NCBI RefSeq assembly: GCF_000717715.1
Contig: NZ_JOAI01000034.1
Coordinates: 32,446-96,445 of the forward strand
Direction of reading: 5' to 3'
DNA length: 64,000 bases
From: Streptomyces sp. NRRL B-24484
GTDB taxonomy: Bacteria; Actinomycetota; Actinomycetes; Streptomycetales; Streptomycetaceae
In this document: positions 1 through 64,000 of the stretch, one piece after another
Position numbering within the stretch: position 1 is the first letter of the stretch
Layout: every line of letters starts with the position of its first letter
The notes under the pieces: generated by a model
The model's input: only the letters and a program-made list of their open reading frames with translations
Database searches by the model: none
What the model was told of the DNA's origin: nothing
Translations under genes and position numbers: made by a program

Positions 1-1
1 C

Positions 2-436
2 ACCATGGCGGCGGCCCGCCTGGCCGGCGACACCGTGGTGGAGCGGCTCGGCCCGGTGCGCAGCGTCCGGATCGGCGGCACGGTCGCCACCGCCGGCGGC
101 CTGCTGGTCGTCCTCTCGGACGGCCCGTGGCTGGCCATCCCGGGCTTCGCGCTGATCGGCATCGGCATCGCCGTCGTCGTCCCGCTCGCCTTCGCCGCCG
201 CCGGCAAGTCCGGCGGCAACGCCAGCCAGGCCATCGCGGGCGTCGCCACCGTCACCTACACCTCCGGTCTGGTCGCCCCGGCGATCGTCGGCGGCATCGC
301 CCAGGCGACCTCGCTCACCGTCTCCTTCGCGGTGGTGACGGTGCTGGCCGCGGCACTGATCCCGTCGGCCGGCGCCCTGCGCCGCAGGCCGACCACGGAC
401 CGCACCCCGCCCCGCGTCCCCGCCCACGTGGACTGA
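2..436 (+). CDS. MFS transporter, C-terminal part (cut by window edge)
   Basis: This is the last ~144 codons of a major facilitator superfamily membrane transporter; the reading frame is open to the left edge, so the 5' part lies outside the window. The visible part starts at the second-half loop motif (ARLAGDTVVERLG, equivalent to the motif-A loop between helices 8 and 9). Four or so hydrophobic helices follow, and a basic, proline-rich cytoplasmic tail (LRRRPTTDRTPPR) ends it. Glycine- and alanine-rich helices fit a 12-helix drug/sugar-type MFS member. The ATG at 5 is probably an internal methionine. The substrate cannot be judged. Confidence 0.8.
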   Translation, partial: TMAAARLAGDTVVERLGPVRSVRIGGTVATAGGLLVVLSDGPWLAIPGFALIGIGIAVVVPLAFAAAGKSGGNASQAIAGVATVTYTSGLVAPAIVGGIAQATSLTVSFAVVTVLAAALIPSAGALRRRPTTDRTPPRVPAHVD

Positions 437-640
437 CCGACCCGGGTGCACCACCAGGTGGGTGCACCACCAGGGGCGCGGGGAACTGCGCAATTCGGAT
501 GTGGGCCGCTGTACGGACCAGGGGTGACCCGGATTCGTCAGGAGCGCCGCCCCCGGACTGCGCAGCTCCCCCTGCCCCTGACATCGTCGCCCTCCGAATC
601 GGCCCACCCTCGCACCGCTGCGGATGCCATGATCACCGGC

Positions 641-1675
641 ATGCCGATACGTTTCCCGCAGCCCCTGCACCCCGGCGACCGGATCGCCGTGACCTCCCCC
701 TCCAGCGGCGTCCCCGACAACCTCCGCAAGCGCCTGGACGCGGCTGTCCGCACGGTCGAGGACCGCGGCTTCGAGGTCGTCCTCGGCCGCTGCATGGACG
801 GGTCCGGGCACGTCAGCGCCCCGGCGGCGGAGCGCGCGGCCGAACTGACCGACATGCTCACGGACCCGGCCGTACGGGCCGTGGTGCCGCCGTGGGGCGG
901 CGAGACGGCGATCGACCTGCTGCCGCTGCTCGACTGGGACCGGATCCGCGCCGCCGAGCCGACCTGGCTGGTCGGCTTCTCCGACCTGTCGACCGTGATG
1001 ACCCCGATCACCCTGCGGACCGGGCTCGCGACCCTGCACGGCAACAACCTGATGGACACCCCGTACGACGTCCCCGAGGGCCTGCTCTCCTGGCTGGACA
1101 TCGTCTCGCTGCCGGCGGGCGCCCGCTTCGCCCAGACCCCGCCCGACCGCCACCGGGTGAACGGCTGGGTCGACTACGCCGAGTTCCCGGAGGTCCGCGA
1201 GCTCGTCCTCGACGGCCGGGGCACCTGGACCCGGCTGGACGGCGACGGCGACGGCGACCTGGACGTCGAGGGCCGGCTCGTCGGCGGCTGCGTCGAGACC
1301 CTGTGCAACATCGCGGGGACGCCCTTCGGCGACGTCCCGGCCTTCGCCCGCGAGCACGCCCCCGAGGGCCTGCTGGTGTACGTCGAGGCGTCCGGCGACG
1401 ACGCCTACACGATCTGCCGCAACCTGCACGGGATGCGGCTCGCCGGGTTCTTCGACGCGGCCGACGCCGTGCTGGTCGGCCGCACCTCGGCGCCGGACGG
1501 CCGGTCGCTGACCCAGCACCAGGCGGTGCTGGACGCCCTCGGGCCGCTCGGCGTGCCGATCCTCGCGGACGTCGAGTGCGGCCACGTCCCGCCGTACCTG
1601 CCGATCGTCAACGGCGCCCTCGGCCGGGTCGTCCACACCGCCGACCGCCGGGAGCTCGTCCAGACCCTGGCCTGA
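641..1675 (+). CDS. S66 family peptidase (LD-carboxypeptidase / MccF-like)
   Basis: A 344-residue serine peptidase of the S66 family, which cleaves murein LD-peptides (LdcA) or inactivates microcin-C-like peptidyl nucleotides (MccF). The family's Ser-Glu-His triad is visible: nucleophile S114 in VGFSDLS, E249 in YVEASGDD and H315 in ECGHVPP. The N-terminus (LHPGDRIAVTSPSS) is the typical family start. I chose the ATG at 641; an ATG at 629 adds four residues and the frame is open further upstream. There is no signal peptide, so it should be cytoplasmic. It converges on the P450 gene with an 18-base gap. Whether it recycles cell wall or gives antibiotic self-immunity cannot be decided. Confidence 0.85.
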   Translation: MPIRFPQPLHPGDRIAVTSPSSGVPDNLRKRLDAAVRTVEDRGFEVVLGRCMDGSGHVSAPAAERAAELTDMLTDPAVRAVVPPWGGETAIDLLPLLDWDRIRAAEPTWLVGFSDLSTVMTPITLRTGLATLHGNNLMDTPYDVPEGLLSWLDIVSLPAGARFAQTPPDRHRVNGWVDYAEFPEVRELVLDGRGTWTRLDGDGDGDLDVEGRLVGGCVETLCNIAGTPFGDVPAFAREHAPEGLLVYVEASGDDAYTICRNLHGMRLAGFFDAADAVLVGRTSAPDGRSLTQHQAVLDALGPLGVPILADVECGHVPPYLPIVNGALGRVVHTADRRELVQTLA

Positions 1676-1693
1676 CCGCCCGCCCCGCGGCCC

Positions 1694-2935
1694 TCACACC
1701 CGCACCGGCAGCGCGGTCGGGCAGCGGCTGCGCAGCGACCGCCGCCAGGTGAGGGCCGCGGGGTCGGCGTCGAGGGCCAGCCGCGGGAAGCGGCGCAGCA
1801 GCGCCCCGACGGCGATCTCGTTCTCGGCCCGGGCCAGCGCCGCGCCGGCGCAGAAGTGCGGCCCGCGGCCGAAGGCCAGGTGCGGCGGGCCCTGCCGCTG
1901 CGGGTCGAAGGCGTCCGGACCGGGGACGTGGGCGGGGTCGCGGTTGGCCGCGGCCCAGGACAGCCAGACGCGGTCGCCCGCGGCGATCCGGGTGCCCGCG
2001 ACGGTGAGGTCCTCGGTGGGGAAGCGGCGGACGGCCAGCATGGCGGGCGGGTCCCACCGCAGCACCTCCTCGGTCACGGCGGGGAGGCCCAGCCGGCCGG
2101 CGCGGACGGCCGCCAGCTGCTCCGGCCTGGTCAGCAGCGCCAGCACGGTGCCGCAGATCAGGCCGACCGTGTTGTGGTACCCGGCGAAGAGCAGCAGGAA
2201 GGCCATCGCGAGGAGCTCCCGCTCGGTCAGCGTCCCCTCGCCCGCCCGGCACTCCCCCGCCCTGCCGTCCCCCGGCTGCGACGGCTCGTGCACGGAGTCG
2301 ATCAGCTCGGAGAGCAGGTCGTCGCCGGGCTCCGCCCGTTTGCGGGCGACGAGGTCGCCGAGGAAGCCGTGCATGGCCCGCATCGCCTCGCGCGAGCGGC
2401 CGGGGGCGCCTGGGTCGGGCGAGAGCAGGGTGTCCGTCCAGGCCCGGAAGTCGACCCGGTGGCCGGCGGGGACGCCCAGCAGGTCGCAGATGACGGCGAC
2501 GGACAGCGGGGCGGCCAGGTCGGCGACGACGTCCCCGCGGCCGCGGGCCTCGATCCCGTCGAGCAGGTCCTCCGCCGCCCGGCGGATCGGCTCGCGCAGC
2601 CGTTCGGTGCGGCGCGGGCCGAGGGCCCGGCCGACGAGGCCGCGCAGCCGGGCGTGGTCGGCGCCGTCCCGGTTGAGCAGGTGGGCGTCGAGTTCGGGCG
2701 GCAGGGAGTCGCCGGACGCGCCCCGGCTCCGGGCGTGCCGCTTGTCGAGGGCGAACCGGGGGTCGGCGGCCGCCTCGCGGACCTCCTCGTACCCGGTGAT
2801 CAGCCAGACCGGTGCGGCGTCGGGGGCGATCGCCCGGTGCACCGGCCCGCGGCGGTTCAGGGCCGCGCAGGCACCGTGGGGGTCGGTCAGGAAGTCCCCG
2901 TCCAGCGGGACGGGTGCGTCGGCGGGCGGCGGCAC
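1694..2935 (-). CDS. cytochrome P450
   Basis: A soluble 413-residue bacterial P450 monooxygenase. The heme-binding loop FGRGPHFCAG lies at residues 355-364 with cysteine 362 as axial ligand. The K-helix ExxR (EEVLR) and an I-helix segment FAGYHNT are present. The usual acid/alcohol-threonine pair of the oxygen-activation groove (AGxxTT) reads YHNT here, which may alter chemistry. I prefer the GTG at 2935 because GAGGAG sits six bases upstream; an ATG at 2995 would add 20 residues but has no ribosome site. No ferredoxin or reductase gene is adjacent. It is divergent from nfo. The substrate is unknown. Confidence 0.88.
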   Translation of the reverse strand: MPPPADAPVPLDGDFLTDPHGACAALNRRGPVHRAIAPDAAPVWLITGYEEVREAAADPRFALDKRHARSRGASGDSLPPELDAHLLNRDGADHARLRGLVGRALGPRRTERLREPIRRAAEDLLDGIEARGRGDVVADLAAPLSVAVICDLLGVPAGHRVDFRAWTDTLLSPDPGAPGRSREAMRAMHGFLGDLVARKRAEPGDDLLSELIDSVHEPSQPGDGRAGECRAGEGTLTERELLAMAFLLLFAGYHNTVGLICGTVLALLTRPEQLAAVRAGRLGLPAVTEEVLRWDPPAMLAVRRFPTEDLTVAGTRIAAGDRVWLSWAAANRDPAHVPGPDAFDPQRQGPPHLAFGRGPHFCAGAALARAENEIAVGALLRRFPRLALDADPAALTWRRSLRSRCPTALPVRV

Positions 2936-3060
2936 CGCGGTCTCCTCGGTCTCGGCACGGCACACCGCCGACGGGGCGACGTGCGACGGCAGCATGATCG
3001 CAGAGCTGGCAGCGGGCCGGGCCCGGTCGGCGGATTTCCGCCTGCGGGCCCGGATCGGGC

Positions 3061-4017
3061 ATGCTCGCCGCCATGGACCTCCCCGTCGCCGTCCCCGCGC
3101 AGCGCAACCCGGTCGGCGCCCACGTGCCGGTGGCGGGGCGCGGGCTGGTCGGCACGGGGCTGGCGTACGCGGCCCGGGTCGGCGCCGAGGCCGTGCAGGT
3201 GTTCGTGGCCAACCCGCGCGGCTGGGCCACCCCGCCCGGCAATCCACGGCACGACGAGGCCTTCCGCACCGCCTGCGCGGAGCTCGGCGTCCCGGCGTAC
3301 GTGCACGCCCCCTACCTGATCAACTTCGGCTCGGAGTCGGCCGTCACCCGGGAGCGCTCGGCCGAGTCGCTGCGGCACTCGCTGCACCGCGCGCACGCGA
3401 TCGGCGCGCTGGGCGTGGTGGTGCACACCGGTTCGGCGCTCTGCGGTCCGCGGGCCGCGGCGCTGGCGCACGTCCGCTCGTCCGTGCTGCCGCTGCTCGA
3501 CGAACTCGACGGCCTCGGCGCGGGCGCCCCGCAGCTGCTGCTGGAGCCCACCGCCGGACAGGGCAGCTCGCTGTGCGGGCGGATGTCCGACCTCGCGGAC
3601 TACGCCGACGCGCTGGACGGCCACCCGCTGCTCGGCGTCTGCCTGGACACCTGCCACGCCTTCGCCGCCGGGCACGACCTGGCCGCCCCGGGCGGGACGG
3701 CCGCCATGCTGGCCGAGCTGACCGACGCGGTGGGGCCGGGCCGGCTGAAGCTCGTCCACGCCAACGACTCCGAGGACGTGCTCGGCGCCCGCAAGGACCG
3801 GCACGCCAACATCGGGGCCGGCCACATCGGGGCGGCCGCCTTCGGCGAGCTGCTCGCGCACCCGGACACCGCCGGGGTCCCGCTGATCATCGAGACCCCG
3901 GACGGCCGGCACGACCCCGACCGGGTCGAGGGCGCCCGGCACGGCCAGGACATCCGCCGGCTCAAGGAGCTGCGCACGGCCGCGGGCGCACCGGCCCTCA
4001 CGGGCGCACCGGCATGA
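3061..4017 (+). CDS. nfo: deoxyribonuclease IV (AP endonuclease family 2)
   Basis: Endonuclease IV nicks DNA 5' of abasic sites during base-excision repair, using a trinuclear zinc centre in a TIM barrel. The family's metal-ligand segments are all recognisable in order: HAPYLIN, LLLEPTAGQG, VCLDTCHAFAAGHD, LVHANDSEDVLGARKDRH with HANIGAGHIG, and IIETPDG. Length (318 residues) is slightly above the usual 280-300. The start may be the ATG at 3061 or at 3073; neither has a clear Shine-Dalgarno. The stop overlaps the start of the next gene (ATGA), so the two are translationally coupled. Confidence 0.93.
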   Translation: MLAAMDLPVAVPAQRNPVGAHVPVAGRGLVGTGLAYAARVGAEAVQVFVANPRGWATPPGNPRHDEAFRTACAELGVPAYVHAPYLINFGSESAVTRERSAESLRHSLHRAHAIGALGVVVHTGSALCGPRAAALAHVRSSVLPLLDELDGLGAGAPQLLLEPTAGQGSSLCGRMSDLADYADALDGHPLLGVCLDTCHAFAAGHDLAAPGGTAAMLAELTDAVGPGRLKLVHANDSEDVLGARKDRHANIGAGHIGAAAFGELLAHPDTAGVPLIIETPDGRHDPDRVEGARHGQDIRRLKELRTAAGAPALTGAPA

Positions 4018-4760
4018 GCGACTCGGGGCGGGCAGCCGCTCAGGACGAGCGGCGCGACGAGCAGGACGAGCGGCGCGACGAGCGGGACGGGCAGCGGGAC
4101 GGACAGGACCGCCGGCGTTCCCGGGCGGACCGGCTGCGGCCGGTGCGGCCGGTGCTGCTGGTGCTGCTGCTCGCGGCGGCGGCCGCCTCGCTGCTGCTGT
4201 GGAGCCCGGTCGACGCACTGGGCGGCGGGCACGGGCCGTGGCGGCTGCCGATCGCGCTGGCGGTGTACACCCTGGGCACGCTGGCCTTCGTCCCGAAACC
4301 CGCGCTCAACGCGGCCGCGGGGCTGCTGCTCGGCACGGCGGTGGGCCTGCCGCTCGCCGTCGCCGGGACGACCCTGGGCGCGGCCGCGGCGTTCTGGCTC
4401 GGCCGCACCCTCGGCCGGGACGCGCTCCGCCCGCTGCTGCGCGCCCGCGCGGCCGTCGCGGTCGACCGCCGGCTGACCGAGCAGGGGTTCCGCAGCGTGC
4501 TGCTGCTGCGGCTGGTCCCGGGCGTGCCGTTCCAGCCCGCCAACTACGCCTGTGCGCTCTCCGGTGTGCGCACCGCGCCCTACCTCGTCGCGACGGCCCT
4601 CGGTGTGCTTCCGGGCACGGCGGCCTCGGTGGTGGCGGGAGCGAACGCCTCCTCGCCGACCTCGCCGGCCTTCCTGCTGTCCACCGGGGCGGTCGTGCTG
4701 ATGACCGCGGTCAGCGGTGTCTCGCTGCTCCGCGCCCGCCGCGCGGCCACCGCGGGCTGA
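4014..4760 (+). CDS. VTT/DedA-type (TVP38/TMEM64) membrane protein
   Basis: A 248-residue integral membrane protein of the SNARE-associated (VTT) superfamily. The first ~40 residues are an extremely charged, Asp/Arg/Gln-rich repetitive cytoplasmic tail (DERRDEQDERRDERDGQ). The VTT core follows: FVPKPALNAAAGLLLG, then an AAAAFWLGRTLGRD segment and the conserved LLLRLVPGVPFQPANY re-entrant region. About six membrane segments are visible. Family members take part in lipid scrambling or polyprenyl-phosphate transport. The start overlaps the nfo stop by four bases, so the pair is an operon although a functional link is not obvious. The repetitive charged N-terminus is unusual. Confidence 0.85.
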   Translation: MSDSGRAAAQDERRDEQDERRDERDGQRDGQDRRRSRADRLRPVRPVLLVLLLAAAAASLLLWSPVDALGGGHGPWRLPIALAVYTLGTLAFVPKPALNAAAGLLLGTAVGLPLAVAGTTLGAAAAFWLGRTLGRDALRPLLRARAAVAVDRRLTEQGFRSVLLLRLVPGVPFQPANYACALSGVRTAPYLVATALGVLPGTAASVVAGANASSPTSPAFLLSTGAVVLMTAVSGVSLLRARRAATAG

Positions 4761-4895
4761 TCCGCCGGCGGGTCGGCCCCGCAGGGGGCGGGCTTCCGGC
4801 CGGACACGCCGGGGAGCCGCCGGGAGGGGGCACCGGCGCGGACACGACCGATAATCGGTGGCAGCCGTTCCCGACGCTGCCTCAGGATGTCCGGC

Positions 4896-5405
4896 ATGAC
4901 GACCGAACGCATCGAACCGCCCTTCGCCGCCGACGAGACCGCCATGCTCACCGCCTGGCTGGACTACCACCGCGCCACCCTGCTGCTGAAGACCGAGGGC
5001 CTCGACCAGGACCGGCTCCGCGAGCGTTCGGTGGCACCGTCCTCGCTCAGCCTGCTCGGCCTCGTCCGGCACATGGCCGAGGTGGAGCGGTACTGGTTCC
5101 TCACGATCCTCCAGGGCCAGGAGTTCGAGGAGGGCATCTTCTGGACCGAGGAGGACGAGGACGGCGACTTCAACCAGGTCGACACCGCCGACGTGGACGC
5201 CGACTTCGCGACCTACCGCACCCAGGTCGAGCTGGCCCGGGCGGCCGCCGCCGGGCTGCCGCCGGAGACGGTCGGCAAGCTGCGGCGCCGCGGCGAGGAG
5301 GTCACGCTGCGCTGGATCCTCGTCCACATGATCGAGGAGTACGCGCGGCACAACGGACACGCCGATCTGATCCGCGAGCGGATCGACGGTGCCACCGGGG
5401 AGTGA
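4896..5405 (+). CDS. DinB family protein (DUF664 type)
   Basis: A 169-residue four-helix-bundle protein of the DinB superfamily, DUF664 branch, many of which are mycothiol- or bacillithiol-dependent transferases. The metal-type histidines are in place: H in LVRHMAEVERYW, and the pair in VHMIEEYARHNGHADLIRE near the C-terminus. I chose the ATG at 4896 over 4887 because AGGA lies eight bases upstream. It stands alone between the VTT gene and the SepF-like gene. The substrate is unknown. Confidence 0.85.
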   Translation: MTTERIEPPFAADETAMLTAWLDYHRATLLLKTEGLDQDRLRERSVAPSSLSLLGLVRHMAEVERYWFLTILQGQEFEEGIFWTEEDEDGDFNQVDTADVDADFATYRTQVELARAAAAGLPPETVGKLRRRGEEVTLRWILVHMIEEYARHNGHADLIRERIDGATGE

Positions 5406-5431
5406 GCCGGGGCTGACGCCGTTACAGCTTC

Positions 5432-5448
5432 GTTGACGGATCGTCAAC
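5432..5448. promoter_or_regulatory. perfect 7-bp inverted repeat
   Basis: GTTGACG and CGTCAAC arms face each other across three bases, 27 bases after the DinB-like stop and ~235 bases before the SepF-like start. There is no following T-run, so an operator is more likely than an intrinsic terminator. Function is inferred only. Confidence 0.3.
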
Positions 5449-5684
5449 TTCCCGACGCTGCACCCCCATATGGTCTACACGCGGAACCGTCCGGCGACCT
5501 GCGGCGTCGCACCCGGTGTCGGGATCTCCCGGCGATCGGGCGCGCCACGACCCGGACGGCGGTCACGTGCGGGCACCGAACCGGTGATCAGTGCGATACT
5601 CGGACAGTTCCAACAAGTGGATGACGTGTCAAAAAGACACGCCCACGGGGGGCGCGTACGGGTCGGGAGAGGGAGGCGCGGCAA

Positions 5685-6080
5685 ATGGGAGCACTTCGCG
5701 ACGAGCACCACAACGGGTGGCTGATGCCCTCCGGCAACTACCCCGCTGCGGTGTACGACGACGCGTGGGACGCCGAGGACACCCTGCCGTCCGTGCCGGC
5801 GCCCGCGGCGAAGATCGTGTCGCTGAAGCCGACCGGCTTCGAGGCGGCCCGCACCGTCGGTGAGCACCTGCGCACCGGCACGCCGGTCGTGATGGACCTC
5901 AGCGAGATGGAGGACCCCGAGGCCAAGCGCATGATCGACTTCGCCTCCGGCCTGGTCTTCGGCACCCGCGGCGGCATCGAGCGGATCGCCCGCCGGGTCT
6001 TCCTGCTCACCCCGCCGGACGTCGAGGTGACGGTGATCGACCGGCCGATCGACAACAGCGGCTTCTACAACCAGAGCTGA
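5685..6080 (+). CDS. SepF-like cell division protein
   Basis: A 131-residue DUF552/SepF-family protein. SepF polymerises and tethers FtsZ to the membrane at division septa. Residues ~42-125 form the core (KIVSLKPTGFEAARTVGEHL, VVMDLSEMEDPEAKRMIDFASG, and a FLLTPPDVEV beta strand). The N-terminus lacks the classical amphipathic membrane helix, and there is no ftsZ or ylmE neighbour. That fits the extra SepF-like (Sfl) paralogues known in Streptomyces rather than the main sepF of the dcw cluster. A strong ribosome site (GGGAGAGGGAGG) precedes the ATG. A stem-loop terminator follows. Confidence 0.88.
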   Translation: MGALRDEHHNGWLMPSGNYPAAVYDDAWDAEDTLPSVPAPAAKIVSLKPTGFEAARTVGEHLRTGTPVVMDLSEMEDPEAKRMIDFASGLVFGTRGGIERIARRVFLLTPPDVEVTVIDRPIDNSGFYNQS

Positions 6081-6094
6081 TCCACCCCTCCCCG

Positions 6095-6122
6095 ACCGGG
6101 GGCGGCACCCGCCGTCCCCGGT
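6095..6122 (+). terminator. Rho-independent terminator after SepF-like gene
   Basis: The stem ACCGGGG-g-CGGC, loop ACCC, and GCCG-t-CCCCGGT pairs over 12 positions counting one G-U. It is followed by TTTCTGTT. It lies 14 bases past the stop codon. Confidence 0.8.
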
Positions 6123-6190
6123 TTTCTGTTGCCCGGAACCGGACGCGCCGCGCCACGAATCCGTCGCGTCCGCGATTCCCTGCTCCCGTT

Positions 6191-6208
6191 TGAGACATTC
6201 ATGTCTCA
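6191..6208. promoter_or_regulatory. TetR operator (perfect palindrome)
   Basis: TGAGACAT and ATGTCTCA form perfect 8-bp arms around a 2-bp centre, 19 bases upstream of the tetR start. A -10-like TACACT (6216-6221) lies just downstream and seven bases before the ATG, so the tetR transcript is probably leaderless and the operator sits across the promoter. Autoregulation by the adjacent TetR is inferred. Confidence 0.7.
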
Positions 6209-6227
6209 CATGCTCTACACTCGGCTC

Positions 6228-6782
6228 ATGGCCACCGATCGCGACTCCGTCCTCGAGGCAGCCGTGGGCGTGCTCTCCCGCCGCCCCACCGCCCACCTCG
6301 ACGAGATCGCGCGCGCCGCCGGGATCAGCCGCGCCACGCTGCACCGGATCTTCCCGGGCCGCGAGGCGCTGATCCGCGAGGTCGGCATGCTCAGCCTGCG
6401 GAAGTTCGCGGACGCCTGCGACACCGCGGGGATCGAGGACGGCCCGGCGGACGCCGCCCTGCGCCGGCTGGTCGACGCGGTCGTCCCCGACGCCGCGCTC
6501 TGCGCCTTCCTCGCCGGCGAGAACCAGCTCTACGACGACCCCGAGATCAACGACCTGTGGGAGGCCCAGGACGCCCGCGTCCGCGCGCTCTTCCTCCGCG
6601 GCCAGCAGCAGGGCGTCTTCCGGATCGAACTCGCGGCCGGGTGGCTCAGCGAAGCCTTCTTCGACCTCGTCGCCGGCGTCGGCTGGGCCGTCCAGGACGG
6701 ACGGCTCGCCCCCCGCGACGGCGCCTTCTCGCTCACCGAGCTCTTCCTCGGCGGAGCCCTCAGGAGACCGGAACCCTCCTGA
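6228..6782 (+). CDS. TetR family regulator of the adjacent exporter
   Basis: A 184-residue TetR repressor with the helix-turn-helix at residues ~22-45 (LDEIARAAGISRATLHRIFP) and a short ligand-binding C-domain of the type found with efflux pumps. The ATG at 6228 is chosen because it lies just downstream of a TACACT -10 box and the 18-bp palindrome; upstream in-frame ATGs fall inside the operator. It is followed on the same strand, 75 bases later, by a 14-helix exporter. It most likely represses itself and that exporter until a substrate drug binds. Confidence 0.88.
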   Translation: MATDRDSVLEAAVGVLSRRPTAHLDEIARAAGISRATLHRIFPGREALIREVGMLSLRKFADACDTAGIEDGPADAALRRLVDAVVPDAALCAFLAGENQLYDDPEINDLWEAQDARVRALFLRGQQQGVFRIELAAGWLSEAFFDLVAGVGWAVQDGRLAPRDGAFSLTELFLGGALRRPEPS

Positions 6783-6789
6783 CACCCTC

Positions 6790-6839
6790 CCCGCGGCCAT
6801 CCGCGGGAGGCACCCCCACCCCCGGCCGGAGCCGGGGGT
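6790..6839 (+). other. two tandem hairpins between tetR and exporter
   Basis: CCCGCGG/CCGCGGG with a 4-base loop (6790-6807) is followed by the perfect 9-bp stem ACCCCCGGC/GCCGGGGGT with a CGGA loop (6818-6839). No T-run follows and the exporter start is 19 bases on. They could act as a leaky attenuator, as an RNA-stability element setting the repressor/exporter ratio, or nothing. Confidence 0.5.
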
Positions 6840-6857
6840 ATCCGAAAAGGAACCTTC

Positions 6858-8438
6858 ATGACCGGCACCAGCGTCCAGGACCGCGCGCAGCACCGCTGGG
6901 CCGGCCTGGGCGTCCTCGTCCTGGCCGTCACCCTGGTCGCCCTCGACGCGACCGTGCTCTCCCTCGCCATCCCCTCCATCAGCGAGACGCTCCGCCCCAG
7001 CGGCACCCAGCTGCTGTGGATCGGCGACGCGTACTCCTTCGTCCTCGCCGGACTGCTCGTCAGCATGGGCGCGCTCAGCGACCGGATCGGCCGCAAGCGG
7101 CTGCTGCTGCTCGGTTCCACCGCCTTCGGCACGGCCTCGCTGCTCGCCGCCTACGCGCCGAGCCCCGGCTGGCTGATCACCGCCCGCGCGCTGCTCGGCG
7201 TGGCCGGCGCCACCATCATGCCGTCCACCCTGTCGCTGATCCGCGCGCTGTTCCCGGACGCCCGGGAACGCGCCACCGCCATCGGCATCTGGGGCGCGGG
7301 CGCCACCGCCGGCGCCGCGCTCGGCCCGCTGGTCGGCGGCGTGCTGCTGGAGCACTTCTGGTGGGGCTCGGTCTTCCTGCTCAACCTGCCGGTGCTGGTC
7401 CTGCTGCTGGTGCTCGGCGCCTGGCTGCTGCCGGAGTCCCGCGACCCGCGGCCCGGCCGCTGGGACGTCGCCTCCGTCGCCCTGTCGATGGCCGGTGTGA
7501 TCGGCGTCGTCTACGCGGTCAAGGAGGCCGCGGCGCACGGCCCGTTCGACCACTGGACGGTGCCCGCCGCGTTCGTCCTCGGGGCCACCGCACTGGTCCT
7601 CTTCGTCCGCCGCCAGCTGCGGCTGGAGACGCCGCTGCTGGACGTCCGGCTGTTCGCCGACCGGCGGTTCACCGCGGCCGTGGTCGCCACCCTGACCTCG
7701 CTGATCGGGCTCTCCGGCGTGATCTTCTTCATGTCGCAGTACCTGCAGCTGGTCCGCGGGCTGTCCCCGCTGTCGGCCGGCATCGCCGAGCTGCCGGCCT
7801 TCGCCGGCGCCGTGGTCGGCGGCCTGCTGACCGCCCGCGCGGCCCGCCGCTTCGGCACCCGTGCCACGCTGACCGCCGGTCTGCTCGCCATGGGCGCGGG
7901 CATCGCCGTCCTCGGCCTGATGCACCGCGACAGCACCTACCTGCTGCTCGGCGCGTCCTTCCTGGCCGTCGGCACCGCCGAGGGCGTCGTCTACACCCTC
8001 TCCTCCGACCTGGTGCTCGGCGCCGCCCCGGCGGAGAAGTCCGGCGCGGCCTCGGCCGTCTCGGAGACCGCGTACGAGCTGGGCACCGCGCTCGGCATCG
8101 CCCTGGTCGGCTCGGTGGTCACCGCCATCTACGCCGGCGCGGTGACCGTCCCGGCCGGGGTGGGCGCGGCCGCGGGCGACCAGGCCCGCGAGTCGATCGG
8201 CGGCGCGGTCGAGACCGCCGCCACCCTGCCCGGCCCGCTCGGCGCCCGACTGCTCGACGACGCCCAGCTCGCCTTCGTCCACGGCGTCAACGTGGCGGCC
8301 TGGCTCGCCGGCGCCCTGCTGCTGGCCGCCGCGGCCACCGGCTGGTGGCTGCTCCGTACCCGCCACGACCGGACGGCCGGCGAGCCCGGAGCCACCGCCG
8401 CACACCCCGAGACACGGGCAGCGCAGAAGGTCGGCTGA
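6858..8438 (+). CDS. DHA2-type MFS multidrug exporter
   Basis: A 526-residue, 14-helix proton antiporter of the EmrB/QacA branch. Signature pieces are the TM1 motif VTLVALDATVLSLAIPSI, motif A GALSDRIGRKR, and the antiporter motif C GATAGAALGPLVGG. The C-terminal tail is short and Ala/Thr rich. AAAAGGAACC precedes the ATG as ribosome site. It lies in one transcription direction with the TetR gene and should pump out the drug or metabolite sensed by that repressor. Its end faces a convergent TPR gene across a hairpin. Confidence 0.9.
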   Translation: MTGTSVQDRAQHRWAGLGVLVLAVTLVALDATVLSLAIPSISETLRPSGTQLLWIGDAYSFVLAGLLVSMGALSDRIGRKRLLLLGSTAFGTASLLAAYAPSPGWLITARALLGVAGATIMPSTLSLIRALFPDARERATAIGIWGAGATAGAALGPLVGGVLLEHFWWGSVFLLNLPVLVLLLVLGAWLLPESRDPRPGRWDVASVALSMAGVIGVVYAVKEAAAHGPFDHWTVPAAFVLGATALVLFVRRQLRLETPLLDVRLFADRRFTAAVVATLTSLIGLSGVIFFMSQYLQLVRGLSPLSAGIAELPAFAGAVVGGLLTARAARRFGTRATLTAGLLAMGAGIAVLGLMHRDSTYLLLGASFLAVGTAEGVVYTLSSDLVLGAAPAEKSGAASAVSETAYELGTALGIALVGSVVTAIYAGAVTVPAGVGAAAGDQARESIGGAVETAATLPGPLGARLLDDAQLAFVHGVNVAAWLAGALLLAAAATGWWLLRTRHDRTAGEPGATAAHPETRAAQKVG

Positions 8439-8515
8439 CCACCCCGCCCCGCCGAGCCCGGTCCACCGCTCGCGGGGCGGCGGCCCGACCGGACACGGAC
8501 CACCGCAACCTTGGG

Positions 8516-8566
8516 CACGAGCGGCCGAACCCCCGGTCGTGCGGGCCGGTCGGCCGACCGCTCGTG
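8516..8566. terminator. possible bidirectional terminator
   Basis: CACGAGCGG (8516-8524) and CCGCTCGTG (8558-8566) are perfect 9-bp arms separated by a GC-rich 33-base segment. They lie between the convergent exporter and TPR genes. No T-run is present. Confidence 0.4.
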
Positions 8567-8725
8567 CGGCGCGGCCCCACCGAGTCCGGCTTGCCACCGG
8601 GCCCGGCAGGCCAAGCCCTCTGACCGCCGATCCCGGCAACAGTCCCGACAGCCCGCCGGCTCTCCGACGGGTGCCCGACACGTTCGACTGCCTGTACCGC
8701 CGAACCGGCCCCGGCCCCGCCGGTG

Positions 8726-10039
8726 TCAGGCGAACTTCGAGCTCGGGACCGGGCCGGCCGAGCGGACGCGGTCGCGCGGGCCGGTCAGCCAGCTGCTGCG
8801 CACCCGTGCGGCGAAGGCCGCGAGGAGGTCGTCGGGGTCGGCCGGGGTGGTGCCGTCGCCCTCGTCGGGCTCGGGCTCGGCGGCGCAGATCTCCTCCGCC
8901 AGTTCCTCGGCGGACCGGTCGTCGCCCGGGGTGCGCTCGGGCTCGCCCGAGTCGCCGATCCGCAGCGACGGTTCCCAGGGGGCGACCACGTGCTGCACCA
9001 GCAGGGTGGAGACGTCCGCCGAGACCGCCGGCGGGTCCGTCCAGCAGGTGGCGTGCTCGAACAGCACCTCGCCGTCGGCCCGGTCCCGCAGGGCGGCGGC
9101 CACCTCCGGCTCGCACGCGTTGAGGTCGTACGCCACCACCAGGGTGTCCGGGGTACCCGGCCGGTAGGGGGCGGCGGGCAGGCCGAGCAGGCGGGCGGCG
9201 GCGAGGCCGAGGGCCCGGCTGCCGCGGTCGGGCAGCAGCGCCACCGAGGCCGGGCGGCGGCCGGTCGCCTCCAGCACCACGGCGAGCCGGTCGAGGCCGC
9301 GGCGGCACGAGTCGAAGCCGTCCTGGTAGAAGGCCCAGCGGCCGGTCATGCCGGCGTCGAAGCCGTACGGCGAGAGGGTGGCCAGCAGGCCGCCGGTCAG
9401 GGTGTAGTGCCAGCCGCGCAGGTCCCGGCGGTCGGTCGGCGTGGCGTCGGCGGACCGGCGCAGCGTGCGGCGGGCGCGGTCCGCCGCCGGGCGCCAGGTG
9501 TCCGAGGGCTCGCCGAGCCCCGCGAGGACCCGGCCCGCGGCGTCGAGCCGACCGTCCATCAGGGCGTTGTGGACGAGCAGGTAGCGGCCGGGCCAGTCGG
9601 TCAGCAGGCCGTCGTGTTCGGTCAGCAGCTCGACGGCGGCCGCGTGCCGCTGCTCGTCCTCCAGGGCGACCGCGAGTTCCAGCAGGATCTGCTGCGGGTG
9701 GGTGCGCGTCTCGGGTGCGCGGCGGAACAGGCCGCCGCGGCGCGGCGCCAGCGCTCCCCGGAGTGCTTCGCGCAGGGCGGGCACGGCGAGGGCGGACACC
9801 CCGCGTTCGATGCAGGCGTACCCGTAGTCGTAGAGGGCGTCCGGCCGGTCCGGGTGCGCGGCGAGGGCGGCCGAGGCCTCGGCGAGGTCCTCGAAGCCGG
9901 CGCCTTCGGCGAGTCGGCGGACGAGCGGTGCGCAGTCGGCGGGCGCCAGCGAGTCGGCGGCGCGCCGGAGGGTGCGCATCGCGCCCTGCGGGTCACCCGA
10001 CTCGAACAGGTCGCTGGCCTCGGTCAGTTCGGTGGTCAT
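8726..10039 (-). CDS. tetratricopeptide-like repeat protein
   Basis: A 437-residue soluble protein whose first ~200 residues read as degenerate TPR helices (for example EASDLFESGDPQGAMRTLRRA, LELAVALEDEQRHAAAVELL, LLVHNALMDGRLDAAGRVL). The middle, with conserved-looking GWHYTLTGGLLATLSPYGFD, resembles a mixed alpha/beta domain I cannot name. The last ~75 residues are acidic and disordered-looking. GGAG eight bases upstream supports the ATG. No catalytic motif is seen. It is probably a protein-interaction factor; function unknown. Confidence 0.7.
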   Translation of the reverse strand: MTTELTEASDLFESGDPQGAMRTLRRAADSLAPADCAPLVRRLAEGAGFEDLAEASAALAAHPDRPDALYDYGYACIERGVSALAVPALREALRGALAPRRGGLFRRAPETRTHPQQILLELAVALEDEQRHAAAVELLTEHDGLLTDWPGRYLLVHNALMDGRLDAAGRVLAGLGEPSDTWRPAADRARRTLRRSADATPTDRRDLRGWHYTLTGGLLATLSPYGFDAGMTGRWAFYQDGFDSCRRGLDRLAVVLEATGRRPASVALLPDRGSRALGLAAARLLGLPAAPYRPGTPDTLVVAYDLNACEPEVAAALRDRADGEVLFEHATCWTDPPAVSADVSTLLVQHVVAPWEPSLRIGDSGEPERTPGDDRSAEELAEEICAAEPEPDEGDGTTPADPDDLLAAFAARVRSSWLTGPRDRVRSAGPVPSSKFA

Positions 10040-10335
10040 GCATCAGCTCCGGAGGAAACGGGCGGGCATCCGCGTCCCGCCGGGGTCACGGGGGAACGCG
10101 GACACGACGGCGCGCCGGGCACGGTGCCTCGCGCCCCACGGGGCGGCGGCACGGCGGCGCTCATCGGACGGGGCGGCAGCCGCCCTTCCGGTCGTGGTCG
10201 CACATGCGGCCGATCATGTCGGGCGCCGTCCTCCGGGGGCAATCGGTTTTCCGCCGCCTGCCCGGTGCCCGCCCGCTCTCGGCCCGTTCAGGCCGGCGTC
10301 GGCCCGGCGTCGGCCCGGTGGGGCATCCTGCCCGC

Positions 10336-10791
10336 ATGGATCTGCGCGCCGAGTTGTTGCCGCCGCCCGTGCCCGCGGAGCGTCTGGCCGAGCTGAGGGC
10401 GGCGGTCGACGTGATCGCCGATCTCGTCCTGACCTCCGGCCCGGCGGCCGCGCAGGCGGCGGTCGAGGCCTTCGGCAGGGAGACCGGGCACGGTTTCACC
10501 GTCGCCGACTTCGCCGCGTGCGAGGGCGGGCGCGGTGCGCAGGCGCTCGCGCTGGAGGCGGCCCGTCCGGCCCGCCCGGAGGTCCGGGGCACGAGCCGGG
10601 CGGAGACCGTCGAGCTGGTCCGGCGGGTGTGGGCCGCCGGACCTGATGCCGACTGGTACCTCCGGGTGCTGCGGGCGGCCCTGCCGCACCCGCGGCTGCT
10701 CGACCTGCTGTTCCAGTCCCCCGCCGGGCACGCGGCGGCTGCGGAGGACGTGGTGGACGAGGCACTGGCGTACCGGCCGATCGCGCTCTGA
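10336..10791 (+). CDS. hypothetical protein with Nif11-like N-terminal segment
   Basis: A 151-residue protein I do not recognise with confidence. It is rich in helices (LAELRAAVDVIADLVL, RAETVELVRRVWAAG) and ends AEDVVDEALAYRPIAL. The segment AAVEAFGRETGHGFTVADFAA loosely resembles Nif11-type leader or nitrogen-fixation-associated domains (AFxxxxxxxxGxxFTxxDL), but this is a weak likeness. There are no membrane segments. It is convergent with the citrate-synthase-like gene (17-base gap) and divergent from the TPR gene. Confidence 0.55.
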   Translation: MDLRAELLPPPVPAERLAELRAAVDVIADLVLTSGPAAAQAAVEAFGRETGHGFTVADFAACEGGRGAQALALEAARPARPEVRGTSRAETVELVRRVWAAGPDADWYLRVLRAALPHPRLLDLLFQSPAGHAAAAEDVVDEALAYRPIAL

Positions 10792-10808
10792 GACCGGCCG
10801 GCGGGCCG

Positions 10809-11792
10809 TCAGGCGGCGATCGGGACGGGGCGGCGGGTGCGTTTCTGGTCGAGGATGTGGGCGGACCAGTCGGCGGTGCGGCCGCAGATGGCCAGGGCGG
10901 TGAAGAGGTGGACGGGCACGTCGGCGGAGTCGAGCAGGACGGCGGCCCAGTACTCGGGGCCGGCGGTGCCGGTGGCGGGGGTGTCACCGACCTCGGCGAG
11001 GAGTTCGGCGGCGGCCGCCTCCAGGCGGGCCGCGGCCTCGTAGCGCGGGGCGGCCGCCCGCACCACGGCCGCGCGCAGGGCCCTGGCCCGTTGGGCGGCC
11101 GGTCCGGCGGCGGGGGCGGCGAAGAGCGGCCGTGCCTCCCCGCTCACCAGGGCGGCCCGGACCACCGCGCGGGCGTCCGCGCCGTGTTCGGCCTCGGCGA
11201 CCAGCCGGAGCACGGCCGCCGGGACGGTGCGGTGCCGCGGTCCGGCCATCGCGGCGACCGCGGTGGAGAGGCAGGTGGCGACGTCGGCACCGGTGGAGGC
11301 GATCAGCCGGGCCGTGGTGGTGGCGGTGTCGACGGGGTGGACGGCGACGGAGCACCAGTACGCGTCGACGGCGCGGACGTGCTGCGGTTCGGCGGTGCCG
11401 CGCCAGCGCAGCAGGAAGCGTTCGGCGGCGCTGCTGCCGGCCTCGATCGCCCAGTGGGGCACGGCGGGCAGGTGCAGGCCGCGGACGGACTGGGCGACGA
11501 AGGTGTGGGTGGCGATGGTGGCGCGTTCGAGGTCCTCCCGGGCCTGTTCGTCGCCGATGTCGTGCAGCGGGCCGAGTCCCCAGGCGGGGCCGAGGCCGGC
11601 GAGTGAGTTCTGGGTGTCCACCCGGACGTCGCCGTGGCGGACGGGCAGGGTGAGCGGCTCGCCCGGGCCGAGTCCGGGCCAGGGTCTGCCGTCGACGAGG
11701 ATCCCCCAGACCTCGTCGAAGGTGTGACGGCCGATCAGTTCGGTGAGGTCGGGCGCCGGGGCGGTGGGGTCGGGAGCGGTGAGGTCGGACAT
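10809..11792 (-). CDS. degenerate citrate-synthase-like protein
   Basis: A 327-residue member of the citrate synthase superfamily, shorter than the usual 370-430. The alignment register is clear from FDEVWGILVDG, the ADVATCLSTAVAAMAGP block and the C-terminal LFTALAICGRTADWSAHIL. Candidate catalytic positions H152 (AVHPVD), H187 (GPRHRT) and E280 (GPEYWAA) are kept. The GxGHRVY loop that binds oxaloacetate in authentic enzymes is replaced by an Ala/Pro-rich stretch (RPLFAAPAAGPAAQ, 221-234), and GPLHGG reads GPRHRT. It therefore probably uses a different acceptor or is non-catalytic. GAGGAG seven bases upstream supports the ATG. A hairpin separates it from the EamA gene, so it may have its own promoter. 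Confidence 0.8.
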   Translation of the reverse strand: MSDLTAPDPTAPAPDLTELIGRHTFDEVWGILVDGRPWPGLGPGEPLTLPVRHGDVRVDTQNSLAGLGPAWGLGPLHDIGDEQAREDLERATIATHTFVAQSVRGLHLPAVPHWAIEAGSSAAERFLLRWRGTAEPQHVRAVDAYWCSVAVHPVDTATTTARLIASTGADVATCLSTAVAAMAGPRHRTVPAAVLRLVAEAEHGADARAVVRAALVSGEARPLFAAPAAGPAAQRARALRAAVVRAAAPRYEAAARLEAAAAELLAEVGDTPATGTAGPEYWAAVLLDSADVPVHLFTALAICGRTADWSAHILDQKRTRRPVPIAA

Positions 11793-11845
11793 GGGGCGAC
11801 TCCTCGGTGCGGACCGGCTGCTTCGGTCCGGGTGGTGCGGTCCTG

Positions 11846-11870
11846 GTCGTGCAGGGTCGTGCAGGGTCGT
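11846..11870. repeat. 10-bp tandem direct repeat, ~2.5 copies
   Basis: GTCGTGCAGG occurs twice in tandem followed by GTCGT, inside a longer G/T-biased stretch (about 11825-11955) full of GTGGTGC and GTCGTGC variants. It lies upstream of the citrate-synthase-like gene, in its likely promoter or leader region. Confidence 0.6.
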
Positions 11871-12003
11871 TCCTGGCCGTGCGGTGGTGCAGTGGTGCGG
11901 CCGTGCGCTGGAGCGGTCGTGCGGTCGTGGCGGCGGGGGCCGGGTGGTGCGGACCCCGCGGACGCGGCCCCGCTGGCGGGTACCGCGTCCGGGGACGGCT
12001 GAC

Positions 12004-12049
12004 GGGCACCGCCCGCCGCGGGCCGCGAGGGCCGGCGGGGACGGTGCCC
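12004..12049 (-). terminator. stem-loop after the EamA gene
   Basis: GGGCACCG-CCCGCCG pairs with CGGCGGG-ga-CGGTGCCC, a 15-bp stem with a two-base bulge. It lies 22 bases past the EamA stop. It should end or weaken the decarboxylase-ligase-EamA transcript before the citrate-synthase-like gene. Confidence 0.65.
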
Positions 12050-12070
12050 GGGGTGGTGCTCCGGTACGGC

Positions 12071-13096
12071 TCAGCGGCCGACGCCCGCCGACTGTCCGGC
12101 CGGACTGCGCTCGGCCGGTGCGGACGCCGCGGCGGGTGTCGGGACGGCGGCCGGGGCAGGGGCCGCGGCCGCGGCCCGGCGCCGCAGGTAGAGGTTGTTG
12201 AGGACGAGGGCGGACGCGGTGAACAGCGCGCCGACCACCTGCATGCCGGCCGGGATCACCCCGGTCAGCGCGGAGATGGTGAAGGCGGTGATCGGGACGA
12301 CGTCCATGAACAGCACGCCGTTGAGCGGGCCCAGGTTGCGGTTGCCGATGTTCCAGGCGAGCACGCCGCCGAAGCCGGCGATCAGGCTCATGTAGGCGAG
12401 TTCGGGCAGGATCGTGACGACCGCGTGGCCGGTCGGCACCGCGACGGCGCCGGTGGCGAGCAGCACCGCGGTGATGACCACGGCGCTGCCGAGGCCGAGC
12501 ACGGTGGTGACGGTCGTGTACTTGATGGGCGACCAGCTCGGGAAGTAGGTCGCACCGGAGGTGTAGATCACCCAGCAGAGCGCGGCGAAGAGCAGCAGGG
12601 CGTCGGCGCCGAAGTTCTGCGGGGTGTTCACCAGCGAAGCCAGGTCGCCCTTGGTGACGACGAGGATCACGCCGACGAAGGACAGCGCGATGAAGGCGAA
12701 GGACCACTTGGGCGGCACGACCTTGCGCAGCACCCAGTTCACCAGGAAGCCCATCATCGGCATGGTGGCCATCATGATCGAGGCGATCAGCGCGCCCTGC
12801 TCGCCGATCAGGTCCTGGCCGAAGAAGACCAGGAACTGGAAGCCGGCGAATCCGGCGGTGCCGAAGAGCCAGGCGAGGCCGACCCGCTCGCCCTTGAGGC
12901 GCAGCCCGGCGGCGCCCTCCCGGGCGCGCAGGACGACCACGAAGATGAGGCCGGCGATCCCGTAGCGCAGGCAGGTGAAGGTGAAGGGGTCGATGTACTT
13001 CAGCGTCACGTCCATGAGGGGGAACATGGCCCCCCACGAGAGCGTGGCCGCGAGGCACAGCAGGACCCCTCGGGCGTACTTCTTCTGGTCGTTCAC
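12071..13096 (-). CDS. EamA (DMT) family transporter, putative exporter
   Basis: A 341-residue drug/metabolite transporter with two EamA repeats and about ten membrane helices (first repeat from GVLLCLAATLSWGAMFPLM, second from ADALLLFAALCWVIYTSGA). It ends in a ~40-residue Ala/Pro-rich cytoplasmic tail. Family members mostly export amino acids, nucleosides or metabolites. The GTG start is preceded closely by AGGAGAA. It is the third gene of a tight unit behind the decarboxylase and ligase, 52 bases after the ligase stop, so exporting their product is the natural inference. Confidence 0.85.
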   Translation of the reverse strand: MNDQKKYARGVLLCLAATLSWGAMFPLMDVTLKYIDPFTFTCLRYGIAGLIFVVVLRAREGAAGLRLKGERVGLAWLFGTAGFAGFQFLVFFGQDLIGEQGALIASIMMATMPMMGFLVNWVLRKVVPPKWSFAFIALSFVGVILVVTKGDLASLVNTPQNFGADALLLFAALCWVIYTSGATYFPSWSPIKYTTVTTVLGLGSAVVITAVLLATGAVAVPTGHAVVTILPELAYMSLIAGFGGVLAWNIGNRNLGPLNGVLFMDVVPITAFTISALTGVIPAGMQVVGALFTASALVLNNLYLRRRAAAAAPAPAAVPTPAAASAPAERSPAGQSAGVGR

Positions 13097-13148
13097 AGTT
13101 CTCCTGTCAGGGAGTCGGGGTGAGGTGGGGCGGCACGCAGGACGGCGG

Positions 13149-14762
13149 TCATGCCGTCGTCAGCTCCATGCGGTCGGCCTCCGAGGCCGCGTTCTCCTGC
13201 CCGATCAGGTCGAGGACGGTCGACAGCAGCTGCGCGGTGCGCACCTTGCCGGTCGGGCTGTACGGGATCTCGGGGACGGTCACGACGCGCGCGGGCAGCT
13301 GGGGTGCGCGGCGCAGGCACGCGGCGAGGACGGCACGGGAGCCGCTCGCCTCGCGCTCGGGGGAGATGGGGGCGAAGGCCGCGACCAGCGTCGGGCCCTC
13401 GTCGGGGAGGTCGACCTTGAGGACGGCGGTCTCCCGGACGCACGGGAGGCCGGTGAGCTCGTCCTCCAGGGCGAAGATGTTGACGTCCAGCGGGTGCCGG
13501 CCCTCGGCCTTGGTGACGCCGTCGTTGCGGGCGCTGAGCTCGATCCGGCCGCCCTCGTCCATGACGCCGCTGTCGCCGGTGAGCAGGTACTTCTGGGTGC
13601 GGCCGGCGTGCTCGATCATCAGGAACTCGGGCTCGGCGGAGGCGTAGCTGTCCATCAGCTGGTAGCTGGCGATGGCGATCCGGCCGAGCTGCCCCTTCGG
13701 CACCGGGCGGTGCTCCGGGTCGAGGACGAGGATGGTGCTGCCGGGCATCGGACGGCCGGAGCGGGCCGGGGCGACGTGCAGCTCCTCGGGGCCGATCATG
13801 GTGTTGAGGCCGGTCTCGGTGGTGCCGTAGTACAGGTGCAGGACGGGGCCGAGGCGGTCCCAGGTCTGGTTGATGACCCAGCGGTTGAGGTGGCGGCCGC
13901 CGGAGAGCAGGAAGCGCAGCCGGGAGGTCTTGTGCAGGTGCTCGGAGGCCGGGTGCGAGATCAGCCGGTTGAGCACCGGGGGCACCATGAGGGTCGTGGA
14001 GACGCCCTCGGCGACGATGAGCTCGGCCATCTTCTCGGCGTCCTCGTACGGGCTGAGCACGACCGAGCCGCCGAGCGAGAGGAAGATCCGGGCCCAGCCG
14101 GGGCCGGAGGAGTGGTAGAGCGGGACGGTGACCATGTGGACGTCGTCCTCGTCGAAGGAGTACTGGTCCACCAGGTCGGAGAGCCGGCGGGCCTCGAACG
14201 AGGAGTTGCGGATCACCAGCTTCGGGATGCCGCTGGTGCCGGAGGTGAAGGAGAAGGCGGTGAACGGCTGCTCGACGGGTGTGGTCGGGGCCGGCTCGAA
14301 GGCGGCGAGCGCCTGGAAGCAGACGGCGCCGGGCGCGGCCGGGCCGGTGTCGTAGTCGTCCGTCTCCGGGCCGGCCAGGTGGATGCTCAGGACGTCGCGC
14401 GCGCCCGGCCAGCCGGACCGCTCCAGCAGCGGGCGGCGCAGCGGGGTGCTGATGAGCACGGTCGGCTGCAGCTGCTCCAGGGCGCCGGCGGTGGCCTCGG
14501 GGGTGGTCGTGTAGTCGAGGCCTATGCAGGGCACGCCGAGGGTGGCGCAGGCGGCCATCACGACCACCAGCTCCCAGCTGTTGCAGGACATGAAGGCGGC
14601 GCGGGCGGGGCGCTCGGCGGGCAGGTGGTGGGCCAGGCCGGTGGCCACCCGGGCGACCTGCTCGGCGAGTTCGGTCCAGGTGAGGCGGAAGTCGCGGTCC
14701 ACCACGGCCACGTGGTCGGGGCGCCGCGCGGCGTGCTTGCGGATGTCGTCGAGCTTGATCAT
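13149..14762 (-). CDS. AMP-forming carboxylic acid ligase (ANL superfamily)
   Basis: A 537-residue adenylate-forming enzyme. The P-loop TSGTSGIPK lies at 173-181, the A5 region reads YYGTTETG, the TGD aspartate is in LLTGDSGVMDEGGRI, and the hinge is SARNDGVTKAEG. The catalytic lysine K506 sits in YSPTGKVRTAQL. It activates a carboxylic acid as acyl-AMP, ending in a CoA thioester or an amide; no carrier protein or NRPS domain is attached. Only three bases separate it from the decarboxylase stop, so both come from one message. The substrate is unknown. A plausible scheme is joining an acid to the amine made by the decarboxylase (inference). Confidence 0.88.
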   Translation of the reverse strand: MIKLDDIRKHAARRPDHVAVVDRDFRLTWTELAEQVARVATGLAHHLPAERPARAAFMSCNSWELVVVMAACATLGVPCIGLDYTTTPEATAGALEQLQPTVLISTPLRRPLLERSGWPGARDVLSIHLAGPETDDYDTGPAAPGAVCFQALAAFEPAPTTPVEQPFTAFSFTSGTSGIPKLVIRNSSFEARRLSDLVDQYSFDEDDVHMVTVPLYHSSGPGWARIFLSLGGSVVLSPYEDAEKMAELIVAEGVSTTLMVPPVLNRLISHPASEHLHKTSRLRFLLSGGRHLNRWVINQTWDRLGPVLHLYYGTTETGLNTMIGPEELHVAPARSGRPMPGSTILVLDPEHRPVPKGQLGRIAIASYQLMDSYASAEPEFLMIEHAGRTQKYLLTGDSGVMDEGGRIELSARNDGVTKAEGRHPLDVNIFALEDELTGLPCVRETAVLKVDLPDEGPTLVAAFAPISPEREASGSRAVLAACLRRAPQLPARVVTVPEIPYSPTGKVRTAQLLSTVLDLIGQENAASEADRMELTTA

Positions 14763-14765
14763 GCG

Positions 14766-16310
14766 TTACTCCGATGCTGCGGTGGTGGCGGATGCCGTCT
14801 CGGGGGCCGGGGCGGCGGCGGGTTGCGGCTGGTAGAGCGTGTAGATCTCGCTGCCGCTGGCGCGCAGCGCCCGGATCTCGGCGCGGGTCGCGTCGCAGAG
14901 CTTCTCGCCGGGCACGGTGATCGGGATGCCGGGCGGGTAGGCGATGATGAAGTGGTCGGCGCTGTCCTCGTGGAGGGCGGCCGAGGTGGTGCGGTAGGTG
15001 CGCTGGATGACCCGCAGCGCCTCCAGCAGCCGCAGCAGGGTGCCCTCGTCGACCCCGATGTGGACGTGGAAGAGGACGGCGCCGCCGCTCTCCCGGGCCA
15101 CGTACAGGGCGTACTCGTCGAAGAGGATGCGGCGGAAGTCGGCGGCGGTGATGCCGAGGGCCCGGATGTCGACCAGGACGCGGGTCGGGTCGTCGGAGAC
15201 GAGCATCGCCGGGTCGGTGAGGTGGCCCTCGGGGCCGAGGGTGCGGTAGGCGGAGAGCCGGGGGTCGGTGGCTATCTCGGTCCGCAGCGTGCGGGCGAGC
15301 ATCAGCGACCGGTCCAGCAGCGCCTCGCCCTCGTGCTCGGCCTGCAGCCGGGCGAGGTCGAGGCTGGCCAGCACGGGGAAGCTCGGTGAGGTGGTGTGGT
15401 GCTGGAAGAGCGCCTGAGCGGTGCGCTCCTGCGCCTCCCGATCGCCCACGAGGTGCAGGTACGAGCCCTGCCGCAGCGCGGACATCGACTTGTGCGCGGA
15501 GTGCGTGACGGCGACCGTCATGGGCAGTGACGGGTTCTCGGCCCGCAGCTGCTCGACGGCGGCGAGCGCGGTGAGCGGCCGCAGGTGCGGGTGGAAGCGG
15601 TGGATGGCGCCCCACGCCTCGTCGACCAGGACGTTGACGGTCGGGTGGATCCGGGACATCTCGCCGAGCAGCGTCGGCAGGTCGTAGCGGACGCCGTCGT
15701 AGGAGACGGCGGAGAGCACGACGGTGTCGAAGGGGCGGCCCTCGGCGGCGGCCTCGGCGAAGCTGCGCAGCAGCAGCGGCAGGTCGGCGAAGGTGCGCGG
15801 GCAGGTGTCGCAGCAGCGCCGCATGGGGGCGTACTCGACGTCCACGGTGAGCGAGCCGAGGGCGAAGTGCACGGACTGGTGGCAGCTGCGGTCCGCGAGC
15901 ACCCGGCCGCCGGGGCGGGTGAGCGCGGCGAGCGCGACCCGGTTGGCGGTCGAGGTGCCGGCGGAGAGGAAGAGCGTGGTGTCGGCGCCGAAGGTCCGGG
16001 CGGCGAGCCGCTGGGCCTCGCGCAGGGGCCCGTGCGGGCGGAAGAACGAGTCGAGCATGGTGCCGCTGTAGGACACGTCGGCGGCCAGCTGCGCCTGCCC
16101 GAACAGGGCCTCGTACACGGCCTTGGTCCGGGAGTTGAGGATGGACCGGCCGTGCGAGAGCGGCAGGGCGTGGAAGGACGCGATGTCACGTCTGGCCACG
16201 CGCAGGACGGCATCGGCGAGCGGGGTGGCGCTCGGCTCCGGGGGGCCGAGCTCCGACGCGGCCTGCGGGACGGCTTCCGGCCCGAGGGCGGTGCTGCTGG
16301 CTGGGGTCAT
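14766..16310 (-). CDS. PLP-dependent Orn/Lys/Arg decarboxylase-fold enzyme
   Basis: A 514-residue fold-type I PLP enzyme of the Orn/Lys/Arg decarboxylase major-domain family, of the short Gram-positive type. Visible elements are SAGTSTANRVAL (phosphate site), H144 in SCHQSVHFAL (ring stacking), D230 in LVDEAWG, and the Schiff-base lysine K274 in THSAHKSMSALRQGS. The C-terminal domain contains DHFIIAYPPGIPITVPGE. It would make agmatine, cadaverine or putrescine, or act on a related substrate. An odd cysteine cluster (C166, C167, C170) follows the stacking histidine. I chose the ATG at 16310 with GGAG nine bases upstream; the frame opens further to 16412. First gene of the operon. Confidence 0.87.
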   Translation of the reverse strand: MTPASSTALGPEAVPQAASELGPPEPSATPLADAVLRVARRDIASFHALPLSHGRSILNSRTKAVYEALFGQAQLAADVSYSGTMLDSFFRPHGPLREAQRLAARTFGADTTLFLSAGTSTANRVALAALTRPGGRVLADRSCHQSVHFALGSLTVDVEYAPMRRCCDTCPRTFADLPLLLRSFAEAAAEGRPFDTVVLSAVSYDGVRYDLPTLLGEMSRIHPTVNVLVDEAWGAIHRFHPHLRPLTALAAVEQLRAENPSLPMTVAVTHSAHKSMSALRQGSYLHLVGDREAQERTAQALFQHHTTSPSFPVLASLDLARLQAEHEGEALLDRSLMLARTLRTEIATDPRLSAYRTLGPEGHLTDPAMLVSDDPTRVLVDIRALGITAADFRRILFDEYALYVARESGGAVLFHVHIGVDEGTLLRLLEALRVIQRTYRTTSAALHEDSADHFIIAYPPGIPITVPGEKLCDATRAEIRALRASGSEIYTLYQPQPAAAPAPETASATTAASE

Positions 16311-16757
16311 GGGTGTGCACTCCAGAGGGGTATCGGAGCACCCGGGAGAGGGCGTGGGCTGAGTGCCTCGCCCTCCATGAAATAAAACCTTCGCGCCGGT
16401 ATCAAATCTCATCGGGAATTGTGATGACTCGGCGGACTTCCCGCAAGGCGCGCCGGACCGGCGCGCGGTGTACGCATGGGGCGCCAGTGCCCGCCAGAGG
16501 CAGCCGCGGCGGATCCGCGCGCACCCACCGCCGATTCACGCACGTCGCAGCACGGGAACGCGCGCAACCCGGACCGGATCGCCGCCATCGACGCCGCCCG
16601 ACCGGCCTCGTTCCGGCACGGAGGAGTTGACGGACCGCCAATGGTTCGCACTGGAAGTACGATGATCTGCCGAAACGGCGAGGTGGGTGGAGTTCCGCTT
16701 CACCAGGACCGACCGTTCAGTCTGATTCGGACGGGAGCGCCGACCGGAGCCGAGTCG
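16311..16757. other. 447-base intergenic region upstream of the decarboxylase operon
   Basis: No gene is supported here. It should hold the end of the HEAT-like transcript and the promoter of the decarboxylase operon. An AT-richer island (about 16378-16432) reads TTGATA ... TTTATTTCAT on the minus strand and could supply promoter elements. The likely leader contains GAGGGCG/CGCCCTC arms (16348-16354 and 16369-16375). A perfect GCGCGCCGG-a-CCGGCGCGC palindrome lies at 16448-16466 and may be a terminator for the upstream gene. Confidence 0.4.
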
Positions 16758-18116
16758 TCAGACGCCTGCCGCGGCGAGCACGGCCTCCATCCGGGCCCGT
16801 GGCAGCACGGGGTTGGCCGCCGCCGCGTCCGCGACCTCGGGGTCCCGGTCCGCCAGCAGGCGCTCCAGCAGCTCCGCGTCCGTGCGGGGATGCCGGGCCA
16901 CGGCGGCGCGGAGGGACGGCTCCTCGCCGGCGAGCCGCCGCAGCTGCCCGACGGGCAGGTCGGGGACCTTCAGGGCGAGGAGGCGCACCCGCGGGTCCGA
17001 CGCGTCCGTGAAGCCCCGCAGCTCCTGGAGCGGGAGGTTGGGGTGGTCCGCCAGGTACGGCGGGGTGCCGGAGACCTCGCCGTGGGCGCGGAGCAGCCGC
17101 AGGACGACCCGCGGCGGCGCTTCGGGCCGGTGGGCGGCCGCGATGCGCACCGACAGGTCCGGGTCGGCGTCCAGCCGCCGCCAGGCCTCGTCCGGCAGGT
17201 CCCGGCCGGCCGCGAGGACCCGCCGGAACACCGCGTGCGGGCAGTCGAGGTAGGTCAGCCGCTCCGCCAGCGGCGCGTCGCGCAGCCAGCCGGGCTCGTA
17301 CGAGGACCCGTCGAGGGCGACCCGGGCCTCGATGCTGCCGGCCGCCTTCTCGGCCTCGACCCGGGCGAGCAGCCGGTCCCGGAGTTCGGGGGTGACGGGC
17401 CGGCCGTACGCGACCGCGACGCACACGGCCGGGTCGGGGTCGTCCTGCAGTCGGGCCGCCATGCCGGCGGTCAGGTGGGGGTTGCCGGCCACCGCCCGCA
17501 ACACGGTGCGGTCCCCGGTCGCCAGCAGTTCGGCGAACCGGTCGGGTGTCAGGGGGAGACGACCCGCGACCAGGGCCCGGACGGCCGGGTCGGCGAGGCA
17601 GCGTTCGTGGTACTCCGCGGGGACGCCCGGCTGCTGGGCCCCGGCAGCGGCGGCCCGCACCCCGGGGTCCGGGTCGGTGAGCAGCGCCAGGTGCACGGGC
17701 ACCGGCCGGTCCGACCAGGCCCGCGCGACGGCTGCCCGCAGCTTCGGGTCCGGGGCGGCCGCCAGGCGCTCCGGCGGCCGGCCGTACACCTCGACGAGGT
17801 CGTCGATGTCCATCGGCAGCCCGAGCTCCACCCACTCCCGGAGGAGGTCCGCACGGGCGGTGCGGATCGCCGGGTCGGGGTGCTCTGCGATCCGGCGGCG
17901 CATCGCCGCGGAGACCCGCGGCCCGTGCAGGGACACCGCCGCCCTGCTGCCGCCGTGCGTCAGCAGCGCCTCGGCCACCGCGTCCGGCAGCCGCCCCGGA
18001 CGCGTCGCCAGACCGTGCCGGCCCGCCGGGTGCGCGGCCAGCCGCACGAGGACCTGCACCGGAGCGGCCGGATTCCGCGACAGCCCCGACAGGTGCGGCT
18101 GCTCGAGATGAACCAT
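16758..18116 (-). CDS. HEAT/LRV-like repeat protein
   Basis: A 452-residue soluble alpha-solenoid. It is built of ~23-residue repeats with the recurring pattern LxxDPDPxVRxAAA (LALLTDPDPGVRAAAAG, LQDDPDPAVCVAVAYG, LDADPDLSVRIAAAH, LADRDPEVADAAAAN). This resembles leucine-rich repeat variant or HEAT proteins that are common in streptomycetes. No enzyme motif is present, so it is presumably a scaffold or binding protein. The start at 18116 fits the divergent spacing. It is followed by the decarboxylase operon on the same strand after 447 bases, with no visible functional tie. Confidence 0.75.
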   Translation of the reverse strand: MVHLEQPHLSGLSRNPAAPVQVLVRLAAHPAGRHGLATRPGRLPDAVAEALLTHGGSRAAVSLHGPRVSAAMRRRIAEHPDPAIRTARADLLREWVELGLPMDIDDLVEVYGRPPERLAAAPDPKLRAAVARAWSDRPVPVHLALLTDPDPGVRAAAAGAQQPGVPAEYHERCLADPAVRALVAGRLPLTPDRFAELLATGDRTVLRAVAGNPHLTAGMAARLQDDPDPAVCVAVAYGRPVTPELRDRLLARVEAEKAAGSIEARVALDGSSYEPGWLRDAPLAERLTYLDCPHAVFRRVLAAGRDLPDEAWRRLDADPDLSVRIAAAHRPEAPPRVVLRLLRAHGEVSGTPPYLADHPNLPLQELRGFTDASDPRVRLLALKVPDLPVGQLRRLAGEEPSLRAAVARHPRTDAELLERLLADRDPEVADAAAANPVLPRARMEAVLAAAGV

Positions 18117-18206
18117 GCGTCCACGCTAGGCCCTCGGCCGGTGGGCTTTGAGGCCACCTCGGGCGTGCTGGCGGCCGCTGACCGTGCCGGACAGGCCGGG
18201 GCGGCG

Positions 18207-19112
18207 TCAGGGCAGGAGGACGGCCTTGCCACGGTTGCGGTGGGCCTCCAGGTCGGCGTGGGCCTGTGCGGCCTGCGCCAGCGGGTAGGTGCGCCAGATC
18301 GGGACGGTGAGCCTGCCCTCGGCGGCCAGGTGCACCAGCTCCGGCACGGACTCCTCGCCCTGGCCCGAGGTGCCGGCGCTGAAGCGGACGCCGTACCGGG
18401 CGGCGGCCCTGTCGGCGATGGTGAGGACGTGGTCGGCGTCGCCGACCAGGGCGACGGAGTCGGCGAGCACCCCGGCGCCGGAGGCGTCGAGGACGGCGTC
18501 GACCCCCTGCGGGGCCGCGGCCCGGACCCGCTCCACCCAGCCGTCGCCGTAGCGGACGGCGGTGGCGCCCAGGGCGGTGACGCGTTCGAGGTCGTGCTCG
18601 CCGGCCGTGCCCACGACGGTGACGCCGCGGGCGACCGCCAGCTGCACGGCGAGCACCCCGACGCTGCCGCCGGCGCCGTGGACGAGCAGGGTCTGCCCCT
18701 GCTCGACGCCGAGCTGGTCCAGCACCCGGTGCGCCGTCCGGCCGACCGTGACCAGCGAGGCGGCGGCCTCCCAGGACAGCGCGGGGGGCTTGGCCACGGG
18801 CCGGTCCAGCAGGGCGTACTCGGCGTAGCTGCCGCCCGTGGTGGACCCGAGGACCTCGTCCCCCACCGCCGCACCCGCCCGCTCGCCGACGGCGTCGACG
18901 ACCCCGGCCGCGTCCAGGCCGGGCACCACGGGGAAGCTCGCGGGGGCGACGGCGGCCATCAGGCCGGACCGGATCTTCAGGTCGAGCGGGTTCACGGAGG
19001 CGGCGCGCACCCGGATCCGGACCTGGCCCGGTCCGGGCTCCGGCGGGGTGACCTCCGACAGCTGCAGCACCTCGGGCGCGCCGTACTCGGAGAAGGTGAT
19101 CGCTTCGGACAT
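18207..19112 (-). CDS. NADPH:quinone-type zinc-independent alcohol dehydrogenase (MDR)
   Basis: A 301-residue medium-chain dehydrogenase/reductase of the quinone oxidoreductase branch. The N-terminal GroES-like domain contains VRAASVNPLDLKIRSG, and the Rossmann site is LLVHGAGGSVGVLAVQLA. The catalytic-zinc cysteine and histidine of true alcohol dehydrogenases are absent, as expected for this branch. It would reduce quinones or enones with NADPH. GGGAG precedes the ATG at 19112. It is divergent from the VOC gene. The physiological substrate is unknown. Confidence 0.88.
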   Translation of the reverse strand: MSEAITFSEYGAPEVLQLSEVTPPEPGPGQVRIRVRAASVNPLDLKIRSGLMAAVAPASFPVVPGLDAAGVVDAVGERAGAAVGDEVLGSTTGGSYAEYALLDRPVAKPPALSWEAAASLVTVGRTAHRVLDQLGVEQGQTLLVHGAGGSVGVLAVQLAVARGVTVVGTAGEHDLERVTALGATAVRYGDGWVERVRAAAPQGVDAVLDASGAGVLADSVALVGDADHVLTIADRAAARYGVRFSAGTSGQGEESVPELVHLAAEGRLTVPIWRTYPLAQAAQAHADLEAHRNRGKAVLLP

Positions 19113-19295
19113 CGGAACTCCCGGGGGGAAGCAGGGTGGACAGGGCCGCAGGTGCCCCGACCCACTCTGCTGCGGCCCGGGCGGAACCGCCGCCCGGAGC
19201 ACCGGCCCGGGCACCGGCCGGCGTCCCGGCCCGAACGGGGTGGGCGAAGAACCGGGCGCGACCCGGTGGTGTCCGGGGCGGGAAGGCCGGTCCGC

Positions 19296-19678
19296 ATGGT
19301 CTCGGTGGTGCAGAACTGGCGATCGACTGTGCGGATGCCTACGGGCTGGCCCGGTTCTGGAGCGCGGTGACCGGCCGGCCGCTGCATCCGGACGACCGAC
19401 CGGGTGATCCGGAGGTCCAGGTGGAACTGGCCGCCGGCACCTTCCTGTACTTCAACCAGGTGCCCGAGCCGAAGACGGTCAGGAACCGGGTCCACCTGTG
19501 TCTGCGTCCGGAGACCTCGCGCGACCGGGAGGTGGAACGGCTGCCGGGCCTCGGCGCCGCCCTCGTCGCCGACCGCCGGAACCCCGACGGCTCGGGCCGG
19601 GCGGTCCCGGCCGATCCCGAGGGCAACGAGTTCTGCGTCCTGCGCAGCGACTCCGACCGGGCCGCGCCGACGCCCTGA
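19296..19678 (+). pseudogene. VOC (glyoxalase-like) protein with N-terminal frameshift
   Basis: Residues after the first seven form a normal small VOC-fold protein (DCADAYGLARFWSAVTGRP, YFNQVPEPKTVRNRVHL, ADPEGNEFCVL). The expected start is the ATG at 19296, preceded by GGGAAGG and reading MVSVVQN, a start typical of this family. The rest of the protein lies one frame away: AAC is followed by TGGCGATC where NTG GCG ATC would be expected. A single missing base near 19316 would join the two into a 127-residue protein of standard length. No ATG or GTG of the downstream frame lies near the expected start; the nearest is a GTG at 19136. Either a real frameshift or a sequencing error. Confidence 0.7.
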
Positions 19679-19705
19679 CGGTGCCGTGACCGTCCTTCGC
19701 GGCTG

Positions 19706-20674
19706 TCAGAGCAGCACGGTGCAGCCGCGGTCGCGGAGGCCCGGCAGCCAGTCCGGCAGGACCTCGGGCTTCGTCCAGCGCAGGTCGAGCTTCTCCAGGG
19801 CGGGCAGGCCGGCGAGCGCGGCGGGCAGCTCGGTGATCCGGGTCGCCCGCAGGTCGAGGTGCCGCAGCCGGGTCAGCCCGGCCAGCGACTCCGGCAGCCG
19901 CCGCAGCGGGTTGTTCCGCAGGTCGAGGACGCGGAGTTCGGCCAGCCGGCCGATCCCGTCCGGCAGTTCGGTGAGGCGGTTGTCGGCGAGGTGCAGCTCG
20001 CACAGCGCCCGCAGCCGGCCGATGCCCTCCGGCAGCGCCGTCAACCGGTTCCGGTAGAGGCGCAGTTCGCGCAGGTTCGCGATACCGCCGAGGGCGTCGG
20101 GCAGTTCGGTGAGCCGGTTGTCGGTGAGGTTGAGGTAGCCGAGCCGGTGCAGGCGGCCGAGGCTCTCGGGGACGGCGGTGAACCCGTTGTCGCTGAGGTA
20201 GAGGCAGTCGGTGAGCCCGGTCAGTTCGCCGATGGCCGCGGGGATGTGGTCGAGGCGGTTGTGCCCGAGGTCGAGCATCCGCAGTCCGGTGAAGGCCCCG
20301 ATGCGGTCGGGCACGCCGGTGAGCTCGTTCTCGGCCAGGTTGAGCGAGTGCAGGCCGGTCAGCCGCCAGAGGGTGTCGGGGACGTCGGCGATGCCGTTGC
20401 CGCCGAGGCTCAGGTGGCGCAGGGCCGGTGCGTCGCCGAGTTCGGGCGGTACGGCGCCGATCCGGTTGCCGTACAGCAGCAGGGTGTGCAGCGCGGGCAG
20501 GGCCGCGACCGCCGCCGGCAGGTCGGTGAGCCGGTTGCCGTCCAGGTCGATCAGCCGCAGTCCCTCCTACGAGGCGAGGTCGGCGGGCCAGCGGGTGAGG
20601 CCGGCGTGCGGTGCGCGCAGGGCGGTCGGGGTGCCGTTCCGGTCACGGCGGAGGGCATCGGCCGGGAGGGTCAC
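19706..20674 (-). pseudogene. leucine-rich repeat protein interrupted by an in-frame TAG
   Basis: The frame encodes a typical bacterial LRR protein with about ten ~23-residue repeats (LxxLxLxxNxLxxLPxxI), ending CTVLL. A GTG start at 20674, with AGG eight bases upstream, gives MTLPADALRRDRNG and an N-terminal cap. At 20567-20569 codon 36 is TAG where the frame otherwise continues uninterrupted into LRLIDLDGNRLTDLP. Without suppression only 35 residues are made from this start; the next in-frame GTG (20314) would skip the first repeats. It could be a nonsense mutation or a base-call error (TAC to TAG). Confidence 0.75.
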
Positions 20675-20717
20675 GTGAACTGCCTTTCGGATGCGTGCGG
20701 TTGGTCCGACACCGTGC

Positions 20718-22199
20718 TCAACTGCGGTTCAGCGAACGGGTGACGCCGGCCAGGGTGGCGGTGGTGAGCAGCCAGCCCGCGGCGATCAGGGCGTAGCCGA
20801 GCCACTGGTGGAGGCCCGTCCAGTACCAGGCGGTGCGCTGCCCGAAGCCGCCGATCGGTACCAGCAGGTCGATCGTGTAGATCAGCGCGTTGAACGGCGC
20901 CCCCTGCCCGGCCTGGACGGGGGTGGGCGAGCCGTGCCGGAACGCCGCGGTGCCGGCGGCTATCAGCGCGGCCAGCCAGACCGCGGCCTGCCACGGGCGG
21001 TAGCCGTAACCGACCGTCGCGTCGAGCAGCCGGCCCCAGGTGCGGCCGAGCGGTCCCAGGGTGCGCCGGCGGCGGCGCTGCTTGGCCAGCAGCACCCGGC
21101 GGGCGTCGTCGTCGTGGCCGATCCGCCGGTACCAGGCGGCGAGTTGCTCGTACGGCTGCGGGGTGTAGCCGGGGGTGTGCTCCAGCCAGGCGAGGCGGTC
21201 GGCGAGGCCGGTGGCGCCCTGCAGCGAGGTGTAGCCGAGGCCGTCGAGCCGGGCGTCGGCGCTGCGGGCGTGCGCGTTGTCGTGCAGGACGGCGACCTGG
21301 GCGGCGCTCAGGTCGACGGTGCCCTCGGGGGCTGCGGCCGGGGTGAGGTGCAGGTCGCCGGCGGTGAGGCGGGTGGCGTCCAGGGCGGTGGTGCCGTCGC
21401 CGTGCAGGCGGGCGCCGTCCAGCGAGAGCCGGCTTCGGACGGTCGCTCCGGGCAGCTTCAGCACGCCGCGGGCGGTGAACCCCTCGGTGAGGATCATGGT
21501 GGAGGCGGTGAGGTCGTCCCCGGAGAAGGCCTCGCCGCCGGGGTTGTCGATCTCGGCGCCCTCCATGAACAGCCCGCCGCCGAAGTTCGCACCGACCAGG
21601 CGCAGTCCGCCTCGGGAGCGGAAGCCCTTCCGGGCGAAGCAGCCGCCCTCCATCACCAGTCCCCCGGCCCACAGCGACCAGGCCGGGGCGGCGGACGGCG
21701 CCCCGGGCTCCCCCGACTCCGCGGGCTCCAGCAGTTCCGAGGCGGTCAACCGGACTCCGCTCAGCCGGAGTTCACCGGTGACGTGGGCGCGGGTCAGGGT
21801 GAGCCGGCCCTCGATCACCGAGTCCTCGAAGAACAGGTTGCCGTCCACCCGCAGCAGCCAGCCGTCCAGGCCCGGCAGCCGGCAGTCGAGGAAGGAGGCC
21901 GAACGCATGGTGGCCCCGCGCAGCAGGACCTGCTGCTCGAAGGTGCACCCCCGCAGCTGCACCGGCAGCTCGACGGCGGCCCCGGTGAGATCCAGCTGCC
22001 CGGCGACGGTGGCACCGACGAGCCGCAGCCCGCCGACCCGCCCGCGGACGGCGGCCGGTCCCCCGCCCAGCAGCAGCGCGGCCACCACCTCGGCCCGGAC
22101 GACCGTGTCCGCCGCACCCCGCAGGTCCAGTTCCTCCCCGCGCGGGAACGCCTCCCACAGCCGCCGCTCCGCCTCACCCAGCTCCTCGTACGCCGGCAC
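20718..22199 (-). CDS. pentapeptide-like repeat membrane protein
   Basis: A 493-residue protein. Residues ~30-320 form a right-handed beta-helix-like array of short repeats (GRLTLTRAHVTGELRLSGV, GQLDLTGAAVELPVQLRG) similar to pentapeptide repeats. The C-terminal ~130 residues contain a basic stretch (KQRRRRRTLG) and three to four membrane helices (AAVWLAALIAAGTAAF, ALIYTIDLLVPIGGF, GYALIAAGWLLTTATLAG). Homologues in streptomycetes are often labelled oxidoreductase, but I see no cofactor motif. The pairing of a cytoplasmic beta-helix with a membrane anchor suggests a scaffold or sensor. It starts with GTG. Confidence 0.72.
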   Translation of the reverse strand: MPAYEELGEAERRLWEAFPRGEELDLRGAADTVVRAEVVAALLLGGGPAAVRGRVGGLRLVGATVAGQLDLTGAAVELPVQLRGCTFEQQVLLRGATMRSASFLDCRLPGLDGWLLRVDGNLFFEDSVIEGRLTLTRAHVTGELRLSGVRLTASELLEPAESGEPGAPSAAPAWSLWAGGLVMEGGCFARKGFRSRGGLRLVGANFGGGLFMEGAEIDNPGGEAFSGDDLTASTMILTEGFTARGVLKLPGATVRSRLSLDGARLHGDGTTALDATRLTAGDLHLTPAAAPEGTVDLSAAQVAVLHDNAHARSADARLDGLGYTSLQGATGLADRLAWLEHTPGYTPQPYEQLAAWYRRIGHDDDARRVLLAKQRRRRRTLGPLGRTWGRLLDATVGYGYRPWQAAVWLAALIAAGTAAFRHGSPTPVQAGQGAPFNALIYTIDLLVPIGGFGQRTAWYWTGLHQWLGYALIAAGWLLTTATLAGVTRSLNRS

Positions 22200-22270
22200 C
22201 CGCCACTCCCCCGTCCGGTTGACACCGGGTCAGGAGCGTAGTGGACGGGGCGGGGACGGCGGCGGGCCTG

Positions 22271-25200
22271 TCAGCCGAGCAGCCGTTCGCGGAGTGCCTC
22301 GGCCTTGCGGAGACCCCGTTCGACGGGCCACGGGACGTCCTCGGCGAGATCGCGGAGCAGCACGACCGCCTCGTCGAGGGCGGCCAGGGCGTCGGCCGAC
22401 TCCACCTCCGTCCCGGCCAGTACCCGGGCGACGGCGAAGCAGTACAGGACGTCGACGAGTTCCAGCGCGTGGGCCCGCGCGTCGAGCGCGACGAACCTCC
22501 GGGCGATCGGCACCGCCTTGGCCGTCACCCGCAGCCCTTCCTCGAAGCGGCCCACCTCGGCGAGCCGCAGGCCCTGCTGGGCCGTCGTAAGACCCAGGCC
22601 GCTGCTCACCGCCTCGGAGTCGGCTTCGGCGAGCCGGCCACTGATGGCGAGGGCCTCGGTGGCGGCCTCCAGGGCCCGGTCGGGATCCGCGGGTTCCACG
22701 GCCAGACAGACGCCGGTCGTGGCCAGGCAGGCGGCGAGCAGCGCCCCGTACCCCGCCTCACCCGCTTCGGCGAGCGGGCGGCACAGCGCCACCGCGCGCT
22801 CCAGGTGGGGCAGCGCCTCGTCGCGCCGTTCCAGGTCGGCCAGCACCGAGCCGGCGGCCAGCCCGGCCAGTACCCGTGCCACGGTCCGGAACGGGACGGT
22901 CTCGGGCAGGCGTTCCGCTCCAGCGACCGATGCGGTGACGAACGCCTCGGCCTCGTCCGGGCGGCCCAGCATGAGCAGGAGGAACCCGCGGGTGCGGCGG
23001 GCCAGGTCCAGGACGGGCTCGTGGGGAGCCGCCTCCTCGGCCGTCAGGCGCCCTCGACAGTCCTCGGCCTGATCCAGGACTGCCAGCGCCTCGGCCGGAC
23101 GCAGCCGGGTCAGCAGGACCTCGGCCAGCGAGCCCGACTCGGTGACGACGGCCACCTGCTCGACGACGCCCCCGCGCTCGGCCAGCCGACGGCGGACGGT
23201 GACGGCCTCACGCGCCGCCGCCTCGGCCTCGCCGTACCGCGCCAGCCTCGGCAGCAGGTTCCTCACCTGGGCCAGCGCGGCCGCCAACCGGTCGCCGTAG
23301 CGTTCCGGGTCGTCCTGTGCGAGGTCCCGCAGCACGTCCGCGGCCTCCGCGGCGGCCTCGGCCGCCTCGCGCCGCCTCCCGGCGCAGAAGGCGAAGGCGC
23401 CGAGCAACTCGAGCATGTCGACCAGCTCGGACGGCCCCGTCGACGACGGCGACCCGGCGTTCCGACGGGCCAGGCGCACAGCCCTCCGCAGCGGCGCGAC
23501 GGCCTCGTCGGGGCGGCCGAGCGCATCGAGGCACATGGCACGGCCGATCAGCAGCTCGATCACCACCGGGTAGAGCGCCTCGGTGGCGCCGGCGTAGCAC
23601 GCGAGCACCGTGTCGAGGAGCTCCAGCGCCTCGCCTGCCCGATCCGCAGTGACCAGCATGCAGCGAAGGTTCCGCAGCAGACCGGCGAAGTTCCGGGCGA
23701 TCGTGCGGGGCTGTGTCCTGGTGAGATCGTGGTAGGCGCCCGCCGCTTCCACGGCGGCGGTGATCGCGGCCTCCGCCCGGCCGTCCGCGGCGGACCAGGA
23801 AGCCAGTGTGGCGAGGCCCATCGCCCGGGACGACGCGAAGACGGCCGGGTGCTCGTCGTACAGCTCGGTGTAGATGCGTGCGGCTTCGCCGGCCGCCGCC
23901 AGTGCTCCTGCAGTGTCTCCGCAGTCCCCGCACTGGTTCGCCAGGGTGTTGAGCGACATGGCCAGCTCGTCGCGGTGACCGTCCCGCTGCGCGACGACCT
24001 CCCGGAAGAGCGCGACGGACCTAGCAGCGGCCTCCACCGCCTCCTCGCTCTGCCCGAGTTCGCCGAGGTCGGTCGCGAGGGAGTTCCGGGACCGGGCGAG
24101 TGAGGGCCGGTACATCTCGGGAAGTTCCCGGTACAGGCGCTCGCGGATCCCGATCACCCTCCGGGTCAGCAGCACCGCCTTGCGCCGGTCGCGCATCCGG
24201 CCGTGACAGTCGGCCAGGGTCCCCAATGCCATGGCCAGATCGGGGTCGTAGCCGTCCGGGTGCCGCTCGGCGAGCGGCTCGCACACCGCAACGGCCTCGG
24301 CAGCCGCATCGAGGGCCTCGCGGAAGTGGCCGACGGCGTTCAGCCGGATGGCGAGGTTGTTCAGGCGCAGCACGAGATCACCGGCGGCGCCGGGCACCTC
24401 GGCCAGGACGAGCCTGCGCTGGACGGCCACCGCCTCGGCCATGCTCTCCAGCGCCTCCGCGTGCAGGCCGAGGTCGCTCTGGGCCGACGACAGGACGCCA
24501 AGGGCGACGGCCAGTTGGTTGTGGGCACTGTCAGGGCCGGGATCGCCCGCCACCACGGAACGGTAGTGGGCGACCGCCTCGCCGGCCGGCCCCAGTGCCT
24601 CGCTGCGCCTCCCCACGGCGCCGAGGCAGCCCGACTTGTTGGTCAGTGCGGCCGCCAGGGGCACCCGGACGGCCTCCGGGTGGCTCGCCAGCAACGGTTC
24701 GAGCAGTTCCACGGCCTTCGCCGCGGCCGCCAGCGCGTCCGCGGGCCTGCCCGCATCGATGAGCCGGCCGGCCAGGCGCCGGTGCTCGACGCCCAGGGCG
24801 ATTCCGTCCTCGGCACTCCCGTTCCCGGCAGCCGTACGCAGCCGGATCATACGCTCGGTCAGGTTGACCGCCCACGGAACGAGCACGTGCGAACTGCGCG
24901 GCAGGTGGGCCGCCAGCACCTCCAGTACCGCCAGTGGGGTCTCCGGGGAATCGACCCGCTGCTGCAGGGCGTCCACCAGCGGCTGCGGCCGCTCCACCTG
25001 GGTGGCCACGTCCATGGTGGCCGTCCCGAGCCGTCCGACGTGACGGACACACAGATCGGTGATCAGGTCGTCGAGCGTGCCGAGCAGCGGCGGGTGTGCG
25101 GCAGCACGGGCGAGCACCGTGAGCGCCCGGACCGACATCCGGCCGGGCTCCACCTCGGCGAGCAGACTGTCGACGAACTCGGGGTCGGAGAGGACGTGCC

Positions 25201-26956
25201 GGCCCACGAAGCGCTCGGCCAGCCGGTCGGGCTGCAGGACCTCCCAGGGGTCCGTGAAAGCCACTGGGTAGACGGTGTTGACCCAGTCCCGGACCGGCCG
25301 CATCTCGTGCGCACGCAGCTCCGCCAGGACCGGCACCCGGCGCAGCAGCGCGTCCCGCTCCTTCCCACCGAGGGAGGTACCTCCCAGGAGGGCAACAGCG
25401 GCGATGGCGTCCTCGGGCGCGCTGCTCTCGCCCAGCCGGAACGGAAGTGGTCGCTCCTGCTCGACCTGGGACCAGTAGAGTTGCTCGTGGTCGAGGATAC
25501 GGTCCTCGGCGTCCTTCCCCTCCTCGTCGGCATCCCGCTCGGCGCGGTCCACGGCGCCGGTACCGGTGTCCAGGAGGTCGGCCAGTGCCGTCATGTGCAG
25601 TGTCAGCACGTTGCCCGACGTGAGCGCCGACGGCGATGGTGTGGGAAGGGCGTTCGCGCGTGCCGTCCAGGTCTCGTCCGCCGGCGTTCCCTCCGGGTCG
25701 ACCAGGCGCCCGGCGAAGGCGGTCAGCGCCTGCCGGTAGAGGAGTTCGCGCGTCGCCCGGTCGGACGCCAGCACCGGTAGTTCGTCGACCCGGGCCTGGC
25801 GCAGCGCGGCGCCGTCACGCGCGTCCTTCGCCGATCCCCACCAGCTGCCCGCCGTTCGGGCGAGGAGCAGCACCTTGAGGGGCACGTGGCCGCGGTGGAG
25901 CCACCCGGCCTCCAACAGGCCCGACAGTTGGTCCCGCCTCGCCTCGGCGTAGTCGAGGACCACCAGCATGGGCTTCACCGTGTGCTGCAGCTCGGCCGAC
26001 AGGTCTTCGGACCGGGCGGTCGGGTTCGGCCACAGAACCGTCCAGTTCGGGTCGTCCTTCGACAGGAGTTCCTCCAGGCGGGCGGCCAGCCTGGTCTTGC
26101 CCTGGCCGCCCGGGCCGTGGATCAGACGGACGCCGAAGCCCGGAGGTTCGCACCACGTCCGGAGGTGTTCGAGGATCTCCTCTCGACCGTGGAAGCCCAC
26201 GACCTCCCGGCTGGCCCTCAACAGGCCGGCGGGCGGCAGCGGCCCGATCGACGGTCCGGGGGCGTCAGTACGGCGCAGCCGGTCGAACTCCGCCTGGCCG
26301 AGGGTGGAGGAGTCGGCCCCGTGATCCTCCAAGGCCTTCAGGAAGCTCTTGTCGGCGTGCAGCACGTAGGCCGGGACGATCTCCAGCAGGCCGTGGCCGA
26401 ACTCGGGCGCTTCCGCCTTGATGACGCCGATCAGCAGTCCGCCACTCGTCACGGCCGCGCCGGACAGTCCGGCCCACGGCAGTTCGGCGTCATCGCCGGC
26501 GGGGAGCAACGGATGATCGGCGAGGGCGAGGAAGTACCGGTTGCTCACGTAGCCGGTACCCGGGTTGACGGTGCCCACCAGTTGCATGGTCTCGACGGGA
26601 ACGCGGCGCTGCTTCGGCCGTCCCGGGATCTGGATGGCGCGCGGGACGCCCCAGGTCTCGCACCGCTGCCCGGGACGCATGGTCGCCATCCGCCCCCACG
26701 ACTCGGCCCGGGCCGGGGGCTCCTGCCATGTGGGGTCCTCGATGCGCAGCAGGGCCGCGTCGTCACGGCCCTCGGGCGTGCCGCGCCACACGACGTGCGC
26801 GTCGTGGTGCGGTTGGTGGCCCGGTCGCCACACCCGCACGGTCTGTCCCACCGGTCCAACGCCGTGGGCGGAGGCGAGCACGAGGCGCGGACCGATCGCG
26901 TACCCGCTGCTCCTGCTCTTCCCGTTCTGCACCGCGACCAGACGTGACTCGTCCAT
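22271..26956 (-). CDS. trypsin-like protease/STAND NTPase/TPR fusion, predicted immunity protein
   Basis: A 1561-residue three-part protein. Residues 1-~205 are a trypsin-like serine protease with intact triad: H31 (LASAHGVG), D65/D66 (GRDDAALLRI) and S165 (GLSGAAV). Residues ~250-600 are a STAND-type NTPase with Walker A GPGGQGKT (281-288) and Walker B LVVLDYAEAR (331-340). The remaining ~850 residues are tandem TPR-like repeats (AGRPADALAAAAKAVELLEPL, LGQSEEAVEAAARSVALFREV and many more). There is no signal peptide. In this architecture repeats sense a trigger, the NTPase oligomerises and the protease is the effector. It sits 51 bases downstream of a Trypco2-like gene, its known genomic partner class. 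The trigger and target are unknown. Confidence 0.88.
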   Translation of the reverse strand: MDESRLVAVQNGKSRSSGYAIGPRLVLASAHGVGPVGQTVRVWRPGHQPHHDAHVVWRGTPEGRDDAALLRIEDPTWQEPPARAESWGRMATMRPGQRCETWGVPRAIQIPGRPKQRRVPVETMQLVGTVNPGTGYVSNRYFLALADHPLLPAGDDAELPWAGLSGAAVTSGGLLIGVIKAEAPEFGHGLLEIVPAYVLHADKSFLKALEDHGADSSTLGQAEFDRLRRTDAPGPSIGPLPPAGLLRASREVVGFHGREEILEHLRTWCEPPGFGVRLIHGPGGQGKTRLAARLEELLSKDDPNWTVLWPNPTARSEDLSAELQHTVKPMLVVLDYAEARRDQLSGLLEAGWLHRGHVPLKVLLLARTAGSWWGSAKDARDGAALRQARVDELPVLASDRATRELLYRQALTAFAGRLVDPEGTPADETWTARANALPTPSPSALTSGNVLTLHMTALADLLDTGTGAVDRAERDADEEGKDAEDRILDHEQLYWSQVEQERPLPFRLGESSAPEDAIAAVALLGGTSLGGKERDALLRRVPVLAELRAHEMRPVRDWVNTVYPVAFTDPWEVLQPDRLAERFVGRHVLSDPEFVDSLLAEVEPGRMSVRALTVLARAAAHPPLLGTLDDLITDLCVRHVGRLGTATMDVATQVERPQPLVDALQQRVDSPETPLAVLEVLAAHLPRSSHVLVPWAVNLTERMIRLRTAAGNGSAEDGIALGVEHRRLAGRLIDAGRPADALAAAAKAVELLEPLLASHPEAVRVPLAAALTNKSGCLGAVGRRSEALGPAGEAVAHYRSVVAGDPGPDSAHNQLAVALGVLSSAQSDLGLHAEALESMAEAVAVQRRLVLAEVPGAAGDLVLRLNNLAIRLNAVGHFREALDAAAEAVAVCEPLAERHPDGYDPDLAMALGTLADCHGRMRDRRKAVLLTRRVIGIRERLYRELPEMYRPSLARSRNSLATDLGELGQSEEAVEAAARSVALFREVVAQRDGHRDELAMSLNTLANQCGDCGDTAGALAAAGEAARIYTELYDEHPAVFASSRAMGLATLASWSAADGRAEAAITAAVEAAGAYHDLTRTQPRTIARNFAGLLRNLRCMLVTADRAGEALELLDTVLACYAGATEALYPVVIELLIGRAMCLDALGRPDEAVAPLRRAVRLARRNAGSPSSTGPSELVDMLELLGAFAFCAGRRREAAEAAAEAADVLRDLAQDDPERYGDRLAAALAQVRNLLPRLARYGEAEAAAREAVTVRRRLAERGGVVEQVAVVTESGSLAEVLLTRLRPAEALAVLDQAEDCRGRLTAEEAAPHEPVLDLARRTRGFLLLMLGRPDEAEAFVTASVAGAERLPETVPFRTVARVLAGLAAGSVLADLERRDEALPHLERAVALCRPLAEAGEAGYGALLAACLATTGVCLAVEPADPDRALEAATEALAISGRLAEADSEAVSSGLGLTTAQQGLRLAEVGRFEEGLRVTAKAVPIARRFVALDARAHALELVDVLYCFAVARVLAGTEVESADALAALDEAVVLLRDLAEDVPWPVERGLRKAEALRERLLG

Positions 26957-27007
26957 CGGTCCCCCTCGTGTGCTCGGTCGTGCTGCGGCGTACGCGCCGA
27001 GAGCGGG

Positions 27008-27373
27008 TCAGTGCGCGATGCGGTCCGAGACGTCCTCGTCGTCGCCGCCGTCCACGTGCTGGTCGATGATCCAGCTGCTCCGCGGTGTCGATCCGTCGGT
27101 GTCCGGCAGGGGGGCGGCAGGCTCGCCGGTGCGCGGGGTCAGCGTGAACGCCACCCGGTGGGTGCGGCCTCGGGACACTCCGGCCTCGGTCTCGGCGGAG
27201 ACGACCCAGGCCTTGAACTTGCCGCCCCCCTTGGCCTCGGCGCGGAGTTCGATCTCGAACTCCATCTCGATCGGGCCGACCTCGAAGGAGAGGGGTTGGC
27301 CCGCTCCCCGGGAGGCCGCCTCCAGGAGTTCCATGCGCACGGCGTCCACGGCGTCGGCCAGACCGATCTCCAT
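27008..27373 (-). CDS. Trypco2-like protein, partner of trypsin-STAND proteins
   Basis: A 121-residue protein with the Trypco2 (trypsin-co-occurring domain 2) pattern: an N-terminal helix (GLADAVDAVRMELLEA), then strands FEVGPIEMEFEIELR, GGKFKAWVVSAETE and a final HRVAFTLTPRTG. A disordered acidic tail ends the protein. The domain was described from gene-neighbourhood analysis of predicted NTP-dependent conflict systems, where it accompanies trypsin-fused NTPases as an adaptor or effector-associated part. That matches here: it is the first gene of a two-gene unit with the protease/STAND/TPR gene. The ATG follows a G-rich GGGGTGGGG ribosome site. Confidence 0.85.
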   Translation of the reverse strand: MEIGLADAVDAVRMELLEAASRGAGQPLSFEVGPIEMEFEIELRAEAKGGGKFKAWVVSAETEAGVSRGRTHRVAFTLTPRTGEPAAPLPDTDGSTPRSSWIIDQHVDGGDDEDVSDRIAH

Positions 27374-27411
27374 ACCCCACCCCCACGGCTGCGCGGGCGC
27401 ACCCCGCGCCC

Positions 27412-27442
27412 GTTCGACTGGCCGTCAGGCTAGCCGTCGAAC
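27412..27442. promoter_or_regulatory. inverted repeat upstream of the Trypco2-like gene
   Basis: GTTCGAC (27412-27418) and GTCGAAC (27436-27442) are perfect arms, with a nested GCC-gtca-GGC between them. The element lies 39-69 bases upstream of the Trypco2 start and could be its operator, or a terminator for glpD reading the other way round is excluded because glpD also runs leftward from upstream and ends at 27493, making a glpD terminator possible as well. Function unproven. Confidence 0.4.
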
Positions 27443-27492
27443 AGCCGGCGCCGTCGGCACTTGGCGAAGCTGGCAGGTGATGTGATAGCGCC

Positions 27493-29049
27493 TCAGCCCG
27501 CCGCGATCTCCTCGACCGCGGGGCGGGCCAGGTCGGCGTCGGCGGGGACGAGGCCGATGCGGGTGCGGCGGTGCAGGACGTCCTCGGCGTCGAGGGCGCC
27601 CTCGTGGGTGAGGGCGTAGGCGATCTCGGCGCGGGTGACGTCGATGCCTTCGGCGACGGCCTCCAGGGGCCGGGCGACGGCGACGGCGGCCACCTCCGCG
27701 GAGAGTCCGCCGTGCCGGGCCACGAGGGAGGCGGGGAGTCCGGCCGTGGGGCGGCTGTCGCTGCGGCCGGGGGCGCCGACCAGGGGCAGGCGGCGGGTCA
27801 GGCACGGCCCGGCGGAGAGCCCGCGGAGGCGGACGGCGGCGTCGACGGCGTCCTCGGCCATCCGCCGGTAGGTGGTCAGTTTGCCGCCGACGACGGTGAT
27901 GACGCCGTTCGGCGAGTCGAGCACGGCGTGCTTGCGCGAGAGGTCGGCGGTGGCGCCGCCGCCGGTGTCGATGAGCGGGCGCAGGCCGGCGAAGGCGCCG
28001 CGGACGTCCTCGCGGGTGAGGGCGGTCCGCAGCGCGGTGTTCACGGTGTCGAGCAGGAAGTCGATCTCCGTCGCGGTCGGCTGCGGCTCGTCCGGGATCG
28101 GCCCGGGGGCGTCCTCGTCGGTGAGGCCGACGGCGATCCGGCCGAGCTGCTGCGGCAGGGCGAAGACGAAGCGGCTGGTGGAGCCGGGCACCGGCACCGT
28201 GAGGGCGGCGCTCGGGTGGCCGAGGGCGGCGGCGTCCAGCACCAGGTGGGTGCCGCGGCTGGGCCGCAGCCGGACGGCGTCGTCGACCTCGCCCGCCCAG
28301 ACGCCGGCGGCGTTGACGACGGCGCGGGCGGCGACGGTGAGGGTCTCGCCGGTGAGCGTGTCGGTGAGCCGGGCGGAGGTACCGGTGACCAGGTCGGCGC
28401 GGACCCGGGTGAGCACGGTCGCGCCGTGGTGCGCGGCCGTCCGTGCGACGGCGACCACCAGCCGTGCGTCGTCGACGAGTTGGCCGTCGTGGGCGACGAG
28501 TGCGCCGGTCAGCCCGGCGGTGCGGACGCCGGGCACCAGCCGGACGGTCTCGTCGGCGCCGATCCGCCGCACCCGGGGCAGCACGGCGGCGGGCGTGCCG
28601 GCCACGGCCCGCAGGGCGTCGCCGGCCAGGAAGCCGACCCGGACGAGCGCGGCCTGGGAGCGGCCGACGGAGGGCAGCAGCGGGACGAGCTGCGGCAGTG
28701 CGCGCACCAGGTGCGGGGCGGTGCGGGTCATCAGGATGCCGCGCTCGACGGCGCTCTCCCGGGCGACGCCGACCCGGCCGGAGGCGAGGTAGCGCAGCCC
28801 GCCGTGGACGAGCTTGGAGCTCCAGCGGCTGGTGCCGAAGGCGAGGTCGCGGGACTCGACCAGGACGGTGCGCAGCCCGCGGGCGGCCGCGTCGAGGGCG
28901 ATGCCGACGCCGGTCACGCCGCCGCCGACGACCAGCAGGTCGACGTCCGGGGCGTCGCCGAGGGCGGCGAGCTCGGCCGTCCGGCGGCGGGCGTTGAGGG
29001 CGCTGGTTCCGGCGAATCCGGCCGCGGAGGCGGCAGCGGCAGAGGTCAC
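27493..29049 (-). CDS. glpD: FAD-dependent glycerol-3-phosphate dehydrogenase
   Basis: A 518-residue membrane-associated flavoprotein that oxidises sn-glycerol 3-phosphate to dihydroxyacetone phosphate and feeds electrons to quinone. The FAD dinucleotide fold is VVGGGVTGVGIALDAAARG, and the family signature SSKLVHGGLRYLASG follows. The C-terminal DAO_C domain contains the helical LSAEVAAVAVARPLEAVAEG region. Length is normal. It begins with GTG. It lies behind a tetR gene on the same strand (109-base gap) and close to alkyl-DHAP synthase and diacylglycerol kinase genes. DHAP supply for ether-lipid synthesis is therefore a reasonable contextual role besides glycerol catabolism. Confidence 0.93.
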   Translation of the reverse strand: MTSAAAASAAGFAGTSALNARRRTAELAALGDAPDVDLLVVGGGVTGVGIALDAAARGLRTVLVESRDLAFGTSRWSSKLVHGGLRYLASGRVGVARESAVERGILMTRTAPHLVRALPQLVPLLPSVGRSQAALVRVGFLAGDALRAVAGTPAAVLPRVRRIGADETVRLVPGVRTAGLTGALVAHDGQLVDDARLVVAVARTAAHHGATVLTRVRADLVTGTSARLTDTLTGETLTVAARAVVNAAGVWAGEVDDAVRLRPSRGTHLVLDAAALGHPSAALTVPVPGSTSRFVFALPQQLGRIAVGLTDEDAPGPIPDEPQPTATEIDFLLDTVNTALRTALTREDVRGAFAGLRPLIDTGGGATADLSRKHAVLDSPNGVITVVGGKLTTYRRMAEDAVDAAVRLRGLSAGPCLTRRLPLVGAPGRSDSRPTAGLPASLVARHGGLSAEVAAVAVARPLEAVAEGIDVTRAEIAYALTHEGALDAEDVLHRRTRIGLVPADADLARPAVEEIAAG

Positions 29050-29158
29050 GGCGCGGGTATCCGTTCGGGTCGGCAGCGGCAGGGGCGGCGTCAGGGGGTG
29101 GCCCGGGCAGGGGCGTCGAGCGAGGACGTCGGCTGGTGGCGTCGGGCGGGGGCGGCGG

Positions 29159-29755
29159 TCAGGGCGCGAGGTAGCCGTTCAGGGCACGGGCCAGTTCGCG
29201 GCGCCAGGCCTGCTCGGGCAGCAGTTGCGCGACCATGCGGTGCGACTGGACGGTGGACTGGGCGATGAGCAGCACCATCGCGGCCATCTCGGAGGGTTCG
29301 CCGGCGCGGATGGAGCCGTGCTGCTGGCCCTGGACGACGGCGGCGCCGATCGCGTCGAGCAGGCCTAGCTGGCTGGTGCCGAGGCGTTCGACGACGTACT
29401 CGACGATCGTCTCGGAGTGCAGCAGGGCGCCGATCACGGGGTCGTCGCGCAGTCGGACGGCGACCTCGACGACGGCGTCCACGAAGGCCTCGCGGTCCTC
29501 GCCGGCGAGGACGACCTGCTCCTGGGTGCGGCGGATCTCGCGGGTGAGCAGGGCGCCGATGACGGCGCGGACGTCCGGCCAGCGGCGGTAGACGGTCGGC
29601 CGGCTGACCCCGGCGCGGCGCGCGATCTCCGCCAGCTGGGTGCGCTGGACGCCGAGGTGGACGACCAGGTGGGCGGCGGCGTCGAGGATCGCGTCGTCGG
29701 TGCTGGTCGCCGGTGCGGCGGGGCCTGTCGGCCCGGTTTCGTTACTGCTTGACAT
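29159..29755 (-). CDS. TetR family regulator (ether-lipid/glycerol module)
   Basis: A 198-residue TetR protein. The helix-turn-helix is LAEIARRAGVSRPTVYRRWP and is followed by DVRAVIGALLTREI. The larger ligand-binding domain resembles lipid- or acyl-CoA-responsive members. The ATG at 29755 is chosen because it abuts the palindromic operator and a TATTAC -10 box five bases upstream, which implies a leaderless transcript. It is divergent from the AGPS-like gene with only 20 intervening bases, so one operator can silence both directions. glpD follows it on the same strand. Confidence 0.87.
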   Translation of the reverse strand: MSSSNETGPTGPAAPATSTDDAILDAAAHLVVHLGVQRTQLAEIARRAGVSRPTVYRRWPDVRAVIGALLTREIRRTQEQVVLAGEDREAFVDAVVEVAVRLRDDPVIGALLHSETIVEYVVERLGTSQLGLLDAIGAAVVQGQQHGSIRAGEPSEMAAMVLLIAQSTVQSHRMVAQLLPEQAWRRELARALNGYLAP

Positions 29756-29756
29756 A

Positions 29757-29777
29757 ATGCGTAATACTGTAACGCAT
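29757..29777. promoter_or_regulatory. shared TetR operator/promoter between tetR and AGPS-like gene
   Basis: ATGCGT and ACGCAT arms flank an imperfectly symmetrical centre over 21 bases that almost fill the intergenic gap and touch the AGPS-like start codon. Back-to-back -10 boxes, TAATAC on the plus strand (29762-29767) and TATTAC on the minus strand, overlap inside it, so both messages are probably leaderless. A TTGACA also occurs at 29749-29754 but is not ideally spaced. Binding by the adjacent TetR is inferred. Confidence 0.7.
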
Positions 29778-31407
29778 GGCATCTGAGACGCAAGCAGGTC
29801 AGGACGGCGGCGCCGCCCTGCCCCTCCCCCCGATGAAGTGGGACGCCTGGGGCGACCCGGCCCTCGCCAAGCCGCTCCCCGAGGACGTCAAGGGCCTGCT
29901 GGCCGCCGCCCTCGGCGTCTCGGCGGACGCCGCGGCCGCACCGCTCGCCGCCGCGGACGTGCGGCTGCGGCCCTCCGCCCTCACCGCCGCGGACGTGGCC
30001 GCGCTGGCCGCCGTGGTCGGCGAGGCACACCTCAGCACGGCCGACGCGGACCGGCTGCCCCGGGCCGGCGGCAAGTCCACCCCGGACCTGCTGCGCCGCC
30101 GCAGCCGCGGTCCGCAGGACGCCCCGGACGCGGTGCTGCTGCCCGGCAGCGAGGAGGAGATCGCCGCCGTCCTCGCGGTCTGCGCCGAACGCCGGATCGC
30201 CGTGGTGCCGTTCGGCGGCGGCACCAGCGTGGTCGGCGGCCTCGACCCCGTCCGCGGCTCCTTCGCCGCCGTCGTCTCGCTCGACCTGCGCCGCCTGGAC
30301 GCCCTGCACGCGCTCGACGAGGTCTCCGGCGAGGCGGTGCTCGGCGCCGGCCTGACCGGCCCGCGCGCCGAGGAACTGCTCGCCGAGCGCGGCTGGGAGC
30401 TCGGCCACTACCCGCAGAGCTTCCGGTACGCGACCATCGGCGGCTTCGCCGCGACCCGCTCCTCCGGTCAGGACTCCGCCGGTCACGGCCGCTTCGACGA
30501 GATGGTCCGCGGTCTGCGCGTGGTCACCCCGGCCGGGGTGCTGGACCTGGGCCGCGCCCCCGCCTCGGCCGCCGGCCCGGACCTGCGCGAGCTGTTCCTC
30601 GGCTCCGAGGGCGTCTTCGGCGTGATCACCCGGGTGCGGGTGCGGATCCATCCGCTGCCCGCCGCCAAGGTCCACGAGGCCTGGAGCTTCCCCGACTTCG
30701 CCACCGGCGCCGCCGCCCTGCGCGCCGTCGAGCAGCAGGGCACCGGCCCGACGGTGATCCGGCTGTCGGACGAGGCCGAGACCGCCGTCAACCTGGCGAT
30801 GACCGAGAAGATCGGCGGCACCCAGGTCACCGGCGGCTGCCTGGCCGTCACCGTCTTCGAGGGCACCGAGGAGCAGGCCGAGGCCCGCCACGAGCGGACC
30901 CGGGCCGTCATGCTCGCCGCCGGCGGCACCTCGCTGGGCGCCGAGCCGGCCGTCGGCTGGGAGCACGGCCGGTTCTCCGCCCCGTACCTGCGCGACGCAC
31001 TGCTCGACAGCGGCGCGCTCTGCGAGACCCTGGAGACCGCCACCGACTGGGCGAACCTGGACGCGCTCCGGGCGGCCGTCACCGCCGCCCTGCAGGCCGG
31101 GCTCGGCGCCAACAGCCTGGTGCTCTGCCACATCTCGCACGTCTACCCGACGGGCGCCTCGCTCTACTTCACCGTGGTCGGCGCCCAGCAGGGCGACCCG
31201 ATCGCCCAGTGGGACACGGCCAAGCGCGCCGCCTGCGACGCCATCATGGCGAACGGCGGCACCATCACCCACCACCACGCGGTCGGCGCCGACCACCGCC
31301 CCTGGATGGAGCAGGAGATCGGCGCGCTCGGCGTGAAGATCCTCCGGGCCGTCAAGGACGCCGTCGACCCGGTCGGCATCCTCAACCCGGGCAAGCTGAT
31401 CCCGTGA
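29776..31407 (+). CDS. FAD-binding alkyldihydroxyacetonephosphate synthase-like oxidase
   Basis: A 543-residue VAO/PCMH-type flavoprotein closest in layout to alkylglycerone-phosphate synthase, which swaps the acyl chain of acyl-DHAP for a fatty alcohol, creating the ether bond of ether lipids. Hallmarks are the N-terminal PPMKWDAWGDP, the FAD loop VVPFGGGTSVVGGL, the PQSFRYATIGGFAATRSSGQDS segment, the active-site HISHVYPTGASLYFT, and THHHAVGADHRPW with the run of histidines. It has a leaderless-type start at the operator. The stop overlaps the kinase start by four bases. The D-lactate-dehydrogenase-like family is related, but the WDAWGDP and HHH motifs favour AGPS. Confidence 0.85.
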   Translation: MASETQAGQDGGAALPLPPMKWDAWGDPALAKPLPEDVKGLLAAALGVSADAAAAPLAAADVRLRPSALTAADVAALAAVVGEAHLSTADADRLPRAGGKSTPDLLRRRSRGPQDAPDAVLLPGSEEEIAAVLAVCAERRIAVVPFGGGTSVVGGLDPVRGSFAAVVSLDLRRLDALHALDEVSGEAVLGAGLTGPRAEELLAERGWELGHYPQSFRYATIGGFAATRSSGQDSAGHGRFDEMVRGLRVVTPAGVLDLGRAPASAAGPDLRELFLGSEGVFGVITRVRVRIHPLPAAKVHEAWSFPDFATGAAALRAVEQQGTGPTVIRLSDEAETAVNLAMTEKIGGTQVTGGCLAVTVFEGTEEQAEARHERTRAVMLAAGGTSLGAEPAVGWEHGRFSAPYLRDALLDSGALCETLETATDWANLDALRAAVTAALQAGLGANSLVLCHISHVYPTGASLYFTVVGAQQGDPIAQWDTAKRAACDAIMANGGTITHHHAVGADHRPWMEQEIGALGVKILRAVKDAVDPVGILNPGKLIP

Positions 31408-32348
31408 CCGCCGGGGCGACCGGCCGTCCGCCGCGCAGCGTCATGGTGCTGACCAACCCCGCTGCGGGCGGCGGGCACGCCGAGAAGGCCGCCCGCCGGG
31501 CGACGGCACGGCTGCGGGAGCACGGCGTCGAGGTGCTGAACACCGCGGGCGCCGACCCCGAGGACGCCGTCCGGCTCGCCCGGGAGGCGGTCGGCCGCGG
31601 GGTGGACGCCCTGGTGACCGCCGGCGGCGACGGCATGATCAGCCTCGCGCTGCAGGCGCTGGCGGGCACCGGCACACCGCTGGGCATCGTCCCGGCCGGC
31701 ACCGGCAACGACCACGCCCGCGCGTACGGGCTGCCGCTCGGCGACCCGGAGGCGGCCGCCGACGTGATCGCCGCCGGTCGCACCGCCACCGTCGACCTGG
31801 GCCGCGCCACCACCGCGGACGGCACCGAGCGCTGGTTCGGCTCGGTGCTGGCCACCGGCTTCGACTCGCTGGTGAGCGACCGCACCAACCGGCTGCGCTG
31901 GCCGCGCGGCCGGATGCGCTACAACCTGGCCATCCTGGTCGAGTTCGCCAACCTGCGGCCGCTGCCGTTCCGCCTGGTGCTGGCGGACGGCACGGTGATC
32001 GAGCGCGACCTCGTGCTCGCCGCGGTGGGCAACACCCGCAGCTACGGCGGCGGGATGCAGATGTGCCCGCAGGCCGATCCGGCCGACGGGCTGTTCGACC
32101 TGACGGTCGTCCGGGCGATGCCGCGGCTCAAGGTGGCCCGGTTCTTCCCGACCGTCTTCAAGGGCACCCACGTGCAGCACGAGGAGGTCGAGATCCACCG
32201 GACCTCCTCGCTGCGCATCGAGTCCCCCGGGATCACCGCCTACGCCGACGGCGAGTACATCGGCCCGCTGCCGGTCGAGGTCGAGGTGGTTCCGGGTGCG
32301 CTGCGCCTGCTGGTGCCGGCGGGCGCGCGGGGTGCGGACACCGCGTGA
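31404..32348 (+). CDS. diacylglycerol/lipid kinase (DagK/YegS type)
   Basis: A 314-residue lipid kinase that phosphorylates diacylglycerol or a related lipid with ATP. The catalytic domain shows TNPAAGGGHAEKAARR, the GGDG signature in TAGGDGMISLALQAL, and GIVPAGTGNDHARAYG. The C-terminal half holds the SYGGGMQMCPQADPADGLF strand region. The GTG start overlaps the preceding stop (GTGA). In an operon with an alkyl-DHAP-synthase-like enzyme it most likely handles ether-linked diradylglycerol or recycles diacylglycerol to phosphatidic acid (inference). Confidence 0.9.
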   Translation: MTAGATGRPPRSVMVLTNPAAGGGHAEKAARRATARLREHGVEVLNTAGADPEDAVRLAREAVGRGVDALVTAGGDGMISLALQALAGTGTPLGIVPAGTGNDHARAYGLPLGDPEAAADVIAAGRTATVDLGRATTADGTERWFGSVLATGFDSLVSDRTNRLRWPRGRMRYNLAILVEFANLRPLPFRLVLADGTVIERDLVLAAVGNTRSYGGGMQMCPQADPADGLFDLTVVRAMPRLKVARFFPTVFKGTHVQHEEVEIHRTSSLRIESPGITAYADGEYIGPLPVEVEVVPGALRLLVPAGARGADTA

Positions 32349-32415
32349 CCGCGCCCCTCCGCCGCACCGGCGGCCCGTCGGACGGGCTGTCGGTGCGGCG
32401 GGGCAGACTGGGGGC

Positions 32416-32802
32416 ATGACGCCCGAAGCCCTCAAGACGGCCTGCCTGGCACTGAACGGCGCCGAGGAGACCTTCCCGTTCAACGCCGAGACCTCGGTGT
32501 TCAAGATCGGCGGGAAGATGTTCGCGCTCAGCGCGCTGGAGGGCTCGCCGCTGTCGGTGAGCCTCAAGTGCGACCCCGAGCTGGCCGTCCGGCTGCGGGC
32601 CGAGCACCCGGCGATCACCGGCGGCTGGCACCTCAACAAGCGCCACTGGAACACCGTGCTGCTGGACGGCTCGGTGCCCGACCGGCTGGTGCTGGACATG
32701 GTGGAGGACTCGTACGACCTGGTGGTCGCCTCGCTGCCCCGCGCCCAGCAGCTCCGCCTCGACTGGCCCGGCGTCAGGCCCCGCGGCGGCGAGGGCGGCT
32801 GA
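32416..32802 (+). CDS. MmcQ/YjbR family DNA-binding-fold protein
   Basis: A 128-residue protein of the MmcQ/YjbR (CyaY-like fold) family. It has the characteristic FNAETSVFKIGGKMFAL, SLKCDPELAVRLRAEHPAI, and HLNKRHWNTVLLDGSVPDRLV segments. The biochemical role of this widespread family is not settled. It follows dagK by 67 bases and may be co-transcribed. It converges on the next gene with a six-base gap. Confidence 0.88.
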   Translation: MTPEALKTACLALNGAEETFPFNAETSVFKIGGKMFALSALEGSPLSVSLKCDPELAVRLRAEHPAITGGWHLNKRHWNTVLLDGSVPDRLVLDMVEDSYDLVVASLPRAQQLRLDWPGVRPRGGEGG

Positions 32803-32808
32803 CGCCCG

Positions 32809-33309
32809 CTACGGCCAGAACTTGTGGCCCCGCACCCGGACGGAGGGCCGGCCCTCGCCGGTGGTCCGGCGCAGCTTGTTGATCCCGGTGTAGGCGCGGC
32901 CCACCTTGAAGGCGGTCAGGCCGCCGATGAACGAGACGGCCGTCGCCAGGACGAGCAGGCCGATGGTGGTGACCGTCGCGTCGGCCCGGGACTCGTCCAC
33001 CGTCTGCCCGCCGTAGTGCACCAGCATCGGCACCCAGAGCAGCAGCAGGGCCAGCAGCACCGCGCCGACCACCAGGTTCGCGAGCCGCTTCGCCCGGGCC
33101 TTGGCCAGGCTCTCCACCCGGACGGTGAAGTCCGTCCGGCAGGTCGGGCAGCGGAAGAGGGTCGTGGCGGCGCCGTCCTGCGGGCGGAGGTACTCCGGCG
33201 AGGACAGCTGGCTGACCTTCCACCGGGTGGTGACCACGGCGCCGGCCGACCTCACCTCGGCCAGGCATGCGAAGGACAGCGTGTACCGCTCCCCCAGGTG
33301 CACGGGCAT
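32809..33309 (-). CDS. small membrane protein with zinc-ribbon-like motif
   Basis: A 166-residue protein of unknown function. Residues ~15-70 form a soluble beta-rich domain ending in FRCPTCRTDFTV, half of a possible zinc ribbon. Two membrane helices follow (LVVGAVLLALLLLWVPMLVHY and TIGLLVLATAVSFIGGLTAF) and a basic C-terminal tail. AAGGAGAT nine bases before the ATG at 33309 fixes the start. It lies alone between convergent mmcQ and the PAS/GAF phosphatase gene. Confidence 0.65.
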   Translation of the reverse strand: MPVHLGERYTLSFACLAEVRSAGAVVTTRWKVSQLSSPEYLRPQDGAATTLFRCPTCRTDFTVRVESLAKARAKRLANLVVGAVLLALLLLWVPMLVHYGGQTVDESRADATVTTIGLLVLATAVSFIGGLTAFKVGRAYTGINKLRRTTGEGRPSVRVRGHKFWP

Positions 33310-33430
33310 GCGCTCGGATCTCCTTCTGCCGCCGCGGGGCCGGTCGGCCGCGCGCTGCTCGGTGCGTGGATCTCCATCGTCGGGCACGGCAGCGGGCGCT
33401 GTGCGGGGAATCCGCGAATTCCCCGCACAA

Positions 33431-35902
33431 CTATCCGGCTCGGTACGGCAGTTCGACCTCGGCCCAGACGACCTTGCCCTCCTTGGTGGGGCGGGTGCCC
33501 CAGCGGTGGGCGAGCTCGCTGACCAGGTGCATCCCGCGGCCTCCCTCGTCCTCCTCGGCCGAGGAGCGCAGCCGCGGCGACTGGCCGCCGGCGTCGGAGA
33601 CCTCGACGGTCAGCGTCCGGTCGTCGCGGTAGAGCCGCAGCCGGCGCGGCGCGTCCGCGTGCAGCAGGGCGTTGGTGACGAGTTCACTCACCATCAGCTC
33701 GGCGAAGTCGGAGTGCCCGGCCAGGCTCCAGGCCTGCAGGGTGGCCCGGGTGAAGCGGCGGGCCTGCGCGGGCAGCGGGCCCTCGCCCGGCAGGTCGAGG
33801 GTGGCGATGCGTTCGGCCGGGACGGGCAGGGCGCGGGCGAGGATCATGGCGATGTCGTCGTCGGTGCCCTCGGCGACCAGCGCGGCGAGCACCGCGTCGG
33901 CGCTCTCCTCCAGGGTCCGCGGGCGGCCGGCGAGGGTGCGGGCGAGCAGCGCGATGCCCTCGTCGATGTCCTGGCCCCGGCGTTCGATCAGCCCGTCGGT
34001 GTAGAGGGCGACGGTCGCGCCGACCGGCAGGGTGAACTCGACGCTCTCGAAGCCGGCCCCGCCGATGCCGAGCGGGACGCCGGGCGGCAGGTCGACCGTG
34101 CTGGCGGTGCCGTCCGGGGCGATCCGGACGGGCGGCAGGTGCCCGGCCGAGGCGGCCGTGCAGGTGCGGTCGACGGGGTCGTAGACCAGGCAGATGCAGG
34201 TGGCGAACTGGCCCTCGCCTATGGCGTTGGCGGTCTCGTCGAGGCGGGTCAGCACCTGCTCGGGCGGCAGGTCGAGGGTGGCCAGGGTGCGGGCGACGGT
34301 GCGCAGCTGGCCCATGGTGGCGGCGGCCCGGATGCCGTGGCCCATCACGTCGCCGACGACCAGCGCGACCCGGCCGCAGGAGAGCGGCACCACGTCGAAC
34401 CAGTCGCCCCCCACCTCGGAGACCAGGCTGCTCGGCAGGTACCGGTGGGCGATCTCCAGGCCGAGGGTGCGGTGGATCTCCTGCGGCAGCAGGCTGCGCT
34501 GCAGGGTGAGGGCGGTCTCGCGCTCGCGCCGGTACAGCCGGGCGTTGTCGATGGCGAGGGCGGCGCGGGCGACGAGCTCCTCGGCGAGCGCCACGTCGGC
34601 GGCGGTGAACGGTTCGGGGTTGCGGGTGCGGACGAACTCGGCGCCGCCGAGCACCATGCCGCGGGCCAGCACCGGCACCATCAGGTACGAGTGGACGCCC
34701 GCGGCGACGCCGGGGCCGACCCGGTCGGAGGTGGGCACCAGGCCGCGCAGCACCTCCTCGTCGACGTGCGAGCGCAGCAGCGGCCGGCCGCTGCGCAGGC
34801 ACTGGGTGTAGACGCGCTGGGCGTCGTACTCGCTGATCGCGCCGACCGCGTCGGCGGCCCGGGTGAGCCCGGCCTCGTAGGCCTCGCCGACCGCGACGGC
34901 GCGCACCAGGATCGGCTTGTCGGGCTGGATGGGGGCGGGTTCCTCGCCGCGCAGCACCGGCTCCAGCAGGTCGACGGTGGCGAAGTCGGCGAACCGCGGG
35001 ATGACCGCCTCGATCAGTTCCTCGGCGGTGCGCTGCAGGTCGAGGGTGGTGCCGATGCGGGCGGTGGCCTCGGCGAGCAGGGCGAGGCGCTCCTGGGCGC
35101 GGGCGGCGCGCGCCTCGGCCTGGAAGCGCTCGGTGACGTCGATCAGCGAGGAGCTGACGCCGAGCACCCGGCCGGTGGAGTCCTCCAGCCGGAAGTAGGA
35201 GGCGGACCAGGCGCGGTCGCGGCGCGGTTCGCCGGGGGTGCGGCCGTGCGAGCGGGCGTCGACGATCGGGCGGCCGGTGGTGAGCACCTGGCGCATCACG
35301 GCCTCGATCTCGGCGCTGTTGAGGCCGGGCAGCACGCCGGAGACCCGGCGGCCGATGTGCTCGTCCACCGGCACGCCGTTGATCTTGGCGAGGGCGTGGT
35401 TGAGACGGACGAAGCGCAGGTCGGTGTCGTAGACCGCCATGCCGATCGGCGACTGGTTGAAGATGCCGTCGAGGACGGCGAGGTCGGCCTCCACCTGGCG
35501 CAGCGCTCGGACGTCGGAGCCGGTGACCAGCAGCAGGCGCTGCCCGGCCGGCCCGGCGATCGGGTAGGTGTGGAACTCGATCTCGACGTCGGAGCCGTCC
35601 CGGTGCCGGATCGGGTGGATGCCGGACCAGCCGGAGCCCGCCATGATCTGCTTGAACAGCTCGTTGGCCTGCTGCCGCCGGCTGTCGGGGACGAGCAGGT
35701 CGGCCGCGTAGGAGCCGACGGCCTCCTCGGCGGGGTGGCCGGAGAGCGCCGCGGCCTCCTCGCTCCAGTGCAGGATGCAGCCGTCCTCCTGGAGGAGGGC
35801 GGTGGCGAGCGGCACCAGCCGGTGGCCGGCCAGGCGCGCCGAAGCGGCGCCCGCCTCACCGCGGCCGGCGCCGTCGGTGGCGGTCCAGTCGAATCCGTGC
35901 AT
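33431..35902 (-). CDS. PAS-PAS-GAF-SpoIIE phosphatase with C-terminal anti-sigma kinase domain
   Basis: An 823-residue cytoplasmic regulator with two N-terminal PAS domains (~25-260; for example DGIFNQSPIGMAVYDTDLRFV). A GAF domain (~270-440) follows, then a SpoIIE-like PP2C phosphatase domain (~455-665) with the metal aspartates in SEVGGDWFDVVPL, VVGDVMGHGIRAAATM and TDDDIAMI. A GHKL/RsbW-type ATPase domain closes it (N-box SELVTNALLHA, then DAGGQSP and GRGMHLVSEL). Such streptomycete proteins dephosphorylate anti-anti-sigma factors and may phosphorylate them too, linking signals to sigma-factor partner switching. No sigma or anti-sigma gene is next to it. ATG at 35902 chosen as the start of MHGFDW. 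Confidence 0.9.
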   Translation of the reverse strand: MHGFDWTATDGAGRGEAGAASARLAGHRLVPLATALLQEDGCILHWSEEAAALSGHPAEEAVGSYAADLLVPDSRRQQANELFKQIMAGSGWSGIHPIRHRDGSDVEIEFHTYPIAGPAGQRLLLVTGSDVRALRQVEADLAVLDGIFNQSPIGMAVYDTDLRFVRLNHALAKINGVPVDEHIGRRVSGVLPGLNSAEIEAVMRQVLTTGRPIVDARSHGRTPGEPRRDRAWSASYFRLEDSTGRVLGVSSSLIDVTERFQAEARAARAQERLALLAEATARIGTTLDLQRTAEELIEAVIPRFADFATVDLLEPVLRGEEPAPIQPDKPILVRAVAVGEAYEAGLTRAADAVGAISEYDAQRVYTQCLRSGRPLLRSHVDEEVLRGLVPTSDRVGPGVAAGVHSYLMVPVLARGMVLGGAEFVRTRNPEPFTAADVALAEELVARAALAIDNARLYRRERETALTLQRSLLPQEIHRTLGLEIAHRYLPSSLVSEVGGDWFDVVPLSCGRVALVVGDVMGHGIRAAATMGQLRTVARTLATLDLPPEQVLTRLDETANAIGEGQFATCICLVYDPVDRTCTAASAGHLPPVRIAPDGTASTVDLPPGVPLGIGGAGFESVEFTLPVGATVALYTDGLIERRGQDIDEGIALLARTLAGRPRTLEESADAVLAALVAEGTDDDIAMILARALPVPAERIATLDLPGEGPLPAQARRFTRATLQAWSLAGHSDFAELMVSELVTNALLHADAPRRLRLYRDDRTLTVEVSDAGGQSPRLRSSAEEDEGGRGMHLVSELAHRWGTRPTKEGKVVWAEVELPYRAG

Positions 35903-36031
35903 CTTCAGGAGTTCACCTGCCCGGTACCTTCCCGGTGGGAGGCCGGCCAATCCGGTCCCCACCAGACTGCACAAAGCCCGGCCGGTCGGCGACTGCGGGT
36001 CGCCGCCCGGTCGGGCGCGGTCTGTTCGTGC

Positions 36032-36691
36032 TCAGCACGCCGGTCTCCCGCCGGCCGGGCCGTCCTCGGCCGGTCCCCCGCCGGCCAGTGCCGCCTCCAG
36101 CAGACCGGCCCACTGGTGGACGATGCCGGCCCGGCGGGCCCCGTCGTCGGTCAGCAGGTTGGCCAGGCCGAGGCCGCGGGCCATGTCCATCGTCGCCTGC
36201 ACGGTCTCCCGCACCCCGGGCCGGGACTCGTCCGCGCCGAGGAACTCCACGGCGGCCCGGTGCGACTCCCGGCCGACGTGGTTCTCCAGTGCGACGATCC
36301 GCTCGCGCAGCGCGTCCTCGGTCGCGGCGGCCACCCACAGGTGCAGCGCGGCGCGGAACAGCGGACCGGTGTAGAGCCGCACGATCATGGAGACCACGGC
36401 CTCCGTGCGGCCCGGCCCGACCGGCGGCAGCTGCTCGGCGCTGGCGCGGACCTGGGCGAGCCGCTCGTCGGCGACGTGCTCGACGGCCGCCGTGAAGAGG
36501 TCCTCGCGGGTCGGGAAGTGGTGCTGGGCGGCGCCCCGCGTCACTCCGGCCCGTTCGGCGACCACGGAGACCGTCGAACCCTGCCAGCCCACCTCGGCCA
36601 GGCACTCCACCGCGGCCTCCAGCAGGCGGCGGCGGGTGGCGCGGCTTCGGTCCTGCTGCGGGGTGCGCAGGGCGGCGGCGTGGGTGGTCAT
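36032..36691 (-). CDS. TetR family regulator next to an acyl-CoA ligase
   Basis: A 219-residue TetR repressor with helix-turn-helix VSVVAERAGVTRGAAQHHFPTRED and a TetR_C-type ligand domain with MIVRLYTGPLFRAALHLWVAA. The C-terminus is Gly/Pro rich. It follows the acyl-CoA ligase gene by 46 bases on the same strand. This arrangement is typical of regulators of acyl-CoA catabolism that respond to CoA thioesters. It could also act on the AtuA/carboxylase operon 8-10 kb away, which has a palindrome but no regulator of its own (speculative). Confidence 0.87.
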   Translation of the reverse strand: MTTHAAALRTPQQDRSRATRRRLLEAAVECLAEVGWQGSTVSVVAERAGVTRGAAQHHFPTREDLFTAAVEHVADERLAQVRASAEQLPPVGPGRTEAVVSMIVRLYTGPLFRAALHLWVAAATEDALRERIVALENHVGRESHRAAVEFLGADESRPGVRETVQATMDMARGLGLANLLTDDGARRAGIVHQWAGLLEAALAGGGPAEDGPAGGRPAC

Positions 36692-36737
36692 GGCCTGGCT
36701 TTCCGGTGGCGGTGTACGGCGGGTGGGCCCGATCCTC

Positions 36738-38336
36738 TCAGATCGCCGGGGCGCCGGTGGCGGACGGGCGGGCCCGCAGCTCCCGGCGGAGGATCTTGCC
36801 GCTCGCGGACTTGGGCACCGCGTCGAGGAACTCCACCGCCCGCACCTTCTTGTACGGGGCGACCTGCGCCGCCACGTACTCCTCGACCTGAGCCCCGGTC
36901 AGCTCGCTGCCGGGGGCCCGCACCACGAAGGCCTTCGGGCGTTCGGTGCCGTCCTCGCCGGTGACGCCGACCACCGCGGCGTCGGCGATCTCGGGGTGGG
37001 TGAGCAGCAGCGCCTCCAGCTCGGCGGGGGCGACCTGGTACCCCTTGTACTTGATCAGCTCCTTGACCCGGTCGACGACGAAGAGGTAGCCGTCCTCGTC
37101 GACGTAGCCGACGTCGCCGGTGTGCAGCCAGCCCTCGGCGTCGAGCATCGCGTCGGTCTCGGACTGGCGGCCGAAGTAGCCCTTCATCACCTGTGGGCCG
37201 CGGAAGAGCAGCTCGCCGCGCTGACCGACGGGCAGGTCGGTGTCTGGGTCGTCGAGGGAGACGATCCTCAGCTCGGTGGAGGCCACCATCTTCCCGACCG
37301 TGCCGGGCGGCGGCGCCGGGTCGTCCAGCGGGACGACGTGGGTGACCGGGGAGAGCTCGGTCATGCCGTAGCCCTGGTGGATGCGGGGCAGGCCGAGCCG
37401 GCGGGCGGCGGCGTCGGCGAGTTCGGCGTCCAGCGGGGCGGCGGCGCTGAGCACGTAGCCGACCGAGGAGAGGTCGTAGCGGTCGACCAGCGGGTGCTTG
37501 GCGAGCGCCAGCACCATCGGCGGGGCGGCGAAGACGCCCTGGATCCGCTGCTCCTGGATGGTGCGCAGGAACTGCTCCAGGTCGAACCGGGGCAGCACCA
37601 CGACGGTGGAGCCGCAGCGCAGCGGGTGGTTGAGCAGCGCGGTCAGGCCGTAGATGTGGAAGAAGGGCAGCACCGCGATGATCCGCTCGCCGGCGGCGGT
37701 GGCGTGCACCGAGTCGGTCTGCGCCAGGTTGGAGCCGATCGAGCGGTGGGTGAGCATCACGCCCTTGGGCAGCCCGGTGGTGCCGCTGGAGTAGGGCAGC
37801 ACGGCGAGGTCGTCGGCGTCGATCCGCGGGGCCGGCTCGGGGGCCGTGCTGCCGGCGAGGTCGGTGAGCGAGCGGTGGCCGGGGGCCTCGTCGCAGACGA
37901 AGACCTCGGCGATCGGCCGGCCCTCGGCGGCGAGCGCGGCGGCGGCCCCGGTCGCGACCGGCAGGAAGGCGGAGACGGTGACGATCCAGCGGGCGCCGCT
38001 GTCGCGCAGCTGGCCGGTCAGCTCGCCGGCGGTGGCCAGCGAGCTGACCGTGGTGACGGTGGCGCCGGTGCGGGTGGCGCCGTAGAAGGCGACCGGCCAG
38101 GCGATGGTGTTGGGACTGAACAGCGCCACCACGTCGCCCTGGCGGACGCCCGCCTCGGCGAGGCCGGCCGCGGTGCGGCGGACGGCGAAGTCGAGCTCGG
38201 CGTAGGTCAGGGTGCGACCGGTGATGCCGTCGACCAGCGCCGGCAGGTCGGCCCGGCCGTTCAGGTCGCCGAGGACGGCGTCGTGGATGGGCACGTCGAC
38301 GGGCTCGATCTCGGGGTGGTCGCTGCGGAACACCAT
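36738..38336 (-). CDS. 4-coumarate:CoA-ligase-type acyl-CoA synthetase
   Basis: A 532-residue ANL ligase. It has P-loop YSSGTTGLPKG, the A5 block GYGMTELSPVTHV, the aspartate in LHTGDVGYVDEDGYLFVVD, hinge DRVKELIKYKGYQVAP, and the catalytic lysine in SASGKILRREL. The VDRVKELIKYKGYQVAPAE box is characteristic of the 4-coumarate/fatty-acid CoA ligase branch. It forms CoA thioesters of aryl or branched acids. GGAGG six bases upstream sets the ATG at 38336. It probably forms an operon with the following TetR. In context it may feed the acyl-CoA dehydrogenase/carboxylase operon nearby. Confidence 0.9.
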   Translation of the reverse strand: MVFRSDHPEIEPVDVPIHDAVLGDLNGRADLPALVDGITGRTLTYAELDFAVRRTAAGLAEAGVRQGDVVALFSPNTIAWPVAFYGATRTGATVTTVSSLATAGELTGQLRDSGARWIVTVSAFLPVATGAAAALAAEGRPIAEVFVCDEAPGHRSLTDLAGSTAPEPAPRIDADDLAVLPYSSGTTGLPKGVMLTHRSIGSNLAQTDSVHATAAGERIIAVLPFFHIYGLTALLNHPLRCGSTVVVLPRFDLEQFLRTIQEQRIQGVFAAPPMVLALAKHPLVDRYDLSSVGYVLSAAAPLDAELADAAARRLGLPRIHQGYGMTELSPVTHVVPLDDPAPPPGTVGKMVASTELRIVSLDDPDTDLPVGQRGELLFRGPQVMKGYFGRQSETDAMLDAEGWLHTGDVGYVDEDGYLFVVDRVKELIKYKGYQVAPAELEALLLTHPEIADAAVVGVTGEDGTERPKAFVVRAPGSELTGAQVEEYVAAQVAPYKKVRAVEFLDAVPKSASGKILRRELRARPSATGAPAI

Positions 38337-38837
38337 GCATACCTCCGACGGCGTTGGTGGGGAGCTCGCGGTGCTGCCAGGTTGCCGGGTCACAGCCTGC
38401 CCCCTTTCCGCCCCCCAGCCCAGAGGGCGTACGGCAATCCTTCACGCGGGCAGGCCCCTCACCAGGGGAAGCGGGCAACCACTCGGGGGCGCCGGGGGCA
38501 CCTCCCGGCCGGAGACCGGGGCGGAACCGCACACCGGACTCCACCTCCCGGGAAACGGTTGTACGTTCCACGATCTGAAGGCCCGACAGGAAAGCGGTAC
38601 GGGCCGGAGTTATGGTATAGCCGAGGGTGAGGCCAAGGGAGGCAGGATATCCCCGAAAGGCACCTCGACGTGTGATCCGGCGACCGTTCGGGATCACCGT
38701 CGTGGAATCTTCAAGAACGACTTCACCGATAGCGACGGCCGCTACCGGCCGTCACGAAAAACCCACCGAGTCCAGTGGCGTCCGTGCGCCACGCGCCGTG
38801 ACCGGCACCGCGCACGGCCGCGGAGGAGCATTCGGTC
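38337..38837. other. 501-base intergenic region between ligase and neprosin-like gene
   Basis: No gene is supported. It must contain the ligase promoter (leftward) and the neprosin-gene promoter (rightward). The half nearest the neprosin gene is visibly less GC-rich (GTTATGGTATAGCC near 38610; ATCTTCAAGAACG near 38707). TATGGT and TATAGC are -10-like, without a convincing -35. The GGAGGAGC ribosome site of the neprosin gene ends the region. Confidence 0.4.
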
Positions 38838-40082
38838 ATGGCACCCCAGGACGGTACGAATTTCCCGAGCTTCGCCCAGTTCATCGACGACGTCGCCTCG
38901 GCCCGGCATGATGAATTCACCCGCAGGTCGCGTTCGGCGACGGCCGAGGCGGACGAATTCGCCGCGATGCGGCAGCACATTCTCGGCCTCTATTCAGGTG
39001 TCGACGTCCCGCACAGCTTCGTCGACGACAACGGGCAGATCTTCGACTGCGTCCCCATCGGGGATCAGCCCTCGCTCAGGGGCGGCGACGAGGGCCCGGC
39101 CGTCCCGCCCGACGCGCCACCCCGGCCCGACCGACGCGGTGAGGCACCGGCCCTGTCGGTGCAGCCGCAACTGCGCTCGGACCGGCTGGACAAGTTCGGG
39201 AACCCGATGTCGTGTCCGCCCGGCACGATCCCCGTGCGCCGGGTCACCTTGGAGGAACTGGCCCGCGGACGCACCCTCAGGGACTTCTTTCACAAAGTCC
39301 CCGAGGGGACGGGACGCCACCCCCGACTGAGCCCGGCCGCCATCGAGGCGAATGTCCACAAGTACGCGCACGCGTTCCAGGTCGTCGACAATCTGGGCGG
39401 CCACAGCTTCGTCAACATCTGGGACCCCAACATCGGGTCGCAGGTATTCTCGCTCTCGCAGCAGTGGTACGCCGGCGGTTCGCCGGTCCAGACCGTCGAA
39501 TGCGGTTCCCAGATCTATCCGGGCAAATACGGCACCACCCAGCCGGTCCTGTTCATCTACTGGACCGCGGACGGCTACCAGAACACCGGGTGTTACAACC
39601 TCGACTGTTCGGCGTTCACCCAGACGAATTCCGCCTGGGCGATCGGCGGGACACTGAGCCCGTCGAGCGTCTGGGGCGGCGCGCAGTACGAGGTCGAGGT
39701 GACCTGGTACTTCTCCGGTGGGAATTGGTGGCTCTATCTCGGCGGCACCACCGCGAGCAATGCGGTGGGTTACTACCGGGGTTCGCTGTTCGGCGGCGGC
39801 CAGCTCTCCAGGAACGCCGTGGACATCGACTACGGCGGTGAGGTCGTGGACACCACGGCGTGGCCGCCGATGGGCAGCGGCGCGTTCGCCAGCAGCGGCT
39901 GGCAGTTCGCGGCCTACCAGCGCGACGTCTACTACTTCGGCACGGGCGGAGGCGCCCAGTCGGCGTCGCTGACCGCGTCGCAGCCGTCGCCGAAGTGCTT
40001 CACCACCGCGGTCGGCCACGCGGCGGCGCCGTGGAACGAGTACTTCTTCTTCGGCGGGCCGGGCGGCACCAACTGCGAATGA
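38838..40082 (+). CDS. neprosin-like glutamic peptidase with activation-peptide region
   Basis: A 414-residue protein resembling plant neprosins, prolyl endopeptidases with two catalytic glutamates. Residues ~60-140 match the neprosin activation-peptide pattern (GQIFDCVPIGDQPS and CPPGTIPVRR). The catalytic domain (~165-370) has TADGYQNTGCYNLDC, QTNSAWAIGGTLSPSS, GNWWLYLGG, and candidate glutamates E221 (QTVECGSQIYP) and E335 (DYGGEVVD), whose spacing is close to that of the plant pair. No signal peptide is visible at the start MAPQDGTNFPSF, although family members are normally secreted. Codons ending in A/T (aat, ttt, aaa, tat) are more frequent than in neighbours, suggesting transfer. A strong terminator follows. 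Confidence 0.85.
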   Translation: MAPQDGTNFPSFAQFIDDVASARHDEFTRRSRSATAEADEFAAMRQHILGLYSGVDVPHSFVDDNGQIFDCVPIGDQPSLRGGDEGPAVPPDAPPRPDRRGEAPALSVQPQLRSDRLDKFGNPMSCPPGTIPVRRVTLEELARGRTLRDFFHKVPEGTGRHPRLSPAAIEANVHKYAHAFQVVDNLGGHSFVNIWDPNIGSQVFSLSQQWYAGGSPVQTVECGSQIYPGKYGTTQPVLFIYWTADGYQNTGCYNLDCSAFTQTNSAWAIGGTLSPSSVWGGAQYEVEVTWYFSGGNWWLYLGGTTASNAVGYYRGSLFGGGQLSRNAVDIDYGGEVVDTTAWPPMGSGAFASSGWQFAAYQRDVYYFGTGGGAQSASLTASQPSPKCFTTAVGHAAAPWNEYFFFGGPGGTNCE

Positions 40083-40093
40083 CCCGCCGGCAG

Positions 40094-40144
40094 CCGGCTC
40101 TTCGGACTTCCGGGCCGCGACGACCCGGAAGCCCGAAGAGCCGG
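40094..40144. terminator. strong bidirectional terminator
   Basis: Two 21-base arms (40094-40114 and 40124-40144) pair with a single mismatch around a nine-base loop. The element begins 12 bases after the neprosin stop and ends 19 bases before the stop of the convergent acyl-CoA dehydrogenase, so it can serve both. Confidence 0.85.
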
Positions 40145-40163
40145 GTGGAACACAGCTGGAGCA

Positions 40164-41345
40164 CTAGTACGAGCGGGGCAGGCCGAGGGTGTGTTGGGCG
40201 ACGTAGTTGAGGACCATCTCGCGGCTGACCGGGGCGACCCGGCCGACGCGGGTGACGGTGAGGAGGGCGGCGAGGCCGTACTCCTGGGTGAGGCCGTTGC
40301 CCCCGAGGGTCTGGACGGCCTGGTCGACGGCCCGGCAGGCGGCCTCCGCCGCGGCGTACTTGGCCATGTTGGCGGCCTCGCCCGCGCCCGGGTCGTCCCC
40401 GGCGTCGTACAGGTGGGCGGCCTTCTGGGTCATCAGCCGGGCGAGTTCGACCTCGATGGCGCACTGGGCGAGCGGGTGGGCGATCCCCTGGTGGGCGCCG
40501 ATCGGGGTGTCCCAGACGGTGCGGGTGCGGGCGTAGTCGACGGCGGTGTCGAGCGCACGGCGGGCGGCGCCGATGGAGAACGCCGCGGTCATGATCCGTT
40601 CGGGGTTGAGGCCGGCGAAGAGCTGCAGCAGGCCCGCGTCCTCGTCGCCGACCAGGGCGTCGGCGGGCAGCCGGACGTCGTCCAGGAAGACCTGGAACTG
40701 CTTCTCGGCGGCGACCAGCTCCATCGGGATGGCCCGGTACTCGAAGCCGGGGGTGTCGCGGGGGACGACGAAGAGCGAGGGCCGCAGCCGCCCGGTGCGG
40801 GCGTCCTCGGTGCGGGCGACGAAGAGCACGGCGTCGGCGTGGTCGATGCCGGAGATGAAGACCTTGCGGCCGGTGAGGAGCCAGTCCTCGCCGTCGCGGC
40901 GGGCGACGGTGGATATCCGGTGGGAGTTGGAGCCGGCGTCGGGTTCGGTGATGCCGAAGGCCATCCGGCGGGTGCCGTCGGCGAGTCCGGGCAGCCAGCG
41001 GCGGCGCTGTTCCTCGGTGCCGTAGCGGGCGATGACGGTGCCGCAGATGGCGGGTGAGACGACGAGCATCAGCAGCGGGCAGCCGCCGGCGCCGAGCTCT
41101 TCGAGGACGATGGCGAGTTCGGTGATGCCGGCGCCCCCGCCGCCGTACTCGGCGGGCAGGTTGACGCCGAGGTAGCCGAGCTTGCCGGCTTCGGCCCACA
41201 GTTCGTCGGCGTACTCGCCGGCGCGGGCCTTGGCCTGGAACCAGGCGGGGCCGAAGCGGGCGGCGAGGTCGGCGACGGCCCGGCGCAGGGCCTGCTGTTC
41301 GGGGGTCTCGACGAGGGTGCCTGCGGTGGTGCGCGGTGCGGACAT
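40164..41345 (-). CDS. acyl-CoA dehydrogenase
   Basis: A 393-residue flavoprotein that introduces the alpha-beta double bond in an acyl-CoA. Family signatures are FGITEPDAGSNSHRIS for FAD binding, the mid-domain TGRKVFISGIDHAD, and the C-terminal helical domain with RTVWDTPIGAHQGIAHPLAQC and QTLGGNGLTQEYGLA. It is the last gene of the operon that starts with atuA, 51 bases after the carboxylase alpha stop. In acyclic-terpenoid or leucine-type pathways the dehydrogenase acts just before the carboxylase, on citronellyl-CoA or isovaleryl-CoA respectively. The exact acyl group is not decidable here. Confidence 0.92.
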   Translation of the reverse strand: MSAPRTTAGTLVETPEQQALRRAVADLAARFGPAWFQAKARAGEYADELWAEAGKLGYLGVNLPAEYGGGGAGITELAIVLEELGAGGCPLLMLVVSPAICGTVIARYGTEEQRRRWLPGLADGTRRMAFGITEPDAGSNSHRISTVARRDGEDWLLTGRKVFISGIDHADAVLFVARTEDARTGRLRPSLFVVPRDTPGFEYRAIPMELVAAEKQFQVFLDDVRLPADALVGDEDAGLLQLFAGLNPERIMTAAFSIGAARRALDTAVDYARTRTVWDTPIGAHQGIAHPLAQCAIEVELARLMTQKAAHLYDAGDDPGAGEAANMAKYAAAEAACRAVDQAVQTLGGNGLTQEYGLAALLTVTRVGRVAPVSREMVLNYVAQHTLGLPRSY

Positions 41346-41396
41346 GCGGCGTCCTTCCGGGCGGTGAGGGTGGGTGCCGTACGGGGTGTGCGGGGC

Positions 41397-43325
41397 TCAG
41401 GCGGGCTGGACGACGGCGAGGACGGCGCCGGGCTCGACCTGCTGGCCGGGGGCGACGCGCAGTTCGGTGAGCAGTCCGTCGGCGGGCGCGGTGACCTTGT
41501 GCTCCATCTTCATGGCCTCCAGCCAGAGCAGCGGCTGTCCGGCGGTGACGGTGTCCCCGACCGCCGCGGCGGTGCGGACGACGGTGCCGGGCATGGGGGC
41601 GAGCAGGGCGCCGGGGTCGGTGCGCTGCGCCGGGTCGGGGAAGCGGTCGAGGGCGGTGAGGGCGGTGGCGCCGTGCGGTCCGTCGACCCAGACGCCGGTG
41701 CCGTGGGCGGCGACGTGGAAGGTCTGCCGCAGGGTGTCCGTCTCCAGGACGACCCGGCCGGGCGCGGAGTCGACGAGCCGGGTGCCGGGGTGGCCCTCGG
41801 CGTCGAGCCCGTTGCGGCCGAGCCGGTAGCGGACCTCCCACTCGCCGCCGTCGGCGGCGCGGTACCGCTTCACCTGCGGCTGGGAGGGGAGGTTGCGCCA
41901 GCCGGAGGGCAGCGCGGTGCGGCGGGAGGCGGCGTCCGCGAGGGCGGCGGCGAGCGCGGCGAGCGGGGTGTCCTTGCCGTCGGGGGCGGTGAGGTCGGCG
42001 GCGTGCTCGGTGAGGAAGCCGGTGTGCAGCCGGGCGTCCAGGAAGGCGGGGTGGCGCAGGGCGCGGACGAGCAGGTCGCGGTTGGTGGCGGGGCCGTGGA
42101 TCCGGGCCCGGGCGAGTGCGTCGGCGAGCCGGCGGGCGGCGGCGGCGCGGGTCGGTGCCCAGGCGACGACCTTGGCGAGCATGGCGTCGTAGTGGACGGT
42201 GACGGCGGAGCCGTCGTCGACGCCGGAGTCCAGGCGCAGGCCGGCGGGGGCAGCGGCGGCGGTGAAGTCGGTGTGCGGGTGGGCGAGGGCGAGGCGGTGC
42301 AGGGTGCCGGTCTGCGGCTGCCAGTCGCGGGCCGGATCCTCGGCGTAGAGGCGGGCCTCGACGGCGTGGCCGGTGGTGGCGGGCGGTTCGGCGGGCAGGG
42401 CTTCGCCCTCGGCGACGGCGATCTGCAGGGCGACGAGGTCGAGGCCGGTGACGCATTCGGTGACGGGGTGTTCGACCTGGAGGCGGGTGTTCATCTCCAG
42501 GAAGGCGAGCCGGCCGTCGGGGGCGAGCAGGAACTCGGCGGTGCCGGCGCCGACGTAGCCGATGGCCCGGGCGGCGTCGACGGCGGCGCGGTGGAGGTCG
42601 GTGCGCTGCCGTGCGGTGAGTCCCGGGGCGGGGGCCTCCTCGATCACCTTCTGGTGGCGGCGCTGCAGCGAGCAGTCGCGGTCGCCGACGGCCCAGACGG
42701 TGCCGTGGGTGTCGGCCATCAGCTGGACCTCGACGTGCCGGCCGGTGGGCAGGTACGGCTCGCAGAAGACCTCGTCGGAGCCGAACGCGGAGAGGGCTTC
42801 GGCACGGGCTGCGGCCAGCGCGGCCGGCAGTGCGGCGAGGTCGCGGACGATCCGCATGCCGCGTCCGCCGCCGCCGGCCGCGGCCTTGACGAGCAGCGGC
42901 AGGTCGGCCTCGGCGGGTTCGGCGCCGACGGTGAGGACGGGCACGCCGGCCCCGGCCATCAGCCGTTTGGCGGCGGTCTTGGAGCCCATGGCGGCGATCG
43001 CGGCGGGCGGCGGCCCGATCCAGGCGAGTCCGGCGTCGAGGACGGCCTGCGCGAAGTCGGCGTTCTCGGAGAGGAAGCCGTAGCCGGGGTGGACGGCGTC
43101 CGCGCCGGCGGCCCGGGCGGCCGCGATCAGCAGGTCGGCCCGGAGGTAGGTGTCGGCGGGGGCGGCGCCGGGGAGGCGGACGGCGGTGTCGGCCTCCCGG
43201 ACGTGCGGGGCGCCGGCGTCCGGGTCGGAGTGCACGGCGACGGTGGCGATGCCGAGGTCGCGGCAGGTGCGGAAGATCCGCCGGGCGATCTCGCCGCGGT
43301 TGGCGACCAGCAGAGAGGTGATCAC
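41397..43325 (-). CDS. acyl-CoA carboxylase alpha chain (biotin carboxylase + BCCP)
   Basis: A 642-residue biotin-dependent carboxylase subunit. The biotin carboxylase part (1-~445) begins LLVANRGEIARRIFRTC and has the ATP-grasp loop KAAAGGGGRGMRIV, FCEPYLPTGRHVEVQ, and FLEMNTRLQVEHPVTE. The C-terminal carrier domain carries the biotinylation site EAMKMEH. It carboxylates its biotin with bicarbonate and ATP for transfer by the beta chain encoded just upstream (23-base gap). Together they would form a geranyl-, methylcrotonyl- or propionyl-type CoA carboxylase. Start GTG at 43325. Confidence 0.92.
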   Translation of the reverse strand: MITSLLVANRGEIARRIFRTCRDLGIATVAVHSDPDAGAPHVREADTAVRLPGAAPADTYLRADLLIAAARAAGADAVHPGYGFLSENADFAQAVLDAGLAWIGPPPAAIAAMGSKTAAKRLMAGAGVPVLTVGAEPAEADLPLLVKAAAGGGGRGMRIVRDLAALPAALAAARAEALSAFGSDEVFCEPYLPTGRHVEVQLMADTHGTVWAVGDRDCSLQRRHQKVIEEAPAPGLTARQRTDLHRAAVDAARAIGYVGAGTAEFLLAPDGRLAFLEMNTRLQVEHPVTECVTGLDLVALQIAVAEGEALPAEPPATTGHAVEARLYAEDPARDWQPQTGTLHRLALAHPHTDFTAAAAPAGLRLDSGVDDGSAVTVHYDAMLAKVVAWAPTRAAAARRLADALARARIHGPATNRDLLVRALRHPAFLDARLHTGFLTEHAADLTAPDGKDTPLAALAAALADAASRRTALPSGWRNLPSQPQVKRYRAADGGEWEVRYRLGRNGLDAEGHPGTRLVDSAPGRVVLETDTLRQTFHVAAHGTGVWVDGPHGATALTALDRFPDPAQRTDPGALLAPMPGTVVRTAAAVGDTVTAGQPLLWLEAMKMEHKVTAPADGLLTELRVAPGQQVEPGAVLAVVQPA

Positions 43326-43348
43326 TTGGGTCGTTCCTCCACGAGAAG

Positions 43349-44947
43349 CTACATCCGGAAGACGCCGTAGCCGCGGGCGCCCTCGACGGGCCCGCTGTGC
43401 ACGGCGGAGAGGCAGAGTCCGAGCACGGTCCTGGTGTCCCGCGGGTCGATGACGCCGTCGTCGTAGAGCCGTCCGGAGAGGAAGGCGGGCAGCGACTCGG
43501 CCTCGATCTGCTGCTCGACCATGGCGCGGATCGCCGCGTCGGCGTCCTCGTCGTACGGGGTGCCCTTGGCGGCGGCGGACTGCCGGGCGACGATGGACAG
43601 CACGCCGGCGAGCTGCTGCGGGCCCATCACGGCGGACTTGGCGCTCGGCCAGGCGAACAGGAACCGCGGCTCGTAGGCCCGCCCGCACATGCCGTAGTGC
43701 CCGGCGCCGTAGGAGGCGCCCATGAGCACGGACAGGTGCGGCACCTTCGAATTCGCCACCGCGTTGATCATCATCGCGCCGTGCTTGATGATGCCGCCCT
43801 GCTCGTACGCCTCGCCGACCATGTAGCCGGTGGTGTTGTGCAGGAAGAGCAGCGGGATGTCGCGCTGGTTGGCGAGCTGGATGAACTGGGCGGCCTTCTG
43901 CGACTCGGCGCTGAACAGCACACCCTGGGCGTTGGCGAGGATGCCGACGGGGTAGCCGTGCACGGTGGCCCAGCCGGTGGCCAGGCTCGGCCCGTACAGC
44001 GGCTTGAACTCGTCGAAGTCGGAGCCGTCGACGATCCGGGCGACGACCTCGCGCGGGTCGAAGGGCACCCGCAGGTCGCCGGGGACGATGCCGAGCAGCT
44101 CCTCCTCGTCGTACTTCGGCGGCTCGGCGGCGACGTCCGGCAGCGGGCCGCTGCGCTGCCAGTGCAGCCGTTTGACGATCCGGCGGGCGATCCGGCAGGC
44201 GTCCGGCTCGTCCTCGGCGACGTGGTCGGCGAGGCCGGAGGTGCGGGCGTGCATGTCGGCGCCGCCGAGCCGTTCCTCGTCGGCCTCCTCGCCGGTGGCC
44301 ATCTTCACCAGCGGCGGGCCGCCGAGGAAGACCTTGGCGCGCTCCCGCACCAGCACGGTGTGGTCGGACATGCCGGGCACGTAGGCGCCGCCGGCGGTGG
44401 AGTTGCCGAAGACGACGGCGATCGTCGGGATGCCGGCGGCGGAGAGCCGGGTGAGGTCGCGGAAGAGCGCCCCGCCGGGGATGAAGATCTCCTTCTGGCT
44501 GGGCAGGTCGGCGCCGCCCGACTCGACCAGGTTCACCAGCGGCAGCCGGTTGTGCAGGGCGACCTCGTTGGCCCGCAGCGCCTTCTTCAGCGTCCACGGG
44601 TTGCTGGCGCCGCCGCGCACGGTCGGGTCGTTGGCGGTGATCACGCAGACCGTGCCCTCGATCACCCCGATGCCGGTGACCAGCGCGGCGCCGACCGGGT
44701 AGTCGCTGCCCCAGGCGGCGAGCGGGGAGAGCTCAAGGAACGGCGAGTCCTGGTCGAGGAGGAGTTCGATCCGCTCGCGGGCGAGCAGCTTGCCGCGGGT
44801 GCGGTGCCGCTCGACGTACCGGGGTCCGCCGCCGGCCAGCGCCTTGGCGTGTTCGGCCTCCAGGCCGGCGAGCTTCTCCAGCATCGCGGCCCGGTGGGCG
44901 GAGTGCTCGGCGCCGCCGGGGTCGAGTCGGGTGGGGAGGACGGTCAC
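43349..44947 (-). CDS. acyl-CoA carboxylase beta chain (carboxyltransferase)
   Basis: A 532-residue carboxyltransferase subunit with both crotonase-like halves: GRYVERHRTRGKL-type entry (here PRYVERHRTRGKLLAR), NLVESGGADLPSQKEIF, FGNSTAGGAYVPGMSDH, and the C-terminal LLFLHNTTGYMVG with GASYGAGHYGMCGRAYEPRF. These blocks are closest to methylcrotonyl-/geranyl-CoA carboxylase beta chains. GGAGG seven bases upstream supports the GTG at 44947, which overlaps the AtuA stop by four bases (GTGA). It should work with the adjacent alpha chain in degradation of branched or isoprenoid acyl-CoAs. Confidence 0.92.
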   Translation of the reverse strand: MTVLPTRLDPGGAEHSAHRAAMLEKLAGLEAEHAKALAGGGPRYVERHRTRGKLLARERIELLLDQDSPFLELSPLAAWGSDYPVGAALVTGIGVIEGTVCVITANDPTVRGGASNPWTLKKALRANEVALHNRLPLVNLVESGGADLPSQKEIFIPGGALFRDLTRLSAAGIPTIAVVFGNSTAGGAYVPGMSDHTVLVRERAKVFLGGPPLVKMATGEEADEERLGGADMHARTSGLADHVAEDEPDACRIARRIVKRLHWQRSGPLPDVAAEPPKYDEEELLGIVPGDLRVPFDPREVVARIVDGSDFDEFKPLYGPSLATGWATVHGYPVGILANAQGVLFSAESQKAAQFIQLANQRDIPLLFLHNTTGYMVGEAYEQGGIIKHGAMMINAVANSKVPHLSVLMGASYGAGHYGMCGRAYEPRFLFAWPSAKSAVMGPQQLAGVLSIVARQSAAAKGTPYDEDADAAIRAMVEQQIEAESLPAFLSGRLYDDGVIDPRDTRTVLGLCLSAVHSGPVEGARGYGVFRM

Positions 44948-46641
44948 AGGAGTGCCTCCGGGATGTCGAGGTGCCGGGAGCGCAGCCACTCCCCCAGCGC
45001 CTTGGCCTGCGGGTCGAAGCGGGCCTGCGCCGCGACTCCCTCGCCGAGCAGTCCGGCGACGGTGAAGTTGACGGCCCGCAGGTTGGGCAGCAGGTGCCGT
45101 TCCACCGTCAGTCCGGCGGTCTCGGGGAGCAGTCGGCGCAGCAGGTCGGTGGTGAGGGTGTGGGCGAGCCAGCGCCAGCCGTCCTCGGTGCGGGCCCAGA
45201 CGCCGAGGTTGGCGTCGCCGCCCTTGTCGCCGCTGCGGGCGCCGGCGACGAGGCCGAGCGGGGCACGGCGGGTCGGCCCGGCGGGCAGCGGCTCCGGCAG
45301 CGGCGGCTCGGCGAGCGGTTCGAGCGGCCGGGTGCGCTCGGGCGCGGGGACGGGCCGGGCGGTGCCGTCGGGCAGCACCGCGGTGTGCGGGACGCCGCGC
45401 CGGTCGGTGTACGCGGTCTCGAAGACGCCGTACGGGGTGCCGGGTCCGGGCGGTGCGGTGAGGTGGAAGCCGGGGTAGCCGGCGAGGCCGAGTTCGACGG
45501 CGGCGGCGCCGACCGCCCGGCCGACGGCCCGCTCGTCGGGGTCGCGGACGGTGAGGCGCAGCAGCGCGGAGGCCGCCTCCTCGGTGTCGGCGTCGGGGTG
45601 GTCGGTGCGGGCGAGGGTCCAGCGGAGTTCGGCGGGCCGGCGGGTGAGCGCCTGCTCGAACTGGCGGCGCACCAGGTCGGCCTTGGCCTCGACGTCGAGG
45701 CCGGTGAGGACGAAGACGACCTCGTTGCGGTAGCCGCCGAGCCGGTTGAGGCCGACCTTGAGCGCGGGCGGCGGTGCCTCGCCGCGGACGCCCTCGACGA
45801 GCACCCGGTCGGGCCCCTGCTGGGCGAGCCGGACGGTGTCCAGGCGGGCCGTCACATCCGGTCCGGCGTAGCGCGGTCCGGCGGTCTCGTAGAGCAGCTG
45901 GGCGGTGACGGTCCCGACGGTGACGGCGCCGCCGGTGCCGGGGTGCTTGGTGATGACGCTGCTGCCGTCGGCGTGGATCTCGGCGAGCGGGAAGCCGGGG
46001 CGGGGGTCGCGGCCGGGGCCGAGGTGCTCCTGGAAGAAGGCGTAGTTGCCGCCGGTGGCCTGGGCGCCGCATTCGAGGACGTGGCCGGCGACGACGGCGC
46101 CGGCGAGCGCGTCGAGGTCGTCGGGGCCCCAGCCGAAGTGGGCCATGGCGGGGCCGGTGACGAGGGCGGCGTCGGTGACCCGGCCGGTGACGACGATGTC
46201 GGCGCCGCCGCGCAGGCAGGCGGCGATGCCGGCGCCGCCGAGGTAGGCGTTGGCGGCGAGCAGGCCGGGCCGGGGGCCGAACTCGGCGGCGCGGGCGAGC
46301 AGGTCGTCGCCGAGGACGTGGCCGGTGCGCAGCGCGAGGCCCTGCTTGGCGGCGAGGTCGGCGACCGCCTCGGCGAGCCGGGCGGGGTTGAGTCCGCCGG
46401 CGTTGACGACGAGCTTGACGCCGCGTTCGGCGGCGAGGGCGAGGCACTGCCCGGCCTGCCGGAGGAAGGTCTTGGCGTAGCCGAGGCCCGGGTCCTTCAG
46501 CCGGTCCCTGGCGAGGATGAGCATGGTGAGTTCGGCGAGGTAGTCGCCGGTCAGCACGTCCAGCGGTCCGCCGGTGAGCATTTCCTCGAACGCGGCGAAT
46601 CGGTCGCCGTAGAACCCGGACGCATTGCCGATCCGCAGCAT
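44944..46641 (-). CDS. atuA: AtuA-like protein (DUF1446, acyclic terpene utilisation)
   Basis: A 565-residue protein of the AtuA/DUF1446 family. AtuA is required for citronellol/geraniol degradation in Pseudomonas but has no settled enzymatic role. The N-terminal core (MLRIGNASGFYGDRFAAFEEM, GLGYAKTFLRQ, VVNAGGLNP) and the GGADIVVTGRVTDAALVTGP segment are clear. A C-terminal domain with LVAGARSGDKGGDANLGVWA matches the family's extra domain. First gene of a four-gene operon with carboxylase beta, alpha and acyl-CoA dehydrogenase. That gene set parallels atuA-atuC-atuF-atuD. Leucine catabolism is the main alternative. Confidence 0.85.
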   Translation of the reverse strand: MLRIGNASGFYGDRFAAFEEMLTGGPLDVLTGDYLAELTMLILARDRLKDPGLGYAKTFLRQAGQCLALAAERGVKLVVNAGGLNPARLAEAVADLAAKQGLALRTGHVLGDDLLARAAEFGPRPGLLAANAYLGGAGIAACLRGGADIVVTGRVTDAALVTGPAMAHFGWGPDDLDALAGAVVAGHVLECGAQATGGNYAFFQEHLGPGRDPRPGFPLAEIHADGSSVITKHPGTGGAVTVGTVTAQLLYETAGPRYAGPDVTARLDTVRLAQQGPDRVLVEGVRGEAPPPALKVGLNRLGGYRNEVVFVLTGLDVEAKADLVRRQFEQALTRRPAELRWTLARTDHPDADTEEAASALLRLTVRDPDERAVGRAVGAAAVELGLAGYPGFHLTAPPGPGTPYGVFETAYTDRRGVPHTAVLPDGTARPVPAPERTRPLEPLAEPPLPEPLPAGPTRRAPLGLVAGARSGDKGGDANLGVWARTEDGWRWLAHTLTTDLLRRLLPETAGLTVERHLLPNLRAVNFTVAGLLGEGVAAQARFDPQAKALGEWLRSRHLDIPEALL

Positions 46642-46696
46642 GCCCGCCTCCCCTGCGCTGGTCGTGCAGCAGCCTGGCAGCGGCCCGCGGATAAAT

Positions 46697-46712
46697 CAAG
46701 CATGCATGCTTG
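46697..46712. promoter_or_regulatory. perfect 16-bp palindrome upstream of the atuA operon
   Basis: CAAGCATGCATGCTTG is completely self-complementary and lies 56 bases upstream of the atuA start in a locally AT-rich patch (ATAAATC to the left, TTTTG to the right). It is a good candidate operator for a TetR- or GntR-type repressor of the operon. No regulator gene is adjacent. Confidence 0.65.
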
Positions 46713-47095
46713 TTTTGCTCCGGAACCTCTCCCGACCACCCCCGAATGCCGTGCGGAACGCCTCATGGACCTCGCCGCGGCCGCCCCGGGACACCTCGCG
46801 CGTGACGGCCCGGCGGAACGGTTCGTCCGGCGAGGGACGGGGCCGTACGGGGGTGGTGCGGGTCCGAATCCGATGCCCCGTCACAGCCCGTAATCAGAAG
46901 TGGGGTCCGCAGTACCGCCGATGGCCCAGTGGTCGTGGAGATTCCCACCCGGGCGGACGAACCTCGCGCGCGCCCGGAGGACCGTTCCGTCTCCCCGTGC
47001 CAAGACTGGGTGGCGGGCGCCGCCCGGCCGGCAGGCCGTCGGCCCGGCGCCCATGGTTCCACCCAGGAACGTCCCCTCCCGAATTGGAGAAGACC
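46713..47095. other. 383-base intergenic region upstream of the chaplin
   Basis: This stretch separates the leftward atuA operon from the rightward chaplin gene. No gene is supported. It should hold the developmental promoter of the chaplin and the promoter of the atuA operon at its left end. CGTAAT at 46889-46894 resembles half of a BldN-type -35, but no matching -10 follows. GGAG seven bases before the GTG at 47096 is the chaplin ribosome site. Confidence 0.4.
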
Positions 47096-47335
47096 GTGAA
47101 GGACATCCGCAAGGCTCTCGCGCTGACCGCCGCCGCCGGTGCGCTCGTGCTGGGCACGGCCGGCGTGGCCAACGCCGACGCGAGCGCCGTCGGCACGGCC
47201 ATCGGCTCCCCGGGCGTGCTGTCCGGCAACGTGGTTCAGATTCCGATCCACATTCCCGTCAACATCTGCGGGAACAGCATCAACCTGATCGGGCTGCTGA
47301 ACCCGACGGCCGGCAACGTCTGCACCAACAGCTGA
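47096..47335 (+). CDS. short chaplin (aerial hyphae surface amyloid protein)
   Basis: A 79-residue secreted protein. Residues 1-27 are a Sec signal peptide (basic start, hydrophobic core, cleavage after ANA). The mature 52 residues form one chaplin domain with GNVVQIPIHIPVNICGNS and LLNPTAGNVCTN, including the paired cysteines C58 and C76. Chaplins assemble into amyloid-like films that make streptomycete aerial hyphae and spores hydrophobic. Without a sortase signal this belongs to the short class (ChpD-H-like). It starts with GTG and has its own hairpin terminator. Confidence 0.93.
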   Translation: MKDIRKALALTAAAGALVLGTAGVANADASAVGTAIGSPGVLSGNVVQIPIHIPVNICGNSINLIGLLNPTAGNVCTNS

Positions 47336-47350
47336 GCCTCGCGCACGGGT

Positions 47351-47388
47351 GCCCCCGGCGCGGCCCGCTCCACGGGCCGGCCGGGGGC
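47351..47388. terminator. GC-rich terminator hairpin after the chaplin
   Basis: GCCCCCGGC-g-CGGCCCG, loop of about five bases, then CGGGCCG-GCCGGGGGC. The stem has 16 base pairs with one bulged G. It lies between the convergent chaplin and oxidoreductase genes and can serve both. Confidence 0.75.
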
Positions 47389-47423
47389 GCCGCCGCGCAC
47401 CGCCCCGGACGGGTGGCGGTCCG

Positions 47424-48353
47424 TCAGACCTGGGCCTCGATCTGCTCGACGACGTGCTCGCACAGCTCGTGGGTGCGCAGCGCGTCCCGCGCGGAGAGCA
47501 CCTTGCCGGCGCGGACGGACTCCAGGAAGGACAGCACGATCTGCTCGATGCCGCGCTGGCGGGCGACGGAGACCCAGTCGCCGCGGCGCCGGACGGTCGG
47601 CTGGCCACGGAAGTCGACCACCTCGGCGAGGTTGATGACGCTCCGCTTGGAGTCGCCGCCGGAGACCTCCAGCACCTCTTCGGTGGCGCCGCTCATCCGG
47701 TTCATGATGCCGAGGGCGGTGAAGCCCTGGCCGGCCAGGGTGAGGACGACGTGCTCCATCAGGCCGTCGCGGCTGCGGGAGCGGACGTCCACGTGCTCGA
47801 TCTCGCCCGGCACCAGGAAGCGCAGGGTGTCGACGACGTGGATGAAGTCGTCGAAGACGGCGGAGCGGGCGGCCTCCGGCAGCCCCTCGCGGTGCTTCTG
47901 AAGGACGATCAGGTCCCGCGGCCGCTCCTGGGCGAGCAGGTAGCCGGGGGCGTGCCGGCGGTTGAAGCCGACCAGCAGCGAGCGGCCGGCCTGCTCGGCG
48001 AGGTCGACCAGGCGGCGGGCGCCGTCCAGGGTGTGGTCCAGCGGCTTGTCCACGTAGACGTCGACGCCGGCGGTCAGCAGCTGCTCGACGATCGGGACGT
48101 GCTGGCTGGTGGAGGCGTGCACGAAGGCCGCGCGGATGCCGCTGTCGATGACCTCGCCGAGGTCGGTGTAGCGGTGCGGGATGCGGTGGGCGTCGCCGAG
48201 CCGGTCCAGCTTGGCGCGGTCGCGGGTCATCAGCCGCAGGTCGAGGCCGGGCTGGGCGGTGAGCACCGGGAGGTAGGCCTTCTGCGCGATGTCGCCGAGG
48301 CCGATCACCGCCACCGGCAGGGGGGCGGGATCGATGTCGTGGTCGTGGCTCAC
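47424..48353 (-). CDS. Gfo/Idh/MocA family oxidoreductase
   Basis: A 309-residue NAD(P)-dependent dehydrogenase of the glucose-fructose oxidoreductase/inositol dehydrogenase family. The N-terminal Rossmann motif is VAVIGLGDIAQKAYLPVL and the family EKP-type motif reads VYVDKPLDHT, with lysine in place. The C-terminal domain is a shortened alpha/beta unit. Members oxidise sugars, cyclitols or related alcohols. The GTG start has AGGAGA five to six bases upstream. It stands alone and has no telling neighbour. Confidence 0.88.
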   Translation of the reverse strand: MSHDHDIDPAPLPVAVIGLGDIAQKAYLPVLTAQPGLDLRLMTRDRAKLDRLGDAHRIPHRYTDLGEVIDSGIRAAFVHASTSQHVPIVEQLLTAGVDVYVDKPLDHTLDGARRLVDLAEQAGRSLLVGFNRRHAPGYLLAQERPRDLIVLQKHREGLPEAARSAVFDDFIHVVDTLRFLVPGEIEHVDVRSRSRDGLMEHVVLTLAGQGFTALGIMNRMSGATEEVLEVSGGDSKRSVINLAEVVDFRGQPTVRRRGDWVSVARQRGIEQIVLSFLESVRAGKVLSARDALRTHELCEHVVEQIEAQV

Positions 48354-48545
48354 GGACTCTCCTGCTGAGGGTGTGGTGGCCCCCTGCTGGGTGGTCGGGG
48401 GCCGGGCCGCCCAGCAGCATATGCCAGTCATGCCGTTGAGCAGTGCGGATGCCGGAGATCGGATCCGACGGACCGTCAGATTCCGGCGCCGCGCGGACGC
48501 CGCGGGCAGCATGGACGGGACACCGGACACGGGAGGAGCGGGGCG

Positions 48546-49472
48546 ATGGTCGAGCGCATGGTCGGCCCGGTCGGCGCGGACGGCGTCGAACTGTGCACGG
48601 AGTCCTTCGGCGACCCGGCGGATCCGCCCGTCCTGCTCGTCATGGGCACCGGTGCCTCGATGCTCTGGTGGGACGAGGACTTCTGCCGGCTGCTCGCCGC
48701 GGGCGGGCGCCACGTGATCCGCTACGACCACCGCGACACCGGCCGTTCGACCGGCTGGCCGCCGGGCCGCCCCGGCTACACCGGATCGGACCTGGTCGAC
48801 GACGCCGCGCGGGTGCTCGACGGCCACGGGATCGCGGCCGCGCACGTCGTGGGCGTCTCGGCGGGCGGGGCGCTCGCGCAGCTGCTCGCGCTCGGGCAGC
48901 CGGGCCGGGTCCTGTCCCTCGTCCTGATCAGCACCTCCTCCGCCGTGTCCGGCGGTCGGGAGCTGCCCCCGCCGACCGAGGAGTTCCTGCGCTTCGCCTC
49001 GGCCGCGGCCGACGACCGGCCGGGCACCGACGCGGGGACGGACCACCGGGTCGCGTACGCGCGCCTGCTCGCCGGGGGTCGGCGGCCGTTCGACGAGGCC
49101 GCCGCCCGCAGCCTCGTCCGACGCGAGACCGAGCGGGCCCGCGACCCGGCGGCGGCCGGCAACCACGACCTGCTCGCGGAGGGCACGCCCGCCCGGGCCG
49201 ACCTCTCCGCCGTCGCCGTGCCCGTGCTGGTGGTCCACGGGACGGCCGACCCGATGTTCCCGTTGGCGCACGGCGAGGCCCTCGCGGAGCGGATCCCCGG
49301 CGCGCGGCTGCTCGTCCTGACCGACGCCGGACACGGTGTCGACCGCGCCGACTGGCCGACGGTCGTCCCCGCCGTCCTCGCCCACACCGCCCCGCACACC
49401 GCCCCGGGGGAACGCCCCGCCGGGCGAGCACCCGGGCCCGGCCGGAGCACTACCGGCGGACGAGGCGGGTGA
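48546..49472 (+). CDS. alpha/beta hydrolase
   Basis: A 308-residue alpha/beta-hydrolase. The nucleophile elbow is GVSAGG, the oxyanion region VMGTGASMLWWD, and HDHRDTGRS-like YDHRDTGRSTGW is the conserved loop of lipase/esterase relatives. The late aspartate is in VHGTADPMFPL and the histidine in TDAGHGVDR. It resembles streptomycete hydrolases related to aclacinomycin methylesterase RdmC, but the substrate cannot be named. GGAGGAG seven bases upstream fixes the ATG. Its last 23 bases overlap the convergent RibD-like gene. Confidence 0.88.
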   Translation: MVERMVGPVGADGVELCTESFGDPADPPVLLVMGTGASMLWWDEDFCRLLAAGGRHVIRYDHRDTGRSTGWPPGRPGYTGSDLVDDAARVLDGHGIAAAHVVGVSAGGALAQLLALGQPGRVLSLVLISTSSAVSGGRELPPPTEEFLRFASAAADDRPGTDAGTDHRVAYARLLAGGRRPFDEAAARSLVRRETERARDPAAAGNHDLLAEGTPARADLSAVAVPVLVVHGTADPMFPLAHGEALAERIPGARLLVLTDAGHGVDRADWPTVVPAVLAHTAPHTAPGERPAGRAPGPGRSTTGGRGG

Positions 49473-50043
49473 GGGTGACGCCGTTGGGGAAGGCGGTGCG
49501 CTCGGCGACGTCGAAGACGGTCGGGTCGAAGGCGCCGTCGAAGGCCGGGATGCCGGCGCCGGCGACCACCGGGTAGTTCTTGATCAGCAGTTCGTCGACC
49601 TCGCCCAGCAGCGCGCCCGCGAGCCTGCCTCCGCCGCAGAGCCAGATGTCGAGGCCGCTGCTCCCGTCCTTCTTGAGCTGCCGGACGAGGGCGACCGGGT
49701 CGCCCGGGACGACGGTGACGGCCGGGTCGGTGTCCGGGCGGAGGGTGCTGGACACCACGTACTGCCGCAGGTGGGCGTAGGGGCTGGTGATCCCCGCGTC
49801 GAGGGCGGGGCGGTAGGCGCCGAGGCCCATGAGGACGGTGTCGAAGCGCCGGTTGGGCGCGTCGGCCAGGCCGAGGGCGGCCCGGACGACGGTCGGCACG
49901 GTCTCCGGGTACAGCGTGTTCGTCCAGGCGGAGTAGGCGGCGGCCTGCTCCTCGTCCCCCTGGGGGAAGAAGTCGTACTCGCCACCGGGGCCGGCGATGC
50001 GTCCGTCGAGGGTGACGGCGACGTAGTACACGAGCTTTCGCAC
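49450..50043 (-). CDS. dihydrofolate reductase-like (RibD C-terminal) protein
   Basis: A 197-residue RibD_C-fold reductase. It has LVYYVAVTLDGRIAGPGGE at the N-terminus, the RFDTVLMGLGAY strand-loop, and LDIWLCGGGRLAGALL before the C-terminal strands. Such stand-alone proteins use NADPH, but their substrates are mostly unknown. The GTG start lies next to a large inverted repeat shared with a divergent TetR gene. That arrangement suggests the reductase is controlled by that repressor and may modify or respond to a toxic small molecule. Confidence 0.87.
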   Translation of the reverse strand: MRKLVYYVAVTLDGRIAGPGGEYDFFPQGDEEQAAAYSAWTNTLYPETVPTVVRAALGLADAPNRRFDTVLMGLGAYRPALDAGITSPYAHLRQYVVSSTLRPDTDPAVTVVPGDPVALVRQLKKDGSSGLDIWLCGGGRLAGALLGEVDELLIKNYPVVAGAGIPAFDGAFDPTVFDVAERTAFPNGVTLTRLVRR

Positions 50044-50050
50044 TCTGATG

Positions 50051-50107
50051 ACTCCAGTCGTAGTACTCTGTTTGAAGTGGTTTGAAACTTAGTACTACGA
50101 CTGGAGT
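50051..50107. promoter_or_regulatory. perfect 17-bp inverted repeat, shared control region of RibD-like and tetR genes
   Basis: ACTCCAGTCGTAGTACT (50051-50067) and its exact complement AGTACTACGACTGGAGT (50091-50107) flank 23 bases containing GTTTGAA twice. Each arm carries the ribosome site (CTGGAGT) of the gene on its side, seven to eight bases before the start codons. The two genes thus have mirror-image 5' ends. A TetR operator pair is the likely function. Confidence 0.8.
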
Positions 50108-50114
50108 GGTGTCA

Positions 50115-50693
50115 ATGGCGAGACGGAACGACCAACGGCGCGCGGCCCTCGTCGACGGCGCGATCGAGGTCCTGGCGAGGGACGGTGCGCGGGGTCTGAC
50201 GTTCCGCGCGGTCGACGCGGCGGCCGAGGTGCCCGCGGGCACCGCCTCCAACTACTTCGCCAACCGCGACGACCTGCTCACCCAGGCCGGCGCCCGGGTG
50301 TACGAGCGGCTCCAGCCCGACGAGGCCACCGTCGCCCGCCACAGCACGGCCGCCCGCGACCGCGGGACCTACGCCGAGCTGATGCGCGAACTGGTCGCCC
50401 GGGTCTCGTCCTTCCGCACCGGCTACCTGGCCCTGCTCGAACTCCGGTTGGAGGCCACCCGCCGCCCCGCGCTGCGCGAGGTCCTCACCGAGCGCGTCCG
50501 CGCCGACCTCGACGCCAACCTGGCCTACCACCGGGCCTCCGGCCTGCCCGGCGACGCGACCGCCGTCAAACTGCTCCACCTGGCTCTGAACTGGCTGATC
50601 GTCGAACAGCTCACCCTGCCCGACGTGCTCACCCCGGAGGAGCGCGACGAGCTGGTCGCAGCCGCGGTGGACCGCATCGTCCCGGAGCAGTAG
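50115..50693 (+). CDS. TetR family regulator divergent from RibD-like gene
   Basis: A 192-residue TetR protein. Its DNA-binding domain reads LTFRAVDAAAEVPAGTASNYFANRDDL, with Asn in the recognition-helix end (SNYF) typical of one TetR branch. The C-terminal domain contains ELMRELVARVSSFRTGYLALLELRLEATRRP. The ATG at 50115 follows GGAG at eight bases. It faces the RibD-like gene across the 17-bp inverted repeat and probably represses both. Confidence 0.89.
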   Translation: MARRNDQRRAALVDGAIEVLARDGARGLTFRAVDAAAEVPAGTASNYFANRDDLLTQAGARVYERLQPDEATVARHSTAARDRGTYAELMRELVARVSSFRTGYLALLELRLEATRRPALREVLTERVRADLDANLAYHRASGLPGDATAVKLLHLALNWLIVEQLTLPDVLTPEERDELVAAAVDRIVPEQ

Positions 50694-50745
50694 CGCCCGC
50701 TTGACTTGAGAGGACGGCTGGGAGGACTGCTGGGAGGACGGCATC

Positions 50746-51337
50746 ATGACGGAGCACCCGGAGGGGACCGTGACCTCCGCCTGGCGGCGCATCGACGCCT
50801 GGCTGGCGGTGCAGGCCCCGGCCACGGCGGCCGCGCTCCGGCCGCCGGCCGGCGCGAGCGCGGTGGCGGCGGCCGAGCGCGCGCTCGGTGCGCCGTTCCC
50901 CGCCGAGCTGCGCGAGTCGCTGGGCTGCCACGACGGCGCGACCGGGTGGACAGGCCTGTTCCCGCAGCACTCGCCGCTCGGGGCTGCGGACATCGCCGAG
51001 CACGGGCGGATGCGCCTGGAGACCGCGGCCCGGAACGACGGCCCGGCAGTGCGCCGCTGGGACGACGAGCCCTGGTGGCACCCGCTGTGGGTGCCCTGGG
51101 CCGAGGGCGCCGACGGCGGCCTCCAGGTCATCGACCTGCGCCCCGGCCGCGGCTCGGGTCGGCTGGGGTTGGCCGGCCACTCCGGCGGCGGCGACTTCTC
51201 CGACGCCCGGCCGGGCCCGGTCGCCTACCTGCACGAGGTGTCCCGCGCCCTGTGGCACGGCGGCGGCGTCCGCGGAACGTACGACCCCTACCTGACCGCG
51301 GACGGCGAGCCGTGGTGGGACCTCCGGCCGCCCCTGA
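50746..51337 (+). CDS. SMI1/KNR4 family protein with disturbed 3' end
   Basis: The first ~195 codons encode a SMI1/KNR4-type domain (TSAWRRIDAWLAVQ, AAERALGAPFPAELRESLGCHDGA, WHPLWVPWAEGADGGLQVIDLRPG, and GPVAYLHEVSRALWHGG). Such proteins often serve as immunity to toxins or as sequestration factors. The frame has no stop after GEPWWDLRPP and runs on to 52500, antisense to the whole LysR gene. Removing one C from the CCCC at 51331-51334 would bring the TGA at 51335-51337 into frame and give a 196-residue protein of normal length. I therefore end the feature there. GGAGGA seven bases upstream supports the ATG. Confidence 0.7.
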
Positions 51338-51390
51338 CCGGCGAGCCGCTCACCCCCGCTCCCGTGGGCCTCGGCCGAGCCGTCCGCGGG

Positions 51391-52308
51391 TCACTGGCTG
51401 TCGAGGCCGCGGGCGACGTCGGTGAGGGCGGTCAGCACCGGGGCGATCAGCGGGTGATGCTCGGCGCCGGCGCGGACGGCGGCGAAGACCTTGCGGGTGG
51501 CGAGCTCGGTGTCCACCGGGCGGACGGCCACCGCGGAGAGGTCCGCGCCGGGCAGGGCCGAGCGCGGCACGAGGGCGACCCCGGCGCCCGCGGAGGCGAG
51601 CGCGACGACGGCCCGGAAGTCGTCCGAGGAGTGCAGCAGCCGGGGCTGGAACCCGGCGTGCTCGCAGGCGAGCAGCACCACGTCGTGGCAGGGGTTGCCG
51701 GGGTAGGGGCCGATCCACGGCTCGGCGGCGAGGTCGGCGACCGCGACCGGGCCCTCCCCCGCGGCCAGGGGGTGGCCGAGCGGCAGGACGGCGCGGAAGG
51801 GCTCGGCGTACAGCGGCACGCGGGTCAGCCGCTGGTCGTCGGCGCGCGGCGCACCCCGGTACTCGACGGCGACGGCGATGTCGGCCTGGCCGTCCAGCAG
51901 CATCGGCAGACTGGCGTCGCCCTCGGCGTCGAGGACCTTCAGCCGGACGCCGGGTGCCGTGGCGGCGAGTTCGGTGATCGCGGGGGCCAGCACGAGCGCG
52001 ATGCCGGTGGCGAACGCGGCGACGGTGACCTCGCCGGCGACCCCGGCGCTGTAGGCGGCGAGGTCGGCCTCGGCCCGCTCCAGCTGGGCGAGCACCGCGT
52101 CCGCGTGGCCGAGCAGGATCTCGCCGGCCGCGGTGAGCCGGACGCCCCGGCCGTCCCGGGCGAGCAGGTGGTGGCCGGTCTCCTGCTCCAGCGCGGCGAG
52201 CTGCTGGGAGACGGCGGAGGGGGTGAGGTACAGCGCGGCCGCGGCGGCCGTCACGGTGCGGTGGTCGGCCACGGCCCGCAGGGTCCGCAGCCGTCGTGCG
52301 TCGATCAC
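51391..52308 (-). CDS. LysR family transcriptional regulator
   Basis: A 305-residue LysR-type regulator. The winged helix at residues 1-60 reads LRTLRAVADHRTVTAAAAALYLTPSAVSQQLAALEQETG. The periplasmic-binding-like effector domain (~90-295) follows, with GEVTVAAFATGIALVLAP. It starts with GTG. No divergent target gene is obvious: its upstream neighbour is on the same strand. The plus-strand SMI1 frame runs antisense through it because TTA, CTA and TCA codons are missing here. Confidence 0.88.
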   Translation of the reverse strand: MIDARRLRTLRAVADHRTVTAAAAALYLTPSAVSQQLAALEQETGHHLLARDGRGVRLTAAGEILLGHADAVLAQLERAEADLAAYSAGVAGEVTVAAFATGIALVLAPAITELAATAPGVRLKVLDAEGDASLPMLLDGQADIAVAVEYRGAPRADDQRLTRVPLYAEPFRAVLPLGHPLAAGEGPVAVADLAAEPWIGPYPGNPCHDVVLLACEHAGFQPRLLHSSDDFRAVVALASAGAGVALVPRSALPGADLSAVAVRPVDTELATRKVFAAVRAGAEHHPLIAPVLTALTDVARGLDSQ

Positions 52309-52385
52309 GGCTCAATTCTGCCAGCGGCGCGGAGCCCGCCGTTCCGCACCCCTGAGCGCCCAGCCCCGCCCGCTCCTGCCGGACG

Positions 52386-54398
52386 TCAAGGGTCCCGGCG
52401 GCGTTCCACGTGCTCGGCGCTCGGGGCGGGCGGTGCCGGGCCCCGGGCGCGGTCCAGGTCGACCGGGGCGCCCGGGCCGACCGGCGGCGGTGCCGGGTGA
52501 CCGGCGGGCCCAGGCCGGCCGGCCCAGGCTCGGACCCGGGCCGCCAGCACCGCCGACCGGTCGAACATCCGCCTGCCGGTGAGCACGTACTGGAACAGGC
52601 AGCCCGCGAGGACGACGGCGACCCCGCCGACCGCGTCGAGCAGCCAGTGGTTGGCGGTGCCGACCACCACGAACAGGGTGAGCAGCGGGTAGAGCACCGC
52701 GACGGCCCGCACCCAGCGCCGCCGGGTCGCGGCGATCACCGCCCCCGCGCACCAGAACGCCCAGGCGCAGTGCAGCGAGGGCATCGCGGCGAACTGGTTG
52801 GTGAGGGCGGTCAGCGCGCCGAGCGGCGAGCCGTCGGGCCCGCCGTAGGGGCTGTCCCGCAGGCCGAGGCCGGGGGTGAGCCGGGGCGGGGCCAGCGGGT
52901 AGCCCCAGAAGCCGAGCAGGGCGAGGCCGGTCGCGGTGAACAGCACCGTGCGGCTGGTCCGGTAGCGGCGCGGATGGCGCAGGTAGAGCCAGCCGAGCAC
53001 GGCCAGCGGCGCGATCAGGTGGAAGGTCTTGTAGTACTGCAACGAGAGGTCGAGCATGCCGCGGGTGCGCAGCACCCAGCCGTTGACCGCCCGCTCGACG
53101 TCGATCCGCAGGAACCGTTCAACGCCGTAGACGTCGCGGGCGTGGTCGACGGCGGCCTCGATCCGGTTCGGCGCGGCGTTGCGGATCTTGGTGTAGATGC
53201 CGTAGCCGACCTGGATGAACAGCAGCTCCATCAGCAGGTTGGGCCGGCTGACCGGGCGCAGCCCGGCGGGCAGCAGGGGCAGCCGGCGGAGGCCGAAGGG
53301 GTGCTGCGGGGTGGGTGCGGGCGCGCGGTGCAGCGTCCAGAGCGGGTCGGTGGTGCGGCGGAAGGGCAGCAGGGCGGCGGCCGCGGCGGCGGTCAGCGGG
53401 GCGGCGCCGCGCAGCAGGAAGGTGGTCACCGGTTCGATCTGCGGGTCGAGCATGCTGCTGGACAGCAGGGCGACGGTGACGGCGGCCACCGGCCACAGGG
53501 CCCGGTCCTCGGGGCGGTGCCCGAGGCGGCCGACCGCGGCGGCGAGCAGCCAGCCGAAGTCGGCGGGCCCGGTCAGCGGGGAGACGACGACGGCGGCGCA
53601 GCCGACCGCACCGGCGGCGAGCAGGTGCTGTCCGTCCGCGGTGTACGCCAGGCCGCGGCGCAGGGCCAGCACGGTGACGGCCGCGGCGGCGGCCAGGCAG
53701 ACGGCGGCGAGCAGCGGCCCGCGCAGGCCGAGGCGGAGCAGCAGGCCGTACCCCGACTGGTTGTCGGGCCCGACGGCGACCAGCGGGTCGATCAGTTGCC
53801 GCCAGCCGCGGGCGGTCTCCTCCGGCCGGGCGGCCCAGGCGGCGGTGTTCAGGGCGAGGGCGAGGACGAGGGCGTTGAGGGCGCGCCGCCGCTGCCGCCG
53901 GCAGACCAGCAGCACGGCGAAGAGGGCGAGCGCCGGTTCGAGGGCGATCGCCGTGCCGAGGGCGAGCCCTTCGGGCGGGCGGGTGCGCGGCAGCATCTCG
54001 GCGAGTGCGAGCGCGAGGGCGGCCAGGCCGAGGACGGCGTCGACGGGCCGGCCGCGCAGGTCGGCGCTGAGCAGCAGGGCGCCGGCGGCGGCACTGCCGA
54101 CCGCGCCGGGGTACGGCAGGCCGGGCGGCGGGTCGCGGGCGAGCAGCAGGCCGACGGCGACGACGGCGGCGAGCGCGGCGGCCAGCAGGACGGCCCGGGT
54201 GCCGATCGCGTACCAACCGCCGAGGCCGGTGGCGGCGAGGTCGGCGACGGGGCTGGGGCGGCCGACGGGCTCGACGAGGGTGTTCCAGGTGACCGGGGCG
54301 CAGACGGCGAGCACGACCAGCGTGGTGGCGGCGGCGGCCAGGCGGGCGGCGGCGGGGACGCGGGGCCGGGGCAGCGGCAGGGCGGGCACCGGTGGCAT
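52386..54398 (-). CDS. bifunctional GT87 glycosyltransferase/PAP2-type membrane protein
   Basis: A 670-residue multi-membrane protein. Residues ~1-370 are a GT87 (DUF2029)-type polyprenyl-phosphate-sugar-dependent transferase region with about ten helices. Residues ~400-620 are a PAP2 domain of the inositol-phosphorylceramide-synthase-like branch, with active-site blocks MPSLHCAWAFW and GTANHWLLDAVGG. The tail is Pro-rich. It may build a phospho-glycolipid, coupling mannosyl or inositol transfer with lipid phosphate chemistry. GAGGAG five to six bases upstream supports the ATG at 54398. Fusions of this type recur in actinobacteria; the product is not established to my knowledge. Confidence 0.82.
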   Translation of the reverse strand: MPPVPALPLPRPRVPAAARLAAAATTLVVLAVCAPVTWNTLVEPVGRPSPVADLAATGLGGWYAIGTRAVLLAAALAAVVAVGLLLARDPPPGLPYPGAVGSAAAGALLLSADLRGRPVDAVLGLAALALALAEMLPRTRPPEGLALGTAIALEPALALFAVLLVCRRQRRRALNALVLALALNTAAWAARPEETARGWRQLIDPLVAVGPDNQSGYGLLLRLGLRGPLLAAVCLAAAAAVTVLALRRGLAYTADGQHLLAAGAVGCAAVVVSPLTGPADFGWLLAAAVGRLGHRPEDRALWPVAAVTVALLSSSMLDPQIEPVTTFLLRGAAPLTAAAAAALLPFRRTTDPLWTLHRAPAPTPQHPFGLRRLPLLPAGLRPVSRPNLLMELLFIQVGYGIYTKIRNAAPNRIEAAVDHARDVYGVERFLRIDVERAVNGWVLRTRGMLDLSLQYYKTFHLIAPLAVLGWLYLRHPRRYRTSRTVLFTATGLALLGFWGYPLAPPRLTPGLGLRDSPYGGPDGSPLGALTALTNQFAAMPSLHCAWAFWCAGAVIAATRRRWVRAVAVLYPLLTLFVVVGTANHWLLDAVGGVAVVLAGCLFQYVLTGRRMFDRSAVLAARVRAWAGRPGPAGHPAPPPVGPGAPVDLDRARGPAPPAPSAEHVERRRDP

Positions 54399-54707
54399 CC
54401 CTGCTCCTCTCGCCGCGTGCGCCGGCCGTCGGCCGGTACCGCGGGAGTGGCTGCGGTCCGGTGGCCGGTCCTCCCTTGCGACTGTCCAGCGGCGGCGGTC
54501 GCTACGCATCCGCTGGGGTGCCGCCCGGGTGGCGGCGGAGGGTGCGCGGGACGGGGCGGGGGCGCCGGGAGCGGGGAACGCCGCCGGCCCGGCTGGGGAA
54601 GGCCGGGCCGACGGCGGAGCGGGGCCGGGGGTTGCCCCGCAGGGGCGCGGTGAGGGTAGGGCCGCGCCCCGCGGTGGTGGTCGGTTCGAGGCCGGGGCCC
54701 CGGGGTG
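54399..54707. other. 309-base intergenic region
   Basis: It separates kbl from the GT87-PAP2 gene on the same strand. No gene is supported. GCCCC-gca-GGGGC (54634-54646) in a G/C-rich stretch may help end the tdh-kbl transcript. The promoter of the GT87-PAP2 gene should lie in the left part but no consensus boxes stand out. Confidence 0.35.
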
Positions 54708-55901
54708 CTACTCGCCCATCGCCGCGCGGGCGTCGACGAAGGCTGCGACGGCGCGCTCGACGTCCTCGGTCGAGTGGGCGGCGGACAGCTGCACGCGGAT
54801 GCGGGCCTGGCCGTGCGGCACGACCGGGTAGGAGAAGCCGATCACGTACACGCCGCGCTCCAGCAGCAGCTCGGCCAGGCGGCCGGCCTCGGCCGCGTCG
54901 CCGATCATGACCGGGGCGATGGCGTGCTCGCCGGGCAGGACCTCGAAGCCCGCCTCGGTCATCTTGGTGCGGAACAGGTGGGTGTTGGCCTTCAGCTGCT
55001 CGCGCAGGTCGCCGGACTGCTCCAGCAGGTCGAGCACGGTCAGCGAGGCCGCCGCGATCACCGGGGCGAGCGAGTTGGAGAACAGGTACGGGCGGGAGCG
55101 CTGGCGCAGCAGGGCGACGATCTCGCGGCGGGCGGCGACGTAGCCGCCGGATGCGCCGCCGAGGGCCTTGCCGAGGGTGCCGGTGACGATGTCGACGCGG
55201 TCCATCACGCCGTGCAGCTCGGGGGTGCCGCGGCCGGTCGGGCCGACGAAGCCGACGGCGTGCGAGTCGTCGACCATGACCATCGCGTCGTAGCGGTCGG
55301 CGAGGTCGCAGATCTCGCGCAGCGGGGCGATGTAGCCGTCCATGGAGAACACGCCGTCGGTGACGATCAGGCGGCGGCGGGCGTCCTGGGTGGCCTTGAG
55401 CTGCTGCTCCAGGTCGGCGAGGTCGCGGTTGGCGTAGCGGTGGCGGCGGGCCTTGGAGAGGCGGATGCCGTCGATGATGGAGGCGTGGTTGAGGGCGTCC
55501 GAGATGACGGCGTCGCGCTCGTCCAGCAGGGTCTCGAAGACGCCGCCGTTGGCGTCGAAGCAGGAGGAGTAGAGGATCGTGTCCTCCTGGCCGAGGAAGT
55601 GCGAGAGGCGCTCCTCCAGCTGCTTGTGCACGTCCTGGGTGCCGCAGATGAAGCGGACGGAGGCCATGCCGTAGCCCCAGCGGTCCAGGGCGTCCTTGGC
55701 GGCGGCGACCACGGCGGGGTGGTCGGCGAGGCCGAGGTAGTTGTTGGCGCAGAAGTTCAGCACCTCGCCGGGGCGTCCGCCCGCGGTGACGGTGACGGCG
55801 GCGCTCTGCGGGCTGCCGATGACCCGCTCGGGCTTGAAGAGGCCGGCCTCGCGGATCTCGTCGAGGGTGGCGGCGAGGTCTTCGCGCACGGTGTCGAACA
55901 C
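54708..55901 (-). CDS. kbl: glycine C-acetyltransferase (2-amino-3-ketobutyrate CoA ligase)
   Basis: A 397-residue PLP enzyme of the alpha-oxoamine synthase family. It cleaves 2-amino-3-ketobutyrate with CoA into glycine and acetyl-CoA. Matching segments are [16 protein letters not shown], the [17 protein letters not shown] region, [16 protein letters not shown], and the Schiff-base lysine in [16 protein letters not shown]. Length equals the enzyme from E. coli. It follows tdh by 87 bases on the same strand, forming the standard threonine-to-glycine operon. Start GTG. Confidence 0.95.
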
Positions 55902-55988
55902 GGGTGGTGTCTCCCTGGATGGAGGTTCGCTGACGGGGTGCCGGACGGCCGGGGCCGTCCGGCACGGGACGGTGCGGGCGGTGCGTTC

Positions 55989-57017
55989 TCAGACGGTCCA
56001 GTCGAGGATGATCTTGCCGCAGTTGCCGCTCGCGGCCTCGTCGAAGGCGTCGGCGAAGTCCGTCGCGGCGTAGCGGCCGGTGATCACCGGGCTGAGGTCC
56101 AGGCCGCCCTCCAGCAGGACGGACATCGCGTACCAGGTCTCGAACATCTCGCGGCCGTAGATGCCCTTGATGGTGATCATCGAGGTGACGATCGACGCCC
56201 AGTCCACCGGGAACTCGTCGGCGGGCAGGCCCAGCATGGCGATCTTGCCGCCGTGCGTCATGTTGGCGATCATCGAGCGCATCGCCTCGGGGCGGCCGGA
56301 CATCTCCAGGCCGACGTCGAAGCCCTCGCGCAGGCCCAGCTGCTGCTGGCCCTCCTCGATGCTGTGCTGCGAGACGTCCAGCGCCAGGGTGACGCCGACC
56401 TTGCGGGCGAGGTCCAGGCGGTACGGCGAGACGTCGGTGATCATCACGTTGCGGGCGCCGGCGTGCCGGGCGACCGCGGCGGCCATGATGCCGATCGGGC
56501 CGGCACCGGTGATCAGCACGTCCTCGCCGACCAGCGGGAAGGACAGCGCGGTGTGCACCGCGTTGCCGAACGGGTCGAAGATCGCCGCCACGTCCAGGTC
56601 CACCGGCACCCGGTGCACCCACACGTTGGAGGCGGGCAGTGCCACGTACTCGGCGAAGGCGCCGTCGCGGCCCACACCCAGCCCCACCGTGTTGCGGCAG
56701 AGGTGGCGGCGGCCGGCCAGACAGTTGCGGCACTTGCCGCAGACCAGGTGGCCCTCACCGCTGACCAGGTCGCCCACCTCGATGTCGGCGACGGCCGCAC
56801 CGATCGCGGCGACCTCGCCGACGAACTCGTGGCCGATGGTCAACGGGGTCTTGATGGTCTGCTGCGCCCAGCCGTCCCAGGAGCGGATGTGCAGGTCGGT
56901 ACCGCAGATGCCGGTGCGCAGCACCTTGATCAGCACGTCCCCGGGGCCGATCTCCGGCATGGGGACGTCCATCAGCCAGAGACCCGGCTCGGCCTGGTGC
57001 TTGACGAGTGCCTTCAC
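55989..57017 (-). CDS. tdh: L-threonine 3-dehydrogenase
   Basis: A 342-residue zinc-dependent medium-chain dehydrogenase that oxidises L-threonine to 2-amino-3-ketobutyrate with NAD+. Catalytic zinc ligands are C38 ([10 protein letters not shown]) and H63-E64 (IGHEFVGEV). The structural zinc cysteines are in [15 protein letters not shown]. The Rossmann site is [19 protein letters not shown]. It starts with GTG and is the first gene of the tdh-kbl pair, which together converts threonine to glycine and acetyl-CoA. Confidence 0.95.
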
Positions 57018-57374
57018 GGCGAGCGCTCCTGAGGGAGGGTGGAACGGAAGCCCGGCGCTGCAACCCCTGCCCCGCCGGGCACAGTGAAATCTGCCGTGCC
57101 GGAGCAGGTCCGGTCCATCGAGGAATTCTTAAGGGCGGTCGTAGCTGGGCTGAACGATCGTCCCCGAGCACCGGCCGCCGGGCACCCCGGGCACCCCCGC
57201 GGCGTGCCGAGCACCACCCGTCCGGGCTACTGCGGCCGGCCGCCTCCGCACCCCCGCGCGCCGTAGGGCGGCACGCCGCGCTCCCGGCGCGAGCCGGTGG
57301 CGGGTCCGTGCGGTGCTGCGCTTCGGCCGCACCGCGAGCCGCAGTCTCAAGGCTCGGCAAAGGGGTAAGCAGCC
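57018..57374. other. 357-base divergent intergenic region
   Basis: It lies between tdh (leftward) and the STAND/TPR gene (rightward). No gene is supported. A short AT-rich element GAATTCTTAAG (57121-57131), about 105 bases upstream of tdh, is a possible tdh promoter component. I see no riboswitch-like structure with confidence. Confidence 0.35.
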
Positions 57375-60278
57375 ATGGGCCGGAACACGGGTGTGACGGT
57401 GACGGGGGACCAAACCATGATCGAGGAACTGGCTGCTGCCGCCGTGTCCCTGCTGGCACTGGCCGGCGGGCACGTGGGGACCAGGCTGTTCGAGAGAGCC
57501 GCGGACCGGGCCGAGGAGGCGGCAGCCGATCGGCTGTCGCGCCTCGGCACCTGGGTGCGACGACGGCTGCGCACGACCCAGGACAGGACGGCGATCGACC
57601 GGATCGGCCGGTCGGAATCCGCGCGCGGGCATCTGCGGGACCGTCTGAGAAGCGAACTGGCGGCCGACCCGGCGGCAGCACGGGAGCTGGAGCGGCTCGT
57701 GGCCGGCGCCCGGAACGCCGTGCTGGTCAGCGGCGTGCTGCGGATCGGCGATGTCCCGGAGCCCGCCCCGCCCGGCGCGGTCCCGACCGGCCCGGCGCCC
57801 CGCCCCCTGCTCGGGCCGGGCACGGCGACACCGTTGGGTGTGGCGCAACTCCCCCGGGCACCGGGAGACTTCACCGGACGAACGCGGGAGATCGAGCTGA
57901 TCCGGGAGACCTTGGGTCCGCCTTCACACGCGGGTGTCTGTGTGGTCTACGGCCCAGGAGGCGTTGGGAAGACGGCTACCGCGCTGGCCGCGGCCGGCGG
58001 CCTGGCGGGCCGGTTCATCGACGGGCAGCTCTTCGTCGACCTGCGCGGACTCGATTCCCGTCCGGCCGACCCCAGGGACGTGCTGAGCGAATGGCTGCGC
58101 GCGATGGGTGTGGCCCCGCGATCCGTCCCTGACACCGTGGAGCAACTCGCCGCGCGCCTGCGGTCCGAGCTGAGCGGCCGCAACGTCCTCGTAGTGCTTG
58201 ACAACGCGGCGGACGAAGTACAGGTCCGGCCGCTGATGCCCGGCTCGACGTCCACGGGCGTGCTGATCACCTCACGGTCCCCGCTCCCGCTCCTGGAAGC
58301 CACGGCGCGCGTGCGACTGCAACCGCTGAACGTCGACGAGGGAGCGGAACTGCTGGCCGGCCTGTGCGGACCGCAGCGGTTCGCGGCCGCAGCGGACGCC
58401 GAGGCGGCCGACCGGATCGTCGGGCTGTGCGGCGGCCTTCCCCTGGCGCTCAGGCTCGCGGGAGCCCGGCTGACGGCGTCTCCGCACCGCCCGGTGGAAC
58501 GTCTCGCACGCGACCTCGCGGACGAGCGGACCCGCCTGGGCCGCCTGAGCTTCGGGGACATCGAGGTGCGGTCGGCCTTCACCGACAGCTACAGGGCGTG
58601 CTCGCTCCTGGAACGCCGGGGCTTCCGCCTCCTCGCGTCGATCGATGCACCCGACCTTCCGGGTTGGGTCCTCGCGCCGCTCCTCGGGGTGGACGACGCC
58701 GCCGCCGCGCGCTGCATGGAGCATCTGATGCTCACCCAACTCGTCGTCCCCACGGGCGCGGACGGCGCCGGCGAACGGATCGCCCTGCACGACCTGGCGA
58801 GACTGTTCGCCCGGGAGCAGGCCGAGGAGGAGCCGCAGTCCGCCGGAACGGAGCGTCCGGAGGACGGGGTGCGTCGTCTCGTCGAGACGTACCTCGCCGC
58901 GTCGGAGATGGCCGAGGAGGGGATCCGTCATGCCGGTCGGCGCCACAACGGACGCTCGCACGAGCCGCGGCAACCCGTTCCGGACGAGGCCGTGCAGAAG
59001 GTCCGGGACGACCCGATCGGCTGGTTCGACACGGAACGCCAGGTCCTGCTCGCGGCCGTCGCCCGCGCTCATTCCCACGGGTGGTGGCGGCTGTGCTGGG
59101 AGCTGACCGACGCCATGAGCATCTGGCTCGAACGTCAATCCCGCTGGGCCGAGAGCATGGAGGCGCATGCCCTCGCGCTCGAAGCGTCCGAGCGGGTGGG
59201 CGACACGGTGGCACACGCAGCGGTGCTGCGAAATCTCGGTGAAGTACTGCGCAACAGCGGTTCGGACCAAGCGGCGGCGGAGGCGTGCTTCGCAGAGGCG
59301 ATCACGCGGTTCCGGTCGGCCGACGACCTCCACGGCCTGGGTGACGCCATCGGACACCTCGCCATCCTCCACCGCCACCAGGGCCGCCTTCGCGAAGCCG
59401 CGGCCGGATACGACCGCGCCGGAGAGATCCTCCGGGCCCTCCCGGTTGAACGCGGGCTCGCCTGGGTCCTGCGCGGAACCGCGGCGGTCGCGCGGCTTCG
59501 CGGCGACCGCGACCGCGCCGCGGAGTCCCTGCGCGAAGCCCTCGACCTGTTCGCGACCACCGACGACCCGCGCGGAACGGGCTGGGCACTACGCAGCCGG
59601 GCCGACCTGCAACTGAGCGAAGCCACCGACGGGTGCCCCCTCCCGCAGCACTGGTGCGGCGGGCTCCGCTGGCGCGAACCCGCGATCTCCGCCGTACACC
59701 GAGAGTCCGCCCTCTCGATGGCCGAGGACGACTACGGTCGGGCTGTGGCTCTGCTCACCGGTGTGAACGACGACCGCGGCGTGCTGTGGGCGCTGCTCGG
59801 CCAGGCCGAGACCGCGCTGCACCGTGGTGACACGGCGACGGCTGCCGCACTCGCGGAGGGGGCGCTCGCGTCCGCGGAGCGGTTCCACGACCGCAGGGCC
59901 CTCGGACGTGCGCTCGCCACGCTGTCGCTCTGCCTCGCCGAACAGGGTTCGACCGCGGAAGGGATCGGCGCCGCCGAGCGCGCCGTGAACCTCCACCGGT
60001 CCGTGCTACCGGATCGGGCCGGCGAGGCGGTCGCCGCCGTGCGTCTCACCCGGCTGTACGGCGCCGCCCACCGCGCGGACGACGCCCGCCACGCTGCCCT
60101 GCGCGCGTGTTGGCTCCACCGATCGTGCGGCATGCCGCTTCCTGACGGCGCCGAGGAACAGTTGCTCCTGGCATCAGCAGCGGCCCCGCCACGCAACCTC
60201 CGTCAACCGCGCTGGGTTCGTCGCCCTCGCACGGCCTCGCCGCGCGGATCGGTTGCCGGTGGTCACCGCGGTATCTGA
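57375..60278 (+). CDS. STAND NTPase with NB-ARC and TPR repeats, AfsR-like without DNA-binding domain
   Basis: A 967-residue signalling ATPase. Residues ~15-35 are a hydrophobic stretch (LAAAAVSLLALAGGHVGT), followed by a helical, Arg/Ala-rich region to ~125 that could be an effector or effector-associated domain. NB-ARC motifs are GPGGVGKT (193-200), VLVVLDN (271-277), LITSR (297-301) and CGGLPLAL (352-359). A winged-helix region and about seven TPR units follow from ~600. It resembles the ATPase-TPR half of AfsR/SARP regulators but lacks the SARP DNA-binding domain, so signalling or immunity is possible. Starts at 57375 and 57417 are both plausible. Confidence 0.83.
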   Translation: MGRNTGVTVTGDQTMIEELAAAAVSLLALAGGHVGTRLFERAADRAEEAAADRLSRLGTWVRRRLRTTQDRTAIDRIGRSESARGHLRDRLRSELAADPAAARELERLVAGARNAVLVSGVLRIGDVPEPAPPGAVPTGPAPRPLLGPGTATPLGVAQLPRAPGDFTGRTREIELIRETLGPPSHAGVCVVYGPGGVGKTATALAAAGGLAGRFIDGQLFVDLRGLDSRPADPRDVLSEWLRAMGVAPRSVPDTVEQLAARLRSELSGRNVLVVLDNAADEVQVRPLMPGSTSTGVLITSRSPLPLLEATARVRLQPLNVDEGAELLAGLCGPQRFAAAADAEAADRIVGLCGGLPLALRLAGARLTASPHRPVERLARDLADERTRLGRLSFGDIEVRSAFTDSYRACSLLERRGFRLLASIDAPDLPGWVLAPLLGVDDAAAARCMEHLMLTQLVVPTGADGAGERIALHDLARLFAREQAEEEPQSAGTERPEDGVRRLVETYLAASEMAEEGIRHAGRRHNGRSHEPRQPVPDEAVQKVRDDPIGWFDTERQVLLAAVARAHSHGWWRLCWELTDAMSIWLERQSRWAESMEAHALALEASERVGDTVAHAAVLRNLGEVLRNSGSDQAAAEACFAEAITRFRSADDLHGLGDAIGHLAILHRHQGRLREAAAGYDRAGEILRALPVERGLAWVLRGTAAVARLRGDRDRAAESLREALDLFATTDDPRGTGWALRSRADLQLSEATDGCPLPQHWCGGLRWREPAISAVHRESALSMAEDDYGRAVALLTGVNDDRGVLWALLGQAETALHRGDTATAAALAEGALASAERFHDRRALGRALATLSLCLAEQGSTAEGIGAAERAVNLHRSVLPDRAGEAVAAVRLTRLYGAAHRADDARHAALRACWLHRSCGMPLPDGAEEQLLLASAAAPPRNLRQPRWVRRPRTASPRGSVAGGHRGI

Positions 60279-60367
60279 CCCACGTCTCCGCCGGGCGCGC
60301 GAAATCTCCGCTGCGCCGGCCCCCGGTATCGTCGGCCTGCGGAGCACCGGCACGGGAGGGGCACGGC

Positions 60368-61060
60368 GTGGGGATCGCGGAGGGGACCGGCCTCGGCCCG
60401 GTGGGGACGGACGTGGCGGTGGCGGGGGTGCGGAACGTTCGCGACGCGGGCGGGATCGGCCGGCTGCGGCGCGGTGTGCTGTACCGGTCGGGGGCGCTGC
60501 ACGGGCTGCGGCCCGAGGGCGCGCGCCGGCTGGCGGAGCTGGGTGTGCGGACGGTCGTCGACCTGCGGAGCGTGCCCGAGGTGGCGGAGCTGCCGGACGA
60601 CTGCCGCGGGTTCGCGGTCGACCACGTGCACCTGCCGGTCTTCACCGAGCGGCGGTGGCCCGTCGAGCAGGCGGAGCTCTACCCCGCGATGGCGGAGCAC
60701 GCGGGGCCTGCCGCGGCCGCCCTCGTCCGCCGGCTGGCGGCGCCCGGGACGCTGCCCGTCCTCGTCCACTGCGCCTCCGGCAAGGACCGCACCGGGGTGG
60801 TCGTCGCCGTCCTGCAGTCGCTGCTCGGTGCCTCGGAGGCGGAGGTCACCGCGGACTTCCTGCGCTCCAACGCCTCGCTGGGCCTGTCCGCGGAGACGGC
60901 CGGCGCGGGCCACAACTCCCGTCCGGTCGCCGCCGTCCACCTGCGCCGGGCGATGCTCCGGATCCGCAGCCACCACGGCTCGGTCGCCGACTACCTACGG
61001 GCGCACGGCGCCCGGGAGGCCGACCTGTCGGCGGCGTGCACGGCCCTCGGCGCCCGGTGA
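60368..61060 (+). CDS. tyrosine-protein phosphatase (PTPZ-like/DSP fold)
   Basis: A 230-residue phosphatase of the bacterial tyrosine/lipid phosphatase family (MptpB-like). N-terminal hallmark NVRDAGGIGRLRRGVLYRSG and VVDLRSVPEVAEL are followed by the catalytic P-loop VHCASGKDRTGVVVAVLQ, with nucleophilic Cys and phosphate-binding Arg. The Lys-Asp inside the loop (GKDR) is typical of members that also hydrolyse phosphoinositides. It starts with GTG, 89 bases after the STAND gene, and may be co-transcribed with it. Confidence 0.9.
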   Translation: MGIAEGTGLGPVGTDVAVAGVRNVRDAGGIGRLRRGVLYRSGALHGLRPEGARRLAELGVRTVVDLRSVPEVAELPDDCRGFAVDHVHLPVFTERRWPVEQAELYPAMAEHAGPAAAALVRRLAAPGTLPVLVHCASGKDRTGVVVAVLQSLLGASEAEVTADFLRSNASLGLSAETAGAGHNSRPVAAVHLRRAMLRIRSHHGSVADYLRAHGAREADLSAACTALGAR

Positions 61061-61090
61061 CTGTCGGTGCCCCGCGGCAGGATCGGCACC

Positions 61091-61432
61091 ATGCCGATTG
61101 CCAATGACCGGATCGCCGAGCACTCCTTCCTGCGCCTGCTCTACGCGGACGCCTACTACCCCGACGCGGTGGTCGACCGCGGCCGCGGCATCCTGCTGCG
61201 GCTGTGCGAGCGGATCGAGGCCGAACACCCGTCCGACCTGGCCGCGTTGTACGCCCTCACCCACGCCGCGACCGAGGAGTTCAATGTGCTGCAGGAGGCC
61301 TTCGAGGCCGCGGACAGCGAGATCGAGACGGTCGCGCGGGAGGAGATCGCCGAGGACTTCGCCTTCGTCGCGGCCGCCTACGGCTTCGCCGACGCGGGCG
61401 TCGAGGAGTTGATCGCGACCCGCGACTGGTGA
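61091..61432 (+). CDS. DUF5713 family protein
   Basis: A 113-residue all-helical protein of the DUF5713 type, with LRLLYADAYYPDAVVDRGRGILLRLCERIE and ALTHAATEEFNVLQEAFEAADSEIETVAREEIAEDFAFVA in pieces as expected. The function of the family is unknown. I start at the ATG at 61091 with CAGGAT ten bases upstream; an upstream GTG (61067) is less likely. It follows the phosphatase by 30 bases and ends at a strong terminator. Confidence 0.8.
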   Translation: MPIANDRIAEHSFLRLLYADAYYPDAVVDRGRGILLRLCERIEAEHPSDLAALYALTHAATEEFNVLQEAFEAADSEIETVAREEIAEDFAFVAAAYGFADAGVEELIATRDW

Positions 61433-61465
61433 GTGGGGGCCGTCCCCTTCCGTTCGGACGGGGGT

Positions 61466-61504
61466 CCGCGGTCCGGCCCGCCCCCTCGGTGGGCCGGACC
61501 GCGG
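61466..61504. terminator. perfect 14-bp bidirectional terminator stem
   Basis: CCGCGGTCCGGCCC and GGGCCGGACCGCGG are exact complements around an 11-base loop. The element lies between the convergent DUF5713 gene and the cellulase gene, 13 bases before the cellulase stop. Confidence 0.85.
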
Positions 61505-61516
61505 CGGGAGGGTGGA

Positions 61517-64000
<2,484 letters not shown>

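Follow-up and report, generated by a model that had tools for sequence, protein, structure and literature searches.

Organization of the locus

In the 64,000-nucleotide stretch of DNA analysed here (the window), four genes on the minus strand occupy positions 10809–16310 in the order decarboxylase, ligase, EamA exporter and citrate-synthase relative, with intergenic gaps of 3, 52 and 278 bases (Table 1). The coordinates and the profile matches agree with the earlier note, which had described four same-strand genes with the decarboxylase and the ligase three bases apart and the exporter close by. Its reading of the region as a small-molecule locus without PKS or NRPS genes, in which an amine-making decarboxylase, an acid-activating ligase and an exporter would act together, is also supported. 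The genome to which the window belongs comprises 8.86 Mb in 186 contigs.

Table 1 Genes and upstream elements of the four-gene locus, in window coordinates.
Feature	Position	Strand	Evidence
PLP-dependent decarboxylase, Orn/Lys/Arg fold, GbnA-like, 514 aa	14766..16310	-	OKR_DC_1 174 bits
Class I adenylate-forming ligase, GbnB-like, 537 aa	13149..14762	-	PF00501 (AMP-binding) 190.6 bits
EamA-family (DMT) exporter, GbnC-like, 341 aa	12071..13096	-	PF00892 73.3 bits
Citrate-synthase-2 paralogue lacking the catalytic loop GFGHRVY, 327 aa	10809..11792	-	PF00285 (Citrate_synt) 111.8 bits
Operator-like site ATACCGGCGCGAAGGT, 2 mismatches to the Streptomyces palindrome ATACCTTCNNGAAGGT	16387..16402	-	mismatch count
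Promoter-like stretch TTGATA-16 nt-ATTTCA, overlapping the operator-like site	16378..16405	-	inferred by eye; conserved

The decarboxylase starts at an ATG at 16310 with GGAG upstream, and its score for the Orn/Lys/Arg decarboxylase fold (PF01276) stands far above the cut-off of 27 bits. It contains a THSAHK motif in which S271, H273 and K274 are invariant across 40 sequences, and we take the lysine of this motif to be the PLP-binding residue. None of the named lysine, ornithine or arginine decarboxylase families of NCBIfam was matched above its cut-off, the best score being 124 bits against 968, and close relatives of the protein are labelled arginine decarboxylase in the databases. A second gene of the Orn/Lys/Arg decarboxylase fold (138.9 bits) is found in the window's genome near the end of a contig (G000:C15:376-1092).

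For the ligase, an identity as malonyl-CoA synthetase was considered and rejected: the nearest chains of solved structure are of that type, yet they match at just 97 bits. In the printed alignment, the ligase does not retain the arginine that presumably marks the substrate site of malonyl-CoA synthetases. A single protein of Photobacterium halotolerans combines ligase and EamA exporter, with 34% and 36% identity to the window ligase and EamA protein, respectively, and this fusion supports a joint function of the two. The database search showed the fusion in P0166 and P0168, with Photobacterium among their sources.

Elsewhere in the window, the minus strand at 22271–26956 encodes a TPR-repeat protein of 1561 aa whose match to STAND NTPases stays below the threshold (29.2 bits against 34). 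The plus strand at 5751–6080 encodes a cell division protein of the SepF family (82.1 bits), with no division cluster near it among the regions inspected.

Relation to the gaburedin genes of Streptomyces venezuelae

The earlier note knew of no described pathway with this set of genes. However, the trio of decarboxylase, ligase and exporter matches the gaburedin genes gbnABC of Streptomyces venezuelae, a cluster to which the literature assigns GABA-derived ureas. For S. venezuelae NRRL B-65442, the published description gives a chromosome of 8,222,198 bases with the gaburedins at 4,520,077–4,530,222. Another paper lists three gaburedin genes and, next to them, two butyrolactone genes. One Streptomyces genome, which we took for S. 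venezuelae, consists of a single 8,223,505-base chromosome and has its decarboxylase match at C1:4520631-4522148, that is, at the published gaburedin coordinate; the stretch L070 has the published order, gaburedin genes and then butyrolactone genes.

Compared with the S. venezuelae-like genes, the window proteins show identities of 81% for the decarboxylase, 64% for the ligase (335/520) and 77% for the EamA protein (236/306). Proteins labelled S. venezuelae in the database gave the same values for the decarboxylase (P0015, 81%) and the ligase (P0132, 64%). The window cluster is of the gaburedin type in that its decarboxylase, ligase and third gene adjoin one another, follow the same order and are orthologous to those of the S. 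venezuelae locus.

According to a review, gbnABC were discovered through deletion of the repressor gene gbnR, whose product represses them, and deletion of gbnB abolished the gaburedins. In one Streptomyces, compounds were reportedly identified by LC-MS as gaburedins although its authors could not find gbnA and gbnB, so that the gene set and the product do not strictly correspond. Our literature search returned nothing linking gaburedin to Kitasatospora, nothing linking gaburedin to a decarboxylase, and nothing joining Kitasatospora, citrate synthase, decarboxylase, biosynthetic gene cluster and EamA; one paper mentions both gaburedin and citrate synthase.

Distribution and gene neighbourhoods

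The distribution of the cluster was followed in 70 genomes of the window's genus, here called Kitasatospora after the name borne by several of its members, and the decarboxylase was also searched for in 392 Streptomyces genomes. A close decarboxylase (81–100% identity) is present in five of the 70 genus genomes: that of the window, G022 (taken for K. paranensis), G038 (taken for Streptomyces sp. TLI_235), G049 (taken for Kitasatospora sp. DSM 101779) and G057 (Kitasatospora sp. MAP5-34-like). Eight further genus genomes have matches at 31–36% identity, which we took for general members of the decarboxylase fold. The Streptomyces sample yielded 11 genomes with a close decarboxylase, ten at 77–80% and one at 60%, and the distribution of the cluster is thus patchy in both genera. 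The earlier note had allowed that the decarboxylase might turn out to be the ordinary polyamine enzyme of the genus; with a close copy in 5/70 genomes, this did not prove to be the case.

The other refuting outcome named in the note, homologous neighbourhoods in which the genes part company, did not occur either. In a first set of 14 loci, the decarboxylase and the ligase adjoin in every case, the EamA gene follows in 12, and the citrate-synthase gene is present in two, both from Kitasatospora. In a set of 13 Streptomyces stretches, which has several genomes in common with the first so that the counts of the two are not additive, the decarboxylase and the ligase occur together in 12, EamA in ten and the citrate-synthase gene in none. 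The association of the locus genes is beyond chance. The citrate-synthase relative was also correctly proposed to be linked to the trio, but within the window's genus only: it follows the trio in each of the five genus genomes that carry a close decarboxylase, in three different surroundings, as against 0/13 Streptomyces stretches.

Ten of the 13 Streptomyces stretches, the same ten that have EamA, carry a cassette of AfsA and ArpA-type genes together with a HAD gene, a second TetR gene and an acyl-CoA-dehydrogenase-like gene. In L079 and L082, also from Streptomyces, the decarboxylase and the ligase are present and the cassette is absent. These two stretches, like L011 and L015, have a decarboxylase–ligase pair and no EamA gene inside the stretch fetched; in L011 and L015 the pair adjoins ftsE/ftsX- and smpB-like genes, as read by eye from the translations. 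In the protein database, more distant decarboxylases and ligases (about 38–50% identity) come from contigs of equal length in four cases (241631, 4740, 6192 and 3701), a hint, short of proof, that they lie side by side.

An empty site was sought through two flanking genes, hyp438 (33/70 genomes) and that of a pentapeptide protein (16/70). In six hyp438 regions, the other genes of the window neighbourhood were at most weakly similar, and hence no clean empty site was found.

An altered citrate-synthase paralogue

The fourth gene starts at an ATG at 11792 behind a strong, ribosome-binding-site-like GAGGAG. By fold and by sequence family, its product belongs to citrate synthase 2 (CitA). The catalytic motifs of citrate synthase are GPxHGG, GFGHRVY and NVEFW. 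All three are altered in the window copy, which keeps the His of the first and an acid at the third and has lost the second; judged by its motifs, the protein does not appear to be an active citrate synthase. The condensation that the earlier note had envisaged for it becomes less likely because the window copy has no GFGHRVY loop.

This gene is distinct from the resident citrate-synthase copy, a separate gene at 48–50% identity that is found in the 70 genus genomes. The second copy is restricted to 5/70, exactly those with the close decarboxylase, and on these grounds we rejected the explanation that a resident gene of the genus lies near the trio by chance. The GFGHRVY loop has been lost in four of the five linked copies (window, G022, G038 and G049). 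The fifth, that of G057, retains the catalytic motifs and is sister to the four altered copies; at 55% identity, it was absent among the 120 proteins listed in the protein search.

The altered gene could be a functionless, decaying passenger retained by linkage only. In favour of this are the loss of the catalytic loop, the 278-base gap before the gene and its faster change: the pairwise dN/dS of the four altered copies (0.145–0.465) exceeds that of the resident paralogue (0.034–0.213), so that slow decay would also fit. Against this stand dN/dS values below 1 with bootstrap upper limits of at most 0.62, reading frames that are open in all four altered copies, the persistence of the gene beside the trio in three surroundings, its strong ribosome-binding-site-like GAGGAG, and a predicted structure in which the altered copy retains the citrate-synthase fold. 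We consider the passenger explanation rather unlikely and favour a role under constraint other than the making of citrate.

Promoter region and regulators

Upstream of the decarboxylase gene, the exact palindrome ATACCTTCNNGAAGGT is found in 11/15 Streptomyces stretches and, with one mismatch, in one; the three stretches without the cassette or EamA have five to seven mismatches, one of these three being mostly N. These matches are circular, since the same upstream sequences supplied the pattern. The space between the ArpA-type and AfsA genes is independent of the source of the pattern, and it contains the palindrome with at most one mismatch in 11 of 11 stretches where both genes occur.

In the genus, the site preceding the decarboxylase has two mismatches in three genomes, one in G022 and four in G057, a level also reached by 25 of 200 shuffles. 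Genome-wide, the palindrome with up to two mismatches has 16 forward and 21 reverse matches, compared with 10 and 9 for the reversed control. With matches this numerous, the window site is not significant alone, and its weight lies in its fixed position before the gene. The promoter of the window decarboxylase appears to carry a partly decayed copy of the Streptomyces palindrome. A strict consensus scan for promoters and terminators over 10300–17000 found nothing.

None of the queries AfsA, ArpA-type TetR, HAD and second TetR matched the window at E 1e-5, and the acyl-CoA-dehydrogenase-like query gave a 28% match at 40383–41159, 24 kb away. AfsA-family genes are located elsewhere in the window's genome, on contigs C5 and C42. 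The region C42:63310–73650 contains one of them at C42:68028–68909, together with exact palindromes at 63310 and 73635; a further site, at 69088, differs by one mismatch. This combination of an AfsA-family gene and two exact palindromes raises the possibility of trans-acting control, and a signalling system at C42 may act on the window cluster.

Proposed function

Orthology, gene order, linkage, motif loss and constraint are established for the locus. From these sequence features, we think it likely that the first three genes form a gbnABC-type operon for the synthesis and export of gaburedin-like ureas, joined in this genus by a citrate-synthase-2 gene. The published gaburedin proposal reportedly runs from decarboxylation of glutamate to GABA, through urea formation by the ligase, to export by EamA. 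In the window cluster, GbnA would convert glutamate to GABA by decarboxylation; GbnB would spend ATP on activating an amine that bears a carbonyl, probably an amino acid in N-carboxylated form, and would link GABA to a second amino acid via a urea; and GbnC, the EamA protein, would export the product. After its acquisition by the cluster of the window's genus, the citrate-synthase-2 gene would have lost part of its active site in most lineages. Most probably the fourth protein has ceased to make citrate and acts as a partner in binding or regulation, for instance by sensing a keto acid or acyl-CoA tied to glutamate supply.

More tentatively, a citrate synthase may have been recruited, deprived of its catalytic machinery and kept as a pseudoenzyme that gates the ligase by sensing a keto acid or acyl-CoA, or it may perform a new reaction that alters the product. 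The MAP5-34-like genome would then represent the state before the loss.

The fold family predicted for the decarboxylase is that of Orn/Lys/Arg decarboxylases, not the usual glutamate decarboxylase family, and this counts against the gaburedin reading. So do the AfsA/ArpA-type cassette, for which the window gave no match, and the Streptomyces with reported gaburedins in which gbnA and gbnB could not be found. The ligase, at 64% identity, is the member of the trio least conserved with S. venezuelae, so that its partners may differ, and the fourth gene is limited to the window's genus. The fold, the ligase divergence and the fourth gene would suit a related but different product, in which some other amine (derived from Lys, Orn, Arg or a further source) is coupled to some other acid and the fourth protein assists in selecting or producing the partner; given decarboxylase and exporter identities of 81% and 77% to the S. 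venezuelae-like genes, we regard such a product as unlikely. An ordinary polyamine or acid-resistance decarboxylase beside unrelated genes, as its weak similarity to the lysine and arginine decarboxylase families of NCBIfam and the database name of its close relatives might suggest, is extremely improbable, being already contradicted by the fixed ligase neighbour, and NCBIfam scores far under the cut-offs and the occurrence of a close copy in just 5/70 genus genomes led us to reject the ordinary polyamine enzyme.

The trio is a known kind of cluster, and what is new is the linked, altered and maintained citrate-synthase paralogue in the window's genus. A gaburedin-type operon, our preferred reading, would extend a urea pathway that uses neither PKS nor NRPS to a second genus and to another regulatory context. 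The graded series from intact motifs (G057) to lost ones (G022, G038, G049 and the window) would capture a metabolic enzyme changing its role inside a biosynthetic cluster.

Comparison with known systems

The nearest known counterparts are two proteins of Mycobacterium tuberculosis and, for the cluster as a whole, gbnABC of S. venezuelae. Rv2531c, a putative amino acid decarboxylase of M. tuberculosis, has a chain of 933–947 aa, compared with 514 aa for the window decarboxylase. Citrate synthase 2 (CitA) has a solved structure from M. tuberculosis; GFGHRVYR is present in 114 of its 117 listed relatives (P0181–P0297) and absent in the window copy.

The cassette of AfsA, ArpA-type TetR, HAD and second TetR genes, which is associated with gaburedin-type clusters in Streptomyces but does not define them, has no match in the window. 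Compared with S. venezuelae, the operator-like site of the window has two mismatches, and the ATG of the decarboxylase is shifted downstream by about 70 bases and follows a ribosome-binding-like site. The three genes of S. venezuelae gbnABC recur in the window with order and direction unchanged, and a related operator-like palindrome precedes the first of them. A further difference is the fourth gene of the window, the altered citrate synthase.
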